A stretch of DNA of 64,000 nt from Deuterostichococcus epilithicus. Taxonomy: Eukaryota; Chlorophyta; Trebouxiophyceae; Prasiolales; Stichococcaceae. Of the stretch, positions 1-64,000 are shown piece after piece. The notes below the pieces were generated by a model. That model was not told the DNA's origin, searched no databases, and worked only from the letters and a program-made list of their open reading frames with translations. Positions within the stretch are counted from its first letter, which is position 1. Every line of letters starts with the position of its first letter. A program made the translations under genes and the position numbers. The stretch is from NCBI GenBank assembly GCA_033439295.1, contig JAVTLE010000008.1:744001-808000 (forward strand). Direction: 5' to 3'.

Positions 1-358
1 CCGGCGTATATCTGTCGATTCAGGCAGGTTTGGATCCCTTTCAGGTGGGTGCTGCCTGTGCCATGTCTGGCGGGCACTCTTCAGCCCGGCCAGGACCTTC
101 AGGAGTACGTCTGAGTACGAGTATAGCCTCCCTGGCAAGCATGCAGTCGCGTCGGCGCCCGAGGGCTGCGCTCACCCGCGACTGGTAGTTGTCGGAGTGC
201 ACCAGGCCGTATGCCAGCAGCAGGGCGGACATGAGCACAATGGGGCTGAGGACCTCCGCCACGGTGTTACCCCACGCCCGCGTCTTCAGGAGCCATTGCC
301 GCCACAGCAGCGCCTGCGTCAGCAGCGACCAACTATGGTCAGGGTGCACACTGTGCAT
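1..358 (-). CDS. ABCA-family ABC transporter, N-terminal part (partial)
   Basis: A minus-strand exon, roughly 327 down to 188, encodes a stretch starting ALLWRQWLLKTRAWGN and continuing AEVLSPIVLMSALLLAYGL. This pattern (a basic juxtamembrane segment with WLLK, then a Glu-Leu-Ser-Pro motif leading into the first transmembrane helix) is typical of the N-terminus of ABCA transporters, which move lipids across membranes. The exon is bounded by a CAG acceptor upstream and a CGG|gtgagc donor. The rest of the gene, including the nucleotide-binding domains, lies left of the window. The initiator is unresolved: an ATG at 358 is in frame, but another upstream exon with an ATG near 534 is possible. Family assignment rests on one exon only. 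Confidence 0.6.
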
Positions 359-534
359 GGTCGGTCATGCTGAGTGAGCTGAACGTCAGATGTAAGATGA
401 GGCGCCGAGATGCTTGTGGCAACAGCGGGGATGCGCCATATATAGCGCGCCTTGAGCTGCTGAACGCCCAACTGCCAGCCCGTCGCAGCGGATCCGGAGA
501 CCTCTGAGTTCTGTGCCTCAGACATGCTGCTCAT

Positions 535-984
535 GTGTCAAGTTCTATGCGCAGGCTCTCCCGCCGCACGCGGATGACCTCGCCGCATGCTGACGTCGAT
601 TGCAAAGCTGACAACGTCTGATGTGGGCAGCCTTTATGGAAGTCTCAGCTAGGCATGCGCAATGAGATAGCGGACACGCGAGAAGTCTGGTATTGATTCT
701 TGCGTGTCACACTCCGACTTGACCAGCTTGATGTTGCCTCGCTTTTCACCTGATCAACGCAGCGTCACCAGCCGCTAGTATTGCTCCGACACTGTTGCAA
801 ATGAGCAATGCAGCTTCTCTCAGCTGCCTAAACGAGAGTGCGTGCAATGCCAGCCAGTCCGGCCGCCCTGAAGCAAAATGCCTGCACTTGAATTTGTGTT
901 GAGCGCATGAGAATGGCAGAGGTCTCGTACTGTCAGATTGCATTGATATGCTAAGAGAGCGGGCGAAATTGCTGTTGGGAGGAG
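535..984. other. Divergent intergenic region ABCA/NTT
   Basis: About 450 bp between the 5' ends of two divergent genes; presumably holds both promoters. I see no coding sequence or conspicuous repeat in it. Confidence 0.45.
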
Positions 985-3900
985 ATGCTGGGTCGGACGG
1001 CGATCCCCACTCGCATCATTTCCCAGCATCGCTTCAGAAATTGTCCTGCACTCCCCCTGCAGCAGGCTCGCAGCACAGGGCCGGCGGCGCACTCGGCAGC
1101 CACACACGCGCCTGCACAGTGCCAGATCGTTCATCTACGGCGAGCCAGGCACCTACCGGCAGACAGCACATGGCACAGCAGGCGGCCGGCCGCGAGGCGG
1201 CAACCGTGGGTGCTGTGTGCAGCCGGCAGCGCATCGGCAGGCAGCCGAGAACACACGTCGCTGCAGCCAGGCGCCCGAGGCGGTGCTGCCGGGCTCGCTA
1301 AGGACACCTGGTCCCTCCTCCAGAAGCAGATTGAGAAGCTCGACGGTGCGGCAGCGGCAGCGGCGGCGGCATGCTGCTGGCACACAGAGCACCGAGCACC
1401 AGATCTAGAACACTTGGAATTTCGACAATGTTGAGTCGTGGACTTACGTCTTACGTCTCTACCAACCGTGTACACAGGACAATGGGCCAAATTTCTGCCG
1501 ATGGTCCTCTTATTCTTCTTCATGTCAGGTGATGCGCAGTTGTCCTGTGTCCAGCCTGTGCGCCGCCTGCTAGTGAGCAGCGTTGTCTCACAGCCTCGAT
1601 ACTCTGAGCCCTTTGTCTTTTGCTCCGGCAGTCGTCAACACCATCATTGACAGGTGCTGCTCATCAGGGTTTACACAGCACAGGCTGCCGACATCATGCC
1701 TGGTGTCGTCGGCGCGGCTTGCCTACCCCCTAAGTGAAAAGAGCACGTTCTGCATTTCCTGATGCTCATTTTGTGAACTGACCCGAGGACTCCTCTGAAT
1801 CCCGCAGCCTGAAGGACTCGCTGGTTATCACAGCCGTCGGGGGCAGCACGGCCGTCATACCCTACCTCACGGGTGAGACTCCAGCATTGGTGTCGGCACA
1901 TGCAGCTTTTGGGTCGCCCCGTCTGCGCAGATGGAGTGTCAGTGCGTCATTGCAGCTTCGGCGGGACACATGCTGCCTGACATCTTGACGCCCCGGCACT
2001 CTGCATGTCCCCTTCGCAGTGTATGCGGTGCTGCCGCTGTCGCTGGCGTTCCTGGTGCTGTTCTCGTTCGGGTCGCAGCGCTTCAGCCGCGCGACGCTGT
2101 TCTACGTCATCATCACCACGTTTTTGGGCTTCTTTGTGGCATTTGCGCTGCTCTTTCCCCACCACCAGGTGCCTTTGCTGTGCATCAGATGCAGGCAAAC
2201 CCTGGAAGACTCTGTCAGCTCTGCGAACCTGTGATTGCGCCTGGGATTTATGGCATCGGTGGCTGCGGTCCCATGAAGACACGTCGTGTTCAGCACTTTC
2301 ACGAGTGTGCTCATGCCAGCCTGATCGGCTTCAAAAACGCACAGGCGCTGCACCTGCACATATTTGCGGACAGTCTGGAGACGTGGCTCCCCAGCGGCCT
2401 GGCGGGCTTTATTGGCATGATCCGAAACTGGATGTTCACGCTGTTCTACGTCTCCAGCGAACTATGGGGCGACATCGTGCTCAGCCTGCTGTTCTGGGGG
2501 CTGGCCAACGAGACAACATCGCTGCACGAGGCGTCGCTGCTTTACCCGCTGTTTGGCGTTGGTGCCAACATCGGCCAGGCGAGCTGGGCGTCGCCTGTTG
2601 GCTTCTGAGTCGGTTCCCTCATTCCTGACAGAGCCACCCTGAAAGGACTTCAAGATCGGGTGCCTGCTTCAACTGCTTCGAGCCTCACAGCATAGTGTGG
2701 AGTGTCATGCTGACTGCTGACCCTGTTCGTCGCCGTGCAGGCGTCAGCAGGCAAGCTCCTGGGGGTGTTCACTACGCGCACCGCGGGGCACCTGAGCTTT
2801 GCAGGCCAGCTGCAGGTGTGCAGCCATGGTTGTTCTCCATGCAAACTTGTCCGCGTCTGGGTCTGCACCATCAGATAACACATGCTTGGCACTTGGCCAC
2901 ACCTTGGCTGCCGCGGATGCCAGCAGCATTCGGACATTTACCAGGATGGTGCTGCAACCTGAACGTCTCGAATGCAGGCCACCATGGCATTCGTGGTGGC
3001 GTGTGGCGCGGCCATCATGGGCCTGCACGCCTACATCGTGCACAAGTTCCCGCAGCAGCAGGTGTCGTCAGAGGTAGTGGCCAAGGCAGAGCGCCTGGCG
3101 CAGCGCAAGCGGCAGCAGCAGCGGCAGGCGCTGGGCAGTGCTGACGCCTCCTCCAGCAGCGCAGGTGCGGCTGCATGGGCCTGCTCTGATTTGGTCAGCT
3201 GTGATGCAAGTGGTCGAGCAGGCCCTTGTATGCTTGAGGTCGGCAGCAAAGCAAATGACATACTCGGACGAGGCCTGAGGAAGCAGCACGGCAGCTTCAC
3301 GATCAAACCAGCGATCAGGGGTAGATTTTTTGCCAGGTTGTGTGGTGCGCCGCCTATTGCTGTTGTCACCATCAATTTACTGGCGAGAGCAGCTGGCCAA
3401 AACATCTCATTTCATGTCGTGCAGACGCCAGCCTGGACGAGGAGCCCAGGTCGAGTCAGCACAGCGCAGACAGCGGCGGCAGCATAGCCAGCGGCAGCAG
3501 CAGCAGCAGCGGCAGCCTCGACACGTCGCCATCAGGGCGGCAGCTGGAGGCTGGCGGCGCGGCACATTCAATGGTGCCTCCACCGGCAGAGAAGAAGAAG
3601 CTGACAGTGCGAGAGGCGTTCCACTTCCTGGCGGCCAGCAAGCAGGTCCGGTGCCTGGCGCTCATGGCCATGGCGCAGGGCATCTCCACCAACCTGCTGG
3701 AGGTACGTGCACCGCACCAGCTGCTCGCGCTCCTGCGTACAGCACAGACGCAAGGGACTAGTGCTGCAATGGCACTGATGCACCTCGGTCAGCTTTGGCA
3801 AGCAGCTAAGATCGGCTCGACAGCATGGCGGGGATCTTGTCAAGCTGCTGGAGGCTTGCTGGCGCTTTCAGAAGGCGAGGCGGAGCACAGTATTGCTTCT

Positions 3901-5676
3901 CCCTTGGCTAGCGCATGCTGGCGCATGACGCAAGCCCGTGGACTACACCCACCATACATGTAGAACTGAGAATTCGAGGGTGCAAACCAAGATTGGAGAA
4001 GATGACCATGGTGCACCGCAGGTCGCGTGGAAGAACCATCTGCACATGCTGCACCCATCGCCCGCGGCGTACGCGGCCTACATGGGGAACGTGGCCATGT
4101 GGACGGGCCTCGTCACGGGCAGCCTGATGTTTTGTTCGCCCATCCTGTTCGAGCGCCTCGGCTGGCGCGGCGTCGCTGGCGTCACGCCACGCTTCATGAC
4201 GCTCGCGGGTGGGCGCGTGCTGCCTCAGAGCCTGACTCGTCTGCCGTCGCAGGACGCACAGTACTTCACGGTCCACATCAAAACATCAAAATCCGTGTCA
4301 ACCCCTTGGGTGACAATGAGGCGCTGTCAAAGCAAGAGCTGGTGGAGCTGCAGTGCAAGGTGTCAGGCGGCTGCGAGGGTGCTGCAAGCCTGAAAGGTGC
4401 AATCAGAGCCGAGCAGGTCGATACCTGTCTGTTGCAGGCGTGCCATTCTTCCTGGGCTGCATAGCCTGGAACTACTCGCCCGCGTTGATGGGCACATTGG
4501 GACCCGCACTGCTCCGCATCCTCGTTATCAGCGGCGGCCTGCTGCAGGTGTGGTCCCTCTCCGTCGTGCGTTGATGCCAGGGCGTGGTGCCTGCCAGCTG
4601 TGAGACCACTGTGCATCAGACAGGTGGGGATGGAGCCTGAGCTGGGGTCGTGCATTGCTCCCTGCACTGTTGGGCCAGCCGTGCAGCCGCGCCTGGCAGC
4701 CAGCCATGCAAGCACATGCGCAAGGTCTCGGGCATGCGAGGCATCGAGCTCGCAGGGACTGAGGACTGAGCCTGCGACTGAGCTTGCGGCCCTGGCATGA
4801 CCCCATAAAGGTAGGGTAGAGTGGCCCTACAGAGCGACCCTCGATGGAAGCCCTGACTCTGCGCGCAGGTGTTCAGCAAGGGCGCCAAGTTCAGCATGTT
4901 CAAGCCAGCAGAGGAGATGGTGTACATAGGGCTGGACGAGGAGAGCCGCACCAAGGGCAAGGCGGCCATCGATGTGGTGGGCGCGCAGACCGGCAAGTCC
5001 ATCGGCTCGGTTCTGCAGCAGGCGCTGCTGCTCGCGACCGGCGGCGTCATGGCCGGTGAGCGTGCGGGGGCTGCACAAACAGGGACCTGCTAGGCGCCGC
5101 GCCGGACGGGCAGTAATGCTGTCACATTGACGCGGCACGTGCTTCGTGACTGACATCTGCTCGCAGTATCGTTCACATAGATGCGTCAGCACATGCCCAG
5201 CCGTTGACGGTGCAAACACTTGATGAGCAACTGCTGTTCAGGCATGCCATCGATCTGAAAACGATGCCAATGCGCAGGGACACTGCCGATCATGGGCATC
5301 GCCTTCTTTTTCATGCTGCGCAACTGGAGCGGAGCCGTTGACTCCCTTGCAGAGTACCAGGTGCGAACAGCAATGGCACTCGTCAGCTCTGGTGCCGAAG
5401 CCTTGCAGCAGCAGCGCGATCAGATGATGTTGAAGGCACGGGCGCTCCAGCTCGGAACAGCCCTACAGGCCAGTGGAGGTTGACGATCTTGACCAGGCTG
5501 TGGGCTATGGATTCGTGACGCATCCTCACTCGTGTGTGGCGCAGGAGAGCGTCGAGTTTGTGGCGGACCACCCAGGGGAGTTGTCATACGCAGAGGACAG
5601 CGACGCAGACGACGACCCAGCCGGCAGCCTCGCTGCCGTGGCAAGGCGAGGCGAGCCGGGGCCACTGCCGGCATGA
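985..5676 (+). CDS. NTT: Plastid ATP/ADP translocase (NTT, TLC family)
   Basis: Predicted nucleotide transporter of the plastid inner envelope, exchanging ATP for ADP. Fourteen exons can be joined: 985-1345, 1478-1528, 1632-1653, 1808-1872, 2020-2168, 2345-2578, 2741-2815, 2978-3164, 3425-3702, 4022-4208, 4438-4547, 4869-5055, 5278-5360 and 5544-5676, giving about 707 residues, a little longer than plant NTTs. Exon 1 encodes a long Arg/Ser/Ala-rich presequence suitable as a transit peptide. Family hallmarks follow: KFLPMVLLFFFM (helix 1), SLKDSLVITA, the segment LHIFADSLETWLPSG, MIRNWMFTLFYVSSELWGD, GKLLGVFTTRTAGH, FLGCIAWNYSPALMGTLG and FKPAEEMVYIGLDEESRTKG. A Ser-rich linker between helices 6 and 7 is coded by CAG-type repeats (about 3440-3560). 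Intron 6 begins with GC rather than GT. Alignment to the family is strong; the exact start is the least certain part. Confidence 0.92.
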
Positions 5677-6710
5677 AGCTGCTGAAGAAGCTTCGATCTC
5701 AAGAGGGAGTGGGACTTCGGGTTGGTGAATGGCACATTACAGTCGTGACACATTTGTGGCTCTGATAGGTAGACGACGAGCAACGGCAAATGCGGCGGAC
5801 AGCACTAGGACAGCGGGCGCGAGAGCAGCAGGTCCCAACAGCCGACATGTGCAGGATGGCGACTAAAGATCAACTGCAGGCCGGATCTGGCCGGTGATCA
5901 TGCTGCATGAGTGCAAGCAGCAGCGCAAGCCCCAGCCGGCCATGCTGCATGGAGTGCAAGCAGCCAGCTGGCACAAAGTGCCAGCTGGCAAGGAAGAAGT
6001 GGCTAACCACTAATACTTGGTCACTTGGCGGCAGAAGGAGCTGCGCCGGGGTCGCGCAGGCACGTAACGTTGCATCTACAAACTGCAACTGGGGCCTTGT
6101 CTGGATTGGTCGGAGTTGCCGCATTGCGTGGTCTGCAAACCGCCTGGAGGCGAGTCTTTGGCAGTTGGCACCTGCTGCTTCACTGACGGGCTGCCAGAGG
6201 CTTTGATCTGCAGCATACAACGCTGCATTGATTTGAGAAGGTGCCTTGGCCCCGAGACGCGGTCATAACGGGTCCAACCGACAGCCTGCATTCAGATCAG
6301 GTAGGCCGTTGCAATGTGGCCCCGCAGATTCAGCCATGCAGCTACGTTCCTGACGGATGAGAGGCCTCTAGCAGGCATTTGGAGCGCTTCCATTCGCAGC
6401 CAGCTCGCCTCACGGCAGGCTGGCATTGCCCTGGTGCATGCACACCTGGATGGTACAGGAACTGGGGTCTGATTGCTGGCTGTCTACGTTCGCTGCGGTT
6501 CACGGTATGCAGCATTATGTATCCTCGTCGTTCAAGCTGGGTTTGGCACAGTCAGCGTCATTCCAAGACGACTGTTTGCACTCCAGCAGGTCGTGGCGGT
6601 TGTCAGGCGGCGGGCGGTCCTTGTGCTGTCAGGCTGGCGAAGGGGGAGTCGGCAGCTCATGTGAGCTTGCAGCAAAGAAACCGCAACAGTTGAAAGCCGG
6701 CGGCGCTACA
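5677..6710 (+). other. NTT 3' region and intergenic space
   Basis: About 1 kb without a recognisable gene. It holds a 23/24-nt direct repeat (5899-5921 and 5941-5964) and a perfect 11-bp hairpin (5964-5974 / 5978-5988). Probably the NTT 3' UTR followed by the promoter of the GT47 gene. Confidence 0.5.
5899..5988. repeat. Direct repeat plus 11-bp hairpin
   Basis: The unit catgctgcatgagtgcaagc recurs with one extra base at 5941. It is followed at once by ccagctggcac aaa gtgccagctgg, a perfect stem with a 3-nt loop. Seen directly in the sequence; function unknown, possibly a structured 3' UTR. Confidence 0.8.
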
Positions 6711-9700
6711 ATGGGAGGTGGCGGCAGGTTGACAGACGGCCAGCGGGCGACAGCATGCCGCGGCGGCAGCGGTGCATCGCAACAGCTGCTGCAGCCGCTG
6801 GCGGTTGCCGCATGCCTGGTGGCGCAGCTCTGCAGCCGGGTGCCCTCTGCGATGGCGTTGCAGGCGCCCATCACCGACGACCATCCCAAGGTAGCCGCTG
6901 CCAACTGTTGTGTTGACGCCCGCTGCAAAGGTCAATCTGTCGCACAGGCCGGCTGCTTGCCTAGCCGGTCTGGCAATCGATACAAGCGCTTAGCTGTGCC
7001 GAGATCGACAGGGCATATTCAATCAATAAAGATGTAGCAATTGCACACCTTGTGCGGCACAGGTGTTCATCGCGCCCCTGCCATCGATGCTCAACACCGA
7101 TACGCTGTACAACTATGACGTGCGGCGCTTTTTCACGCAATTCGGCGCCCACCCCAACGGCGTCTGGTCCAACCCCGTAGGTACGTACCCAGCCCTGCCT
7201 GGCATCTTGCGGCATCACCATGCGTGCTCCATGGCAACGCGGCAAACACGCCATGATGGACATCACGCCTACATGATCAGACTTGCTTGGCTGGCCTTCA
7301 GGCGACTATGTGACAGAACGGGACGACATGGAGCTGCACAACACCTACATGTACGGGCTGGACGTCCTGTTCCACAGGCGCGCCGTGCTGCCCTCCTGCA
7401 AGCTGCGCTTATAAAAAGTAGCGACCTGAAGTCTTGGCTGCATCTGACGGACCGCTGCGGCGGCTGCGGCCACGACCTCGATCTGCTTCTGCACCAAGGC
7501 GGCATGCATCCACACTGGGTCTGCAAAAACCTGCAGGCGAAACTTTTCACCTCTGACTGAACTCATCCGCCGCGTCCGCAGGGAGCTGCTGCAGAGCCCT
7601 CTGCGGGTGCACAGCGCAGCGGAGGCTGACATCGTCTTCTTGCCCATATACGCGGACCTGGGCTGCCGCCTGAGCCAGGAGGATCCCGCTGACAAGGCGG
7701 CCTGGACCGCCGCCACCGATGCCTTCTGGGGCACCTTCAACAACAACTTTCCTGATGCTGACAAGAAGCCCCACTTTGTCGTCACCGGCAGGTGGGCTAT
7801 GAAACAATTTAAGGAAGAGCTGCGTCCGGCTCGCCTCTCAGAGTGCCAGACCCTGCTGCAGTAACAGCGACAGCAACACCAAGTGCGCAGAAGATTGCGC
7901 AAGCAGCCGCCTGAGCACCTTGCAAACGTGCGCCTGCAGGCGGGAGGCGGAGAACATGGGCTTCTGCGGCATTGAGGGAGAGATGTACGGCAAGGTGGAC
8001 CTTCTGAGATATCTAAGCTCGCTTGAGACCTTTTCGGAAAACAGCTTGCTTGCTCCTGATTCTGCGCGGCACCAGCAATGAGTGCAGCAAGCTGACCATT
8101 GGCAACTGCCCCCAAACGCTCCCAGATCACATTGCAATATACCTCCTCAGCCTGGCCGAGTGGACATGCACCCGACCAAGCTGCTTCCCTTGCCCCGCAG
8201 GTCACCGCCTGCAACTTCCTGTGCCACCCGTATGCCAAGAACCTCATCATGCTGACGGTCGAGGTGAGTGGCAGAGGTCGCCAGCTCCCCAGCTCCTCAT
8301 CATGTATCTACATGTCACCGCTCCAGATGCCACTAACTCCCATGCCGTCACTCCAAATATCTACTCGCTGCTGCCCGCCCCTGCGTGTGGCACACACGCG
8401 GGCCGACGCTGCCTTTCCACAGCAAGCGCTGGAGGCTTCACAACCATACCCAAGGAAACAGAGGTTTGGAAGTCTTCACACCATTACAGGTGTTCACTGG
8501 CGACCTGGACCACATGGAATCCAAGCCGCTGCGGCCCAACAGCGTGACGGTGCCATGGCCGGGGCACTGGCACTTCCACCTGGGCTCGCCCTACTTCCAG
8601 CAGCCTTTTGACGCTGAGGCCCACAAGGCCGCGCGCCAGTACCTGGCCATGGAGTCGCTCAAAGTGAGCAGTCTGAGGCCTTGATCGCTGCGCGCCGTCC
8701 GACTCTGCGCCATTCGACTCTGCGCTTTGGCCTGCGCCAGCTTGCAGTCTGTTCTTGCCCTGCGCAGCTTGAGGCTGAATCGAGGCTTGCACGACGGTGT
8801 GCCATTGCTATGCCAGCTCAACGTCTTCAAATTGGAGGCATGAACGGCCAGTGCTTCAAAGCGTTCATCGTGCACATGCCAATGGCGTCTCTGGGCCTGT
8901 CAGCCGGTTGCGGTTCATGATCCCCCCCAGGCTGCTTCGCTGGTAGTGCACTGCGGCCAGGCTGCTGCGACGGCCGGGCCACCTACCAATTCGACACCAT
9001 CAACCACGACGAGCAGTGCGCCAACCGGCCGCTGCGGCCGGGTCGAGTGCGTGTCTGAGGCACTAACCATGGTGCCTGCGCGCAGGTGCGGCTGCCGCTG
9101 CGGGAGCTGCTGTACAAGAACTGCATGGAGCGGCCCACGGCGTGCCTGCACTACGAGCCCAAGGGCCGCATCTCCCAGTTCAACCAGTCCGAGATCTACG
9201 GCATCATCAAGAGCTCCTGGTGCACCCCCCCGGGCGCGGCCCTCCCCGCCTGCATCGCGCTGCCCTGCCTCTCATGTGCCACCACACAAGGTCAGATCGC
9301 CGGGCCGTCGCAGCCCTGCAGCCGTGCTCGTGATCTACCTCCCCCTCACCCGTGCGGCTGCTGCAACGGCATCCCAGGTACTGCATCCAGCCGCCGGGCG
9401 ACGGCCCCAGCCGGCATGCGACCATGGACTGCCTGGCGGCGGACACGATGCCGGTGTTCTTCGACCCGCACCTCACCGCCGTGATGCCCTTCTCCGACAT
9501 CGTGGACTTTGCTGAGTTCACAGAGTACATCGACCCGCTGGAGCTGCAGGCGCAGCAGGCCAACGCCATCGACGTCATCCAGGTGCGGCGGCGGCGGCGG
9601 CGCCGCCCTCCGATACCCTGATTCTCTGACTCCGCCTGCTGTCCACCTGAATCCGAGTTCTGCTGAATGCCCTGGATCCTCCTTCCAGTTTTCGCCCCCA

Positions 9701-11050
9701 GATCGGCGCCGCTGCTGCAGCGACCCGCGCCCGCTCCCCTGCCTGCATGCGGGTCGTGCGCGGCAGCCCGCCAAGCGACCGGCTGTTCTGCAGCCCTGCC
9801 GCGCGGGCCGCTTGTGCAAGGGCCCGAAAACTGGACACGAGCCGCAGCCGGTCTTCCAGCGGCCCTGACCGTGGACATGCCCTCTGGCACCACCCCGCAG
9901 GCGGCATTCACAGAGGAGCGGGCGCTGCGCAAGGCGGCGCGCCTCCACCAGGTCAAGCACCTGTTCCTGTACGCACTCAACCCGGAGCACTCGCTGGTGC
10001 GCTGGGACGAGGCCTACAGCGTGCACCCCCTCGATGACGCCTTCACCGCCTCCATGAAGGCACTCCTCCGCCGCGCCTGCGAGCTGGGCCTGCACGGCAG
10101 GTGCGCGGCGGCGGGCATCGCGTGTCTGGTGTTGACGTCGAGCGTGCTGCAGCCGTGCTCTGCATGTCAGGTTCATGAAGCACTGCTGCGCCGCGCATGC
10201 GGAGCGGGTCCTGAACGGCGGGTGCGCGGGCCCTTGCGTGCCGCCGCTGCCGGGCATTGAGCTGCCATGCCTCGGATCGATTGCCACACTTTTTCTGAAG
10301 CCACACCTACTTTGAAGCCTCCAGATGCCTGCTGGTGTGTGCTGCGCTTGTGCAGAGGAGCATATCTACCCTGTTGTCGGCCCTGGTCACTTGGTCGACC
10401 AAACAAGGCTGCACATCCACCGACTGCTGCTGGTGCGTCCTGCCAGGTGCAAGGCGGCGGAGGCCGGCCGCAGCAAGGCGCGCGGCACAGCGCCCAGCGC
10501 GGCAGCCGTCGGCCTGCTGCGCGCGGAGGGCGGCGATGCGGGCGACCAGGCCTCAGGCGCTGGCGCGGCCGGCGCCCAGCCGCGGGGCGACGGCGCAGAC
10601 ACGCAACAGCAGCCGGGACAGCAGGAGCAGGAGCAGGCGGTGGCGGGCGGCCGGCAGCAGCAGGTGCAGCAGCAGGCACAGGCACAGGTCGAGGACAGCA
10701 GGCCGCAGGCGCAGCAGCTGCCGGGCGGAGTCGCCGGCGCGGGCATGTTCCACCACAGCAGCGGCGCCAGCATCGGCGGCAGCGAAGGCGGCGGCGCCCT
10801 GTTTGCCGGGGGCGGCGCCGCTGCCAGCGGCGCCGGAGGCAGCAGCCAAGACTCCCAGGCGGGCGCCTCGCACGCACAGTCGCAGGCGGGCGAAGATTGG
10901 GACGCCCTGAAAGCAGGCGCGGAGGAGGAGGAGGAGGAGGAAGACGAGAGGGACGTTGAGACGGTGCTGCCGCCTCACGTGCGGCCGCACCATGCTGACG
11001 GCAGCGCCGCCGGGGCGCAGCGCCTGCTGCGCTGGGCGCTGAGGGGCTGA
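6711..11050 (+). CDS. GT47 exostosin-like glycosyltransferase
   Basis: Probable Golgi type II membrane glycosyltransferase of family GT47 (exostosin/MUR3-like), which builds extracellular polysaccharide or glycoprotein glycans. The first exon (6711-6890) gives a short Gly/Arg-rich tail and a hydrophobic anchor (LAVAACLVAQLC). Later exons show exostosin marks: DVRRFFTQFG, MYGLDVLFH, LLQSPLRVHSAAEADIVFLP (about 7585-7650), KPHFVVTGR, HPYAKNLIMLTVE, VPWPGHWHFHLGSPYF (near 8550), LRELLYKNCMERPTACLHYE (near 9100), YCIQPPGDGPSRHATMDCLA (9380-9440) and MPVFFDPHLTAVMPFSDIVDF, the donor-site region. After the catalytic part, roughly 200 residues rich in Ala, Gly and Gln and ending in an acidic run (10440-11050) are appended; this tail is not usual for GT47. 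The intron after MYGLDVLFH appears to use a GC donor (near 7378). The acceptor sugar cannot be predicted. Confidence 0.85.
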
Positions 11051-11477
11051 GCCATGCGCCAGCGCAGCCCATGAGCAACTGGCATTTGGAGCGAGACGAC
11101 CTGTGGCCAGGCGGCGGTGCCGAAGTCCAGGCCATGGGCTAGAAACGGATAGGAAGCAAAGAACAAAGGAGCGAATGTTCACACGCGCGAAGCAGCAGAC
11201 CAACTGGAATTCTTGATGTAGTTTAGGTAGCTGAACGGGCAGATACAGCTTTCGTTCGCAGTCCTCGTGTGACGTTGACAGAGCCGCACCTAGAGCTGCG
11301 ACGTCAAACTCTGGCGGATCCGGACCTGCAGGTTCTGAACGTCGAAAATAGTGGCGCTTTTGCGTTTCAGTTCCATAGAGCCACCTATTTCCCGGCGTCA
11401 GACGAGTGATTGACAACCAATCGCATGGCCCAGAAATCATGCTGCTGTGAATGTCAATGCCGCTTCGACAGGAGATG
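11051..11477. other. Convergent 3' intergenic region
   Basis: About 430 bp between the stop codons of the converging GT47 and DusA genes. Likely both 3' UTRs; nothing else recognised. Confidence 0.45.
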
Positions 11478-14400
11478 TCAGCTCCCGACTGCAATTGCCT
11501 GCCGCACAATGGGCTCGTCTGCATGTGCTGACGAGCCGTCTGCGTATGCACTGCCAGCTGCGGGCTGCTGAGTCGGCGAAGTGCCATCTACAACTTCGCT
11601 CCCGTGGCTGGCTGGGCCACCAGCCTGCGCAGAGGCTGATGGTCCAGTCTCTGTGCCTGCTGCGCTGCCTGCACCACTCTCCTGCTCCGCCGCCTGCGCC
11701 GCCACATGGAAGAGCGCTGGCCCGGCGGCGCTGGCGTGCATGCCCGCCCCTGGTGGCGGCAGCTCCAGCTCCATCGCCTCGCCCGCGGGCTGCTCGCTGA
11801 CGGCGTTTGGCGGCGCGTCCAGCACCTGTCCGACAAGATTACAGACACCATGTGACCGTGGCCCGCCACCGTCGCCACCAGTGCCTGGACGTGCCCGGAC
11901 GTGCTTGCCATGAGTGGCATCCCACAGCTGTGGCGGCGCACAGACCAACGGCTGTGGTTAAGGGACATGCGAGGCAGCGGCAACAGGGCGGGAATCCGGA
12001 CAACCATGGGGAGCGCACCTCCGGCGGCAGGAAAGGCATTGTCTCCTCCAGCAGCTGCGACACGCTGGTCACCCGCTTCAGCGCGCCGTCCACGGCGTTC
12101 TTCCACCTCGAGCCCCCCTGCGCTAGGCCGTGCGGCTGTGCGTCAGTCCGCAGCCCCGTGTGCCTTCCAGGGGAACTTGCCTCCATCTCAGGGCCGTACC
12201 CAGTGCCAGCAGCCACTCCTTGGATGACCCGAGCGGCGCGGGCCGTGCCGCATGAAGCGGTGCAGCGGCACGCCTACGAGTGAGCCTCCATAAGCCGCAG
12301 TTTGAGGGGGAGGCAAATGACGCAGTGCCCCCTACCTTTTCGCCGAAGAAGAGCTGCAGCAGCGGCGACGTCATCGTGCGCACGCCCGGGATCTTGCTGC
12401 CGTCGGGCCGCGTGCCCCACCGCCCCAGCTGCGAGTCCGCAAACGCCGCATACTGCTGCAGCACCTGCAGGTTTAAGTGGACAGCCCCGAGTCACACGGC
12501 TTCGGTTTGCGCTCGGCCCGCGTGCACTCGGCCTGCTGACGGTGCAGCTCGAGCGTGCGTTCGTCCCACCATGAGCATCCCTCCCCGCATCCGGCTTTCC
12601 ACGCCCATCTCAAAGAAACTCACATGAAGTTTACGATGCCGGGGGAGGTGTGACCCGAGCTGGGAGACCTCCTGATGCGAATGCACACGGCCCGCTCTTC
12701 GGGCGAACGCGCGCAGGCCATCAGACCAGCTCAAGGCAGGGATTGGCGCACCTGGCGGCGGCTGGCGGCGACGTTGGCCGGCGCGCCGAAAACGGCGCGG
12801 TCCGCGTCCGCAAAGCAGTCCCAGGGGCGCTTCCAGGCGGCGCGCCCGATCATGACGCCGTGTGCGCGCGCGCCCTCTGGCTCTGCCGCCAGCACCTGCA
12901 GCGCCTCCGCCGGCGTGCCCACCTGCGAGGGGTTGCTGATAGGTTTCAAGGTCTTCAAGCGGTTGGCGCCCGCTTTCCCATTGGCCACACCCACGTGGAC
13001 AGGACGACACACTGTGGCATCTGGCTCCTGTGAGGGTTGCCCGCCAACTGCAAGCCTCCGACGGACCCAGATGGACCGAGCGATGGGGCTGGGGGAGGGT
13101 GCACGAGGGCCCAAGAGCGCCCTGCCTGGCCGTTGACGCTGAACTGGAGGTGCGGAAAGTCGCGCCGCAGAGCAAACGCCCACCCCCGGCGAAGCGGCGG
13201 CACCGTCCGGTTGTCCGCGGGGTCCAGGTCCAGGATGGCCTTGCGGCAGTGCACCACGAAGTGGCGCACCGGCGAGCCCCCCGACACCGTCCGCACAAAA
13301 TGGCAGAGCTGCTCGTAAGTGTCCACGTCGTCAACGCCTGTGTCAGTCGCAGCAACCCAGCATCGGCGAGTCGACATTTCGTCGACGCATGAACTTCTAC
13401 AGTGCCATTTGGCACAATTTGGGGCAGCTCCCAGGGTCCCGCCCACCCGCGAGGCTGCGGCGCCAGCGGCCGTCTCAGTACTTTCCAGGGGGATTTGGGA
13501 CGTCGGCAGCTGCAACCGCTTCCTGCAGAACGCATCAATGCTTGTGCTCCTGACAGGGGGACTGGATGCGATGGCCTACCTAGTCGGCACTTGACGGTGA
13601 TGGGGATGTCGGTGACCGCCGCCATGGCGGCGCAGCACTCGGCCACCAGCTGGGGGTTGGCCATCAGGGCCGCGCCAAAGCAGCCTGCGCCCGCCACCCT
13701 CGAGCTGCAGCACAGACCGCAATTCATCGCCATGGAGCGCCGAAAAAGAAAAGAAAGGAAAAACGAAAATGACACAGACGATTGAAGCACAAGTTTGCTG
13801 TTGCACGAACCACGACACGCATGGCAGCGCCCTTGCACGAACTCCCAGAGGAGCCTACCTGGGGCAGCCGCAGTTGAGATTGATCTCATCATAGCCATAG
13901 CGATCCACGATTTTGGTTGCCGCCGCAAGCTGCGCAGGGTCCGAGCCGCCCAGCTGGCAGACAATGGGGTGCTGTTCCGACGGAAACCACAGGAAGCGGT
14001 CCGACTGCACCAGCCATGTGTCCAGATGTCAGACAGCGATTCAACAGCAGATCAATGTGCCGGGTGCAACCGTCGTCTCAAGCACCCTACTGTGGTCACT
14101 GGCGTGCGCCGGTCACTGGCATTCGGGCGACAACCCTCACCAGGCCCAATAAACCCAGGAAGCGGGGTCGCTTCAGAGGCACAAGCAGGACAAGCTCACG
14201 TTTGGATTGTAGATGAGCGTCTTGTCAACCACCATCTCAGTGTACAGCCAGGTGTTGCGCGATATCAGCCGGCACAGCTGCCGGAAGAAGACGTCCGTCT
14301 GGTCCATCCTGTGGCAGCAGGCACACACGCCGTGTAATGGTCGGCCGATGAGGTCTGACATCACCTCAACCGCCTGAAATAATTTCCCCCGTGAGACAAG

Positions 14401-14756
14401 GGCATCTTGTGGCGAAGGCACCCACTGCTCAGCCGTGCGGCATGCGACGGTTGGCACAGAATTGCACCGGTACGTCGTTCCTCCACATCTTGAATGGTGT
14501 GAAGTTTTGAATGCAGAATGCTGCACGCAGAGTCTGGCATAATGCTGCCGGGAAGCGCCGCTCACATTGGCGCGACGCTGAGCAGCTGCGGCGGCAGCGA
14601 CGACGGCTGCTCCGCCATGGCTGCCGACGCCACGTTGCGGCTGGCAGGATACAAGAGGCGTCTTTGTGTGCAACGAGGCGCTGACAAGGAGCAAGAAATC
14701 CGACCGCCAGTCTGCAGCAGACGTGTTTGGCACAGCGATGCCCTCAGACCCTGCAT
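11478..14756 (-). CDS. DUS: tRNA-dihydrouridine synthase, DusA type
   Basis: FMN enzyme that reduces uridine to dihydrouridine in the tRNA D-loop. Exon 1 (14756-14566) ends PPQLLSVAPM and joins exon 2 (14308-14200), MDQTDVFFRQLCRLIS then TLLYTEMV-like NTWLYTEMVVDKTLIYN. Further exons give RFLWFPSEQHPIVCQLGGSD, KIVDRYGYDEINLNCGCP with the catalytic Cys (near 13870), VAGAGCFGAALMANPQLVAE, DIPITVKCRLG, VDDVDTYEQLCHFV, FVVHCRKAILD, NPSQVGTPAEAL, VMIGRAAWKRPWDCFADAD, VRTMTSPLLQLFFGEKVG and WKNAVDGALKRVTSVSQLLE. A last exon (from about 11830 down to 11478) adds roughly 115 Ala/Gly/Ser/Glu-rich residues beyond the usual DusA end. The presequence is Arg/Ser-rich, so plastid or mitochondrial targeting is plausible. 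It lies head to head with SQE, 466 bp apart. Confidence 0.9.
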
Positions 14757-15222
14757 CTACCAACACTGCACGCGGCTATGGCAAAGTAGCGCTTCAGGTG
14801 CTCGAGCCAGAGTGTGTGGTGACGCAGATTCTGCGAGTGATTGCGAGTGTCTGCCCAGCGAGATCTCAGAGCTGCGAGACTGGGCAAAGCAGGGCAGCAT
14901 ATTCCCGCGCAAAAGCCGGGTTACGAAATAGAAATGATTCGCGGGAAGCAATCGATGAGCTCGGGGCGTCCACGGCCCTCCGTACCACTCAGAATCCACC
15001 AGGCCTGAGATTGATCCGTCCATCAAGGCCTGCAGCTGCTCTGTTCAGACCCACATGTCGACGTCGCCTTGAATTTGCCCGCGGACTTTGAAGAAACTGT
15101 CTCGCAACTGCGAACAGCCACGCAGTCGTGCGCTGCAAAGCCAGCACATAAGACAAGGGTCGTCCGGACGTAAACGTCACTGTCGACGAGCCATTTGCCG
15201 TCTGCACTCCACAATCCTGTGC
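14757..15222. promoter_or_regulatory. Shared 5' region of DusA and SQE
   Basis: 466 bp between the two start codons, divergent; must contain both promoters and 5' UTRs. No specific motif is claimed. Confidence 0.45.
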
Positions 15223-19156
<3,934 letters not shown>

Positions 19157-19765
19157 CGGACGCTGTGGTAGTCAAGGGGAAAACTGAGTGAGATGCTGAC
19201 GCCATTTACCAACCCAGGGGATGGTGCGGGGGACTGTGGGAAAGAGCACTGCAGCAGTGTTTGCACCCTCTTGGTCGAGCAGCAAGCTCTACTTTTGAAG
19301 CGAGCAGAGTTGGTCGCAGATTGAGGGTTGTGCTTTTTAATGAATTTCCGTTCCTAGAGAAAGATGCATTCAAAGGCGAACCGAAATGGCAACCCAAGGC
19401 AGCCCCAACGAACTACCGACAGGACAAGAAAAGAGTCCAACGCCCTGAGAAGGCGCCGTAGCTTCACCAATTTTGAAGCTACCCGAGCGGACAAGCAAAC
19501 ACGGTTGCTGCAAGCACCAATTCAATTGCCGCACCCACTGGCATTGCTCGAATCTGCCTTCGGCAGCTTCAAAGCACATGGTCGTTGTGTCAAGGAATGT
19601 GTTCCCTCAAAATTGGTCTGGAAGTCTCCTGTCATGGTCATGGAAGGGGCGTCAAGGACCCCTGCGCGTCCGAAAGCCCCATCGGGAACCTTCATGCTAC
19701 GCTCTCGACGGATCGGTACAAACCAAGCAGGCGGCCGCCAACATCTGATGACTGCACCGTGCCCT
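19157..19765. other. SQE 3' intergenic region
   Basis: About 600 bp. Open frames here match nothing I know; presumably SQE 3' UTR and, if the next minus-strand gene is real, its 3' UTR. Confidence 0.4.
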
Positions 19766-21722
19766 TCAAACTTCATGTCGCTGCAGACTCCTTGATGCCG
19801 CTCCGCTTGTTGTGATTGATGTTGATGAAAATTTGTACAAGCTCGCCGCGCAGCCGCCGCGGCGCACGGACGCCTGTGCAACTGACGCCGGTGCGCTGCT
19901 GGGGACTGCGCTGGCGCCACTATCAATTGGCCGATGTGCGCTGCAATGCGCTGAAAGGATGGTGAGAAGAAGCCGTAGTGTACACACAGGCGGTGTGGGA
20001 AGACGGTTGTAATGCTCCCGCCGCCGTGCCAGCTCACGAGGATGCCCTGGTGACGTGCGCCTGCTTACGGGCGCGCCGCCGCAGGGAGGCGCCGGCGTCA
20101 GTGAAAAGCGACAGGTTGGCTGGCGGTGCTCCCTTGACCTGCGCCATTGCACGGGTTGCCTCACTGCGCTGGCGACTTTTGCATCCGGCAGGCTGGTGCG
20201 GCTGATGTGAACTCGCAGGTACAAAGGGTTTTGGAGACACGAAAGAGGCGCTGACTGTACATCATGGTGGCCTCTTGGGCCTTGAGTGAGAGATGGCGCA
20301 GCGTGGCAACCACCACCACGCCCGTTAACGTACCTCAATGTTGATTCCGGGCAACACCAGCAGCTGCGGCGCGTTGAGGACCATCACCGGTTGCGCGTCC
20401 TTCGGTGTCTGCCAATTGTCGCCGGAAGACTGGAATAGGGGCGGCTGCTCTGGGGCGACCAGGCGCATGCCGTGCTGCTCCAGCTTGGTCAGGATCGTCA
20501 GCTGCGCGTACGCCGCCGTGGCTGCAGGACTGCGGCGAGTGAAGGAGAAAACATTGCATTCACGGGGTCTCGGAACGAGAGGGGCAGTGCAAGACACGAC
20601 CCAAGCGATCCCACCACCGCAAGGCGACAGGCAGTGCCTGATCCACGCCGAGAAACTGCATTGGCCGGGGCCCCGCACTGCATAGCTGCATTTGCCGGGT
20701 GCACCCTTCAAAGTGGTCCCCTACAGATTGCTAGCTGGCAAGGTGCAGCTAGCCCGGCGACCAGGATGCAGCTCCTTTCTTCATCAAACTCGTCAGCGTC
20801 GCACGCGTGTTTCATCGTACGTGCTGCACGAGCAACCACCGTCTTCCGTCGGCAGACGGGGCAGGGTGCGCGTGCAGTAGCTGACAAGGAGAAAAGTTCA
20901 ATTTCCGCACGCGACCCCACCTCACGCACCGCGGCAAGGCGCGCTGCGCGGAATGGTAACACGGCGCGCAATCGAGCCTTTGGAACTGATATTGACTGGC
21001 GATGGGTCTTGTGGAATGTCTGGGTGCCCAGAAAATCCTTGTTAGCTTCCGATGACCCTTACCTTAACTTCTTGGAGACCTCCTTCCCTCTCCTGCACGA
21101 CGCGACGTTGGACCTCGGCTTTCGGGTCCCTCTCGAGCTGTTGGTACTCTCCGTGCAGCCGCGGCTCGTCGGCTCTCCAGGCTGCGACGAGGCAACCGAC
21201 CATGGGATGAACGGCAGGCCCGCACCGTGCGAACCATCCTTCACTTCCAGCCGCATGCACATGCTGTCATTCAACTGGCTACAGCGATGTCAAGTCAGTG
21301 ACAAGTTCAGACGACGCGCTTTTCGTGCACCGATTCTTGAAGGTAAATCCGTGAAAGAAAAACGCACCCAATATCCCGTCAGGCTCTTCTTGACGAGCCA
21401 CCTAGCCCCACACGCATTGCAGAGGTGTGGAGCCTGTTCTGGACCTTTTCTCCAGCAGGGCGACTGCGTGCGACCTGCAAGTGCACTGCGCTGTGGTGAC
21501 TTGATGTGCCTCAGGGGTCAAATCTCGCGGCATGTAGCATGTCTGCTGTGGTGGGATACTCCGATGAATCACGTTTTCAGCGCACCGCAGTGATCGCACG
21601 GCCCTCCGGAGGCCCGCATCGCGTTTGCTCGATGCAAAGCGTCCGGCGGCAGCAGCACCGTCAGCACGGCCGCTAGTTCTCCTTTCAGAAGTCTGCCACG
21701 GACGATGAGGAAACGATTCCAA
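19766..21722 (-). CDS. Possible minus-strand gene, helical protein of unknown function
   Basis: Several minus-strand segments look like exons with good splice signals, but I do not recognise the family. One (about 21180-21060) reads EYQQLERDPKAEVQRRVVQE and GGLQEVK, a charged helical or coiled-coil pattern, flanked by cag and gtaagg. Another (about 20540-20336) contains AYAQLTILTKLEQHGMRLVA and VMVLNAPQLLVLPGINIE, ending gag|gtacgt. A third (about 20280-20230) is AQEATMMYSQRLFR. A candidate last exon ends at 19766. Upstream, a segment near 21690 reads LLKGELAAVLTVLLPPDALH. Start, exon count and frame between segments are not settled, and an antisense plus-strand frame is also open over much of the region. 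Treat this as a lead, not a model. Confidence 0.3.
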
Positions 21723-22074
21723 TTAGTCTAACGGCAGCCTGTTTCGCGTTGCGACGCGAGCTTGCCGCTCTCAGGGAAATGGGTCTGTATGGCAGGTCCC
21801 GGCGATGGGGCGCAGACAAGCACCTGAGAGGTGACTGCAACTGAAGACTTGAGATGCCAGGTCAGCATCAGTGATTTAGTGAAGCATTCAGCCCTGGTCT
21901 GAGCCACGGCGCGCGACGGCTACACAGTTCACACTGTTTCTGGTGGAGTGCTGAATGATACCTATCCCGTTCATGCAGCGAAGTGACGTCTATACCTAAC
22001 GGTGGGCTGGGCCGAAGATGGCATCAGAGTGGCAAACGCGGGCTGAGCGTGACGCCTGATGCACATTCCGTAGC

Positions 22075-22948
22075 ATGTTCACTCGCAAGGTAAATGCAGA
22101 CAGCTTCTCCGGCGACGCAGCCAAGCAGGAGGACCTGCTGGTGTCGGCCATCCCTCACAAACTGGGCAACGGCGGGGAGGTGCACATGTCGCTGCTGCGC
22201 TTCGACCGGGGCAGCCGCCTGCAGAGTTTCCTTCTTCACACGGTGCACAACACACAGGAGGCGTACAGGCTATTTCGGCGATTGGGTGAGCGGCAGTCTG
22301 CATGGCATTTGGCACTTTCAAGGAAGGCCTGCAGTGCATCTCCACCTTCTAGTGTATGCACATGTGCACATCACAGTTCCGATACACATTTGGTATTTCT
22401 ATGCAGGCCTGCCGCAGTGCAGCCTCGGCAACAAGCTGCCGCACATAGAGAGGTGCGGCTGTCGCCGTCCTCGGCATGCGGTCTAGCACCATTGCACCCA
22501 GGAGTCTACGCACTTGCAGGGCCCACCAGCATGGCCTGTGCTCGCGTCTGTACACAGCCCGGCGAGGGACAATCGCAATGAAGCGGCTGCGGCACCTGTG
22601 CAGCGTGTTAGCGGAGGGCGGGCACAGGCGCGTGGTGCTGCGAGAGGACATAATCGCGGCGCTGCAGGCGCGCGCGGCGGGCCCGATGGCGGAAAAGGAC
22701 AAGGACAGGGCGTCGCGCCCCAAAGCGCGCTTCCGCACGCATGCGCCCGGTTTCGTCGAGGTCGTAGCGGCAAACATCCTCCTCATGTGGGCGTGCGCAA
22801 CCATCAAAGTGTAGTGTGCGGCGCTGTGCGTCCGCGCCCAGGTGGAACACGGAGCTCGCGTCAAGCAGCTTGTGAGCACGCATATGGTCATTCGAAAAGT
22901 ACTGAAGACATTGGTTTCCTAGCTAGCTTTGGTTTCCCAGCTGCCTAG
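22075..22948 (+). CDS. Possible plus-strand gene, unknown function (fragmentary)
   Basis: The open segment near 22085-22290 reads GDAAKQEDLLVSAIPHKLGN, then GGEVHMSLLRFDRG and HTVHNTQEAYRLFRRLG. It ends at a gtgagc donor and joins, with consistent phase, a short exon at about 22405-22452 (LPQCSLGNKLPHIER, flanked by tatgcag and gtgcgg). A further open frame from 22578 (VLAEGGHRRVVLREDIIAAL) may be a following exon, but the phase does not fit simply; the in-phase alternative is Gly/Arg-rich and ends at 22948. No family is recognised. The first ATG is at 22075, but preceding exons are possible (for instance around 21699-21830). Confidence 0.35.
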
Positions 22949-23093
22949 GTGACTTCCAAGCGAGGAGTCCAGGAAGAACACATCGAATGAAGGCAAATGA
23001 CTCCGTTCTTCAGAACATGTGTTTTGTCATAATTGCAACTGGAAGATCCGTCGAGGATGATGCTCGGACTGGTGAGACAACTCATCGACTGCA

Positions 23094-24221
23094 TCAGCGC
23101 GCCATCATGTTCTGGATGAACGCGAGCGCCGTGTCCATGCTGCCCTTCAGCAGCATCTTCGTGAGCCACGACCCCTTCCTGCTGCCGATCGTCTTCCGGC
23201 GCAGCGCAAACACGACGGTGAGGCTGTCGCCCAGGCCCCCCCGCGGCACCACCGCTGCCTCCACCATGGTGCGGTCGCCGTCCAACTCCCGGACGGCTGT
23301 GATGTCGAAGGACTGGGCATTGATGAGCTGCGGGAATGCATTTGCAAACTGGCCTGCGATGGGGGAAAATTTTTACCCCTTGAAACGCAGTGGTCGGCCA
23401 GGGCCGGCTTGGTCTGAGAGACAGACTTCCAGCTCCAGGTGCGCCAAACATGTGCCTCTAGAGTGCGAACGGTCTGCAAGCTCACCGCCGAAGTGGTCCA
23501 TGTGGTAAAGATCCTTGCGGTAGCCAAAGTACCTGCATTGCACTGTGAACATCAGTACTGGAGCAATCCTCCGGCTGGTGTGTGTGCGCGTGAACATCCA
23601 ACCCCCGCTTTGGCTGCAGAAGATGATGCAAACGCACCAGCAGGGTTCCAAGCCGCCAATACCCTCTCCGAACTCATATGCGGTCTGGACTCCATGGTTC
23701 GGCCTGCATATTGCCAGCCAGTTGGACTTACCGCGATGCATTTGGCGCACACTGCCCGCCATCCACCACCAGCAGCAGCATTTTTAGGGTTGCACCATAA
23801 TTGCCAAGCGCACCAGGGCTCATCGTTGTTCCGCAATGCATCCAGTTGCACTGTCACCGCCTCCTCTGCGCTGAGCTCCGGGCTGGGAATCGTCTGTCTG
23901 CATGGGAAGCGGTGGTCAGCTTGCTGCAGAAATAGCATACCTCGAGGTAGGCACACCGCTGTTTTGTGCGAGACTTACCACTGGGTTGTCGACGTTCTGC
24001 GGGTTCCAGCGCGGCGCAGCAGCAATGATGACCTGACAGCGGCGTCGCGGCAGGCTGTACGCAGCGCTAGGTACAATGAAAACAGTCTCTAGGCCTGCAA
24101 GCTGGTGAGGGCTGTTGCGGCGTGCCGTTCTGCGGAAAATTGTGTTGCATGACGGCATGGCGGCGCTTCCGCTACCCGCCAAGCGCTGCAGGCAACGCTG
24201 GCTGGCCATGGTTGTGGGCAT
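23094..24221 (-). CDS. Plastid-targeted conserved protein of unknown function (DUF4864-like)
   Basis: Begins at the ATG at 24221 with a Ser/Arg/Ala-rich presequence (MPTTMASQRCLQRLAGSGSA) of chloroplast type. Exon 1 ends NPQNVDNPV|gtaagt. The mature part follows: TIPSPELSAEEAVTVQLDAL, RNNDEPW; then PNHGVQTAYEFGEGIGGLEP (exon near 23705-23640); then YFGYRKDLYHMDHFGG (near 23530-23480). The last part runs FANAFPQLINAQSFDITAV, GDRTMVEAAVV and FALRRKTIGSRKGSWLTKML, with the stop at 23094. I associate the IPSPE...VQLDALRNND start with a family of uncharacterised plant and algal plastid proteins related to DUF4864; this is from memory and the family name is uncertain. The splice phases agree across the first three introns, so the gene itself is well supported. 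Confidence 0.7.
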
Positions 24222-24853
24222 CGAGTAGGTGGGTCGACGAATCGATGCGGACAGGATTTTCTCTGTCGTATCTGGTGATCTGCCCGCTGTTTTGATGTGC
24301 CACGAAGCTCGAGAGGGCTTGCCGCCCACTGTGCCCACTTGCGCCGGAGTGCGGTTGCAGAGCCTCGACAGATGTTGCAGCGGGGGCCGAGCACCTGTTC
24401 TAAATCAGAATCTCGATGGACAGGCTGGAACTCACTGCGCTGCACGCTCCACGCTGTGGTGGACCGTCTGGACATCAGCGTGCTTGAGTGGGCTTCAGCG
24501 TGCTCAGGGTTTACGAGTATGTTGCCCACTGTTGAAGCCTGCAAGGCCGTCACGGCAGAGGTCGACCAGAAGTGCCAGCACAACACTGTTTGGTCTGCAG
24601 GCTCGTGAGCTGTCTGATCAGGTTTCTCTTCGTGGCCCTGAAAGGCCGTTGCATCCCCGCGCTCGCCTGCTGATTACCGATCACCACTTGTTGCAGGCTG
24701 TGCCAACGAGCTCCAGCGTTACCAACTGCGGCATTGATCTACCTCATTAGTCGGGCCAGCTCGTCGTAGAGTGGAGTGATCCAGCGTTGGCCCAGCAGCG
24801 TGAGGTTGCCAGGGAGCGAGGCTGCTGCTGCTGGCTGCTGACAGTGGGCAAAG
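24222..24853. promoter_or_regulatory. Shared 5' region, unknown plastid protein / U2A'
   Basis: 632 bp between divergent start codons; no coding exon recognised. Presumed bidirectional promoter. Confidence 0.4.
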
Positions 24854-27063
24854 ATGGAGGCCCGGTCAGCAGCTGGCCAGACAGGAGCGGGCGCCTTAGG
24901 ACCACGCCTGGCAGGCAGACTCACTGCGGAGCTCGTGCTGCGCTCGCCCCAGTACATGTCGTGCATAAAGCTCTACGAAATCGACCTTCGAGGTGCGCGC
25001 AGCTCGCATGCATATGCAACTGCACGTCAAGCGTAAATATTGAAAGTCCAAGTTGGCGTGGCTGAAAGCCCTCGCCCTCCCATTGTCTTCCGCGGGGCTG
25101 AGCCATGACGCTCGGCGCGTGCTGTCGCACACACCTGCGCTAGAGACGGTGCACTACGGTCTGTTGTGCTGGTGCCTGAGACGACGCGCGTGGCCGTGCA
25201 GGCAATAAGATCGGGGCCATCGAGAACTTGGGGTCGACAGAGGTGCGCTGTGCTGCAGCCGTATGGGCCACATGCCTGATATAGACCAGGCGACAAGGCG
25301 ACATGCCTGATCACCGACGCAACTCAGGACCAGGCGGTTGACGTTTGCCTCTGTGTGTGCTGTCGCAGAACCAATTTGACAGCATAGACCTGACAGACAA
25401 TGCGATTGTCAAGCTGGACGGCTTCCCAAAGTTGCACCGGCTGAAGATGCTGCTGCTGAATAACAACCGCATCGTGCGGATTGCGCCGCACCTGGAGGGT
25501 GCGACTGACCCGCTTGATTATGATTCTTCCCCGTTTGCGGCGGCGCTGTCGCGCACGTGTCTCTGCTGCTTCATCGATCCACCTAAACGCCGAGAAGCTC
25601 AGCCGCCCATCATCCCTCTGCAGAGAACATCCCGAATCTGGAGTGCCTGGTCCTCACGAACAACAGGCTCACAAAGCTGCAGGTGTGCTGCACCCAGACA
25701 TTCGGATCCGCACGCCCCATCTGTGCTCTAGCTTGGAGTGTCGTGCTACATAGCGGTCATCTGGCAGTGATCAATGCATGCTCAATGGCCTGCTCAACCT
25801 CTGGCTCGGTGACGTGACTCCCCAGGATCTTGACCCGCTGTGGACGCTGCCGCGGTTGACGCACCTTAGCCTGTTGGACAACCCCGTGGCCAAGGAGCCG
25901 GGGTACAGGTGAGCGGCGACGTTTGAGGCACGCATGTCCGGCTGCTCAGCTCAGACCTGTACCGTGCGAGGATCAAAGACCGTGAACTCGACTGCGTGCA
26001 GTAGAGCTGATTCCGCTGCGCTGCCGCCGCGCAGGCTGTACGTCATCCACAGGTGTAAAAAGCTCAGAGTGCTGGACTTCAAAAAGGTCAAGCTCCAGGT
26101 GGGCCGCCCGCCCCTGACGACTCTTCCCTCTGGGCACTGACTGACAACTGACAACTGCTTCACACCACGCCCAACCAGGTCCATCGGTGTGCTTGCCCAG
26201 CTATCGGGCCAAACCTTGAAACACGCCTGTACTGCTAGATCGAATGGCTCAACGCATGTCCTACTGCGGACGACTTGCACCGAGGCCTGTGGGACTGGCG
26301 CGCAGGAGCGGCAGGAGGCGACGCGGGTGCACGGCGCCAACGCGGCGCAGCCGGCGGCGGCGGCGGCGACCTTCGACCCGGACGAGGCCCTGGCGGAGGC
26401 GAAGGAGACCGCAGGCGTCGCAGCTGAGGAGGAACAGGCGGCGCCAGCGCCGAGCAAGGGGCCTACACCGGCGCAGCTGACGGCCATCAAGGTGGACCGC
26501 CGGGATCGCTTCCCAAGCCCCCCGTCGAGGCTTCACACTTGGCCTAGACCGCACCTTGTGTCACGACGATCACTGCCTAGGTCACGTGGTGCATCTGGCG
26601 AGGCTGGGTCAGCGAGACCCGCAGTTGGACTTGCAGAACGTGGGCCGCCTCGTCAGGGTTTTCTGCAGGCGTGCCATTGTTCAGCCTCGCATCAACACGC
26701 CGCGGCTGCTGCAGTCCAGCTTTGCACAGGAAGAGTCCACGTATTGGCACTTGCTCTGGAGGCCCACACGAATGTCGCATTGCTGTACTGCAGGCTGCCA
26801 TTGCAAACGCACAGACGCTGGCGGAGGTGCAGCAGCTGGAGGCGGCACTCAAAACAGGCAATGTGCCGTCAGAAGTGCAGGTAGGGCAGTTTTCTGGTCT
26901 GCACGAGTTGCCAACGTTGGCGCAGCATCGGGGTTTGGGGCAGCACATGTCGGGCGATGCAGGCGTAGTTGTGCCGTTGCCTGGTGTCATGCCTGCGCTT
27001 GACAGTCTGCAGGAAGGTGAGCCAGTGGCAGCAACAGCAGCCGACAGACTGCTGCAGCGTTGA
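24854..27063 (+). CDS. SNRPA1: U2 small nuclear ribonucleoprotein A'
   Basis: Leucine-rich-repeat protein that pairs with U2B'' on the U2 snRNA stem-loop in the spliceosome. The exon ending near 24992 has RLTAELVLRSPQYMSCIKLY and EIDLRG. It joins NKIGAIENLGSTE (25201-25241), then NQFDSIDLTDNAIVKLDGFP and LHRLKMLLLNNNRIVRIAPH (25370-25498), NIPNLECLVLTNNRLTKLQ, DLDPLWTLPRLTHLSLLDNP, RLYVIHRCKKLRVLDFKKVK (26034-26098) and ERQEATRVHG. The order and spacing match human and plant U2A' throughout. The C-terminus is an Ala/Glu-rich region followed by TLAEVQQLEAALKTGNVP and a tail ending at 27063. The start at 24854 gives an N-terminus about 20 residues longer than usual; a short upstream exon could instead supply MV before RLTAEL. 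Confidence 0.92.
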
Positions 27064-27780
27064 TTCATAACCTGGAAGGGTGCATCCCACGGTATACAGG
27101 TGGAGGCGAAGGAAAACGGGGGGGCTGCTACCACAATGGAGGAGGGATAAGCCGGGCCAGCAGTACGCATGGGGGCCTCTGGAGGCTTTGTTCGAGGGTG
27201 CTGCTGCAGTAGACTGGATAGCATACCGTCTGCTGATGTGCCATTTGTCGCTCGTGGAGGGTTTCCAGTGGTCCAGAGGCACCCAGCAGCCACAGAGTTT
27301 GAGGAGAGAAGTGCAGATGCAAGTGCGCAAAAGTAGCAAGTAGATTGTTAAGTCAACGTGAATATTGATTTCTCATTGGCAGCACCATACCTAGTGTCAC
27401 TCCTGTAGGCCTCCGTTACAGCAAAAGTGACACGCATTCTGGGGTGAAGTTCACTGTGGACAAGCTGCAATAGTGGCACGTTTTGCCCATTGTCAGCAGA
27501 AGAAACAAACCACATTGCAACTACCTAAGACAGGCTACAACAACACGACAAGTGTGTTCTACCTCAAGAGCCACAGTCTTGCACCTGCATAATCCTGTCG
27601 CCTAGCTACCTGCTACTCGGTCACACAGTCGCTGCACCATTGTGCAAATGAAGCGCCTTGCTGTTGTGTCACCGATCACATTCGAAATCGAAATGGAGTA
27701 CTCAGCTGTCTAGACAATTGCCAGAGCTCTGATAGCTGCGGCCTGCCATCTATTTTCGCCGCAGGCCAATGTCCCGACCA
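27064..27780. other. Convergent 3' region U2A' / glyoxalase
   Basis: About 700 bp between converging stop codons, more AT-rich than the neighbours (27340-27720). Both 3' UTRs are expected here; no gene seen. Confidence 0.45.
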
Positions 27781-29020
27781 TCAGGCCGCTGTGTTGGCAC
27801 ACACCGGCCACTGTTTTGCGAAGCTGGCCTCCGCTGCAGGTGGCGTGGCTGGGCATGCAATGTCCGTGCTGAGCAGTGCGCGGGACATTGCATGCCCAGC
27901 CACGCCACCTGCAGCGGAGGCCAGCTTCGCAAAACATAACACGGCGCACGGCGCTAGTGGCCGGATGGGCAGGCAGTCGCAGTTGCAGATCTGCACAAGC
28001 AATGCTGCCTCAGAATCGTTGCGCCCACTGGGGGAGACTGGCGCGTGCGCCAATCCGAACAGCTGCAGGAAGTGCCATGTCAACGTGCGCACGCACAGCA
28101 CCGCTTACCTCTACCATGTTGTTGTCCGGGTCGTGCAGGAATATCTGCACCAGAAACCACGAGATTAGTTTCAAAGCCTTGAAGGGAGCAGGCATTGAGG
28201 GTTTCCTGACTGACATCGTCTGCCTACCTGCGTGATCCGCAGCCCGTGCTCCACGACGGCTTCCTTGACAAATGGGATGCCGCGGGAGTTCAGCCTCTCC
28301 TCCACGATGTCCAGCGAGTCAGACTGCACCATCCGGCACCATGTGTGAGTCGCGGCGGTGTGAAGGCGACTGCGACATGCACGATATGCAGGTGCAGGTC
28401 ATGGGGTTCGCCATCTTGTGAGGTGTACCTGGAACGACAGATGGTCCGCCTTGGGGCTGATTTGACTGGACCGTGGCGACGGCTGTCCCTCGATCAAGTG
28501 AATACCGATTCCGTAGTTGAACAGCCTGTGTTTTTGCAGAAAGGTTTGAGTCAAGATCGTCAGCAAGCCGTCGCTCACAATCTTCGAACAGAAGTTGATG
28601 CATGGTAAATGATCTCGAGGGGGAAAGCTGGGCAAAGCCCATCGAAGGGTGGACCCTCCAGACTGCACTTGCTTGCTACGCTGACAGCACCATCGACAAG
28701 TGGCCAGGTCAGGACTCTTCCAGCAATGGTGAGTTTCTATCATCACAGATGCAAGCCTGTGAAGGGGCCGCCGTTTGCTGACGTTGGCCGGCAGCTGGGC
28801 CTTAGCCGCCTAGTCAGCAGCTGGGCTTCAGCGCGCGGGACATGGCCGGCACTCACCAGGCGCCATCGAACTGGAAGGAGGGCCTCTGGATTGGGATGAA
28901 GCCCAGGACGTGAGTGTAAAAGTCGACGCTGGACTGCACATCGCGACAGACCCTGGAGACGTGATTCAGGCTGCGGATTGGCAGAATTGGAGTATGGTCC
29001 GCACTCATTTGCCGTTTCAT
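27781..29020 (-). CDS. Glyoxalase I-like VOC-domain protein
   Basis: Member of the vicinal oxygen chelate superfamily, closest in memory to plant glyoxalase I-like (GLYI) proteins. Exons join cleanly: exon 1, with LPIRSLNHVSRVCRDVQSSV, then DFYTHVLGFIPIQRPSFQFD and GAW; LFNYGIGIHLIEGQPSPRSS, then QISPKADHLSFQ; SDSLDIVEERLNSRGIPFVK, EAVVEHGLRITQ; IFLHDPDNNMVE; and the last exon (27990-27781), ICNCDCLPIRPLAP. The metal-site pattern is visible: His in NHVSR, Glu in HLIE, His in DHLSF and Glu in MVEICN. The start is taken at 29020 (MKRQMS); 29008 and 29104 are also in frame. After LAPCAVL the reading frame runs straight through a perfect inverted repeat (27812-27936), adding some 45 residues not expected in the family. 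It is divergent from borealin. Confidence 0.88.
27812..27936. repeat. Perfect 54-nt inverted repeat, 17-nt spacer
   Basis: Arm 27812-27865 is the exact reverse complement of arm 27883-27936; the spacer is 27866-27882. The RNA from either strand would fold into a 54-bp stem without mismatch. It sits in the last coding exon of the glyoxalase gene and keeps the frame open: one arm encodes LCFAKLASAAGGVAGHAMS, the other TDIACPATPPAAEASFAKQ. Base pairing was checked by eye over the full arms. Confidence 0.97.
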
Positions 29021-29638
29021 GCTCTTCCTGCCCGTCAAGCTGCCGATTTTCCTGCAGTCTAGGATCTGATATCCGAATGCAGTGTGGCAAGCGAATGGCG
29101 GCACGGGTTGCAGTTTTTCCAGGGTACAAGTCGTGAAGCCAGCCTTTTTGCAGAATCCTGGCGGATCAAGATCTGCACGTGCAGCTCATAAAGCGCTGCT
29201 TCGAGCCGGTAGCTGGCAGCCCCAGGGTGAGTTTACACCTTCGAGTGCTGGATTGAACGCTGAATGCTGAAAGTTTCACTACGGCGTGACTGGTAGGAGT
29301 GTTCATAGACTCCAAAGCTCCTACAATCACGGCACAGACAAGATCACGTCATGGAGCATCACGCGGGACTCTCGCCAGCTCCCAGCTGTCGCATTTTGAA
29401 TATTTGGCATTTTGTTGCAAGTCAGGAAGAGTCCGACGCTGTCATACTAGGCAGGCGTCAGGTGAACGACACTCGTCATCTGTGCCATCCAGCGTGACAG
29501 CTCAGAGCGCAAAATGTGTCACCCAGATCTGCGTTGCAGTAACCTGCACTAGTGCAAGCCAAGCCTCCAGCTGTTTCAGAGCTACTTTCTCTCAGCACAC
29601 GATCTGGAAGCCCTCACGGCGCAGTCTTTGATTGAGCC
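29021..29638. promoter_or_regulatory. Shared 5' region, glyoxalase / borealin
   Basis: 618 bp between divergent start codons; the upstream in-frame ATG of the glyoxalase (29104) would shorten it. No motif claimed. Confidence 0.4.
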
Positions 29639-31936
29639 ATGCCAGCGAAGAAGCGCAAGCCGCTGGGTGCGAAGGACACCAATGTCGACGCGGAAGCGCA
29701 GCCCTCTGACGCGCACGCCGGCCGAGCCAAGGCGTTGCAGATCATGGAGAGCCTTGAAGAGCAAGGTGCGCAGGCTGCGCACTCATGCGACGTGGGCGCA
29801 TGCACCCAGATCCTGTGCATCTGCCGCCAGGCGCACGGTGCTGACGCCGTGAGCTGCTGCCGTGCAGTCCGTGACAAGTGCAGCGAGCTGCTGCGCATGG
29901 CGGACGACGCCGCCCTGGCGCTGAAGAACGAGTACACCCTGCAGCTGCTGAAGCTGCCCAAACAGGTAAGCACCGGGGTGTGAGGGCGCCGCGCCCGAGC
30001 GTGTACTATGTATGCGTGAGACGCTGGCACCCTTTGTTGCAGAAGCTTTCAAGACTGCCATGAGACGCATGGCAGACAGAAGTGAGCGAGAATGCGCAAC
30101 GGCCCTGCCGCCACAGCTCTAGCAAGCCGTCGTGGTCCCGAAGCGTGCTCAAGGTTCCGGCGCAATGCAGGTGCGCAGCCTGCCACTGGTGGAGTTCCAG
30201 CGCGAGTACGCTGGCGACATCGAGGCGGCGCTGCTAGCGCGTGTCACCGGCCGACTCGAGGTGCATTTCCGATGCCTCCTGCGTCACAGCTCTCTTCTGA
30301 ATGAAAGTGTTGCAACGGGTGCAACAGGTGGGCGCCCCTTGTACTGCATCGGGAAAGCACGGACATGGTCTTGTCGTACCTCCGACACTGCTTCTTGAGA
30401 CACAGGTGTCCCGCGGCATGGAGGCGCCAAATCCATCAGCTGCAGCGCCGGCGGACGTCGCCACGACCGTGACGCGCACCAGCCGCAGGGCGCGCGCGCC
30501 GCCGCCGAGGTTTGATGCCGCGCCAGCCACCCTGACGCGGCGCGGCGCCCACGCGCTCAGGTGCCGTGGCTGGCATGCCCTTTTCGCGCGTGCAGTGGCC
30601 ACCCTCCTGATTGAATGCTCGTCTCTGTTTTGGAGGAGACACTTTGTTCAAACAAAGTGTCTCCTCCCCAGATGGAACCTATCACTTCACAGGCGGACAG
30701 ACGCAAGAGCCTGCTCCAAAGTCGTGAGGGCAGCTTGGGCGATCACTGCGAATACCAATCGTGATCTCCTGGTGGCTCTGACGACGATAGCATTCGTGCC
30801 GTTTGCAGAGGCGGGGAGACGCCGGCAGCAATAGGCGCAGGACCGCGCATGGAGCCGGGCACAGCACGCGCTTTCCGGCCTGGCGAGGTCCTGTACTCGC
30901 AGTCAGGTGGGTGTGAGGCGAGTGCATGCTGCTGTTCATGCATGCATGTTGCCGTGAGGGCACGCCTTGCAACTGTAAGCCAACGACTCGGAGCGTGTGC
31001 GTCCCGGGATCACGCCTCGGCGCCGCGCAGTGTCAAGCCGTGGTCCCCTCCACACCGTTTGGATGTAGGCCTACAACAGTCGCCGTACTCTCAGCGAAGA
31101 GGAGTCCGCACGTCAGCTTGTCGGGCTGCAAGCGCTGTGCAGGGGCGCTCCGATAGAACACGCTGCTTGCGCAGGCTCGCCGGTGGAGCTCGATTCGATG
31201 ACGGTCGGGCGGCATGCGCCGCTGGCGGGGCCGCTGGTAGGCGGCACCGTGCTGCCGACGCCGATGCCGGGCACCGCGCTGCCGGGCGGCGCCGACGGTA
31301 TGGCGGGCTGCGCCACTGTCTTCACGCAGCGGCCGCGCGGCCGCACGAAGGCCACCCAGGGCAAGACCATTCTGGTCACGACAGAAGGTGCGGTCTCCCG
31401 CCCAGCCGCATGAAGTGCTCTGGGGCGGAGGATGCTCACCCTAGGCTGTTGAGTCTCCTGTCGAGGCAAGCGGAGAGTCTGAAACGACTGTCCTGGCTGT
31501 CGCTTGGGCAGTCGAGAGCAGGAGCACGGCATCCGGACCGGCGCCACACCGCATCCGCGTCAGGCCGCGCCCAGCTGACCCGCTGCGTCTTGACACACAC
31601 CTCCCAACCTTCATGACCGATGCAAGGCTGCCGCTGCTCGCATCCGTGAGACCTGGTTTCAAGACTTTTCTCCGCGCGCGCTGCAGACAGGCGGCGGGCG
31701 GCGGTGACGGATGGCGGCGCTGTGCCGGCCACTGCTCACTGTCATGAAAGCCCTTTGTCACCGAACCATCCATGACCCCCGCCTCCGTTTGTATCACAGA
31801 TGGGCGGCAGGTGGTGGTGACAGACGGGGACCTGGGCGCCATTCCGGCGGAGCTGCGCGTGGAGGTGCACGAGAAGCTGCTGGACCTGTACAACACCGTC
31901 GCCAGCGTGGTGCCCGCCACCGCCAAGCGGCCGTGA
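29639..31936 (+). CDS. BORR: Borealin (chromosomal passenger complex subunit)
   Basis: Predicted scaffold of the chromosomal passenger complex, which places Aurora kinase on centromeres and the midzone. Exon 1 starts at MPAKKRKPLGAKDTN (29639) and ends with the helix KNEYTLQLLKLPKQ. The next recognisable exon, VRSLPLVEFQREYAGDIEAA, gives the borealin order LxLLKLPK...LPLVEF, matching the animal ILRLPKALR...WLDYF. A basic middle part (RTSRRARAPPPRFD) is followed by AFRPGEVLYSQSG joined to SPVELDSMTVGRHAPLAG. The last exon has DGRQVVVTDGDLGAIPAELR and VEVHEKLLDLYNTVASVV, resembling the C-terminal dimerisation domain of vertebrate borealin. Stop at 31936. The link between the RRGAHAL exon and the MEPGTARAF exon does not keep phase with the obvious splice sites, so a small exon may be missing there. 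Confidence 0.75.
30632..30667. repeat. 17-bp inverted repeat in a borealin intron
   Basis: ggaggagacactttgtt, two bases, then its exact reverse complement. Seen directly. It lies in the presumed intron between about 30559 and 30840. Confidence 0.95.
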
Positions 31937-32676
31937 GAGCGGCAGTGGAAGCAGCGGCGAGCCGCACGTGCAGCCGGCGGTGCCGGGGCACGGCAAGGAG
32001 GCCAGTATCAGCCCCGCCAGCATCGTGCCCGCGGTTGAAGATGTGGCGGTGAATTGCTGGGGACATCTACAGGCGGGCACAGCGGTGCCGCCAGCGTGGC
32101 GCCTACCGCTGTCGAGCAGCGATGATGCGGCGGCAGCATGCGGATCACGGTCGGCGCTGCAGGGACGCGATGACGGGCCGGCGCTGGACAGGCTAGTACC
32201 AAGTGGTGATGACAGCGGCAGCAAGCCGCACATGCAGCCGGCGCTGTCGGCACGTGGTGGCGGGGCCGGCGCCTGCGCCTGGAGTCAGAAATGCAGTCAG
32301 CGGTTGCGCGGCTGCAACACGAGCGCCCCTGGCGGCGACCAGCGCACGACAGATGGCTTTTCGCTGGACAGCAGTGCAACCGATGGTGGTCCCTGGGCTG
32401 CGCTGCTGCCGGCAGGCTGCGGCTGTGTACTGATTCTACCGCCGGCTTAAGATTTCGGACAGCCTGAGCTGAAGGCTGAATTGGAGCAGCTCTGCGGAAT
32501 TAAAGTTATCACGCACCGAAACGGTGATAATTTCACACTTCGGCACGCTGCGCGCCCCTTTTTCACGTATGGTCAACGGAAGTTCCTAGGCAGAAGCCTT
32601 CTAACCCGCAAGGCCTTAAGGCCGGTACGGTGGCCAGTCTGTCGGCCTGGCAGCCAGGTGCTAGCAGATCATTACA
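31937..32676. other. Convergent 3' region, borealin / TPR gene
   Basis: 740 bp between converging stops. The first 500 bp are GC-rich with a degenerate internal repeat (near 31954 and near 32217: gccgcac-tgcagccggcg-type) and stay open in one frame (31968-32450), but splice signals and family resemblance are lacking. Probably 3' UTR. Confidence 0.4.
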
Positions 32677-35600
32677 TCACGCGGCAATAGCCTCCACGAC
32701 CGGATCTGCCGCCTCGAGTGTCTGCTGCACCGGCGGCGGCGGCAGCTCCCCTGGCGCAAGGCCGCCGAGGCCCAGGCCCACGACGCCGGGCCCTTTGAGC
32801 GACTTGACCTGCTCCCACGTCAGCTGCGGCGGATCCTGCGCCTCCAGTGCCTCCGCGCCATGTGCATCGAAGAATTCCAGCAGTTCCGTCGCCTGCGAGG
32901 GAAATCAGCCGCGGTCTCCTTCCATTGTTGTGCCTCCAGGGCTGCTCTGCTGCAGCTCAGGCAGCTTCACGCCCGAGGGCACCGCAGCTAACACCGACCG
33001 GCTGGCAGGTATGGAGCAAGTGGCATGATGTGTGGGCGCCGCAGCAGTGCGCTCAGCTGCTCAGTCCGCCCGCCGCCCCCACACCAGAAAGCAGCTGAGA
33101 GTTGGTCAAAGACCAAGGGGGGAGATGATCTTCAACCCCCTTGCAGGGCATCTCAACAATGTGAATGGAGAGAGACAAGTGACCGATCTGCCACAGTGAC
33201 GCGCTCTGACATCCCAGACTCAACTCCCGCAGGCCAATCGATCGATGAACAACTGGCGTCACGCCTGCGCAGCGGTGGCCCGGGGGGACCGAAGCACCGT
33301 ATACAGCTGGCTCGAACCCCCGATCGCAGTACACAGGACAGTGGACGAGGATATGCTTAGAAACAATGCGGCTGCAGCAATGCGCCTGCGCGGCGGCGTC
33401 CGCGGAAATGCTGCAGTAGCAACTTCAAGTTTGTTGGCCAGCCCGCATACCACTGCATAAAGTTGTAGCATTGCTAAGACACACTTCGTGAACAGCAACT
33501 CGCCTGTGCGGCGGCAGCCACGGGGTACTGCAGCAGCAGGTCCAGCTCGCCGGCCTCCATGGCCAGCATCTTGGCAGCCACCGGCTCCGGCAGCGCTGGC
33601 GCCGCCGCTGCCAGCCGCCCGCGCATCCACTGTCCGTAGTAGTAGTACTTGGGCCGCTGCTTCAGAAACTCGGGCTTGGCCTCCTCTGCCGCGTCAGCCA
33701 GCAGTCGCTCCAGCCCCGCGGCGCCGCCTGCCTGCGCATTTGCACAGATCCCCCTTTCGAAGTGGGAACAGAGCCGCCTGGCATATTCAGCCCGCTGTGA
33801 CCAGCTGCTGAACGTACGCGTCTGCAGGCGTGCTGTAATGCGTCCACGAGGGGACGCTGATGCAGTCATCGCACACTTCACTGCAGGCGCAATGCGCTAT
33901 GGGCGCCTCCTTTCCAGCAGATGCCGGTCTAAGCGGCGGGGGAGGCACACTGGTCCATCAAAAGCACGGCCTCGTTTTAGGCCATGTGCCGTCGGAACTC
34001 AGGTCTGACTGTCGCTCACGAGTCCAGTCCAGTCCACAGAGGGCTCAGGTCCGAAAACAAGCCCACCTTCAGCAAGGAGCACACCTTCAGTGCCTCGGCT
34101 TGGGCATCGGGGATGCGGCGCATGAGGCGCTCCAGTGCCTCCGCCTGGTGCGGCGCCGGCTGCAGCTCCTGCGCCCGCTGCATCGCCAGCGCCGCCTGCG
34201 TTTGACGCGGTAAGATCATCAACCCGATCCACACCACCGTCCTTCAGGGAACTTCATTGACGGGACCCCCATTGCAGTACCAGACGGCAGCCTGTGGGCC
34301 GACTCTACCATGTTCCGAGGTGCCCTACGGCAGACGATTCGATGGCCTGCGCCACAGCCTCCTGGCTCCGGGTGCGCGGGAACCCACCTGGGTGTTGTCC
34401 ACCTGCGCCTCCAGGATGGCGGAGTGCAGCGCGTGCGCCGCCGGCCAGGCACACCTGCCATCCCTCTGCGGCGCGTACGCCAGCACCACCTTGGAGTCCT
34501 GCCGAATGGACACACAGCATCGGGTCCCACCTGCGGAGCTCGCGGAGCCATCCAGTCCCTGGGCTCGAGCCAGAGGCGCCCGGCGCCTCCTGTCCAGTGC
34601 CAGGTCGTGGGTGCATGGGAGCGCACGGGCACGCTGGCACCGGCGTCCAACAGCTGACGGCAGCACGTGGGGGGAGCGCAATGATGGCGGAAGGCACGAG
34701 CCATCGGCCTCCGGCTTGCCCACTCGGCACAGATCAACCGAAGGCGTCCACGGCATATCAATCGAGCCTTGTGCCACCAAATAGTCGGGCTCGTCATGAA
34801 GGGCGCACACGCATGGCGACGTCCAGAGCTCCCTGTTGCAGGTACACTGCGCCGCGCATGAGGCCGCAGGCCGCGCGCCCGGGCGCCCGCCCCACGCCCC
34901 ACGCCGCTAGCAGCAGCTCCCTTGCCACGCGCGCCTGCCACGGTCGGTGTTGCAGCACGGCGCCGAGGCACTGCCTCAGGCCATCCGCATCGAGGCGGTG
35001 CTCCGGCGACACGCGCTTGAGCAACTTGCCGTCGCGCGATGACAGCGGGGCGGGGGACCCCGCGTCGGCAATGAGCTCTGCCCAGTGCTGCAGGGAGCAG
35101 TGCGTGTGTGGCCAGTGTCACTTGATGGACCATGCATGTCCGCAGCTGGCTGAGCGGCTGCCGGCGTATGCACCTGCCAGCACAGGGATGCCTGCACTGC
35201 TCGTGAGCGCTGCCACATGATGTCGGGTGGCATTCTCTTTCGAGGCTTGTGCCCACCTGAGCTAGAAGGTTGACAGACAGCAGGCCTGTGGGGGACGTCA
35301 GCGACTTGCAAAGTTCCGCACGACCCTCGCCCCAGCAACCCGCCAGCCCCTGGCGCAGTGCAGCAATTCCGTCCTGCCACCGCCCGAGCGACAGCAGTGC
35401 GCTTGCCTGCAATGAGAATTTGGTGCAGATCAATTCTGTCCCTGCTCTTTATCGCGTTTGTGGCGGCCGAAATACAGGCGCTGTAGCGGCCCACCTTTCT
35501 GTGGTGCGCCTTGGCCAGCAACATGATGTCAACGGGCCCTTGCACATCTCGCAGGCACTTCAGGGCCGACTCCGCATCCTGCAAGGCCGTCTCGAAGCTC

Positions 35601-35950
35601 CCTGTTCAGGTTCGATCGTCAATGCATCAGTTGCAGCCATCCTGATGCTGTGCCTACTTTGAGAGTGCGGCAAGGCAATTTGGGCGCACCGATTTGGAGG
35701 GCCGTGAGGCATTTGTTCAGGAGCGCTGAGCAATCACCAGGTTCCTCTTCTAGAATAAGCGAGTACATTGTGTGCGCTGCGTGCAGCTCGCCAGCTTTGA
35801 AGGCTGCGGTCACAAAGCGACACCATGCGCCAGTCAGTGGCAATTGCAGGGCCGCAACGATTGGTCGCTAGGTGTGCGAGTCTGCGAACCTTCCGATGCT
35901 TGGGTCCTCAGCGTGTGTTGCTCTACAGTCTGCAACTGTGTCTTCTGCAT
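32677..35950 (-). CDS. TPR-like helical-repeat protein, function unknown
   Basis: Multi-exon minus-strand gene built from helical repeats. In order: AFKAGELHAAHTMYSLILEE then EPGDCSALLNKCLTALQIG (35800-35690), a clear TPR; QDAESALKCLRDVQGPVDIM then LLAKAHHRKVGRY (35590-35490), a second; ASALLSLGRWQDGIAALRQG (35405), a third. Then RVSPEHRLDADGLRQCLGAV, RVARELLLAAWGVGRAPG, KVVLAYAPQRDGRCAWPAAH, AALAMQRAQELQPAPHQAEA, KPEFLKQRPKYYYYGQWMRG, AKMLAMEAGELDLLLQYPVA and a C-terminal exon with ATELLEFFDAHGAEALEAQD ending QTLEAADPVVEAIAA, stop at 32677-32679. The start at 35950 (MQKTQLQTVEQ, joined by GAAG|gttcgc to AFKAG) is tentative. The TPR part suggests a protein-binding scaffold; no specific family is recognised. 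Confidence 0.65.
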
Positions 35951-36707
35951 GATGGCCGCTGTGACGCTGCGTCTTCGTCACTGCTGCGTCGGATGTCCAG
36001 TGTCAAGCTAGCGGGTGACGGCTCGTTTCCATTTCATCAGCGTATCAGAATAAGCTTGCTCTTAGGCCTCAGTCGGGTTCGGCTGATCGCCTGAAGATTG
36101 TCAGATTGTTAAGGTGTCCGACTTGATTCGTTGTTGATCTTCAAGAGCTGCGCGTTATAGCGGAGCTGGACAGCGCAAAACGACAGGAGAGCATATGTGG
36201 ACACCTTTATCGCTCAGCGTGAGGGCGATGTCCTGTTGACGTTTGGTGCGGATCATCTTGGACCGTTCACATTCTACTCCAAGACTTGGCGTCTGAAATG
36301 TGACGCCTGTTGCACAAACGAAGATTGCAGAGGGAAATGCGATGGATAAGTGCAGCGTGGGGCTGTTGGCTGAATGGAGGCATGGCTCCAGAGTGCAAAG
36401 TGGTGCAGAGCGTGAGGTGAATGGCGAACGGTCAAACCAGGCTCTCAAAAAGGAACCTTCCAGACACACAATGTTACCGGTCATTGTTATCAGGCAAGTT
36501 TGCAGAGCAGGTGCGGCACCAATCGTGGCTCTTCTCAACAGAAATGAAATTCATAGGACACAACTCCAATCAGTGCTCGCAACGCGCGGCAAACGACTGT
36601 CAACATGACGCTGTGCTGCGCTGACTGCATAATTGTATGGGTCTTCGACCTAGTGCGTGCCGCACACGGCTGCTGGAGCTGGGCTAACGGTGAAGTATTG
36701 AAGCAAT
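35951..36707. other. Intergenic region TPR gene / PsbW
   Basis: About 750 bp with lower GC. It should contain the PsbW 3' UTR and the promoter (perhaps a 5' exon) of the TPR gene. No gene recognised. Confidence 0.4.
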
Positions 36708-37422
36708 TTACAGGCTCAGGCCAGAGTCCTCGCCCTTGTCGCCGCCAAGGTCCTTGGTGCCGATGTAGTACAGAGTCCACACAGCGGCTGCGACGCCCAG
36801 GATGATCCACTGCTCACCGCCACCAATGCCCAGGATCTTGCCGGTGCCCTCACCGCCCAGGCGGTCGTCCACCTGCAACGGCGTTGGCAGAGAGTCAGCC
36901 CAGGCGCAACAAACTACTGATTTAACACGTCGAAGTCCAGACATGTAGGACAGCCAGCGCACTTCATGCATTTCAGCACCGCCAAAGGTGTTTGGAAGCT
37001 GAATTCGCAACGTCGAAAGCGCGTGAGGCCTTGCTGGTTGCTGATGGTTCAAACCCCACCAGTGCAAGGGCTGGGTGTGCGGCCAGGAAGGCTGGGAGGG
37101 CCGCTGCCGCTGCCGCTGCCTTGGCGGGCGTCAGCTGTGCGCGGCAGGCGACCACCGGCCTGCACGCGGGGCGCGCAACTGCACAAGCAAAACAGAGTAG
37201 GGTCAAACACGGCACTAGTAGAGATACTCATGCACCGGACAGCAGCAATGGGTGCGACATCTCTAATGCGCTTAGCTGCAAGTATCGACGTCCTCTGCAC
37301 GCCCGCACAGCAACCGAGCACCGCGCGGGGCATACCAGCGCGAGCAGAATCTCACCCGGGCTGCGGCGGACCAGGGACACGCCCTTCACGCCCACGGCGG
37401 AGGTGGAGCACACAGCCTGCAT
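36708..37422 (-). CDS. PSBW: Photosystem II reaction centre protein W, chloroplast
   Basis: Small nuclear-encoded thylakoid protein that stabilises PSII supercomplexes. Three exons. Exon 1 starts at ATG 37422 (MQAVCSTSAVGVKGVSLVRR) and ends CCG G|gtgaga. Exon 2 (from about 37180) reads VARPACRPVVACRAQLTPAK and AAAAAAALPAFLAAHPALAL. Exon 3 gives VDDRLGGEGTGKILGIGGGE, QWIILGVAAAVWTLYYIGTK and DLGGDKGEDSGLSL, stop at 36708. The presequence is bipartite: a stromal transit part, then an Ala-rich hydrophobic thylakoid signal with an AxA-type site just before VDDR. The mature protein, with one membrane helix and the C-terminal ESGLSL-like end, matches PsbW in plants and Chlamydomonas. Head to head with eIF2-alpha. 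Confidence 0.93.
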
Positions 37423-37864
37423 GATGTCTGAAGTTGGATGGAGTGGCTGCAGCGAGGGTGCGAGGGCGTGGCGGTGCGTGTGCGTCGACAGAAGAAGCTT
37501 GATACGGCAAGCCTCATCTGCAAACACGTTGATGAGGATTCAGTGATGTTTGTAGTCCGTATGGGAACCGCAACTCAGCTCAGAGTCTTCGCATGTGCAG
37601 CTCCTTCTGGCTCCTTCCCCTGCGTCTGCTGCTTCCGAGGCGGCGAGGTGGAGCTGAAATGCAGCGCCATCTGCAGCTGGGAATTCTCCAACCAAGACAC
37701 CACACCATCAGGATATCTGTTCAGCTGCATCGCACAAGCACGTCAGAGTCATCACTGGATATCCGACGGACCACACCCAAGTTGGTTGCAAAGCTCCGTT
37801 CAAGAAGCGCTGCAGCGCTGCACAACCCAAGGCAATAGCGGCTGGTCAACAAACGTCCGCCACC
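37423..37864. promoter_or_regulatory. Shared 5' region PsbW / eIF2-alpha
   Basis: 442 bp between divergent start codons. An ATG-proximal cgccaccATG context precedes the eIF2-alpha start. No light-response element is claimed. Confidence 0.45.
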
Positions 37865-40206
37865 ATGTCGCAGTATTCAGACTGCCGCATGTATGAGCAC
37901 AAGTACCCCGAGGTGGACGATGTGGTGATGGTGCAAGTGAAGAGCATAGCGGAGATGGGGGCGTACGTGTCGCTGCTGGAGTACAACGGCATCGAGGGAA
38001 TGATCCTGCTGTCGGAGCTGTCCCGGCGTCGCATCCGGTCCATCACGAAGCTCATCAAGGTGGGCGGGCGAACCGGCACGCCATCGGCAGCACCGCACTA
38101 CGCCATGCCTCGGGACGGCAAGCATGGTAGACGTGACTCGGTCGCAGCACACTATGACGGGCTGTTGCTATCACGGACAAGCATGATTGCACAGCATTAC
38201 ATGTGTCCGACCGCCAGCAGCCGCCCGACGCCGTCATTCTTGCCGTTGACAGGTCGGCAGGCAAGAGCCGGTCATGGTGCTGCGTGTGGACAAAGAGAAG
38301 GGGTACATCGACCTGTCGAAGCGGCGGGTTTCACCAGAGGACATCGCGGCAGCGGAGGAGCGGTTCAACAAATCCAAGATGGTGCACTCCATCATGCGGC
38401 ACACAGCGGAGACGACAGGCAGTGAGGTGGGTGCCCTTCGATGGATCACCATGTGGTTGACAAGGGCCTCGGGGCTCATGCAGCTGCACATTTGGCCGTG
38501 GAATGGCGCTGAAGGCTGCGACTTAAAGGACACGCACCGGCGCATTCTCCAATGAATTGCACTTTCACAACTGCAGGTGGAGGCGCTCTACTCCAGCATC
38601 GCATGGCCGCTGTACAAGTTGTACGGCCATGCCTTCGACGCCTTCAAGGTCATGGTGCAGGACCCAGATGCGGTGTTTGCAAAGCTGGTGGAGGTGCGGC
38701 ATCCCTTCCCTCTGGATGCAGCGGACCGCAGAGACTGCCGGCTGACGCTGTTCTTGCCATCTCCATCGAGCACAGAGAGGCTTTTCTGCACGCGGCTTCG
38801 AGGGTCTCGGCCATCGATGGCAGGCCGCTCGGGCCGGGGCGGCTGAAGCACGGGCCGTGGCGGTTGACAAATTCGACCAGTGGGCAGCATCGTGCATCTC
38901 GATATGCGCAGCCGCGATCTTCGCAGGCACGACGACTCTATGTTGCTCGACAGGTGAACGGGGGGGAGCCGCTGGAGGTTCTGACGGACGAGGTGCGGGA
39001 TGCGATTATGAAGAACATCCGGCGGCGCATGACTCCGCAGCCGGTGAAGATCCGGGCGGATGTGGAGCTCACCTGCTTCTCCTACGACGGCATCCTGCAC
39101 ATACAGGTGGGCAGCGCTGGGCAGCGGAGCATCAAACCGCATTAGTAATCCCAGTCTTTGCTTGAGAGGCTGGCTGCCAGGCCGGCCGTCGGCCACAGCT
39201 GCCAGGATGGCAGCTGTCCTCCGGCCTATTGCACATTGCAGCATGCATGGCCGTGCCCCAGTCCTGCATCATCCGCACCCACTTGAAGCTTCAGTGGCCA
39301 CCGCTTGCCCCAGAAACCTTATCCTTTCCTCCGCAGGACGCAATGCGGGCAGCGCAGAAGGAGTCGACAGAGGACTGCGAGGTGAAGATGAAGCTGGTGG
39401 CGCCGCCGCTTTACGTGCTCACCACATACACACTCGACAAAGCAAAGGTGCTGTCCTGTCCTGATCGGACCTCTGAAAAATGCTCGAACTGACTACAAAA
39501 ACGGCATGGACGGACACTGTCACCAGCATTGGCGGTCTCGACAGAACTGGAGAGCCAGAGCGTGGCGGTCTGCTGCCTTCAGCGGCCGCTCTCAAGCAGC
39601 AGCACATCTGTCGGGAGCCACGATGCGACATGGAGCAGTAGTGACCCTGCATGATCCGCCTGCCGCAGGGCATTGAGGTGCTGACAAAGGCGTGCGAGGC
39701 CTGCAAAGCGGAGATCGACCAGCACAAGGGGCGGCTGCTCGTAAAGGAGGCAGCGCGGGCGGTCACAGAACGCGACGACCGCATGCTCATGGAGCAGCTC
39801 ACCGCGCTGGAGGCCGCCAACAAGGAGGTGGGTCTCATCAGTTTTCATGTGGTAAAATGTGTGCGGGGAGTCGTACGGAAACACCCAAGGGGCGCAGCGG
39901 CGATGCGCTGCTGTTTCGTCTGCTGTGTGCAGCTGCTCTTGGAGTTCGTACGGTTGTGGAAGTCGGAACACTCAGATGCGCAGCGATGGGCGCAGCAGCA
40001 TCGCGCTGAGGCTGTCGTCACCTTGAGCCGCGGAGTATCGGCACCGCGGAGTATTGGCATGAAGTGCGCTGTTCTGGAGTGGGCCACATTTTCAGAGTGT
40101 GTCCTCCGCGCACCTGCAGGTGGCCGGCGACACAGACTCAGACGACGAGGACGACACCGGCATGGGGGATGTCGACATCAGTGGGCCGCCGGCACTGTCC
40201 GCCTGA
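37865..40206 (+). CDS. EIF2S1: Translation initiation factor eIF2, alpha subunit
   Basis: Alpha subunit of the GTPase complex that brings initiator Met-tRNA to the 40S ribosome. Starts [19 protein letters not shown] at a good cgccaccATG context. The S1 domain follows ([20 protein letters not shown]) and the regulatory loop [20 protein letters not shown], so the stress-kinase target serine (residue 53 here) is conserved, implying GCN2-type control. Later exons give [137 protein letters not shown] and an acidic tail ([18 protein letters not shown]) ending at 40206. Order and length agree with plant eIF2-alpha. Confidence 0.95.
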
Positions 40207-40800
40207 GCGCTGGGCAGCTGCTGGTGGACGGCAGACAGCACTCTCCTGGCACAGCCAGAAGCTCCACTCTCAGCACTCTCCCGCCACAGCCAGAAGCTGG
40301 CGTGCCTTGAGGCACAGCGACAGCAGGCGGCCTCGCAGCGTGTTGTACGGTGCTGCATATTGATTGATGCGTGGCATGCCCATGGCGAGGCAGCTTTGGG
40401 CTTTGCAGCAGGTCAATGCAGTTGGCGTGCATTGTCGTATGGCTGATGCGCTGACTTGTTTTGCAGCTGACATGCTTCGCAATGGCATGGCTGAGGGTTT
40501 ATGGCAACAAAGTTTCGCTCGAAATTTGTTTTGGCCGGCCTAGGTACGTATGTACAAGATGGCGATATCAAAAACAGATTGCGCCCAGCCAGCCACCAAC
40601 AACGAAACCCAACTGCTGTGAGACGTAGATGCTCCCCCAGCAGGACGGAACGTTCTTCGCCAGTGTCCTACAACCCTACCAGGACTCAACACTACAGGTT
40701 TGTTCCTCGGCAGAGTGAGATTATTTAGCAGATGTGGCTCCTCCTCCGCTCCTCCTCTGCCTGTGCGCGTGTAGCTAATAGGTAATGTTCAGGCACAGCG
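40207..40800. other. Convergent 3' region eIF2-alpha / TSSC4-like
   Basis: About 590 bp between converging stops. Two partly similar ctctcctggcacagccagaagct / ctctcccgccacagccagaagct segments lie near 40241 and 40276. No gene seen. Confidence 0.45.
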
Positions 40801-43258
40801 TCACTCGGCAGGGCGGTTGCGGTAATTTCGCTGCCGTGGCGCCCTGGGCGCCGCGCCGCCGCCGCCGCCCAGCTGGGAGTTGACGCCAGCGCCGACGTCC
40901 TCGTCCATCGGGTCATCCTGCAGAAACGATGGCAGCGCTGTCCGCGCGGTGCCGCCTTTGGCTTCGCTGTCCCTGGGCGGCGGCTGCTCCTGCTGGCTGC
41001 CCGGCGCGCCGCGGGGCTTGGGCCGGAAGGCTATACCCGAGCCGAACGCCGGCAGAGGCGCTGCCGGCTCCCGCTCCTCCTCCATGCTGCTTGGGCCCAC
41101 CTCCTCCACTGTCACCTGCCGCGCATCCAAAACCGCGATCGCATGATGGCAGCCATACCAAAGTTTGGACAGCGAGTCAAACCCGTTCACTGTCAGCAGG
41201 CCGCCACAGCTAATCTCGCTCATTCGAAAGAGCTCTCGGAACAACGCACGTCAGTGTGGTGGGCTGTGCCGCCCGGCCAGGCGCGGTCAGACCAGACCAG
41301 GCAATGATGCACATCGACTTCACGGCAAAGTCCGGACCTGGTGCTGGGCTGGCTGCGCGGTGCCGCTCTGGTCGCCGCCGCCAACGAGCAGCTCCTCGTC
41401 GAGCTCATACACTGTGTACTTTTCGGGGTACTTGACATGCTCCGGCACGCTGGAGGTGGTCGCGCGCCCGGTGCGGCTGACCGGTGGGCCCAGCCGCTGC
41501 TTCAGCGAGGACTTGAGCCCGCTGCCGCCCTGCACAGCAAAGGTGACACGGCGCCAGTTGCTGACGTGCCTTTGACGTGCCTTACATCTGGCCTCTTTTG
41601 AGTCCGCTGTCAGAACCCTCACACTGAGGTTGCCCCTGACGAACCTACTGAGATGCGCGTGGCAAACCTCACGAATGGCATTGCAGTGCCGCCACAATCC
41701 CAAGTCGTCACCATCTAGTTCCAATGGCAACAGGGCTCATACCTGTGCATGGCCCTGGTCGCTGCCGTCCGAGCTGCGCCGCTGCGGCGGCACGTAAGTT
41801 GCGAAGCGCACGCGCTTGCGGCCTTCGCTGCTGCGCGGCGGCGACGATGCGTCCCGAATGGGCGGCTCTCCCGTTTCGCCAAAATCTGAAGTCCCGCCCC
41901 CGCTAGACGGCTCCGCCGCGTCTGCCGCACCCAGCTGCCTCGGCTCGTACGCGTTGTCGGGCAGCACCTGCAATCAGCGACACGCACGTTGAACGAATGC
42001 CTCTTGGCGTGCCAAAGCTGTGGCCCAGATGCCCTGGATGTCTTGGAGGCCGAGGCAGCCTCTGTGGGTGTTGCAGGGGCGGCAGCAGCAGCTTATTGTC
42101 GGCAACGCGCCTATCCGCACATGCCGCTGCTGCAGCCCTGGCTCAAGAACCAGGTCGCGCACGGACAGTCCGCACCAGACGGCGCAGCTAGAGCAAGCAC
42201 CGGAACACCGATGGTGTGGCGCCGGGTGCACCAGGACGCGCTTGCGACACCCCGTCCGCACCTCTTTGAGCCGGCCCGTGACGTCCCTCGTCCTCGCGCC
42301 GGGGCCACACCCGATGCACACATTGAGCGCACTGCACTTCCTCACAACACGCTTTCCCGCACCTCCGTCGACCCTGCCGGCCGGTCGTCGCCCTCATCGT
42401 CCCGTCCATGCGCCAGATGGTCCACTGCATCATACTCCTCCTCCCGGTCTAGTGCGCGGCAGAAGGCGCCGGTGGGCGCGAAGCCCTCGTCGCCAGGCGT
42501 GTCCAGCTGCAGCAGCTCCTCCGGAAGCTCCAGGGCCTCCTGCACCGCGGCCTCGTCCTCCTCGCTGGAGCTGCCGCCGGCGTCGCCGCCGCGGAACACC
42601 TGCACGGGTGCATGCGCGGCAAAGTGCAGCGTGCAAGCGACGGTGAGCTGCGTTGTGGGCGTTGCCGGTGTGCTCGTGCTCACTGGAGGGTGGCAACCGG
42701 AGGCGCGGTGCGGCTTCGGGGCGGCTCCAGCCGCGGTGCCGGCGTCAACCCTGCTGGAATCTGGTCGCTGCGTCTCCGGCGGGAAGGCTCACGAGTCTCC
42801 TCTCATGCAACGAGCCAAAGTGAAAGTTCGATGCATCAGGCCTACCCCTTCCCAAACTTTGTGCCTTGCACTGCCGCCGCGCTGCGATGCAGAGATGCAG
42901 GATAACTTGTACCGAAGGTGTGCGCCGAGGACGCATGCTCTTGTCAAAAGCAGATGCACAGCTGAGGTAAGCGGGTGAGCTACAGTTGCCGACGCCTGCA
43001 GTTCTTCTGCAAAAATTGGACTGTCCAACACAATCCAACAGACCATACAAGGCGTTGACGGGCGTAGGAGCCGGTGGTACGAGGGAAGCATTCAGCTCAG
43101 TCCGAAAGAACATGCTACAAGCTCGCCTGTTCTTGGGACGGCTGCCATGCAGGTGCTGCTGCCTTCGTTGAAGCGTTGGCGTCGTCCAGCCCCGCAAACG
43201 TGTCGGCTAGACGCTGCGCAAAGTTGTTGTATCCCGTGTTGGCTGTCATGGTGCCCAT
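40801..43258 (-). CDS. TSSC4: TSSC4-like U5 snRNP assembly protein
   Basis: Largely disordered, charged protein. The N-terminal exon (from ATG 43258, MGTMTANTGYNNFAQRLADT, then FAGLDDA) resembles the short N-terminal helix of TSSC4. Middle exons contain FRGGDAGGSSSEEDEAAVQE, ALELPEELLQLDTPGDEGFA, an acidic region (42600-42420), and EGRKRVRFATYVPPQRRSSD (41830-41750). The key segment is VPEHVKYPEKYTVYELDEEL (41440-41370), matching the conserved PDxVxxPxKxTxYxLD block of TSSC4, a chaperone for U5 snRNP and tri-snRNP assembly. The last exon holds MEEEREPAAPLPAFGSGIAF and an Arg/Asn-rich end, stop at 40801. Family assignment rests mainly on that one motif plus the N-terminus; exon edges between 43115 and 42680 are uncertain. 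Confidence 0.6.
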
Positions 43259-43973
43259 TCGAGGCTGCAAATCAGGCGCCAATGAGCCAAATCGCACGAC
43301 CGAGCTTCCATGTGCGCTCGCATCACGTGAAAGCTAGTGTGATTCAGTGTGATTAGCTGTTGCCAGTCAGGGTCGCAGCGAATTCAAGTTGCGCACAGAA
43401 CGCAGCCTCGCCCACAGGGCCCTGCGCCCTCCAGGCTCCAACCCTCGAGTGCAGCTGTGACTCGACTCATCCTCGCGGGCCGTTGCCGTTGCCTGGCCAT
43501 CCCTCGGCCTGTGGCCCCGCACGGCCGTCAGCCGAATCATGACCTGCCTGCGCGCGATGCTGGCCTGCAGCGCCACGAGCAGCATACCTGCGGCTAGGTG
43601 CATGGAGTATTCAGCCGCGAGCATTCATTCGCGACAAGATCAGTCGCAAGCGGGTGAGCTGCAACTCCAAGTTCGACCGGTTTGTCATGGAGTTTCCAGC
43701 TGTTTGCCGGTCGTTGGGCCAGCACTGCGGGGCGCTGTCAGGTATACCTGACTAGTAATGACGAAGATCGCCTCGCCGCAGGACCCTGCCGTCTCGGCTC
43801 GGAAACAAGCCGGCGGATGCGCTGGCGCCGTCCGCGCCAGGTGCCTGGTGTTGAGCACATGACGATCGTCACTGCTTGCAGCCTGCCTTCCCTGACACGC
43901 GTACATCCGAGCAGGTCGCCTGCTCAGCTTCGAAGGAGAGGGTCCGCCCCTGCGCGAGCTGCCGCCAGGTGGT
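43259..43973. other. Divergent region TSSC4-like / PRPP synthetase
   Basis: About 700 bp that should contain both promoters and probably the first exon(s) of the PRPP synthetase gene; candidate starts are ATGs near 43539 and 43859, neither provable. Confidence 0.4.
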
Positions 43974-46832
43974 GTGACACCCGGCTGCTGTGCCGCGCAG
44001 GTGTGGGCGGCGGCATCGCTGTCCAATGCCACCGGCAGCGGCAGCCTCGGCGGCAACGGCAGTGCGGGCGCCGCGACGAAACCGGTGCTGGACGCTCCCA
44101 TCATGTGGGAGGGCTCATTCGCTCCGAACGCCGCGGCCAATGCTGCGTTGTATCGGCCGCCAGTGGCCACGGGCGCGGGTGTGCCCAACACCCGGCTGCG
44201 ACTATTTTCGGGCACCGCCAACCCGGTGAGCACATTTCGACACCGGTGCTGCGACTGTGTCCGATGCACTGCTGCACGCTGGCGACAGCAACAATGCTGC
44301 GGCAGCATCTGACGCACCGGCTCACGCTGGCGGCGGCAGGGCTGACTCGTGGGCTCTCTGCATTCCCACAGGCGCTTGCGCAGGAGGTGGCCTGCTACCT
44401 GGGCTTGGAGCTGGGCGGCATCAAAATCAAACGTTTTGCAGACGGCGAGATCTACGTCCAAGTGCTGGTGCGCGCACTGGCTCTCCTCTTGAGGGCGGCT
44501 GCCATGCCGCCTTCTGCCGCCCGCAAGCATCACAGTTGGCGCTCACGATTCAGGCGTCTGCAGAACAAAGTGTGCCCGACAAGATTGATGCACAAAGTGT
44601 GCCCGACAAGGTTGAGGCACGCGCCCATGCGTGCCGCGCTGATGGCCGCACACACTCGGCCGCAGGAGTCGATCCGCGGCTGCGATGTCTTTTTGATCCA
44701 GCCGACCAGCCCGCCGGTCAATGACCACCTCATGGAGCTCATGGTCATGATCGACGCCTGCAAGCGCGCCTCTGCCCGCTCCATCACAGCGGTGCGTCGC
44801 ATGCCACCCCAGGCGTTCCATGTGGTCACACAGCCCGTGCACTCGCATCAGGGCACTGCTAATGGCTTGTGCAGAATTGATCTGCCAGATTGTGAACACT
44901 TCGAAGTGTCTATGCCGCAAACAGAGAGACTCAGGATTCCATGGTGGCAAATGTGGCGCAGCAGCACCAATTAATAGTGCTTCCGCTGCATCCATCAGGT
45001 GGTGCCATACTACGGCTACGCGCGGGCGGACCGCAAGTCGCAGGGCCGCGAGTCCATCGCCGCCAAGCTGACGGCCAACATCATCACGGAGGCGGGCGCC
45101 AGCCGGCTGCTGGCCATGGACCTGCACTCTGGGCAGTGCGTCGGGTACTTCGACATCCCGGTGAGCTGCTTGGCTGGTCTGCTGGCGTGCCAGAAGACGC
45201 AGGCTGCAGGACTAGAGCAGTGGCACTTAACCTCACATGTCGAGTCCTGACATGCGACCCCCTTTGTGGGCGGATCTCAGGCTGCATTGCGCGCGCGGCC
45301 AGAAAGGTGCTTGAACTGGTGGCAGTGCAGCAGTGAAGATGTTGCGGGCAAGGCATCTGCGGAAGTCGCTCCATTTTGCGCGGCAGGTGGACCATGTGTA
45401 TGGTGACTCCGTCATCCTGGACTACCTGGCATCGAAGCGCATCGCGACTGGTGACCTGGTGGTGGTGTCGCCCGACGTCGGCGGCGTGGCGCGGGCCAGG
45501 TGAGCTGCAAGCCCTGGCTTGACGCCGCTGTCGCTATCAGCACAGCAGCCGAGTTGGGATCAGGTGGTGGCTGGGAGTAGCTGGTGGCTGATGAGGCAAG
45601 CCCACAGAAAGCCTCCATCGCCAATGGGCAGTCGGCCATGGGAGCCGGACTCGTGCGGACGGCCATGATGGCACAAGGAGGCTGAGCTACTTCTGGAGAC
45701 CTACAGCGCCGCAAGTTTGCAAAGCCGACGCTGCTCACACGCAGGGCGTTTGCCAAGAAGCTGAACGATGCGCCGCTGGCGATCGTGGACAAGCGACGCA
45801 GCGCGCACAACGTCAGCGAGGTCATGAACCTCATCGGCGACGTGAAGGGCAAGGTGGCGGTGCTGGTGGACGACATGATCGACACTGCCGGCACCATCAC
45901 CAACGCTGCCAAGGTAGGGAACCCTCAAAAAGTTCAGTGCCACACACTCGGCAGGTGATGTAGACTTGTGCCACAAACCTTCTTGGGGGATGTGGCACAA
46001 GTCGGCCTCACCCTTGTTGCTTGTTTCTTAAGCGCCAGCTTTGCATGATCTCGCGTCACTTGCAGCCTGCCTGGGCTGGCCTAGGAGTGACCTCGCCGCA
46101 GTGTGGCCACAGCAGTTGGAGGCGCCCGCGCCCCCCTCCCCCCTCTCCCCCTCCCCCTGCTGCGCCACCCAATGTGCTGCGCAGCCCCCCCATCCCCTCT
46201 AACTGCCTCCCGTGCGCCTCTGTGCTGTGCCGACAGCAGCTCCGTGTGGCTCTGGCACAGGTGCTGCACCACGAGGGGGCGCGTGAGGTGTACGCCTGCG
46301 CCACGCATGCGGTGTTCAGCCCGCCAGCGGCAGAGCGCCTGTCGAGCGGCGTCTTCCAGGAGGTCATCGTCACCAACACCATCCCGGTGCCGGTCGACCA
46401 GCAGTTCCCCTGCCTCACCGTGCTGTCAGTCGCTAACTTGCTTGGCGAGGTGAGCTCCACGCACCCAAAAAGTGTGCTTCTGACGCCAGACATGTAATTG
46501 CGTATGTGGCAAACACTCCTGTGGTTGCATTATTTTGCGTCCTGCATCGTGTCTCGACATGTCTCTGGTGTCTGATGTCTGGCGTGTAGCGTCTGCGTCT
46601 AGTCTGGCGACTGCGTCTGGTGTCAGGCGTTGGATGCGCCTGTGCCTGTTGTACACGCCGCCTTGTCTTTGCCATCCAGCATCGTGTCTCGAAGCCATAG
46701 GGCACAGCGGGCCCTGTGAACTAGCAGATGCAGTGCTTGGTCTGATCTTCTGGTGGTATTTGACAGCGTCCTGTGCCCGTGCAGACTGTGTGGCGCATCT
46801 TCAATGCCTCGTCCGTTCAGAGCATTCTCTGA
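43974..46832 (+). CDS. PRS: Ribose-phosphate pyrophosphokinase (PRPP synthetase)
   Basis: Makes PRPP from ribose 5-phosphate and ATP for nucleotide, His and Trp synthesis. Exons in order: an Ala/Gly/Asn-rich segment (44001-44226) ending [119 protein letters not shown] (45000-45160); [69 protein letters not shown], the PRPP-binding loop (near 45870); [40 protein letters not shown]; and the last exon [15 protein letters not shown], stop at 46832. The true start is unresolved: the first clear exon follows a gccgcgcag acceptor at 44000, so an upstream exon with the initiator (perhaps a transit peptide) must exist. The core is complete. Confidence 0.93.
44565..44618 (+). repeat. 27-nt tandem duplication in a PRS intron
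   Basis: Two adjacent 27-nt copies (caaagtgtgcccgacaag-a/g-ttga-t/g-gca), differing at two positions. Read directly. Lies between the FADGEIYVQ and ESIRGC exons. Confidence 0.9.
45963..46003. repeat. 13-bp inverted repeat in a PRS intron
   Basis: gacttgtgccaca (45963-45975) and its exact reverse complement tgtggcacaagtc (45991-46003) with a 15-nt loop, about 45 bases after a 5' splice site. Confidence 0.92.
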
Positions 46833-48075
46833 GCGCGGGGTTGCATGCGGCGTTCCTGGCGCACCTCACAGAGGGAGGAGCAGCCGGAATGGCCAGCAGG
46901 ACCGTCCGTAGCACAAGGTGTTTATTCCAGAGGTAGTGTAGCATACGTTTATCTTTGATGCCCAACAGTTAGACGCGTGTCGCCCCATGGCGGTTCGGGG
47001 AAGGGGGCGCTGTACTTGTGATTCGGCATTGCCACATTACCAACGGCCCAACGTGTATCGCCCCATAGCTCAACTACACATCAAATTCCTCACTGTGGGT
47101 TTTTGCTTCCGGAACCCAGAGCCCAGCTGCACTGCAGTGCTCTGACTGCCGTACATACGACAGCTGGAATTTCCGACACAAGCGGTACAGTCTGATGCGG
47201 ATGACTACGGTTCACCTCAGTCTCAGATGAGAATGTGAGAAGGAGAGGAGGCCTTACGTTTCCTCCTTGCAATCTTAGTTGTCGGCTCACCTTTGATACT
47301 GTTCGCTGACGTCACCACACCCACACATCAGCCCTCGCTCAATCTTTGCGGTGTACGGTGCGCGATTGCAGCCTGCTGACATTCGGATGGCATCGCAGCT
47401 TGCAACCTCCAGCCTGGGCGGACGTCACTGAAAGAGATCCGGGCGACGTTCGGCAGTCGAGGCATAGAACCAGCGACTCGGAAAACCGCACCCCAGAGAC
47501 AACCAGCCTCACTATCAAGCGTCGCCGGTGTGTATGGCAAGAACTTAAAGGTGATTCCATGAATGACCTGAAACGTGGAACCTGAGGACCCCATCTGCTC
47601 GGTCGGGTCGGCATACTTGCAACCGAGATAGTCCTGAGAAGAAGCCTTGTACATCGGCTGCACAGCTGCGGATTGCCTGTGAGGTCATCCATAGCTTTCT
47701 TCCGCCGCCGTTCCTGTGCGTGACGCAATGCTGTGTTGCCTGCAGTGGGATCGAGTGAAATTTCATCTTAAACACAAGGCAACCGCAGCGCCACATGGTA
47801 TTCGATCAGGTCAGGGGACGCCGACTCGCAGTTTGATGCGCATTCTGCAGCATGCAGTGTTGTGCACGTAGCAGCATCTGCAAGGCCCCAGAAGTCCCGC
47901 CGTTCGTGCACAGCTGTGACAGAATAGCAACTCCGCGCAGGATGTTTGTTAATTTGCTGAAGGTTTTTGCAGCAACTTGTCATCAACATCCACATGAGGT
48001 TCTGCTCGCTGTCTGCAGGCCTTTGGGCAGGGCAACCGGCGCTGGGAACGCCGCCATGGCGGCAGGAGGAAGGAG
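46833..48075. other. Intergenic region PRS / ABCG
   Basis: 1.24 kb between two plus-strand genes. Minus-strand open frames around 47330-47730 show no family resemblance or consistent splice structure. PRS 3' UTR and ABCG promoter are expected; nothing else is supported. Confidence 0.4.
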
Positions 48076-51000
48076 ATGTGGCAGGCCGACGACGGCGCCG
48101 CAGTGCCCCCCGAGCTGGGCATGCCCGGCGCAAATGCAACAGAGCTCAACTCGCGCCGTGACATGCAGGTGGTGGCAGGAGCACACGGCTGCAGCCCTGT
48201 GTGCACCACGACGACAGTGCGCTGCTGTGGATGCGAACCGTCAGCGGCAACCCCCCTGGCCTTGCGGCAGCTGCTCGCCTCGACATGCTGCTGGCTGCTC
48301 ATCCACGTGGCTGTGCGAATTACATTCGCACTGTTCTGCAGGAGCTGGTGCAGGCGTCCATTGCGCTTGCGAACCCCCCGGCCATTGAGCCCACGGCGTC
48401 CAGCCGCGGCGGCAAGCGAGGCCACCGTCCGCCGCACATGGGCCGCGACGAGCGGGAAGCGCTGGCCGATGCGCTGCTCAGCATGGGCGCCGGAGATGAG
48501 CGGTCCACCTTCTTCGGACAGCTCGCGAGTGCGCCCTTTTCGTTGACATGTTCGGCCCGCAGCACGGCAGATTTGGCCACCATGGCCTGGTCACACCAGG
48601 ACGCCTGCTAATGCAGCATATGACGACTTTTCGAAGCAGGCACTGTTGGGCGCATTGCAATAACTGGGACGAGCGCGCGCCCATCTTGCAGACATAGCCC
48701 TGCGGCGCAGCAGATAACATGTGTGATGCCGCGCCATCTCAGACTCACCTGTGGCCTCACATTATGCGCCCGCAGAGCGCCTGCAGGCGGCAGGTATCCA
48801 GGTGCCAACAGTGACGATGGAGTACAACCACCTGACGTACGAAGCGGACGCCACCGTCGGCAGTGCCAGTCTGCCGACGCTGCTCAACACCGTGAGGAGC
48901 ACCCTGTTGGTGAGTCGCTAGGAACGATTGTGAGAAAGACAGGGACGAGTCTGCAGCCTGGAGGGCCATTATGCTGCTTGCACTTCGTGGCTTCATAGAC
49001 TGAAGCCATGGTCATTTGCAGCTTCTACTCCATGGGGGTCCTGCAACCGTCATCCATTACAGCTGCAGCCAGTAGGATGGCCAGTAATTCGATCGTGCGT
49101 TTGCAGAGCGTCATTGGCAAGAACAAAATAGGCACACGCCCGGTGAAGATCCTGGAAGATGTGTCTGGCGTGCTCAAGCCGGTGAGTGCCCTGCTGGTAC
49201 TCACTCTGCAGAACTGCGACCCCAGCATGTGCCAACTTCGCGGTGCAGTGCGCGGTCTGGCGATTGTGCACGTCCTCTGCACATGGAGTCCTGGGCTGCT
49301 GTGCCAGATTCTGTTGCAACGTCTTAGAGCTCGATACCAGGTTTTGGTATGAACCAGGGCCGCCTGACGCTGCTGATGGGGCCGCCCGGCTCCGGCAAGT
49401 CGGTGTTCCTGAAGGCCCTTGGCGGCCGCCTGAAGCCCAGCCGCGAGCTGCGCGCCTCAGGCACCGTAAGAGCCATCGTCATTGAATAATCGCGTGCAGA
49501 TGGACTGCGAATGGCGGCGTTGGCCAGTGACGTGTCTTGACCACTCCCAGGACGCGGCATTTGGTGACTTGACTATATGATAGTCAGACCTGTGATTCTG
49601 CATTCGAAGGTCCGTTACAATGGACTCAGCACTGCGGAGTTTTGCGTGGAGCGCGCCATCGGCCTCGTGGACCAGTACGACGACCGTGAGTCGACCATGA
49701 GATAGCAACAGGCTGCACGAAATATGGAAGTACTCTGCCTGATGGCCTTGCATGGGTGCAGCGCCGACCAGCCTGGCAGCATGCCTGGTCCAGGGCCGCT
49801 TGAGCCGAGCCAGCAGATGTACATGGCAGCACAAACGTGCATGGCTCGATGATACCTTGTGTTTATTGGACTGCTGGGCAGCCTAAACCCCTCCCCGTCC
49901 GATCTTGCGAACCTCCTCAGCGACTGCTTCGTGCGCAGACCTGCCGTCGCTCACTGTCCGCGAGACGCTGGAGTTTGCGCGCAAGTGCCAGATGGGCTCT
50001 CGGCCGGCGCACTTCAGTCCAGTGGCAGCAGCAAAAGGCGCCGGTGCCTTCAACAAGCCTCAAGGTGTGCAATAGTAGCCTGCACCTTCCGTGTGCTGTC
50101 TGCTCGTGCCCGATACTGAGACAGGGCAAGCGCTGTTGCGGCTTCCAAGTAGTGGAGGCGCCACTCTCGAAGATGAGGAATGCTTCCACCTTCAGCAACA
50201 TGTCCAGTGGATGCTATGCAGCTTCCAGCCAGCACACCATTGAGGATGCATGCATCTGGCAACGATACGGCGTTTCTGATACCGTAGACAACCTGTGCGC
50301 AGCGACAGGCCCCGATGCCGATGCGGCGGCCACGGAGCCGCTGCACACCAAGACGGAGGGCGACAGCAGCGGCGAGCTCGGTGAAAACCCTGACGAGGAG
50401 GCCGCAGAGCTGCAGGAGCTGCTGCAGCAAATGCGAGACCCCGCCGTCAGGCAAGGACCTTGCATTACTAGTTGTTGCGTTGTCCCTTCAGGCGGCTGTT
50501 GCTACACGCATATCCTTGGACATTTCAGCATGCCTGTATCAGGCAGGCCGCACAAACTGCTTGAACATGCTCACCGCAGAATGCAACGTGTGGCACTTGC
50601 AGGGTGGAGCTGGTCATCAAGCTGCTGGGCCTGCAGGTTGGTTATGCACTTCTATGGTCTCCGCTTTCCCGGTGTCACCATGCTTGAAGAGGCATGTTGC
50701 ACTGTGATGGAAAAGCGACTATCAAGTGGTACATCTTGTATTGATGTGGGCCGCTATTTCACACATTTTTCCATGGCGCAATTGCAGCGGTGCGCGGACA
50801 CTGTCGTGGGAAATGCAGTGCTTCGAGGTGCGAGAAAATGCAAGGTTTTAATCTTTCAAGTACAGCAGCTGACATCTTACAGCAGCCCGTGGGCACAACA
50901 AAACAGATAAAGCACTGAACACCAATGCATGTGGCAGGTGTGTCTGGCGGCGAGAAGAAGCGTGTCACCTCAGCAGGTGATCGGAGCCTCGTTGAGTTTC

Positions 51001-54000
51001 AGTTGGGTCATCGCATCCCCCAGTTACTGTGCCATGCTGGTCTCAATGCGTCCATGGTTTGACTTGATGACCTGCCGGCCACCCTGCAGAGATCCTGGTC
51101 GGGCCGCGCCATGTGCTGCTCATGGATGAGATCAGCACCGGGCTGGACTCTGCCACCACATACACCGTTGTGAAGTGGATGCGCAACATCACCCACGCGC
51201 TGCAGCTCAACGTCGTCATCAGCCTGCTGCAGCCGGCGCCGGAGGTAGGCCCTCCTGGCGGTCGAACCCAGTGTGCCGACTGAGGGGCCCTTCGTTTGGG
51301 CCTGGCGCTGGTGCTGGTCGGCGTCGCTGCCTGGTGGCTCAGCCTTCCCATAGCTCATGGCCCTCGTCTTGCACGTAAGTATCTATGCTGCTGTGCAGGT
51401 GTACGAGCTGTTCGACGACACGCTGCTGCTCACCGATGGGTGTGTGCCCTCTGCGGCTGCCGCGGTCGCTGCGGTGCTGCCTGCTGCTTTGCTGCCGACA
51501 CCATGCCGTCTTTCTGCGCTTGCACGGCATTTGTCGACCCTCGGCATCCTGCGCGGCAGTCAGTCTGTGCCGTTTGCCCACAGCGCTCCAACCCGCACCC
51601 TTGGACTCATGTTCGTCGTGCAGGCAAGTCATGTTCCACGGGCCGGTGGGGCAGGCGCTGACGTTCTTCCGGCAGATCGGCTTCGTGTGTCCAGAGCGCA
51701 AGGATGTGGCATCGTTCCTCCAGGAGGTCACCACTCCCAAAGGTGACGCTTTGTGCAGGAGAAATTGCCGGGCCTAGCTGCCGCTGCATGTACTGATGTG
51801 CATCAAGGTGCGGTCAAGCTCGTGAGACCAGGGACAACTCGAATGAGACACCAAACTTGAAAACTGTCTCAGATGCGGGGATGCACTGGCGCAGGTCAGC
51901 TGACGTTTGCGACTGGGGAGCTGAGGAAGGCAAAGGGGCTGGCGCCTACAGACCAGGCTGGCGGCGACCAGTTTGCTGCCACAGCAGCGTTCCAGGCGAG
52001 ACGACATGTCCTGCTGCAGTCTTAGACCTAGCCCCAAGCCTTTTGATGCTTCACACGGCGCGTATTCATGTGCTATTGCCTTGTTAGCACCTCCGCCTGC
52101 AGCATTATTGTCATTTCACACCGCCTCGGGAGGTGAGGTCGACGGCAGCTGACACGCTCGACAATCGCCAAAGAGCACTCTCCTGCTGCAGGGGGCCAGC
52201 ACACTGCTGGTGCCGGTGAAGGAGATCGCGGCCGCCTTCTGGGAGCAGAACGAGCACGGCCAGGCGATGCGGGAGCAGCTGGACGACAAGCCCTTCGCCA
52301 AGTGAGTCGGGCAATACGCTGCCGCCGGGCCGCGACGCAGCCTCGTGTCTCTCGCAGAATTATTCACACGTGCAGCTGCATGCGCCAGGTTTTGGACCTC
52401 CTGCACTCCTCTGAGACGAGACTGGTGGGTTGCAGTGGCAAGACATGACACGGGCCTCGAGAAGAGCCAAAAGACCAGCAGGAGTCCAGCAGCCCCAGCC
52501 CGTCCTTTGCCATACGTGCTGAATGCTGCCACGGCAACCACAATGACTTCCGAAGGCGGACGCCCCGCCATCCACTTGTTCCTTTTGCGTCCACCCAAAC
52601 GTGCACCCTGCAGGGACTCCGGCCACCCGGAGGCGCTGCCCAAGGCGCGCTATGCGATGCCGGTGATGGAGGCGCTGGGTGTGGTCACAATGCGGCAGCT
52701 CCGCCTCACGCTGCGCGACACCGCAGTGACCCGCGGCCGCTGGATCCAGGTGCGGCCGTTGCTGAGTCTCGTGGTCGGTTGTGTGGCTGTGATCGCCCTG
52801 CAGCCAGCGGTCGGAGGGTTCATCGAGTGCAGCTACCTCACCAGACTTGGACAGCTGTGCTGTCAGAATATATAAGCTGAGAAGTGCCCAAGGGTTGATG
52901 TGCATCCCTATGAAGAACAAAAACGCTGAGGCTTGCTTCTGCTTACAATGGTGGCGCAGGTTACCGTGATGGCGCTGATCATTGGCTCTGCCTTCTGGAT
53001 GCTTGGCAACACCCAGAGCGACGCGCGCCTCTTCTTTGGTGTGAGCTTCATGTCGGTGCTGTTCCTGGCGATGGGGTGAGCGCATCCATGGCCTGATGCC
53101 GCCCTCGCTACTTTGTTTCAGTAGCGCAGTCTCAGGACCCGATGAGCATGGAAGGGTGCGTGCCAAGCATGCTGACGCGCATGTCACGCAACACCCTTAT
53201 CCCTAAACCCTAAACTGCAGGTCCATGCCCCAGATGGCCATCACACTGCAAAGCAAGAGGTGAGGCGCAACGCTGTGCAAGTCAGAAAAATTGCTTGATT
53301 TGCTCGCATCCAGGGTTGTGAGGGGTGAAAGCCTGTGATCGTTGTTGACATCTTGCCAGATAGCATGCCATGTGCGGTGGACCTGCCCTGTGCCGCAGCG
53401 TGTTCTACAAGATGCGAGACGCACACTTCTTTCCGCCGGCGGTGTGGGCCTTTGCCATGTCGGCCACGCAGATTCCGTGGGCTATCATCGAGACAGTGCT
53501 GTACGTCCTGATCGTCTACTTCTTCGTTGGTGAGGTCCTTCATGCTATCAGCCCAAGCAGAGGAGAAACTTACAGCATGGACTTTTGACACCGATGACAC
53601 CAGTTTCTTAGAGGCTCACTGTGAGGTACCTCAACACTGTTGATGCAGACTTTTTCCATGGCGCTGGCTACTTCTTCATCTTCTACATGCTTTGTTTGCT
53701 GGGTGCGCAAATCCAGCAGGCCATGCTACTGCCAGTTGAATGTGTTCGCAGCATTGGCCTGCATGCCAGTGACCGCACATTCGTCAGTCAGATAGATGAT
53801 GCCAGATAGATTTCCCTCCTTGCAGGCATCCTCATCATGTCCAGCTTCTTCAGGCTGCTGGCCTGCATTGCGCCGTCCATGGTCATAGCACAGGTAAGAA
53901 TGGTGCTATTGGAGTGCTTTGGCAAGGTCGGCGTCCCCTGCCAGCTCGTGAGCTGAATCATGCTATTATTCTTTGACGCTTACTGTGCAGAGCTTTGGAG

Positions 54001-57000
54001 CCTTTTCGCTGCTCATCCTCGTCATCTCCTCAGGCAAGGCGATGCTTCGATTTGATGGTTCTTTCGCGTCTTTGATGTGACCATTGCGTCTCATTTTGGT
54101 GCAATTATAACACGTTATCTGTTCTGGACAGGTTTCGCCATCGTCCGCAGCGATATTCCTGGCTGGTGCGCATCTAATTTCGGCATTTATATTTTGCATC
54201 GAGCTCCATTGCTGCCATTGTATGTCCAGTGCTACAGCACGAATTGTAGAGGAGATTTTGAACCACCATATCTTGGATTGTGCAGGTATATCTGGGCTTA
54301 CTGGTGAGTTGCTTAAACACTCAGCGGCGCACATTCGAGGCGAAATCTCGTGCAGGCTATAGGGTTTTTGGTCCACATCACCACAGAGTTTCCGGTCCTT
54401 GCTGACGCCCAAATGTGTCCCAATCCGCAGGATCTCGCCGTTTGCCTACCTGCTTCGCGCCGTCGTTGTCAATGAGATGACGTCTCCGGCATGGTCTGCA
54501 CCTGTCGGCGACACAACTGTCGGCAAGGTGGGTAGTAACTTCTGCCTCGCAGCCGCCTGCCAGCCACTGCATGTGGGGCATCAGCCGACAGCACGGCTGG
54601 TGCAGCACAGCCGCTGCCGGCTGCCAAGGCGTCAGATAAGATCCATCTGGAAAGCATGTTCGTGGGTCATAGTGAGTTGCAGGTTTGGCAGATATTAAGG
54701 CAGGGTGGTCCTATTGTGCAGGCGGCATTGGAGTCCTTCGATTTCCAGACGCAGGTAATTTGCAGCCAGCCGGCCTTTTGTGTGCCTGCATTCAGCTGGA
54801 GGAGCATGGTGGAACTTGAGCTGCACGACCGGCACCTGTCTGCATGCTGCAGAGCGACTGTTTGAGTTGTCCAGTGACCGCTTTTGACACTTTGCACTCA
54901 TGTGCTGTAGCGATACTGGATCTGGATCTGCGTGGGGTGCGTCCTCGTTGCTACTGCTCTCTCATGCACAACAATGAACAATATACTTGCCCCATGATGA
55001 GAAGTAGAACTTGAGGCATGGCCTGCTCGTTCTTGCTTAGGTACGTCATACCTATGTTCGTATTCTTCACCGGCCTGTCCGCCATCGCGCTGCGCGTACT
55101 CGACCCGCCGCACGCAAAGCCGACTCTTCCAGGCCAGATCGCGGCCGACGTCGAAGAGAAGCGCTCCAGGCGCTACATGATCACCGGACGCCTCAGGCGT
55201 GAGTGCCCTTCACGTGCATGTCTGCTGGCAGTGCCTTGCCATGCCACGCTGCTCTCTCCTGGCTGGGCGCCTACCCACGGCTTCGCGCATTGAAGGCAGA
55301 TATGTGTGGCACAGGACGGCTATCTCCTGGCGCCCTGAAGGGAGGTCGGGTGCCCCCCTTCTGCACACCTATGTTGGATCGATACCAGGGACGAAACAAG
55401 GGACAGCACTATCGAAGCTGCAGCAGCCAGTCTTGCGTGACATTCTAACCAGCCCCTCTCCCGCACGTTCAGGAGGGCATGCCGCGCGGCGGGTTGCCGC
55501 CGCCGAGACCGGCGCTGAGCTGGAGGCGGAAGCAGCCGCCGCGGAGGCGGGCGGCGAGAATGCGGCGGGCGGCGGCCTCGACTTCGAGCCCATCACTCTC
55601 GTTTGCCGCAACCTCAAATACTTTGTCAACGCGCCGTCAGGTGCGCGCAGCACAGCAGGGCAATGTCACCCCTCTGTAAATCTGCACAGCGCAGACTGGA
55701 TCATCTCATACAGATCATGATTGTGCGGGGGCAGCTGACTCGTCAGAGACGATGGCAACACGGGCCGCAGCGAGGCGGCGACTAGGCGTTTACTGCTGCT
55801 CCCATGCGCTGCGAATCAGTGCATGGAGCCCGCTTCCGGGTCTGACGATGTGTAGTTGCTTCTGGTTGCAGGCGTCTCAGAGGCCAAGCTCAAGGAGTCG
55901 TCCAAGCCTGGCAAGCTGGAGCTGCTGAAGGTACGCATTTGTGCATGTTGACTGTCCACGAGTATTCTCCTGGCTCCCGCAATGTGCGCGATCCAGCGCT
56001 TGGCCCCTCCTTCTGCACCTGCACAAAAGCACGCACACTGCGCTGCCTGTGGGAGGAGTTGGGCTGGTGAGAGTGTGCCTCCGCTTCTGGCGCAGTACTA
56101 GCTTTCTTTGTTTGACATTCTTGAAGCATCTTCTTGGATCCTTTCACATGACAGGGCCTGACACTGTCATGCCGACCGGGCGTCCTCACTGCACTGATGG
56201 GCGGGAGGTGAGCTTCTGATGCATCAGTGTGGTCCGAGGCAGCTACGCCTCTCCTTTGCATGCTCTGATGTCCGCCTTCACCTTGCGTCACATTGAGCTG
56301 CTGGCTGATGTTGACGATGAGTCGTGTGAATCCCACAGCGGTGCGGGCAAGACGACCCTCATGGACGTCATAGCAGGGCGCAAGACGCAGGGCGACATCG
56401 AAGGCGACATCCTCATCAACGGTCAGTAGAATGCACGACGATCCATATGCCTGACCACTAAACACTCACAACACCTGACGAATGCTGAGGCAGGCCGACC
56501 TTGCCGCAAATGGGTGACTCCGAATGTGATCGCAGGCCACCCGAAGGTGCAGGCAACCTGGAGCCGGAACATCGGCTATGTGGAGCAGACAGGTGCCCTG
56601 CAGCGTCACACTTCGCACGACCCCAGACTGTCAGTGCAACAGCTACTGCAGCCTTCACCTGGCTGCTGCGTCCCTCCCCGGTGTATGTCATGCGGCCTGC
56701 AGTGGTCTTGCGGCCAGCCCGGCATGACGTCAAAAATGCAAGCACCAATACTATGGCACCCCGTCGCCCTGACTGCCCGCCCCTCATTGCAGACATCCAC
56801 TCCTCTGCCACCACGGTCCAGGAGGCATTGTTCTTCAGTGCCAGGCTGCGCCTCGCCAGGACCACCACAGACGCACAGGTGCAACTTGCAAGCCGACACT
56901 GCCACTGTGCATCTGCACACATCCGGAGCCTGCGTGTGGGCAAGTGCCATGAGCAGGCAGATATGCTGCCATCCCTGGGTGCGTGTGTGCTGTCGGTGCC

Positions 57001-60000
57001 CACGAAATGCTCAGCAGGTTCAGTCCATACAACTCGCTGGCCATGCAGGTCAAGCGGCATGTGGAAGACGTCATGCGCATCGTAGAACTGGATGTGCTGC
57101 GGGACGCGCTGGTGGGTGTGCCCGGCCAAAGCGGCCTGAGCGTGGAGGCCCGCAAACGGCTGTCCATTGCCGTGGAGCAAGTTGCCAACCCGTCAGTCAT
57201 CTTCATGGACGAGCCCACGTCTGGTGCGCTGTGGGAATGTCTGCGCTGTGGGAATGTCTGTCAGCCTCGGAGATGCCTCAAGTGCGGGGAGTCTTATATT
57301 ACCCACCGACACTGTGGGCGCGTCTGATTGCGGCAGACCTCACCCCATGCTCATGGTCAGTTTTGCTTGAATGCTTATCTGCAGGACTGGACGCCAGGGC
57401 TGCAGTCATAGTCATGCACAGTGTACGGAATATCAGCAAGGGCGGGCGCACGATTTTGGTCACCATTCACCAGCCCAGCATCGGTGGAGACTTGCAACAC
57501 TCTGTAGATCATGTCTCTCGTTCTGTCTGCTAAGTCTGCCTGCTCAGTCTGTCTGCCTGTACGGCATGGCGGCCATATCAATGACGTTCTGACGCTTCCG
57601 CTGCAGAGATTTTTGAGGCCTTCGATGCCATGGTCCTGCTGCAGGCCGGCGGCCGGGTGAGTCGCTCGGGGGCCTTCTGTGCCACGCTCATCACTCCCCG
57701 CTTGCCGTTGGCGGCATCATGCGCACAATCTTATGGCAGCACGCGTTGACTTAGCCGCAGAGCTCACACTGCCGGAAAGGCATGGAGCCTCTGTTGGGCT
57801 GCCTGCGCTGTGCTGCTGTCGACACCAGTGTTCACATAGCCATCCCCGTCTGCGGCAGATGACATACTGTGGGCCGCTGGGCGAGGGCAGCGGCAGGCTG
57901 ATCAAGTACATGGAGGCGGTGCCGGGCGTGCACCCCATCAAGCCCGGCGCCAACCCCGCCACCTGGATGCTGGTGTGGGCATGCTTCGCTGGCTTGTCAG
58001 TGGCCGCACAGCCACCCAGGCTGCATGCACGACCGACAGAGGGGAAAGCGCATGGCGGCAGCAGCCCTCAAGGTCGCCATGTCGTCCAAAACCTCAGGAT
58101 CACATCGTCAGCTGACCCGGCGAGCCAAATCGCGGATGGCGCGATTGCTGGAGCTGTTGACTGAAGTGTTGCTGACGCCGCATTGGTTGCTGGACACAGG
58201 AAGTCTCCGGTGGTTCGGCTGCCATTTCCGCGAGGGCATCGGACGTCGACTTCCCCACCTACTACAAGGTACTGCAGAGATGGAGGGTTTTCCTTGGAGA
58301 TATCTGTTTTGGAACGTTGCCTGCTGCAGGAGGCCAGCTGACCAACTTGGCCACCAGGATGCTGTGTCGCGCTGCACAGAGCGCAGCGCTTGGCTTGATC
58401 GCTCTCCGACCGGTCACCCGGGACACGACGGAAGCAGTGTTGCAAAACCCTAAAACCCTAAACCTAAAGTCCTCAGGACAGCCAGCTGGCGGGGGACAAC
58501 GAGGCGGAGGCGGCGCAGCTTGCGGCGGAGCTGCCACAGCAGCACTCGCCGCTGGCCAACAAGACGCGATACGCAACGAGCATGGCCGTGCAGTCGCGCG
58601 TGCTGATGCGCCGCTTCATGCTGGTCTACTGGCGCAGCCCCTCCTACAACGTGCGCCGCGCACTTGAGGCGTTCCGTCCCCGCATCTCTTGTCCGTCCTG
58701 GCAGCGCCATCCTGGCAGCGGACTTTGCATGCCGTGTGTCGGTCGAAGGTACCTTGATGAGCTCTGCCGGTTGGCCTGCTCGGGTGGCTGCATCTGCAGA
58801 GTTGCATCGTTGAGATGTCGGTGCCTTTCCGCAGGTCACGAGGCTTATCATGACGGTCCTCATCGCCCTGCTGTATGTGAGATGTGTCTTTCAATTGTGT
58901 GGCAGCCGTCCAGCGCATGTCATGCTGCGGCTGCTTGATGCTTCGAGACCCACAAGCCCGTGATGGTCATCCCACTTTCTGATCCGAGACTATGTTGCAG
59001 GGCACGATGTACCTCAATAAGGGGCAGGTTGGTGTCGAACTTGCAGCACTTGTTTGTCAGCATTCTAGCATCCTACTCTCCACCCTCCAGCCTTGCCCCG
59101 CCCGTCGACCAGCAGAGATGTCAGGTAATGCTCCGAGTGCCTCGATCTCATACGCTTTCTTGTACGTGCAGATCCCGGCAGAGAACGCGCAGGCGGCGGA
59201 TGTGCAGAACGTCATGGGTGTCCTGTTCTCATGCTCTGCCTTCCAGGTTGGTGCTGAACGGTCTGCCACAGTCTTTCCTGATCCTCACGCATGCTTGCAA
59301 GCTTCGAAGCCTCTGTCCTTCCTCACCTGCCTGCTTCTACCTGATGTTGCAGGGCATGTTCAACCTCATGTCGGCAATGCCGGTGGTTGGCTACGAGCGC
59401 TCGGTGTACTACCGGTGCGTTCTGCTGCCTGTTTGCACTGCAGTCAGTATTGCAGATGTGACTTCACTGCATGTTCACCACGCCCACCTCACATTTCTGG
59501 TGTGAATGCTTACAGGGAGAAGGCGGCAAGCATGTATTCCTCCTTCCCTTACTCCTCAGCGCAGGCCATCATCGAGGTGCGCCGCTTGCTGGTTGTTTAT
59601 TCGATATCAATGATGAGATGTGGAGGATGCCAGTTGCTGGGCTGTCGGAGCATGTTCCCGCGCGTGAACACACGAACAGTGACGATGGTCTTGTCATGCT
59701 GCAGCTGCCATACATCCTCATTCAGTCGGTGCTGTTTACGTGCATTGTCTATTTCCTCATCGGCTTCGCCAACTCTGCAGCCCAGTTCTTTGTGAGCATG
59801 CTCCCTATTCCTTCTTCCAACACGGCAACCAGAAAGAAGCTCCATTGCATGCACTGTCCTGCCATGCGCAAGGCGAGTCAGAGCGCGGCAACTCATGGCT
59901 ACAACTATCGTCAATGCAAAGGCTGACAAGCGCTCTGTGTTGTTTGCAACAGTACTTCCTCTTCATGTTCACACTTTGCCTCACGCTGTACACAGTCTTT

Positions 60001-61285
60001 GGGCAGGTGAGGCACTGTGTGCACACTGAAGACCGGCCCAACCCATGCCCAAACGCAAGTGCACCCAGCAAATTTGAAACATTCATTCATCCGCAAGACT
60101 GTGCACGCACAGTTCCTCGTCTTTTGCACGCCGTCCATTCAAATGGCTCAGATCGTGGCGTCGGGTGAGGCGCAATGCTGCATGTGGCATCTCTGACAGC
60201 CTTGAGCCTGGCAATGATAATGCTCAGATACAATGTTTTAACAATGAACGAATTATGATCTTATGTTTCTGTTCGTCTTGCAACAGGCCTCACCTCCCTG
60301 TGGCAGGCAAGGCAGACTTTGATTCAAACGTGACAACCTGGCCACATGCTGGCATGCACTCTCAAGTACCGCCTCTTGAACACAACGTGAATTTGCCTTA
60401 TGCTTGCGCAGCTCTTCAATGGGTTTGTGATATCCTACTCGGCACTGCCGGTGTACTGGAAGTGGTTTAACAGGTGCGACCCTGTCTTTGCACTTGTCAC
60501 CCCGAACGGAAGCCCTGCAGAGTGCACTGCTCGCAGGACTTATTGAACCTGCTATTTGCTGGCCCTTACGCAATAACTGTGCCGTACTGCAGGATCACGC
60601 CCACGACCTGGATCCTCCAAGGCCTGGCAAGCGATCAGCTCGCAAACGTCAACACCCCCATCACCGACTTCTCTGGTAACTCGCAATTGAGATTGAGTAC
60701 AGCTGACATCTGGTGTTACAAATTGTAGTCAGGATGCCAGTGCCGCTACCGCCGCCGCCGCCGCCGCACTGCTCTAATTGTGGTTGGTAAGTGCCCAATC
60801 AGTGGTCGACCCTCGGGAATCGTGGTTGGAACCCTGTTCATTCAATCTGTCCGCAGGAAGGCAGACGACAGTGAAAGCCTTCCTGAAGAGGTGAGGACAT
60901 TCAATGGCACGACTGGCCTAAGACAGCAGACAGCCAGTCTTGCGGCATGGGGGACTACGATCAGTGGCATCTGCATTCAATGCATATCAACATGCATTGT
61001 TTGCGCAATAGCAAAATCAACCCTGTATGTAACACTGTGTGTGCAGCTATTTCGACTACGATTACAGTTTCAGGTGGTACTGCGTCCTCATCACGGGTAA
61101 GTACAGCGACTGTGTAGCCGGACGTGACCGGATGGCCACCCGAGCAACTTTGAATCATATCTCGTCCCTGTTTCTGTTTTGTCATCCTCTTCAACAATTT
61201 CAAAGTTTGCGCAGGGTGCTACATCGTGTTCTTCAGATTCGGATCGGTGCTTGCTCTGAAGTATATCAATTTTCAGAAACGGTAA
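48076..61285 (+). CDS. Full-size ABCG (PDR-type) ABC transporter
   Basis: Plasma-membrane-type exporter with two nucleotide-binding (NBD) and two membrane domains in the reverse NBD-TMD order of the pleiotropic drug resistance subfamily. Spread over 13.2 kb with some 40 small exons. Start [15 protein letters not shown] (48076) joins [23 protein letters not shown]1: [20 protein letters not shown] (49360, Walker A), [13 protein letters not shown] (50940), [20 protein letters not shown] (51110, Walker B). TMD1: [83 protein letters not shown]2: [15 protein letters not shown] then [20 protein letters not shown] (56340), [30 protein letters not shown] (57200), [16 protein letters not shown]2: [69 protein letters not shown]; end [15 protein letters not shown] at 61285. 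The second signature is degenerate, as is normal in this subfamily. Substrate unknown. Confidence 0.92.
53194..53215. repeat. Telomere-like CCCTAAA repeat at an intron end
   Basis: cccttatccctaaaccctaa-type sequence, about three degenerate units, ending five bases before the exon that begins GTCCATGCCCCAGATG in the ABCG gene. Plant telomeres are (CCCTAAA)n; seen directly. Confidence 0.85.
57225..57258 (+). repeat. 17-nt tandem duplication at an ABCG splice donor
   Basis: tgcgctgtgggaatgtc occurs twice in a row, beginning one base inside the intron that follows the MDEPTSG exon of NBD2. Confidence 0.9.
58445..58468. repeat. Second telomere-like repeat in an ABCG intron
   Basis: aaccctaaaaccctaaaccta, about three degenerate units, some ten bases before the cctcag acceptor of the exon encoding [14 protein letters not shown]. 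Confidence 0.85.
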
Positions 61286-61957
61286 TCTTGGCATTGGCAG
61301 CTTGACGTCGAGGCTCAGCTTCTGCTATGATGCATTCTGCGTCAGAAAGTTGCTTTGAAACTTTTCGGCGGCCTCTTTTAAATGAATCAATTCAGAGGGT
61401 GAAGAGGCCGCCAAACTTTGCATTAGAGGGCCTCTAATAGAGGCTGCATACCTGCACCGGTTGAAAACTTGAAATTTTGGGCATTGTGTAGAGGATAGAC
61501 TGTTGTGAACGTCAATTGGCTGCGTTGCATGTGCTGCATGATGTCGGCAGCCTTTGACAGGCACAAGACTTTCCTCGCGCCTAAAATACACATAACCATG
61601 AACGATGTGGGCTGGGTACTGTTGTGCCAGAGATTTCCAGTACCGCAGTCGGCCATGCTGAGCTATTTACACGTTGTCAATATGCCGCATCTTGTCGAGC
61701 CCCTTCTCTAACACTCGAGTCGCTCGAACCAGTCTCCTCCACAGGAGCCAGCTTCGTCAACCAGGCACTGATCCAAGCTGAACGCCGGCCGGCGGAAGAC
61801 GACTGTGCCAGCCAGTGTGGATGTCCCGCCCAGCTCGGCACTGTCTAGCAACAGCACGGCAAGGTGGGCACCCTTGTTCAAAGGGTTGTTCCAAAGCATG
61901 CGGCCCATTCAATGCTGTCAAGGAGTAGCCTTTATTCCCAGCCAAGCCATTGCGCCA
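61286..61957. other. Convergent 3' region ABCG / CDC6-like
   Basis: About 670 bp between converging stops, AT-rich in the middle, with the inverted repeats listed separately. No gene recognised. Confidence 0.45.
61367..61412. repeat. 11-bp inverted repeat, 24-nt loop
   Basis: ggcggcctctt (61367-61377) and its exact reverse complement aagaggccgcc (61402-61412). It is followed by a small ttagagg-g-cctctaa hairpin near 61422. Could be a 3'-end structure or remnant of a short inverted-repeat element. Confidence 0.85.
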
Positions 61958-64000
61958 TCACATAGAGCAGCACCGGCCACCGGCCAGCAGCTGGCGGAAC
62001 ACGTGGCTGTCCCCCAGCGCTGCCGCGATGTCGTTGCCACTTGGCAGCAGCGTCACAACGCTGTCCGCCTTGTTCTTGGCGGGCCGGCAGGCCAGCACGC
62101 GTGTCATCAGGTCCGTGACTGTGCACTGAAACTCACCAAAGCTGAGCGTCTGGAAGTCCCGGTGCACCATCTGCAGCAGTGGCACACACCGCAGGGCTGA
62201 ACCGTGATGGCGTAGGATGAGTGAGTACCGGCCGATAGAACGTCTGGTGTTGGCAGTAAATGTATTTGCAGCGGCCCTGCGCTGTGCGGCAATCACGGTC
62301 AATGATCAGTCCGGCAACCTGTCCGTCAGCACCTGTCAAAGTGACCATAAGTTTGTGCGGCCCTCTGGACACGAAGTTCGAGACCAATGCTCACCTGCTG
62401 ACACAGGGCCTGGTAGTGCCGATGTAGCGGGCCTAGCTTGCAGACCCGGAGGGCGGCGCCACAGGTGCGACCGCCGCCGGCGCCCGCCAGTTGCCGCCCA
62501 CCCACGCGCTTGCTGCCGCCAGCTTTCGACTGCCGGGCGGCGGGCGCGCTGCTGAAGGAGTCGTTCGAGTCCTCTCGCTACACGGCACGGTTGCCGGTCA
62601 TGTTGTGCACATGACAAGTTGGTTGGCAGCACAGCAGCAGCCAAAGAACTGATATTCACAGTAGCGCCCTGTCCAAGACAAAGCGAGCTCTACATGATCC
62701 AGACGCGCACGCTGTCACAAGAAGAGGATGGTATGTCAAACTCTCACTCGAAGGAAGAACTCTGTGGCGGTTGAGTTGTTGCTGTCGCTGCCGCTGGTGG
62801 TGGCCGCCTCGCTCACGTCGCCTGTGCAGCGCGCAAAGCCGCCATTGAGTTGGCCGCAACTTCGTGCACATGATTACGAGCACTGGAACTCCGCACTTCG
62901 TTTTGCTGGAAATTCTGCTGCCGTGCCGTAGTGTGAAAACGGGTCAGCAGCCAGTCCGGTCTGCTGACCTTAGTCAGGACCACCAATCCGCAGCACGCCC
63001 TGCATTTATGTACTTCACGATGAGCCGGTGTTCCCTGCCATGCCTTCTGAATGCCGCAAATGCCAGCCTGGCAATAAACTGAGGGCGTAACGCACCGATG
63101 AACTGGTACGCGGCGATGAGCGCCACTTTCTGCTCAGCCGGCAGCGCCCGAATGGCCTGCACCGTCTCGCTGCCATCGGCGCAGGCGCCGCCCACGAGCG
63201 CGGCCACAGCGCGGCTCACCTCGTCTGGCCCCACACGCCGCCATGCCATTGGCTTTCCGCTGCCTGCGTCGACGGGGTGCCTGATCCATGCTCAGGGCTC
63301 CTCCACGATCCCCATATCCATGCGAGCTCCATCAGACACCCCACATGGCCGGGCCAGAGAAGGGCCACTCTTTGTCCTGCCGGTCTCACTAGCAGTCGAC
63401 CGATGCAGCAGCCCTCCCTGATCTGTGTATCATGCCCACCTGCCGTTGACGCTGACGACGTGACCTCATCCACCAGGATGTTAAGCGCAGCCTCGCAGGC
63501 GCTGAGCACCTGCCGCACATCTCCGCTGGCGGACGCCATCTGCACCGGGAACCTCGTGGCATCACACAACAGCACAGCGTGACGCCTTTTCAAGGCAGGC
63601 ATTCGACTCCAATTCCAACCTGGCAACGGTGGAGCCGTGCAGGCAGCTCCGGGCTGCATCTGCAGGACCGCATTGACATGCCCACCGGTATTGCAGGCTC
63701 GAGGTCATGCGAGCAATTCACTGCACCTTCGCGGCGCATAGCGTGAGGGCGTGCGGCTCGAAGACAGGTCCCGGCAGCTGCTCCAAGCGCTGCCGCAGGA
63801 TGGCGCTGAGCTGCTGCCGGCTGTAGGGTTTGAACTCCACCGTCTGCGGATCGCCCACCTGCGCAGCAGAGTGTAACTTCCCCAAATGAGCTGAAAGATA
63901 CCAACGGGGTTAAAGCCATTGCAATTGTTCCTAACTCTCCCTATTGTAGGGTGTTCGCAAATTGAAGCTGGACTCCTGCATTCCAGCAATGCTGGGCCAC
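61958..64000 (-). CDS. CDC6: CDC6-like replication licensing factor, C-terminal part (partial)
   Basis: AAA+ protein of the CDC6/ORC1 family that helps load MCM helicase at origins. The window holds only the part after the ATP-binding core. Exon at about 63869-63738: VGDPQTVEFKPYSRQQLSAI, then LRQRLEQLPGPVFEPHALTL, the lid with the YSxxQ motif. Next (near 63540-63480): MASASGDVRQVLSACEAALN, the sensor-2 region (family pattern ASGDxRKAL). Next (63235-63108): GPDEVSRAVAALVGG and ETVQAIRALPAEQKVALIAA, then a winged-helix-like part with LRVCKLGPLHRHYQALCQQ (near 62440) and DFQTLSFGEFQCTVTDLMTR, VVTLLPSGNDIAAALG, VFRQLLAGGRCCSM, stop at 61958. The final segment matches the VTLxVxxxDIxxALxxxxFFRxxL end of CDC6, which favours CDC6 over ORC1. 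The stretch 62600-62970 is probably intron. Walker motifs are beyond the right edge. Confidence 0.75.

What the first reader, a model, noticed from the sequence alone, without database searches (positions are those of the whole stretch)
27812..27936. Perfect 54-bp foldback inside the last coding exon of a glyoxalase gene
Two 54-nt arms are exact reverse complements with a 17-nt spacer, and the glyoxalase frame stays open through both arms and the spacer to the stop at 27781. A perfect coding foldback of this size is unusual: it would make a stable hairpin in the mRNA, a possible Dicer substrate, and matches the inverted-duplication route proposed for the birth of microRNA loci. The arms probably arose by recent inverted duplication of one coding segment, because no mismatch has built up. 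It also adds about 45 residues to a VOC protein that normally ends soon after the metal-ligand Glu.
Basis: partly seen in the sequence, partly recalled or inferred. Interest (0 to 1): 0.8.

Follow-up and report, generated by a model that had tools for sequence, protein, structure and literature searches.

The report
Inverted self-copy in glyoxalase gene
A stretch of about 71 bases at the end of an ordinary enzyme gene seems to have been copied back to front next to itself in one step, adding 20 amino acids and a very strong hairpin; a close relative without the copy shows what the gene looked like before.

Summary
The perfect 54-nt foldback is real and at the stated coordinates, far beyond chance; no other copy of the arm was found in the 46.8-Mb genome. 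It lies in the last exon of a five-exon plant-type VOC/glyoxalase gene. A close relative (P0001; 164 of 176 comparable residues identical) has the same tail without the upstream arm, so the insertion is 20 residues, not 45. The 17-nt "spacer" is gene sequence too: read on the + strand, spacer plus arm encode VLSSAR-DIACPATPPAAEASFAK, matching P0001's VLSSAQ-DIACPATPPAAEGGFAS. The inverted copy is therefore 71-74 nt, and 11 nt of linker was lost from the sense strand. One four-point template switch (order 3-1-4-2) explains all but two bases of one leucine codon. Best reading: a recent template-switch (or templated break-repair) mutation in a tolerant tail. Argonaute- and Dicer-type domains occur in the genome, so dicing is possible, but no small-RNA data were available. 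A known kind of mutation, in an unusually clear nuclear coding example.

The parts
28857..29020 (-). VOC/glyoxalase gene, exon 1 (ATG at 29020)
   Evidence: GT donor follows; P0001 aa 1-56 match
28429..28525 (-). exon 2
28228..28323 (-). exon 3
28109..28144 (-). exon 4 (IFLHDPDNNMVE)
   Evidence: same residues in P0001 except one N->H
27781..27990 (-). exon 5 (last), from ICNCDCLPIRPL to TGA; holds the foldback
27812..27865 (-). downstream arm in sense: the original, in-place segment (DIACPATPPAAEASFAKQ), continuous with the C terminus shared with relatives
   Evidence: present in P0001, P0002 and, diverged, in P0004, P0019
27866..27936 (+). inverted copy, 71 nt (up to 74 with bases shared at its ends); on the + strand it reads VLSSARDIACPATPPAAEASFAK
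27866..27882 (+). the '17-nt spacer': part of the inverted copy (Val-Leu-Ser-Ser-Ala-Arg), whose sense linker (11 nt, inferred) has been lost
   Evidence: P0001 has VLSSAQ here
27937..27939 (-). Leu codon TTA at the first switch point; the inverted copy records CTG: the only part of the exon the single-event model does not explain
27834..27908 (-). candidate 75-nt in-frame intron created by the inversion (CTGCAG|GTGGCG ... CCACCTGCAG|CGG); untested
   Evidence: 15 of 47 GT-AG pairs are in frame, so its existence alone is no evidence
27869..27949 (-). second candidate in-frame intron (81 nt, GTGCGC ... CTGCTCAG) that would remove the whole upstream arm; untested
27416..27420 (-). TGTAA, the poly(A) signal usual in green algae (recalled), about 360 nt past the stop codon

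Best explanation
A single templated-copying mutation. While the last exon of this glyoxalase gene was being replicated (or a break in it repaired), synthesis left its template just after the Val(-Leu) codons (27937), jumped about 65 nt ahead on an intact opposite-strand or sister copy (to the CA of the Gln codon, 27812), copied 71-74 nt backwards through the DIACPATPPAAEASFAKQ segment and the SSAR linker into the Val codon, and returned to the GGAC at 27865 on a shared GG. Result: the inverted copy is inserted, 11 nt of sense linker disappears, net +60 nt, frame kept, 20 residues added to a C-terminal tail beyond the VOC domain. Shown: the sequence, the extent of the copy, its polarity against relatives, and no second copy found. 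Inferred: the pre-event DNA, the molecular machinery, tolerance of the change, and that it is fixed in the organism. Likely consequence (inferred): a strong mRNA hairpin that Dicer could cut, acting in cis; no evidence that this is selected.
For: P0001 and P0002 have the tail with the exact junction VL-SSAQ-DIACP, and P0004 and P0019 have a diverged form of it; none of the 7 relatives aligned has the 20 extra residues. tblastn of P0001 against the genome hits the + strand at C7:771860-771937 (P0001 residues 146-171, E 8e-5), while the downstream sense piece begins only at residue 152. BLASTP of the + strand peptide 27866-27934 with P0001: 18/22, 6e-11. Only 1 of 127,966 six-frame positions in the window matches VLSSAQ at 5 or more of 6 residues, and it is this one. 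One four-point event gives the present 210-nt exon with 2 mismatches, both in one Leu codon, and a 2-nt ambiguity (shared GG) at the return (the linker letters were taken from the inverted copy, so their fit is by construction, and P0001's SSAQ is the independent support). The downstream arm differs from P0001 by at least 4 nt in 54, yet the inverted copy carries all of this genome's states, so the copy postdates them or has been homogenised.
Against: The pre-event DNA is inferred, not read: only proteins of the relatives were available. The Leu codon (TTA in sense, CTG in the copy) needs two extra changes next to 108 nt without any, so the first junction may be more complex (untemplated bases). 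A second sense piece (P0001 129-156, 27919-27999) runs a few residues into the new arm, a weak chance similarity. Copied length (71-74 nt) exceeds the 5-34 bp of most yeast foldback insertions (PMC11724301, abstract). The order 3-1-4-2 is not named in the main text of PMC7954356. The first protein search had 863 matches of which 120 are listed, so unlisted relatives could carry the insertion. No reads were seen.
Confidence: 0.85

Rival explanations
1. Templated insertion during double-strand-break repair (foldback priming or polymerase-theta end joining) rather than a replication-fork template switch. The 11-nt linker loss would mark the break. This is a variant of the best explanation, not an exclusive alternative.
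For: Loss of linker at the join and short microhomology (GG) at the return are usual marks of templated insertions (recalled); yeast breaks give templated inverted duplications by foldback (PMC11724301, abstract).
Against: The copy runs without interruption across the lost linker and into the codons on its far side, which implies an unbroken template: a sister or opposite strand, not the broken end's own fold. Most yeast events are 5-34 bp.
Confidence: 0.25
2. The foldback is a young microRNA or siRNA locus: the mRNA hairpin is cut by Dicer and the small RNAs regulate the gene or others.
For: Stable perfect stem on both strands; Piwi and PAZ matches close together on C7, and Dicer_dimer plus two of the genome's three RNase III matches close together on C19; in Chlamydomonas some DCL3-sensitive mRNAs have miRNA (1 gene) or siRNA (3 genes) precursors in coding exons (PMC4817775, passages), and cis effects by dicing are proposed (PMC5511227, passages); [quoted passage not shown]
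Against: No small-RNA data. No second copy of the arm was found, so only self-targeting is expected. No Rfam family reaches its gathering score in the window. Nine Chlamydomonas mRNAs had foldbacks with no clear siRNAs (PMC4817775). Perfect pairing is explained by youth without selection.
Confidence: 0.12
3. The inversion created a new intron, so that the hairpin is spliced out of the mature mRNA.
For: CTGCAG is its own reverse complement, so copying CCACCTGCAG|CGG backwards gave CTGCAG|GTGG: a donor-like and an acceptor-like site, in frame, 75 nt apart; three of the gene's four introns end in TGCAG.
Against: 15 of 47 GT-AG pairs in the exon are in frame, as chance gives; none of the gene's four donors begins GTGG; no transcript data.
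Confidence: 0.1
4. A foldback transposon or MITE with long terminal inverted repeats.
For: Long perfect inverted repeats around a tiny centre.
Against: No other copy of the arm found in 46.8 Mb (that search skips very common words and scores only the best candidates); the downstream arm is protein-coding sequence in relatives without the foldback; the centre is also gene sequence.
Confidence: 0.01
5. Assembly or library artefact (read foldback).
For: No raw reads could be checked.
Against: Net +60 nt keeps the frame; the copy has discrete ends inside a gene with an 11-nt loss; 15 of the 18 contigs whose length was shown exceed 1 Mb, so the assembly looks long-read (inference).
Confidence: 0.04

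Closest known systems
Template-switch mutations (four-point model; PMC7954356 and PMC8794818, abstract or passages seen)
   Same: Reverse-complement copy of a nearby segment inserted in one step, giving a perfect inverted repeat; switch points can be ordered; some microRNA hairpins are thought to start this way.
   Different: Here in a nuclear coding exon, in frame, with a 54-bp stem and 71-74 nt copied; order 3-1-4-2, not the majority patterns 1-4-3-2 and 3-2-1-4 of great apes; probably a green alga rather than a mammal.
Coding palindromes of Nematomorpha mitochondria (PMC6649704; abstract, discussion section and passages read)
   Same: Perfect inverted repeats inside protein-coding genes; template switching is one proposed origin.
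   Different: Mitochondrial, many per genome, both arms encode conserved residues and seem maintained; here one nuclear case, in which only one arm is shared with relatives and the other is new.
Rickettsia palindromic elements (known here only from passages of PMC6649704)
   Same: Palindromes inserted in genes without destroying the protein.
   Different: Those are described as transposable elements; no second copy of this arm was found in its genome.
Templated inverted insertions at yeast breaks (PMC11724301, abstract)
   Same: Short inverted duplication of adjacent sequence using microhomology.
   Different: Those are mostly 5-34 bp and made by foldback at the break.

Membership tests
Template-switch mutation (four-point model) | Insert is the reverse complement of adjacent ancestral sequence | tested here: met
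Template-switch mutation (four-point model) | One set of four switch points turns the ancestor into the descendant | tested here: met
   2 mismatches in 210 nt; the ancestor's linker was inferred from the copy and is supported only at protein level by P0001
Template-switch mutation (four-point model) | Direction resolved by a relative without the event | tested here: met
   4 tail-sharing relatives lack it; P0001's SSAQ could not be regained by deleting the hairpin, because the sense strand no longer holds it
Template-switch mutation (four-point model) | Arose during replication rather than break repair | not testable with these tools
   sequence alone does not separate them
microRNA locus | Hairpin precursor | tested here: met
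   predicted folds
microRNA locus | Precisely processed 20-24-nt small RNA | not testable with these tools
   no small-RNA reads held
microRNA locus | Dicer and Argonaute in the organism | tested here: met
   domain matches over the curated cut-off for Piwi, PAZ, RNase III and Dicer_dimer; whole genes not modelled, the best Piwi match and one RNase III match each have one in-frame TAA (perhaps intron), and the second Piwi piece is below the cut-off
MITE / foldback transposon | Multiple dispersed copies | tested here: not met
   only this place found
VOC / glyoxalase I-like protein | Glyoxalase domain | tested here: met
   PF00903 1.7e-11, 45 bits against cut-off 20.6, residues 18-132

The most novel reading that the evidence does not exclude
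One template switch in a coding exon made, at a stroke, a perfect 54-bp Dicer substrate and a ready in-frame intron (CTGCAG|GTGG...CCACCTGCAG), because a palindromic CTGCAG gives donor- and acceptor-like sites when copied backwards. If either is used, this is the birth of a cis-silencing hairpin or of an intron, caught with its ancestral state readable in the inverted copy.
Probability: 0.15. Interest if true: 0.7.

Novelty: new member of a known kind. Interest (0 to 1): 0.42.

Why it matters
Long perfect hairpins are very unlikely to arise by point mutation; template switching is a proposed source (PMC8794818, passages), and template switches are reported as depleted in protein-coding regions of the human genome (PMC7954356, passage). 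This case keeps a record of the lost linker in its own inverted copy, so its inferred ancestor can be checked, and it sits in an organism that seems to have RNA interference, so the step from accidental hairpin to small-RNA source can be tested directly.

Tried and rejected
Mobile repeat: rejected. Rfam: no family at gathering score in the window. Paralogue as donor: all 6 tblastn pieces of P0001 in the genome lie at this locus. Idea that the hairpin is ancestral and was lost in relatives: rejected, because deletion cannot restore SSAQ. The first ancestor built was one base short (linker 10 instead of 11 nt); its four-point result (10 mismatches) and its 'plain insertion' comparison came from that error; the four-point search was redone and the comparison was not used. 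An early exon-1 boundary was off by one and was mended. Papers: searches; I noticed no nuclear, in-frame, template-switch hairpin in a green alga in their listings, but listings were capped, I opened only six papers (outline, passages or one section each), and most subscription journals are not held. One protein search, and three paper searches, were left unused.

Full report
Observation. The foldback is exactly as described: arms 27812-27865 and 27883-27936, 54 nt, no mismatch, 17 nt apart. Ten Markov replicates of the window gave longest perfect foldbacks of 11-15 nt. In 292 kb of this genome (window plus 23 fetched stretches, 3 of them chosen for Dicer/Argonaute) no other foldback combines a short spacer with an arm over 22 nt: the six perfect arms of 23-35 nt, and an imperfect pair of 60 nt (55 matched), lie inside one repeat cluster of L035. 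No other copy of the arm was found in the 46.8-Mb, 21-contig genome (that search skips very common words and scores only the best candidates).

The gene. On the minus strand five exons (29020-28857, 28525-28429, 28323-28228, 28144-28109, 27990-27781), with GT-AG introns, give a 200-aa protein with a Pfam Glyoxalase domain at residues 18-132. The exon boundaries were placed by me from splice sites and conserved residues and then agreed with P0001. The named relatives listed are mostly land plants, with some green algae. All six tblastn pieces of P0001 in the genome lie at this locus. The organism was not identified; intron-rich, about 60% GC and with these relatives it is probably a green alga (inference).

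The empty site. Protein P0001 (JGI, 998-bp contig, 180 aa) is 83% identical over the full query and identical at 164 of 176 residues outside the changed stretch. Its tail reads PCAVL-SSAQ-DIACPATPPAAEGGFASQRLVLANTAA; the window's reads PCAVL-CFAKLASAAGGVAGHAMSRALLST-DIACPATPPAAEASFAKQWPVCANTAA. P0002 has the P0001 tail; P0004 and P0019 share it in diverged form. Of the 7 relatives aligned, none has the 20 extra residues; the first search had 863 matches of which 120 were listed, so this is not a full census. The downstream arm is therefore older coding sequence and the upstream arm the newcomer. The insertion is 60 nt net; the tail itself is old.

The spacer is part of the copy. Read on the + strand from 27866, the 17 nt and the arm encode VLSSAR-DIACPATPPAAEASFAK. 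This matches P0001 from V148 (18 of 22 in BLASTP, where the first codon was read as Met). The genome tblastn had already reported it: + strand 771860-771937 aligned to P0001 146-171, while the downstream sense piece aligned only from 152. An upstream sense piece there (129-156) runs a few residues into the new arm, which I take as chance similarity. Among the window's 127,966 six-frame hexapeptides only this one matches VLSSAQ at 5 or more of 6. Hence the copied tract is 71-74 nt; it covers the Val-Leu codons, the SSAR linker and the arm, and the sense linker (11 nt) was lost. P0001's SSAQ cannot be produced by deleting the hairpin from the present sequence, which fixes the direction without outgroups.

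Mechanism. An exhaustive search over four switch points, starting from the inferred ancestor, reproduces the present 210-nt exon with 2 mismatches, both in one Leu codon (TTA in sense, CTG in the copy), with order 3-1-4-2 and a two-base ambiguity (GG) at the return. The same holds whichever of the two Leu codons the ancestor is given. The linker letters in that ancestor come from the copy, so their fit is by construction; the independent check is P0001's residues. By the logic of PMC7954356 (passages) a switch point 2 ahead of point 1 cannot come from the nascent strand itself; this order is the same read from either direction (my deduction; the order is not named in that paper's main text), so an opposite-strand or sister template is implied. 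The uninterrupted copy across the lost linker says the same for a break-repair version. Which polymerase pathway acted is not decidable here.

Age. No mismatch in 54 pairs bounds arm divergence at 5.4% (95%). The downstream arm differs from P0001 by at least 4 nt in 54, and the copy carries this genome's states, including the Lys codon where P0001 and P0002 have Ser and P0004 and P0019 have Asn. So the event is younger than those changes that arose in this lineage, unless the arms have been homogenised.

Consequences. RNA folding gives -143.9 kcal/mol for 171 nt against a shuffle mean of -73.3; as single-stranded DNA -90.9 against -38.9. Piwi (C7:934315-934461 over the cut-off with one in-frame TAA, and 935441-935557 below it) and PAZ (C7:938778-938999) lie together on one strand; Dicer_dimer (C19:1127076) and two RNase III matches (C19:1133681, 1137875) lie together on another contig, a third RNase III match being alone on C3. 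The organism thus probably has an Argonaute and a Dicer-like enzyme, though whole genes were not modelled. Chlamydomonas offers precedent for Dicer-sensitive hairpins in coding exons and also for mRNA foldbacks with no clear siRNAs (PMC4817775 passages). Whether anything is processed here is unknown. Some in-frame GT-AG pairs could splice the copy out, but in-frame pairs are as common as chance predicts (15 of 47).

Verdict. The origin is explained: most likely one recent templated-copying event in a tolerant C-terminal tail. It is a new member of a known kind of mutation, unusually well recorded. A regulatory role is open, not supported.

Noticed in passing
window 30632-30667: A 17-nt perfect inverted repeat with a 2-nt centre, the second longest foldback of the window.
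   Followed up: no
L035 8299-8946 (G000:C5:2008299-2008946): A cluster of many inverted repeats of 15-35 nt (and an imperfect 60-nt pair), possibly a satellite or the end of a mobile element.
   Followed up: no
L023 7043-7088 (G000:C6:307043-307088): A perfect 22-nt inverted repeat with a 2-nt centre.
   Followed up: no
L018 and L039 (G000:C7:934315-938999): Argonaute-like Piwi and PAZ matches about 126 kb beyond the end of the window on the same contig.
   Followed up: partly
L016 1148-2758 (G000:C19): A 537-residue low-complexity open stretch with a few unread or masked bases, upstream of the RNase III matches of the Dicer-like locus.
   Followed up: no
window 16981-17096: Tandem repeat of a 55-bp unit, 2.1 copies, 80% matches.
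   Followed up: no
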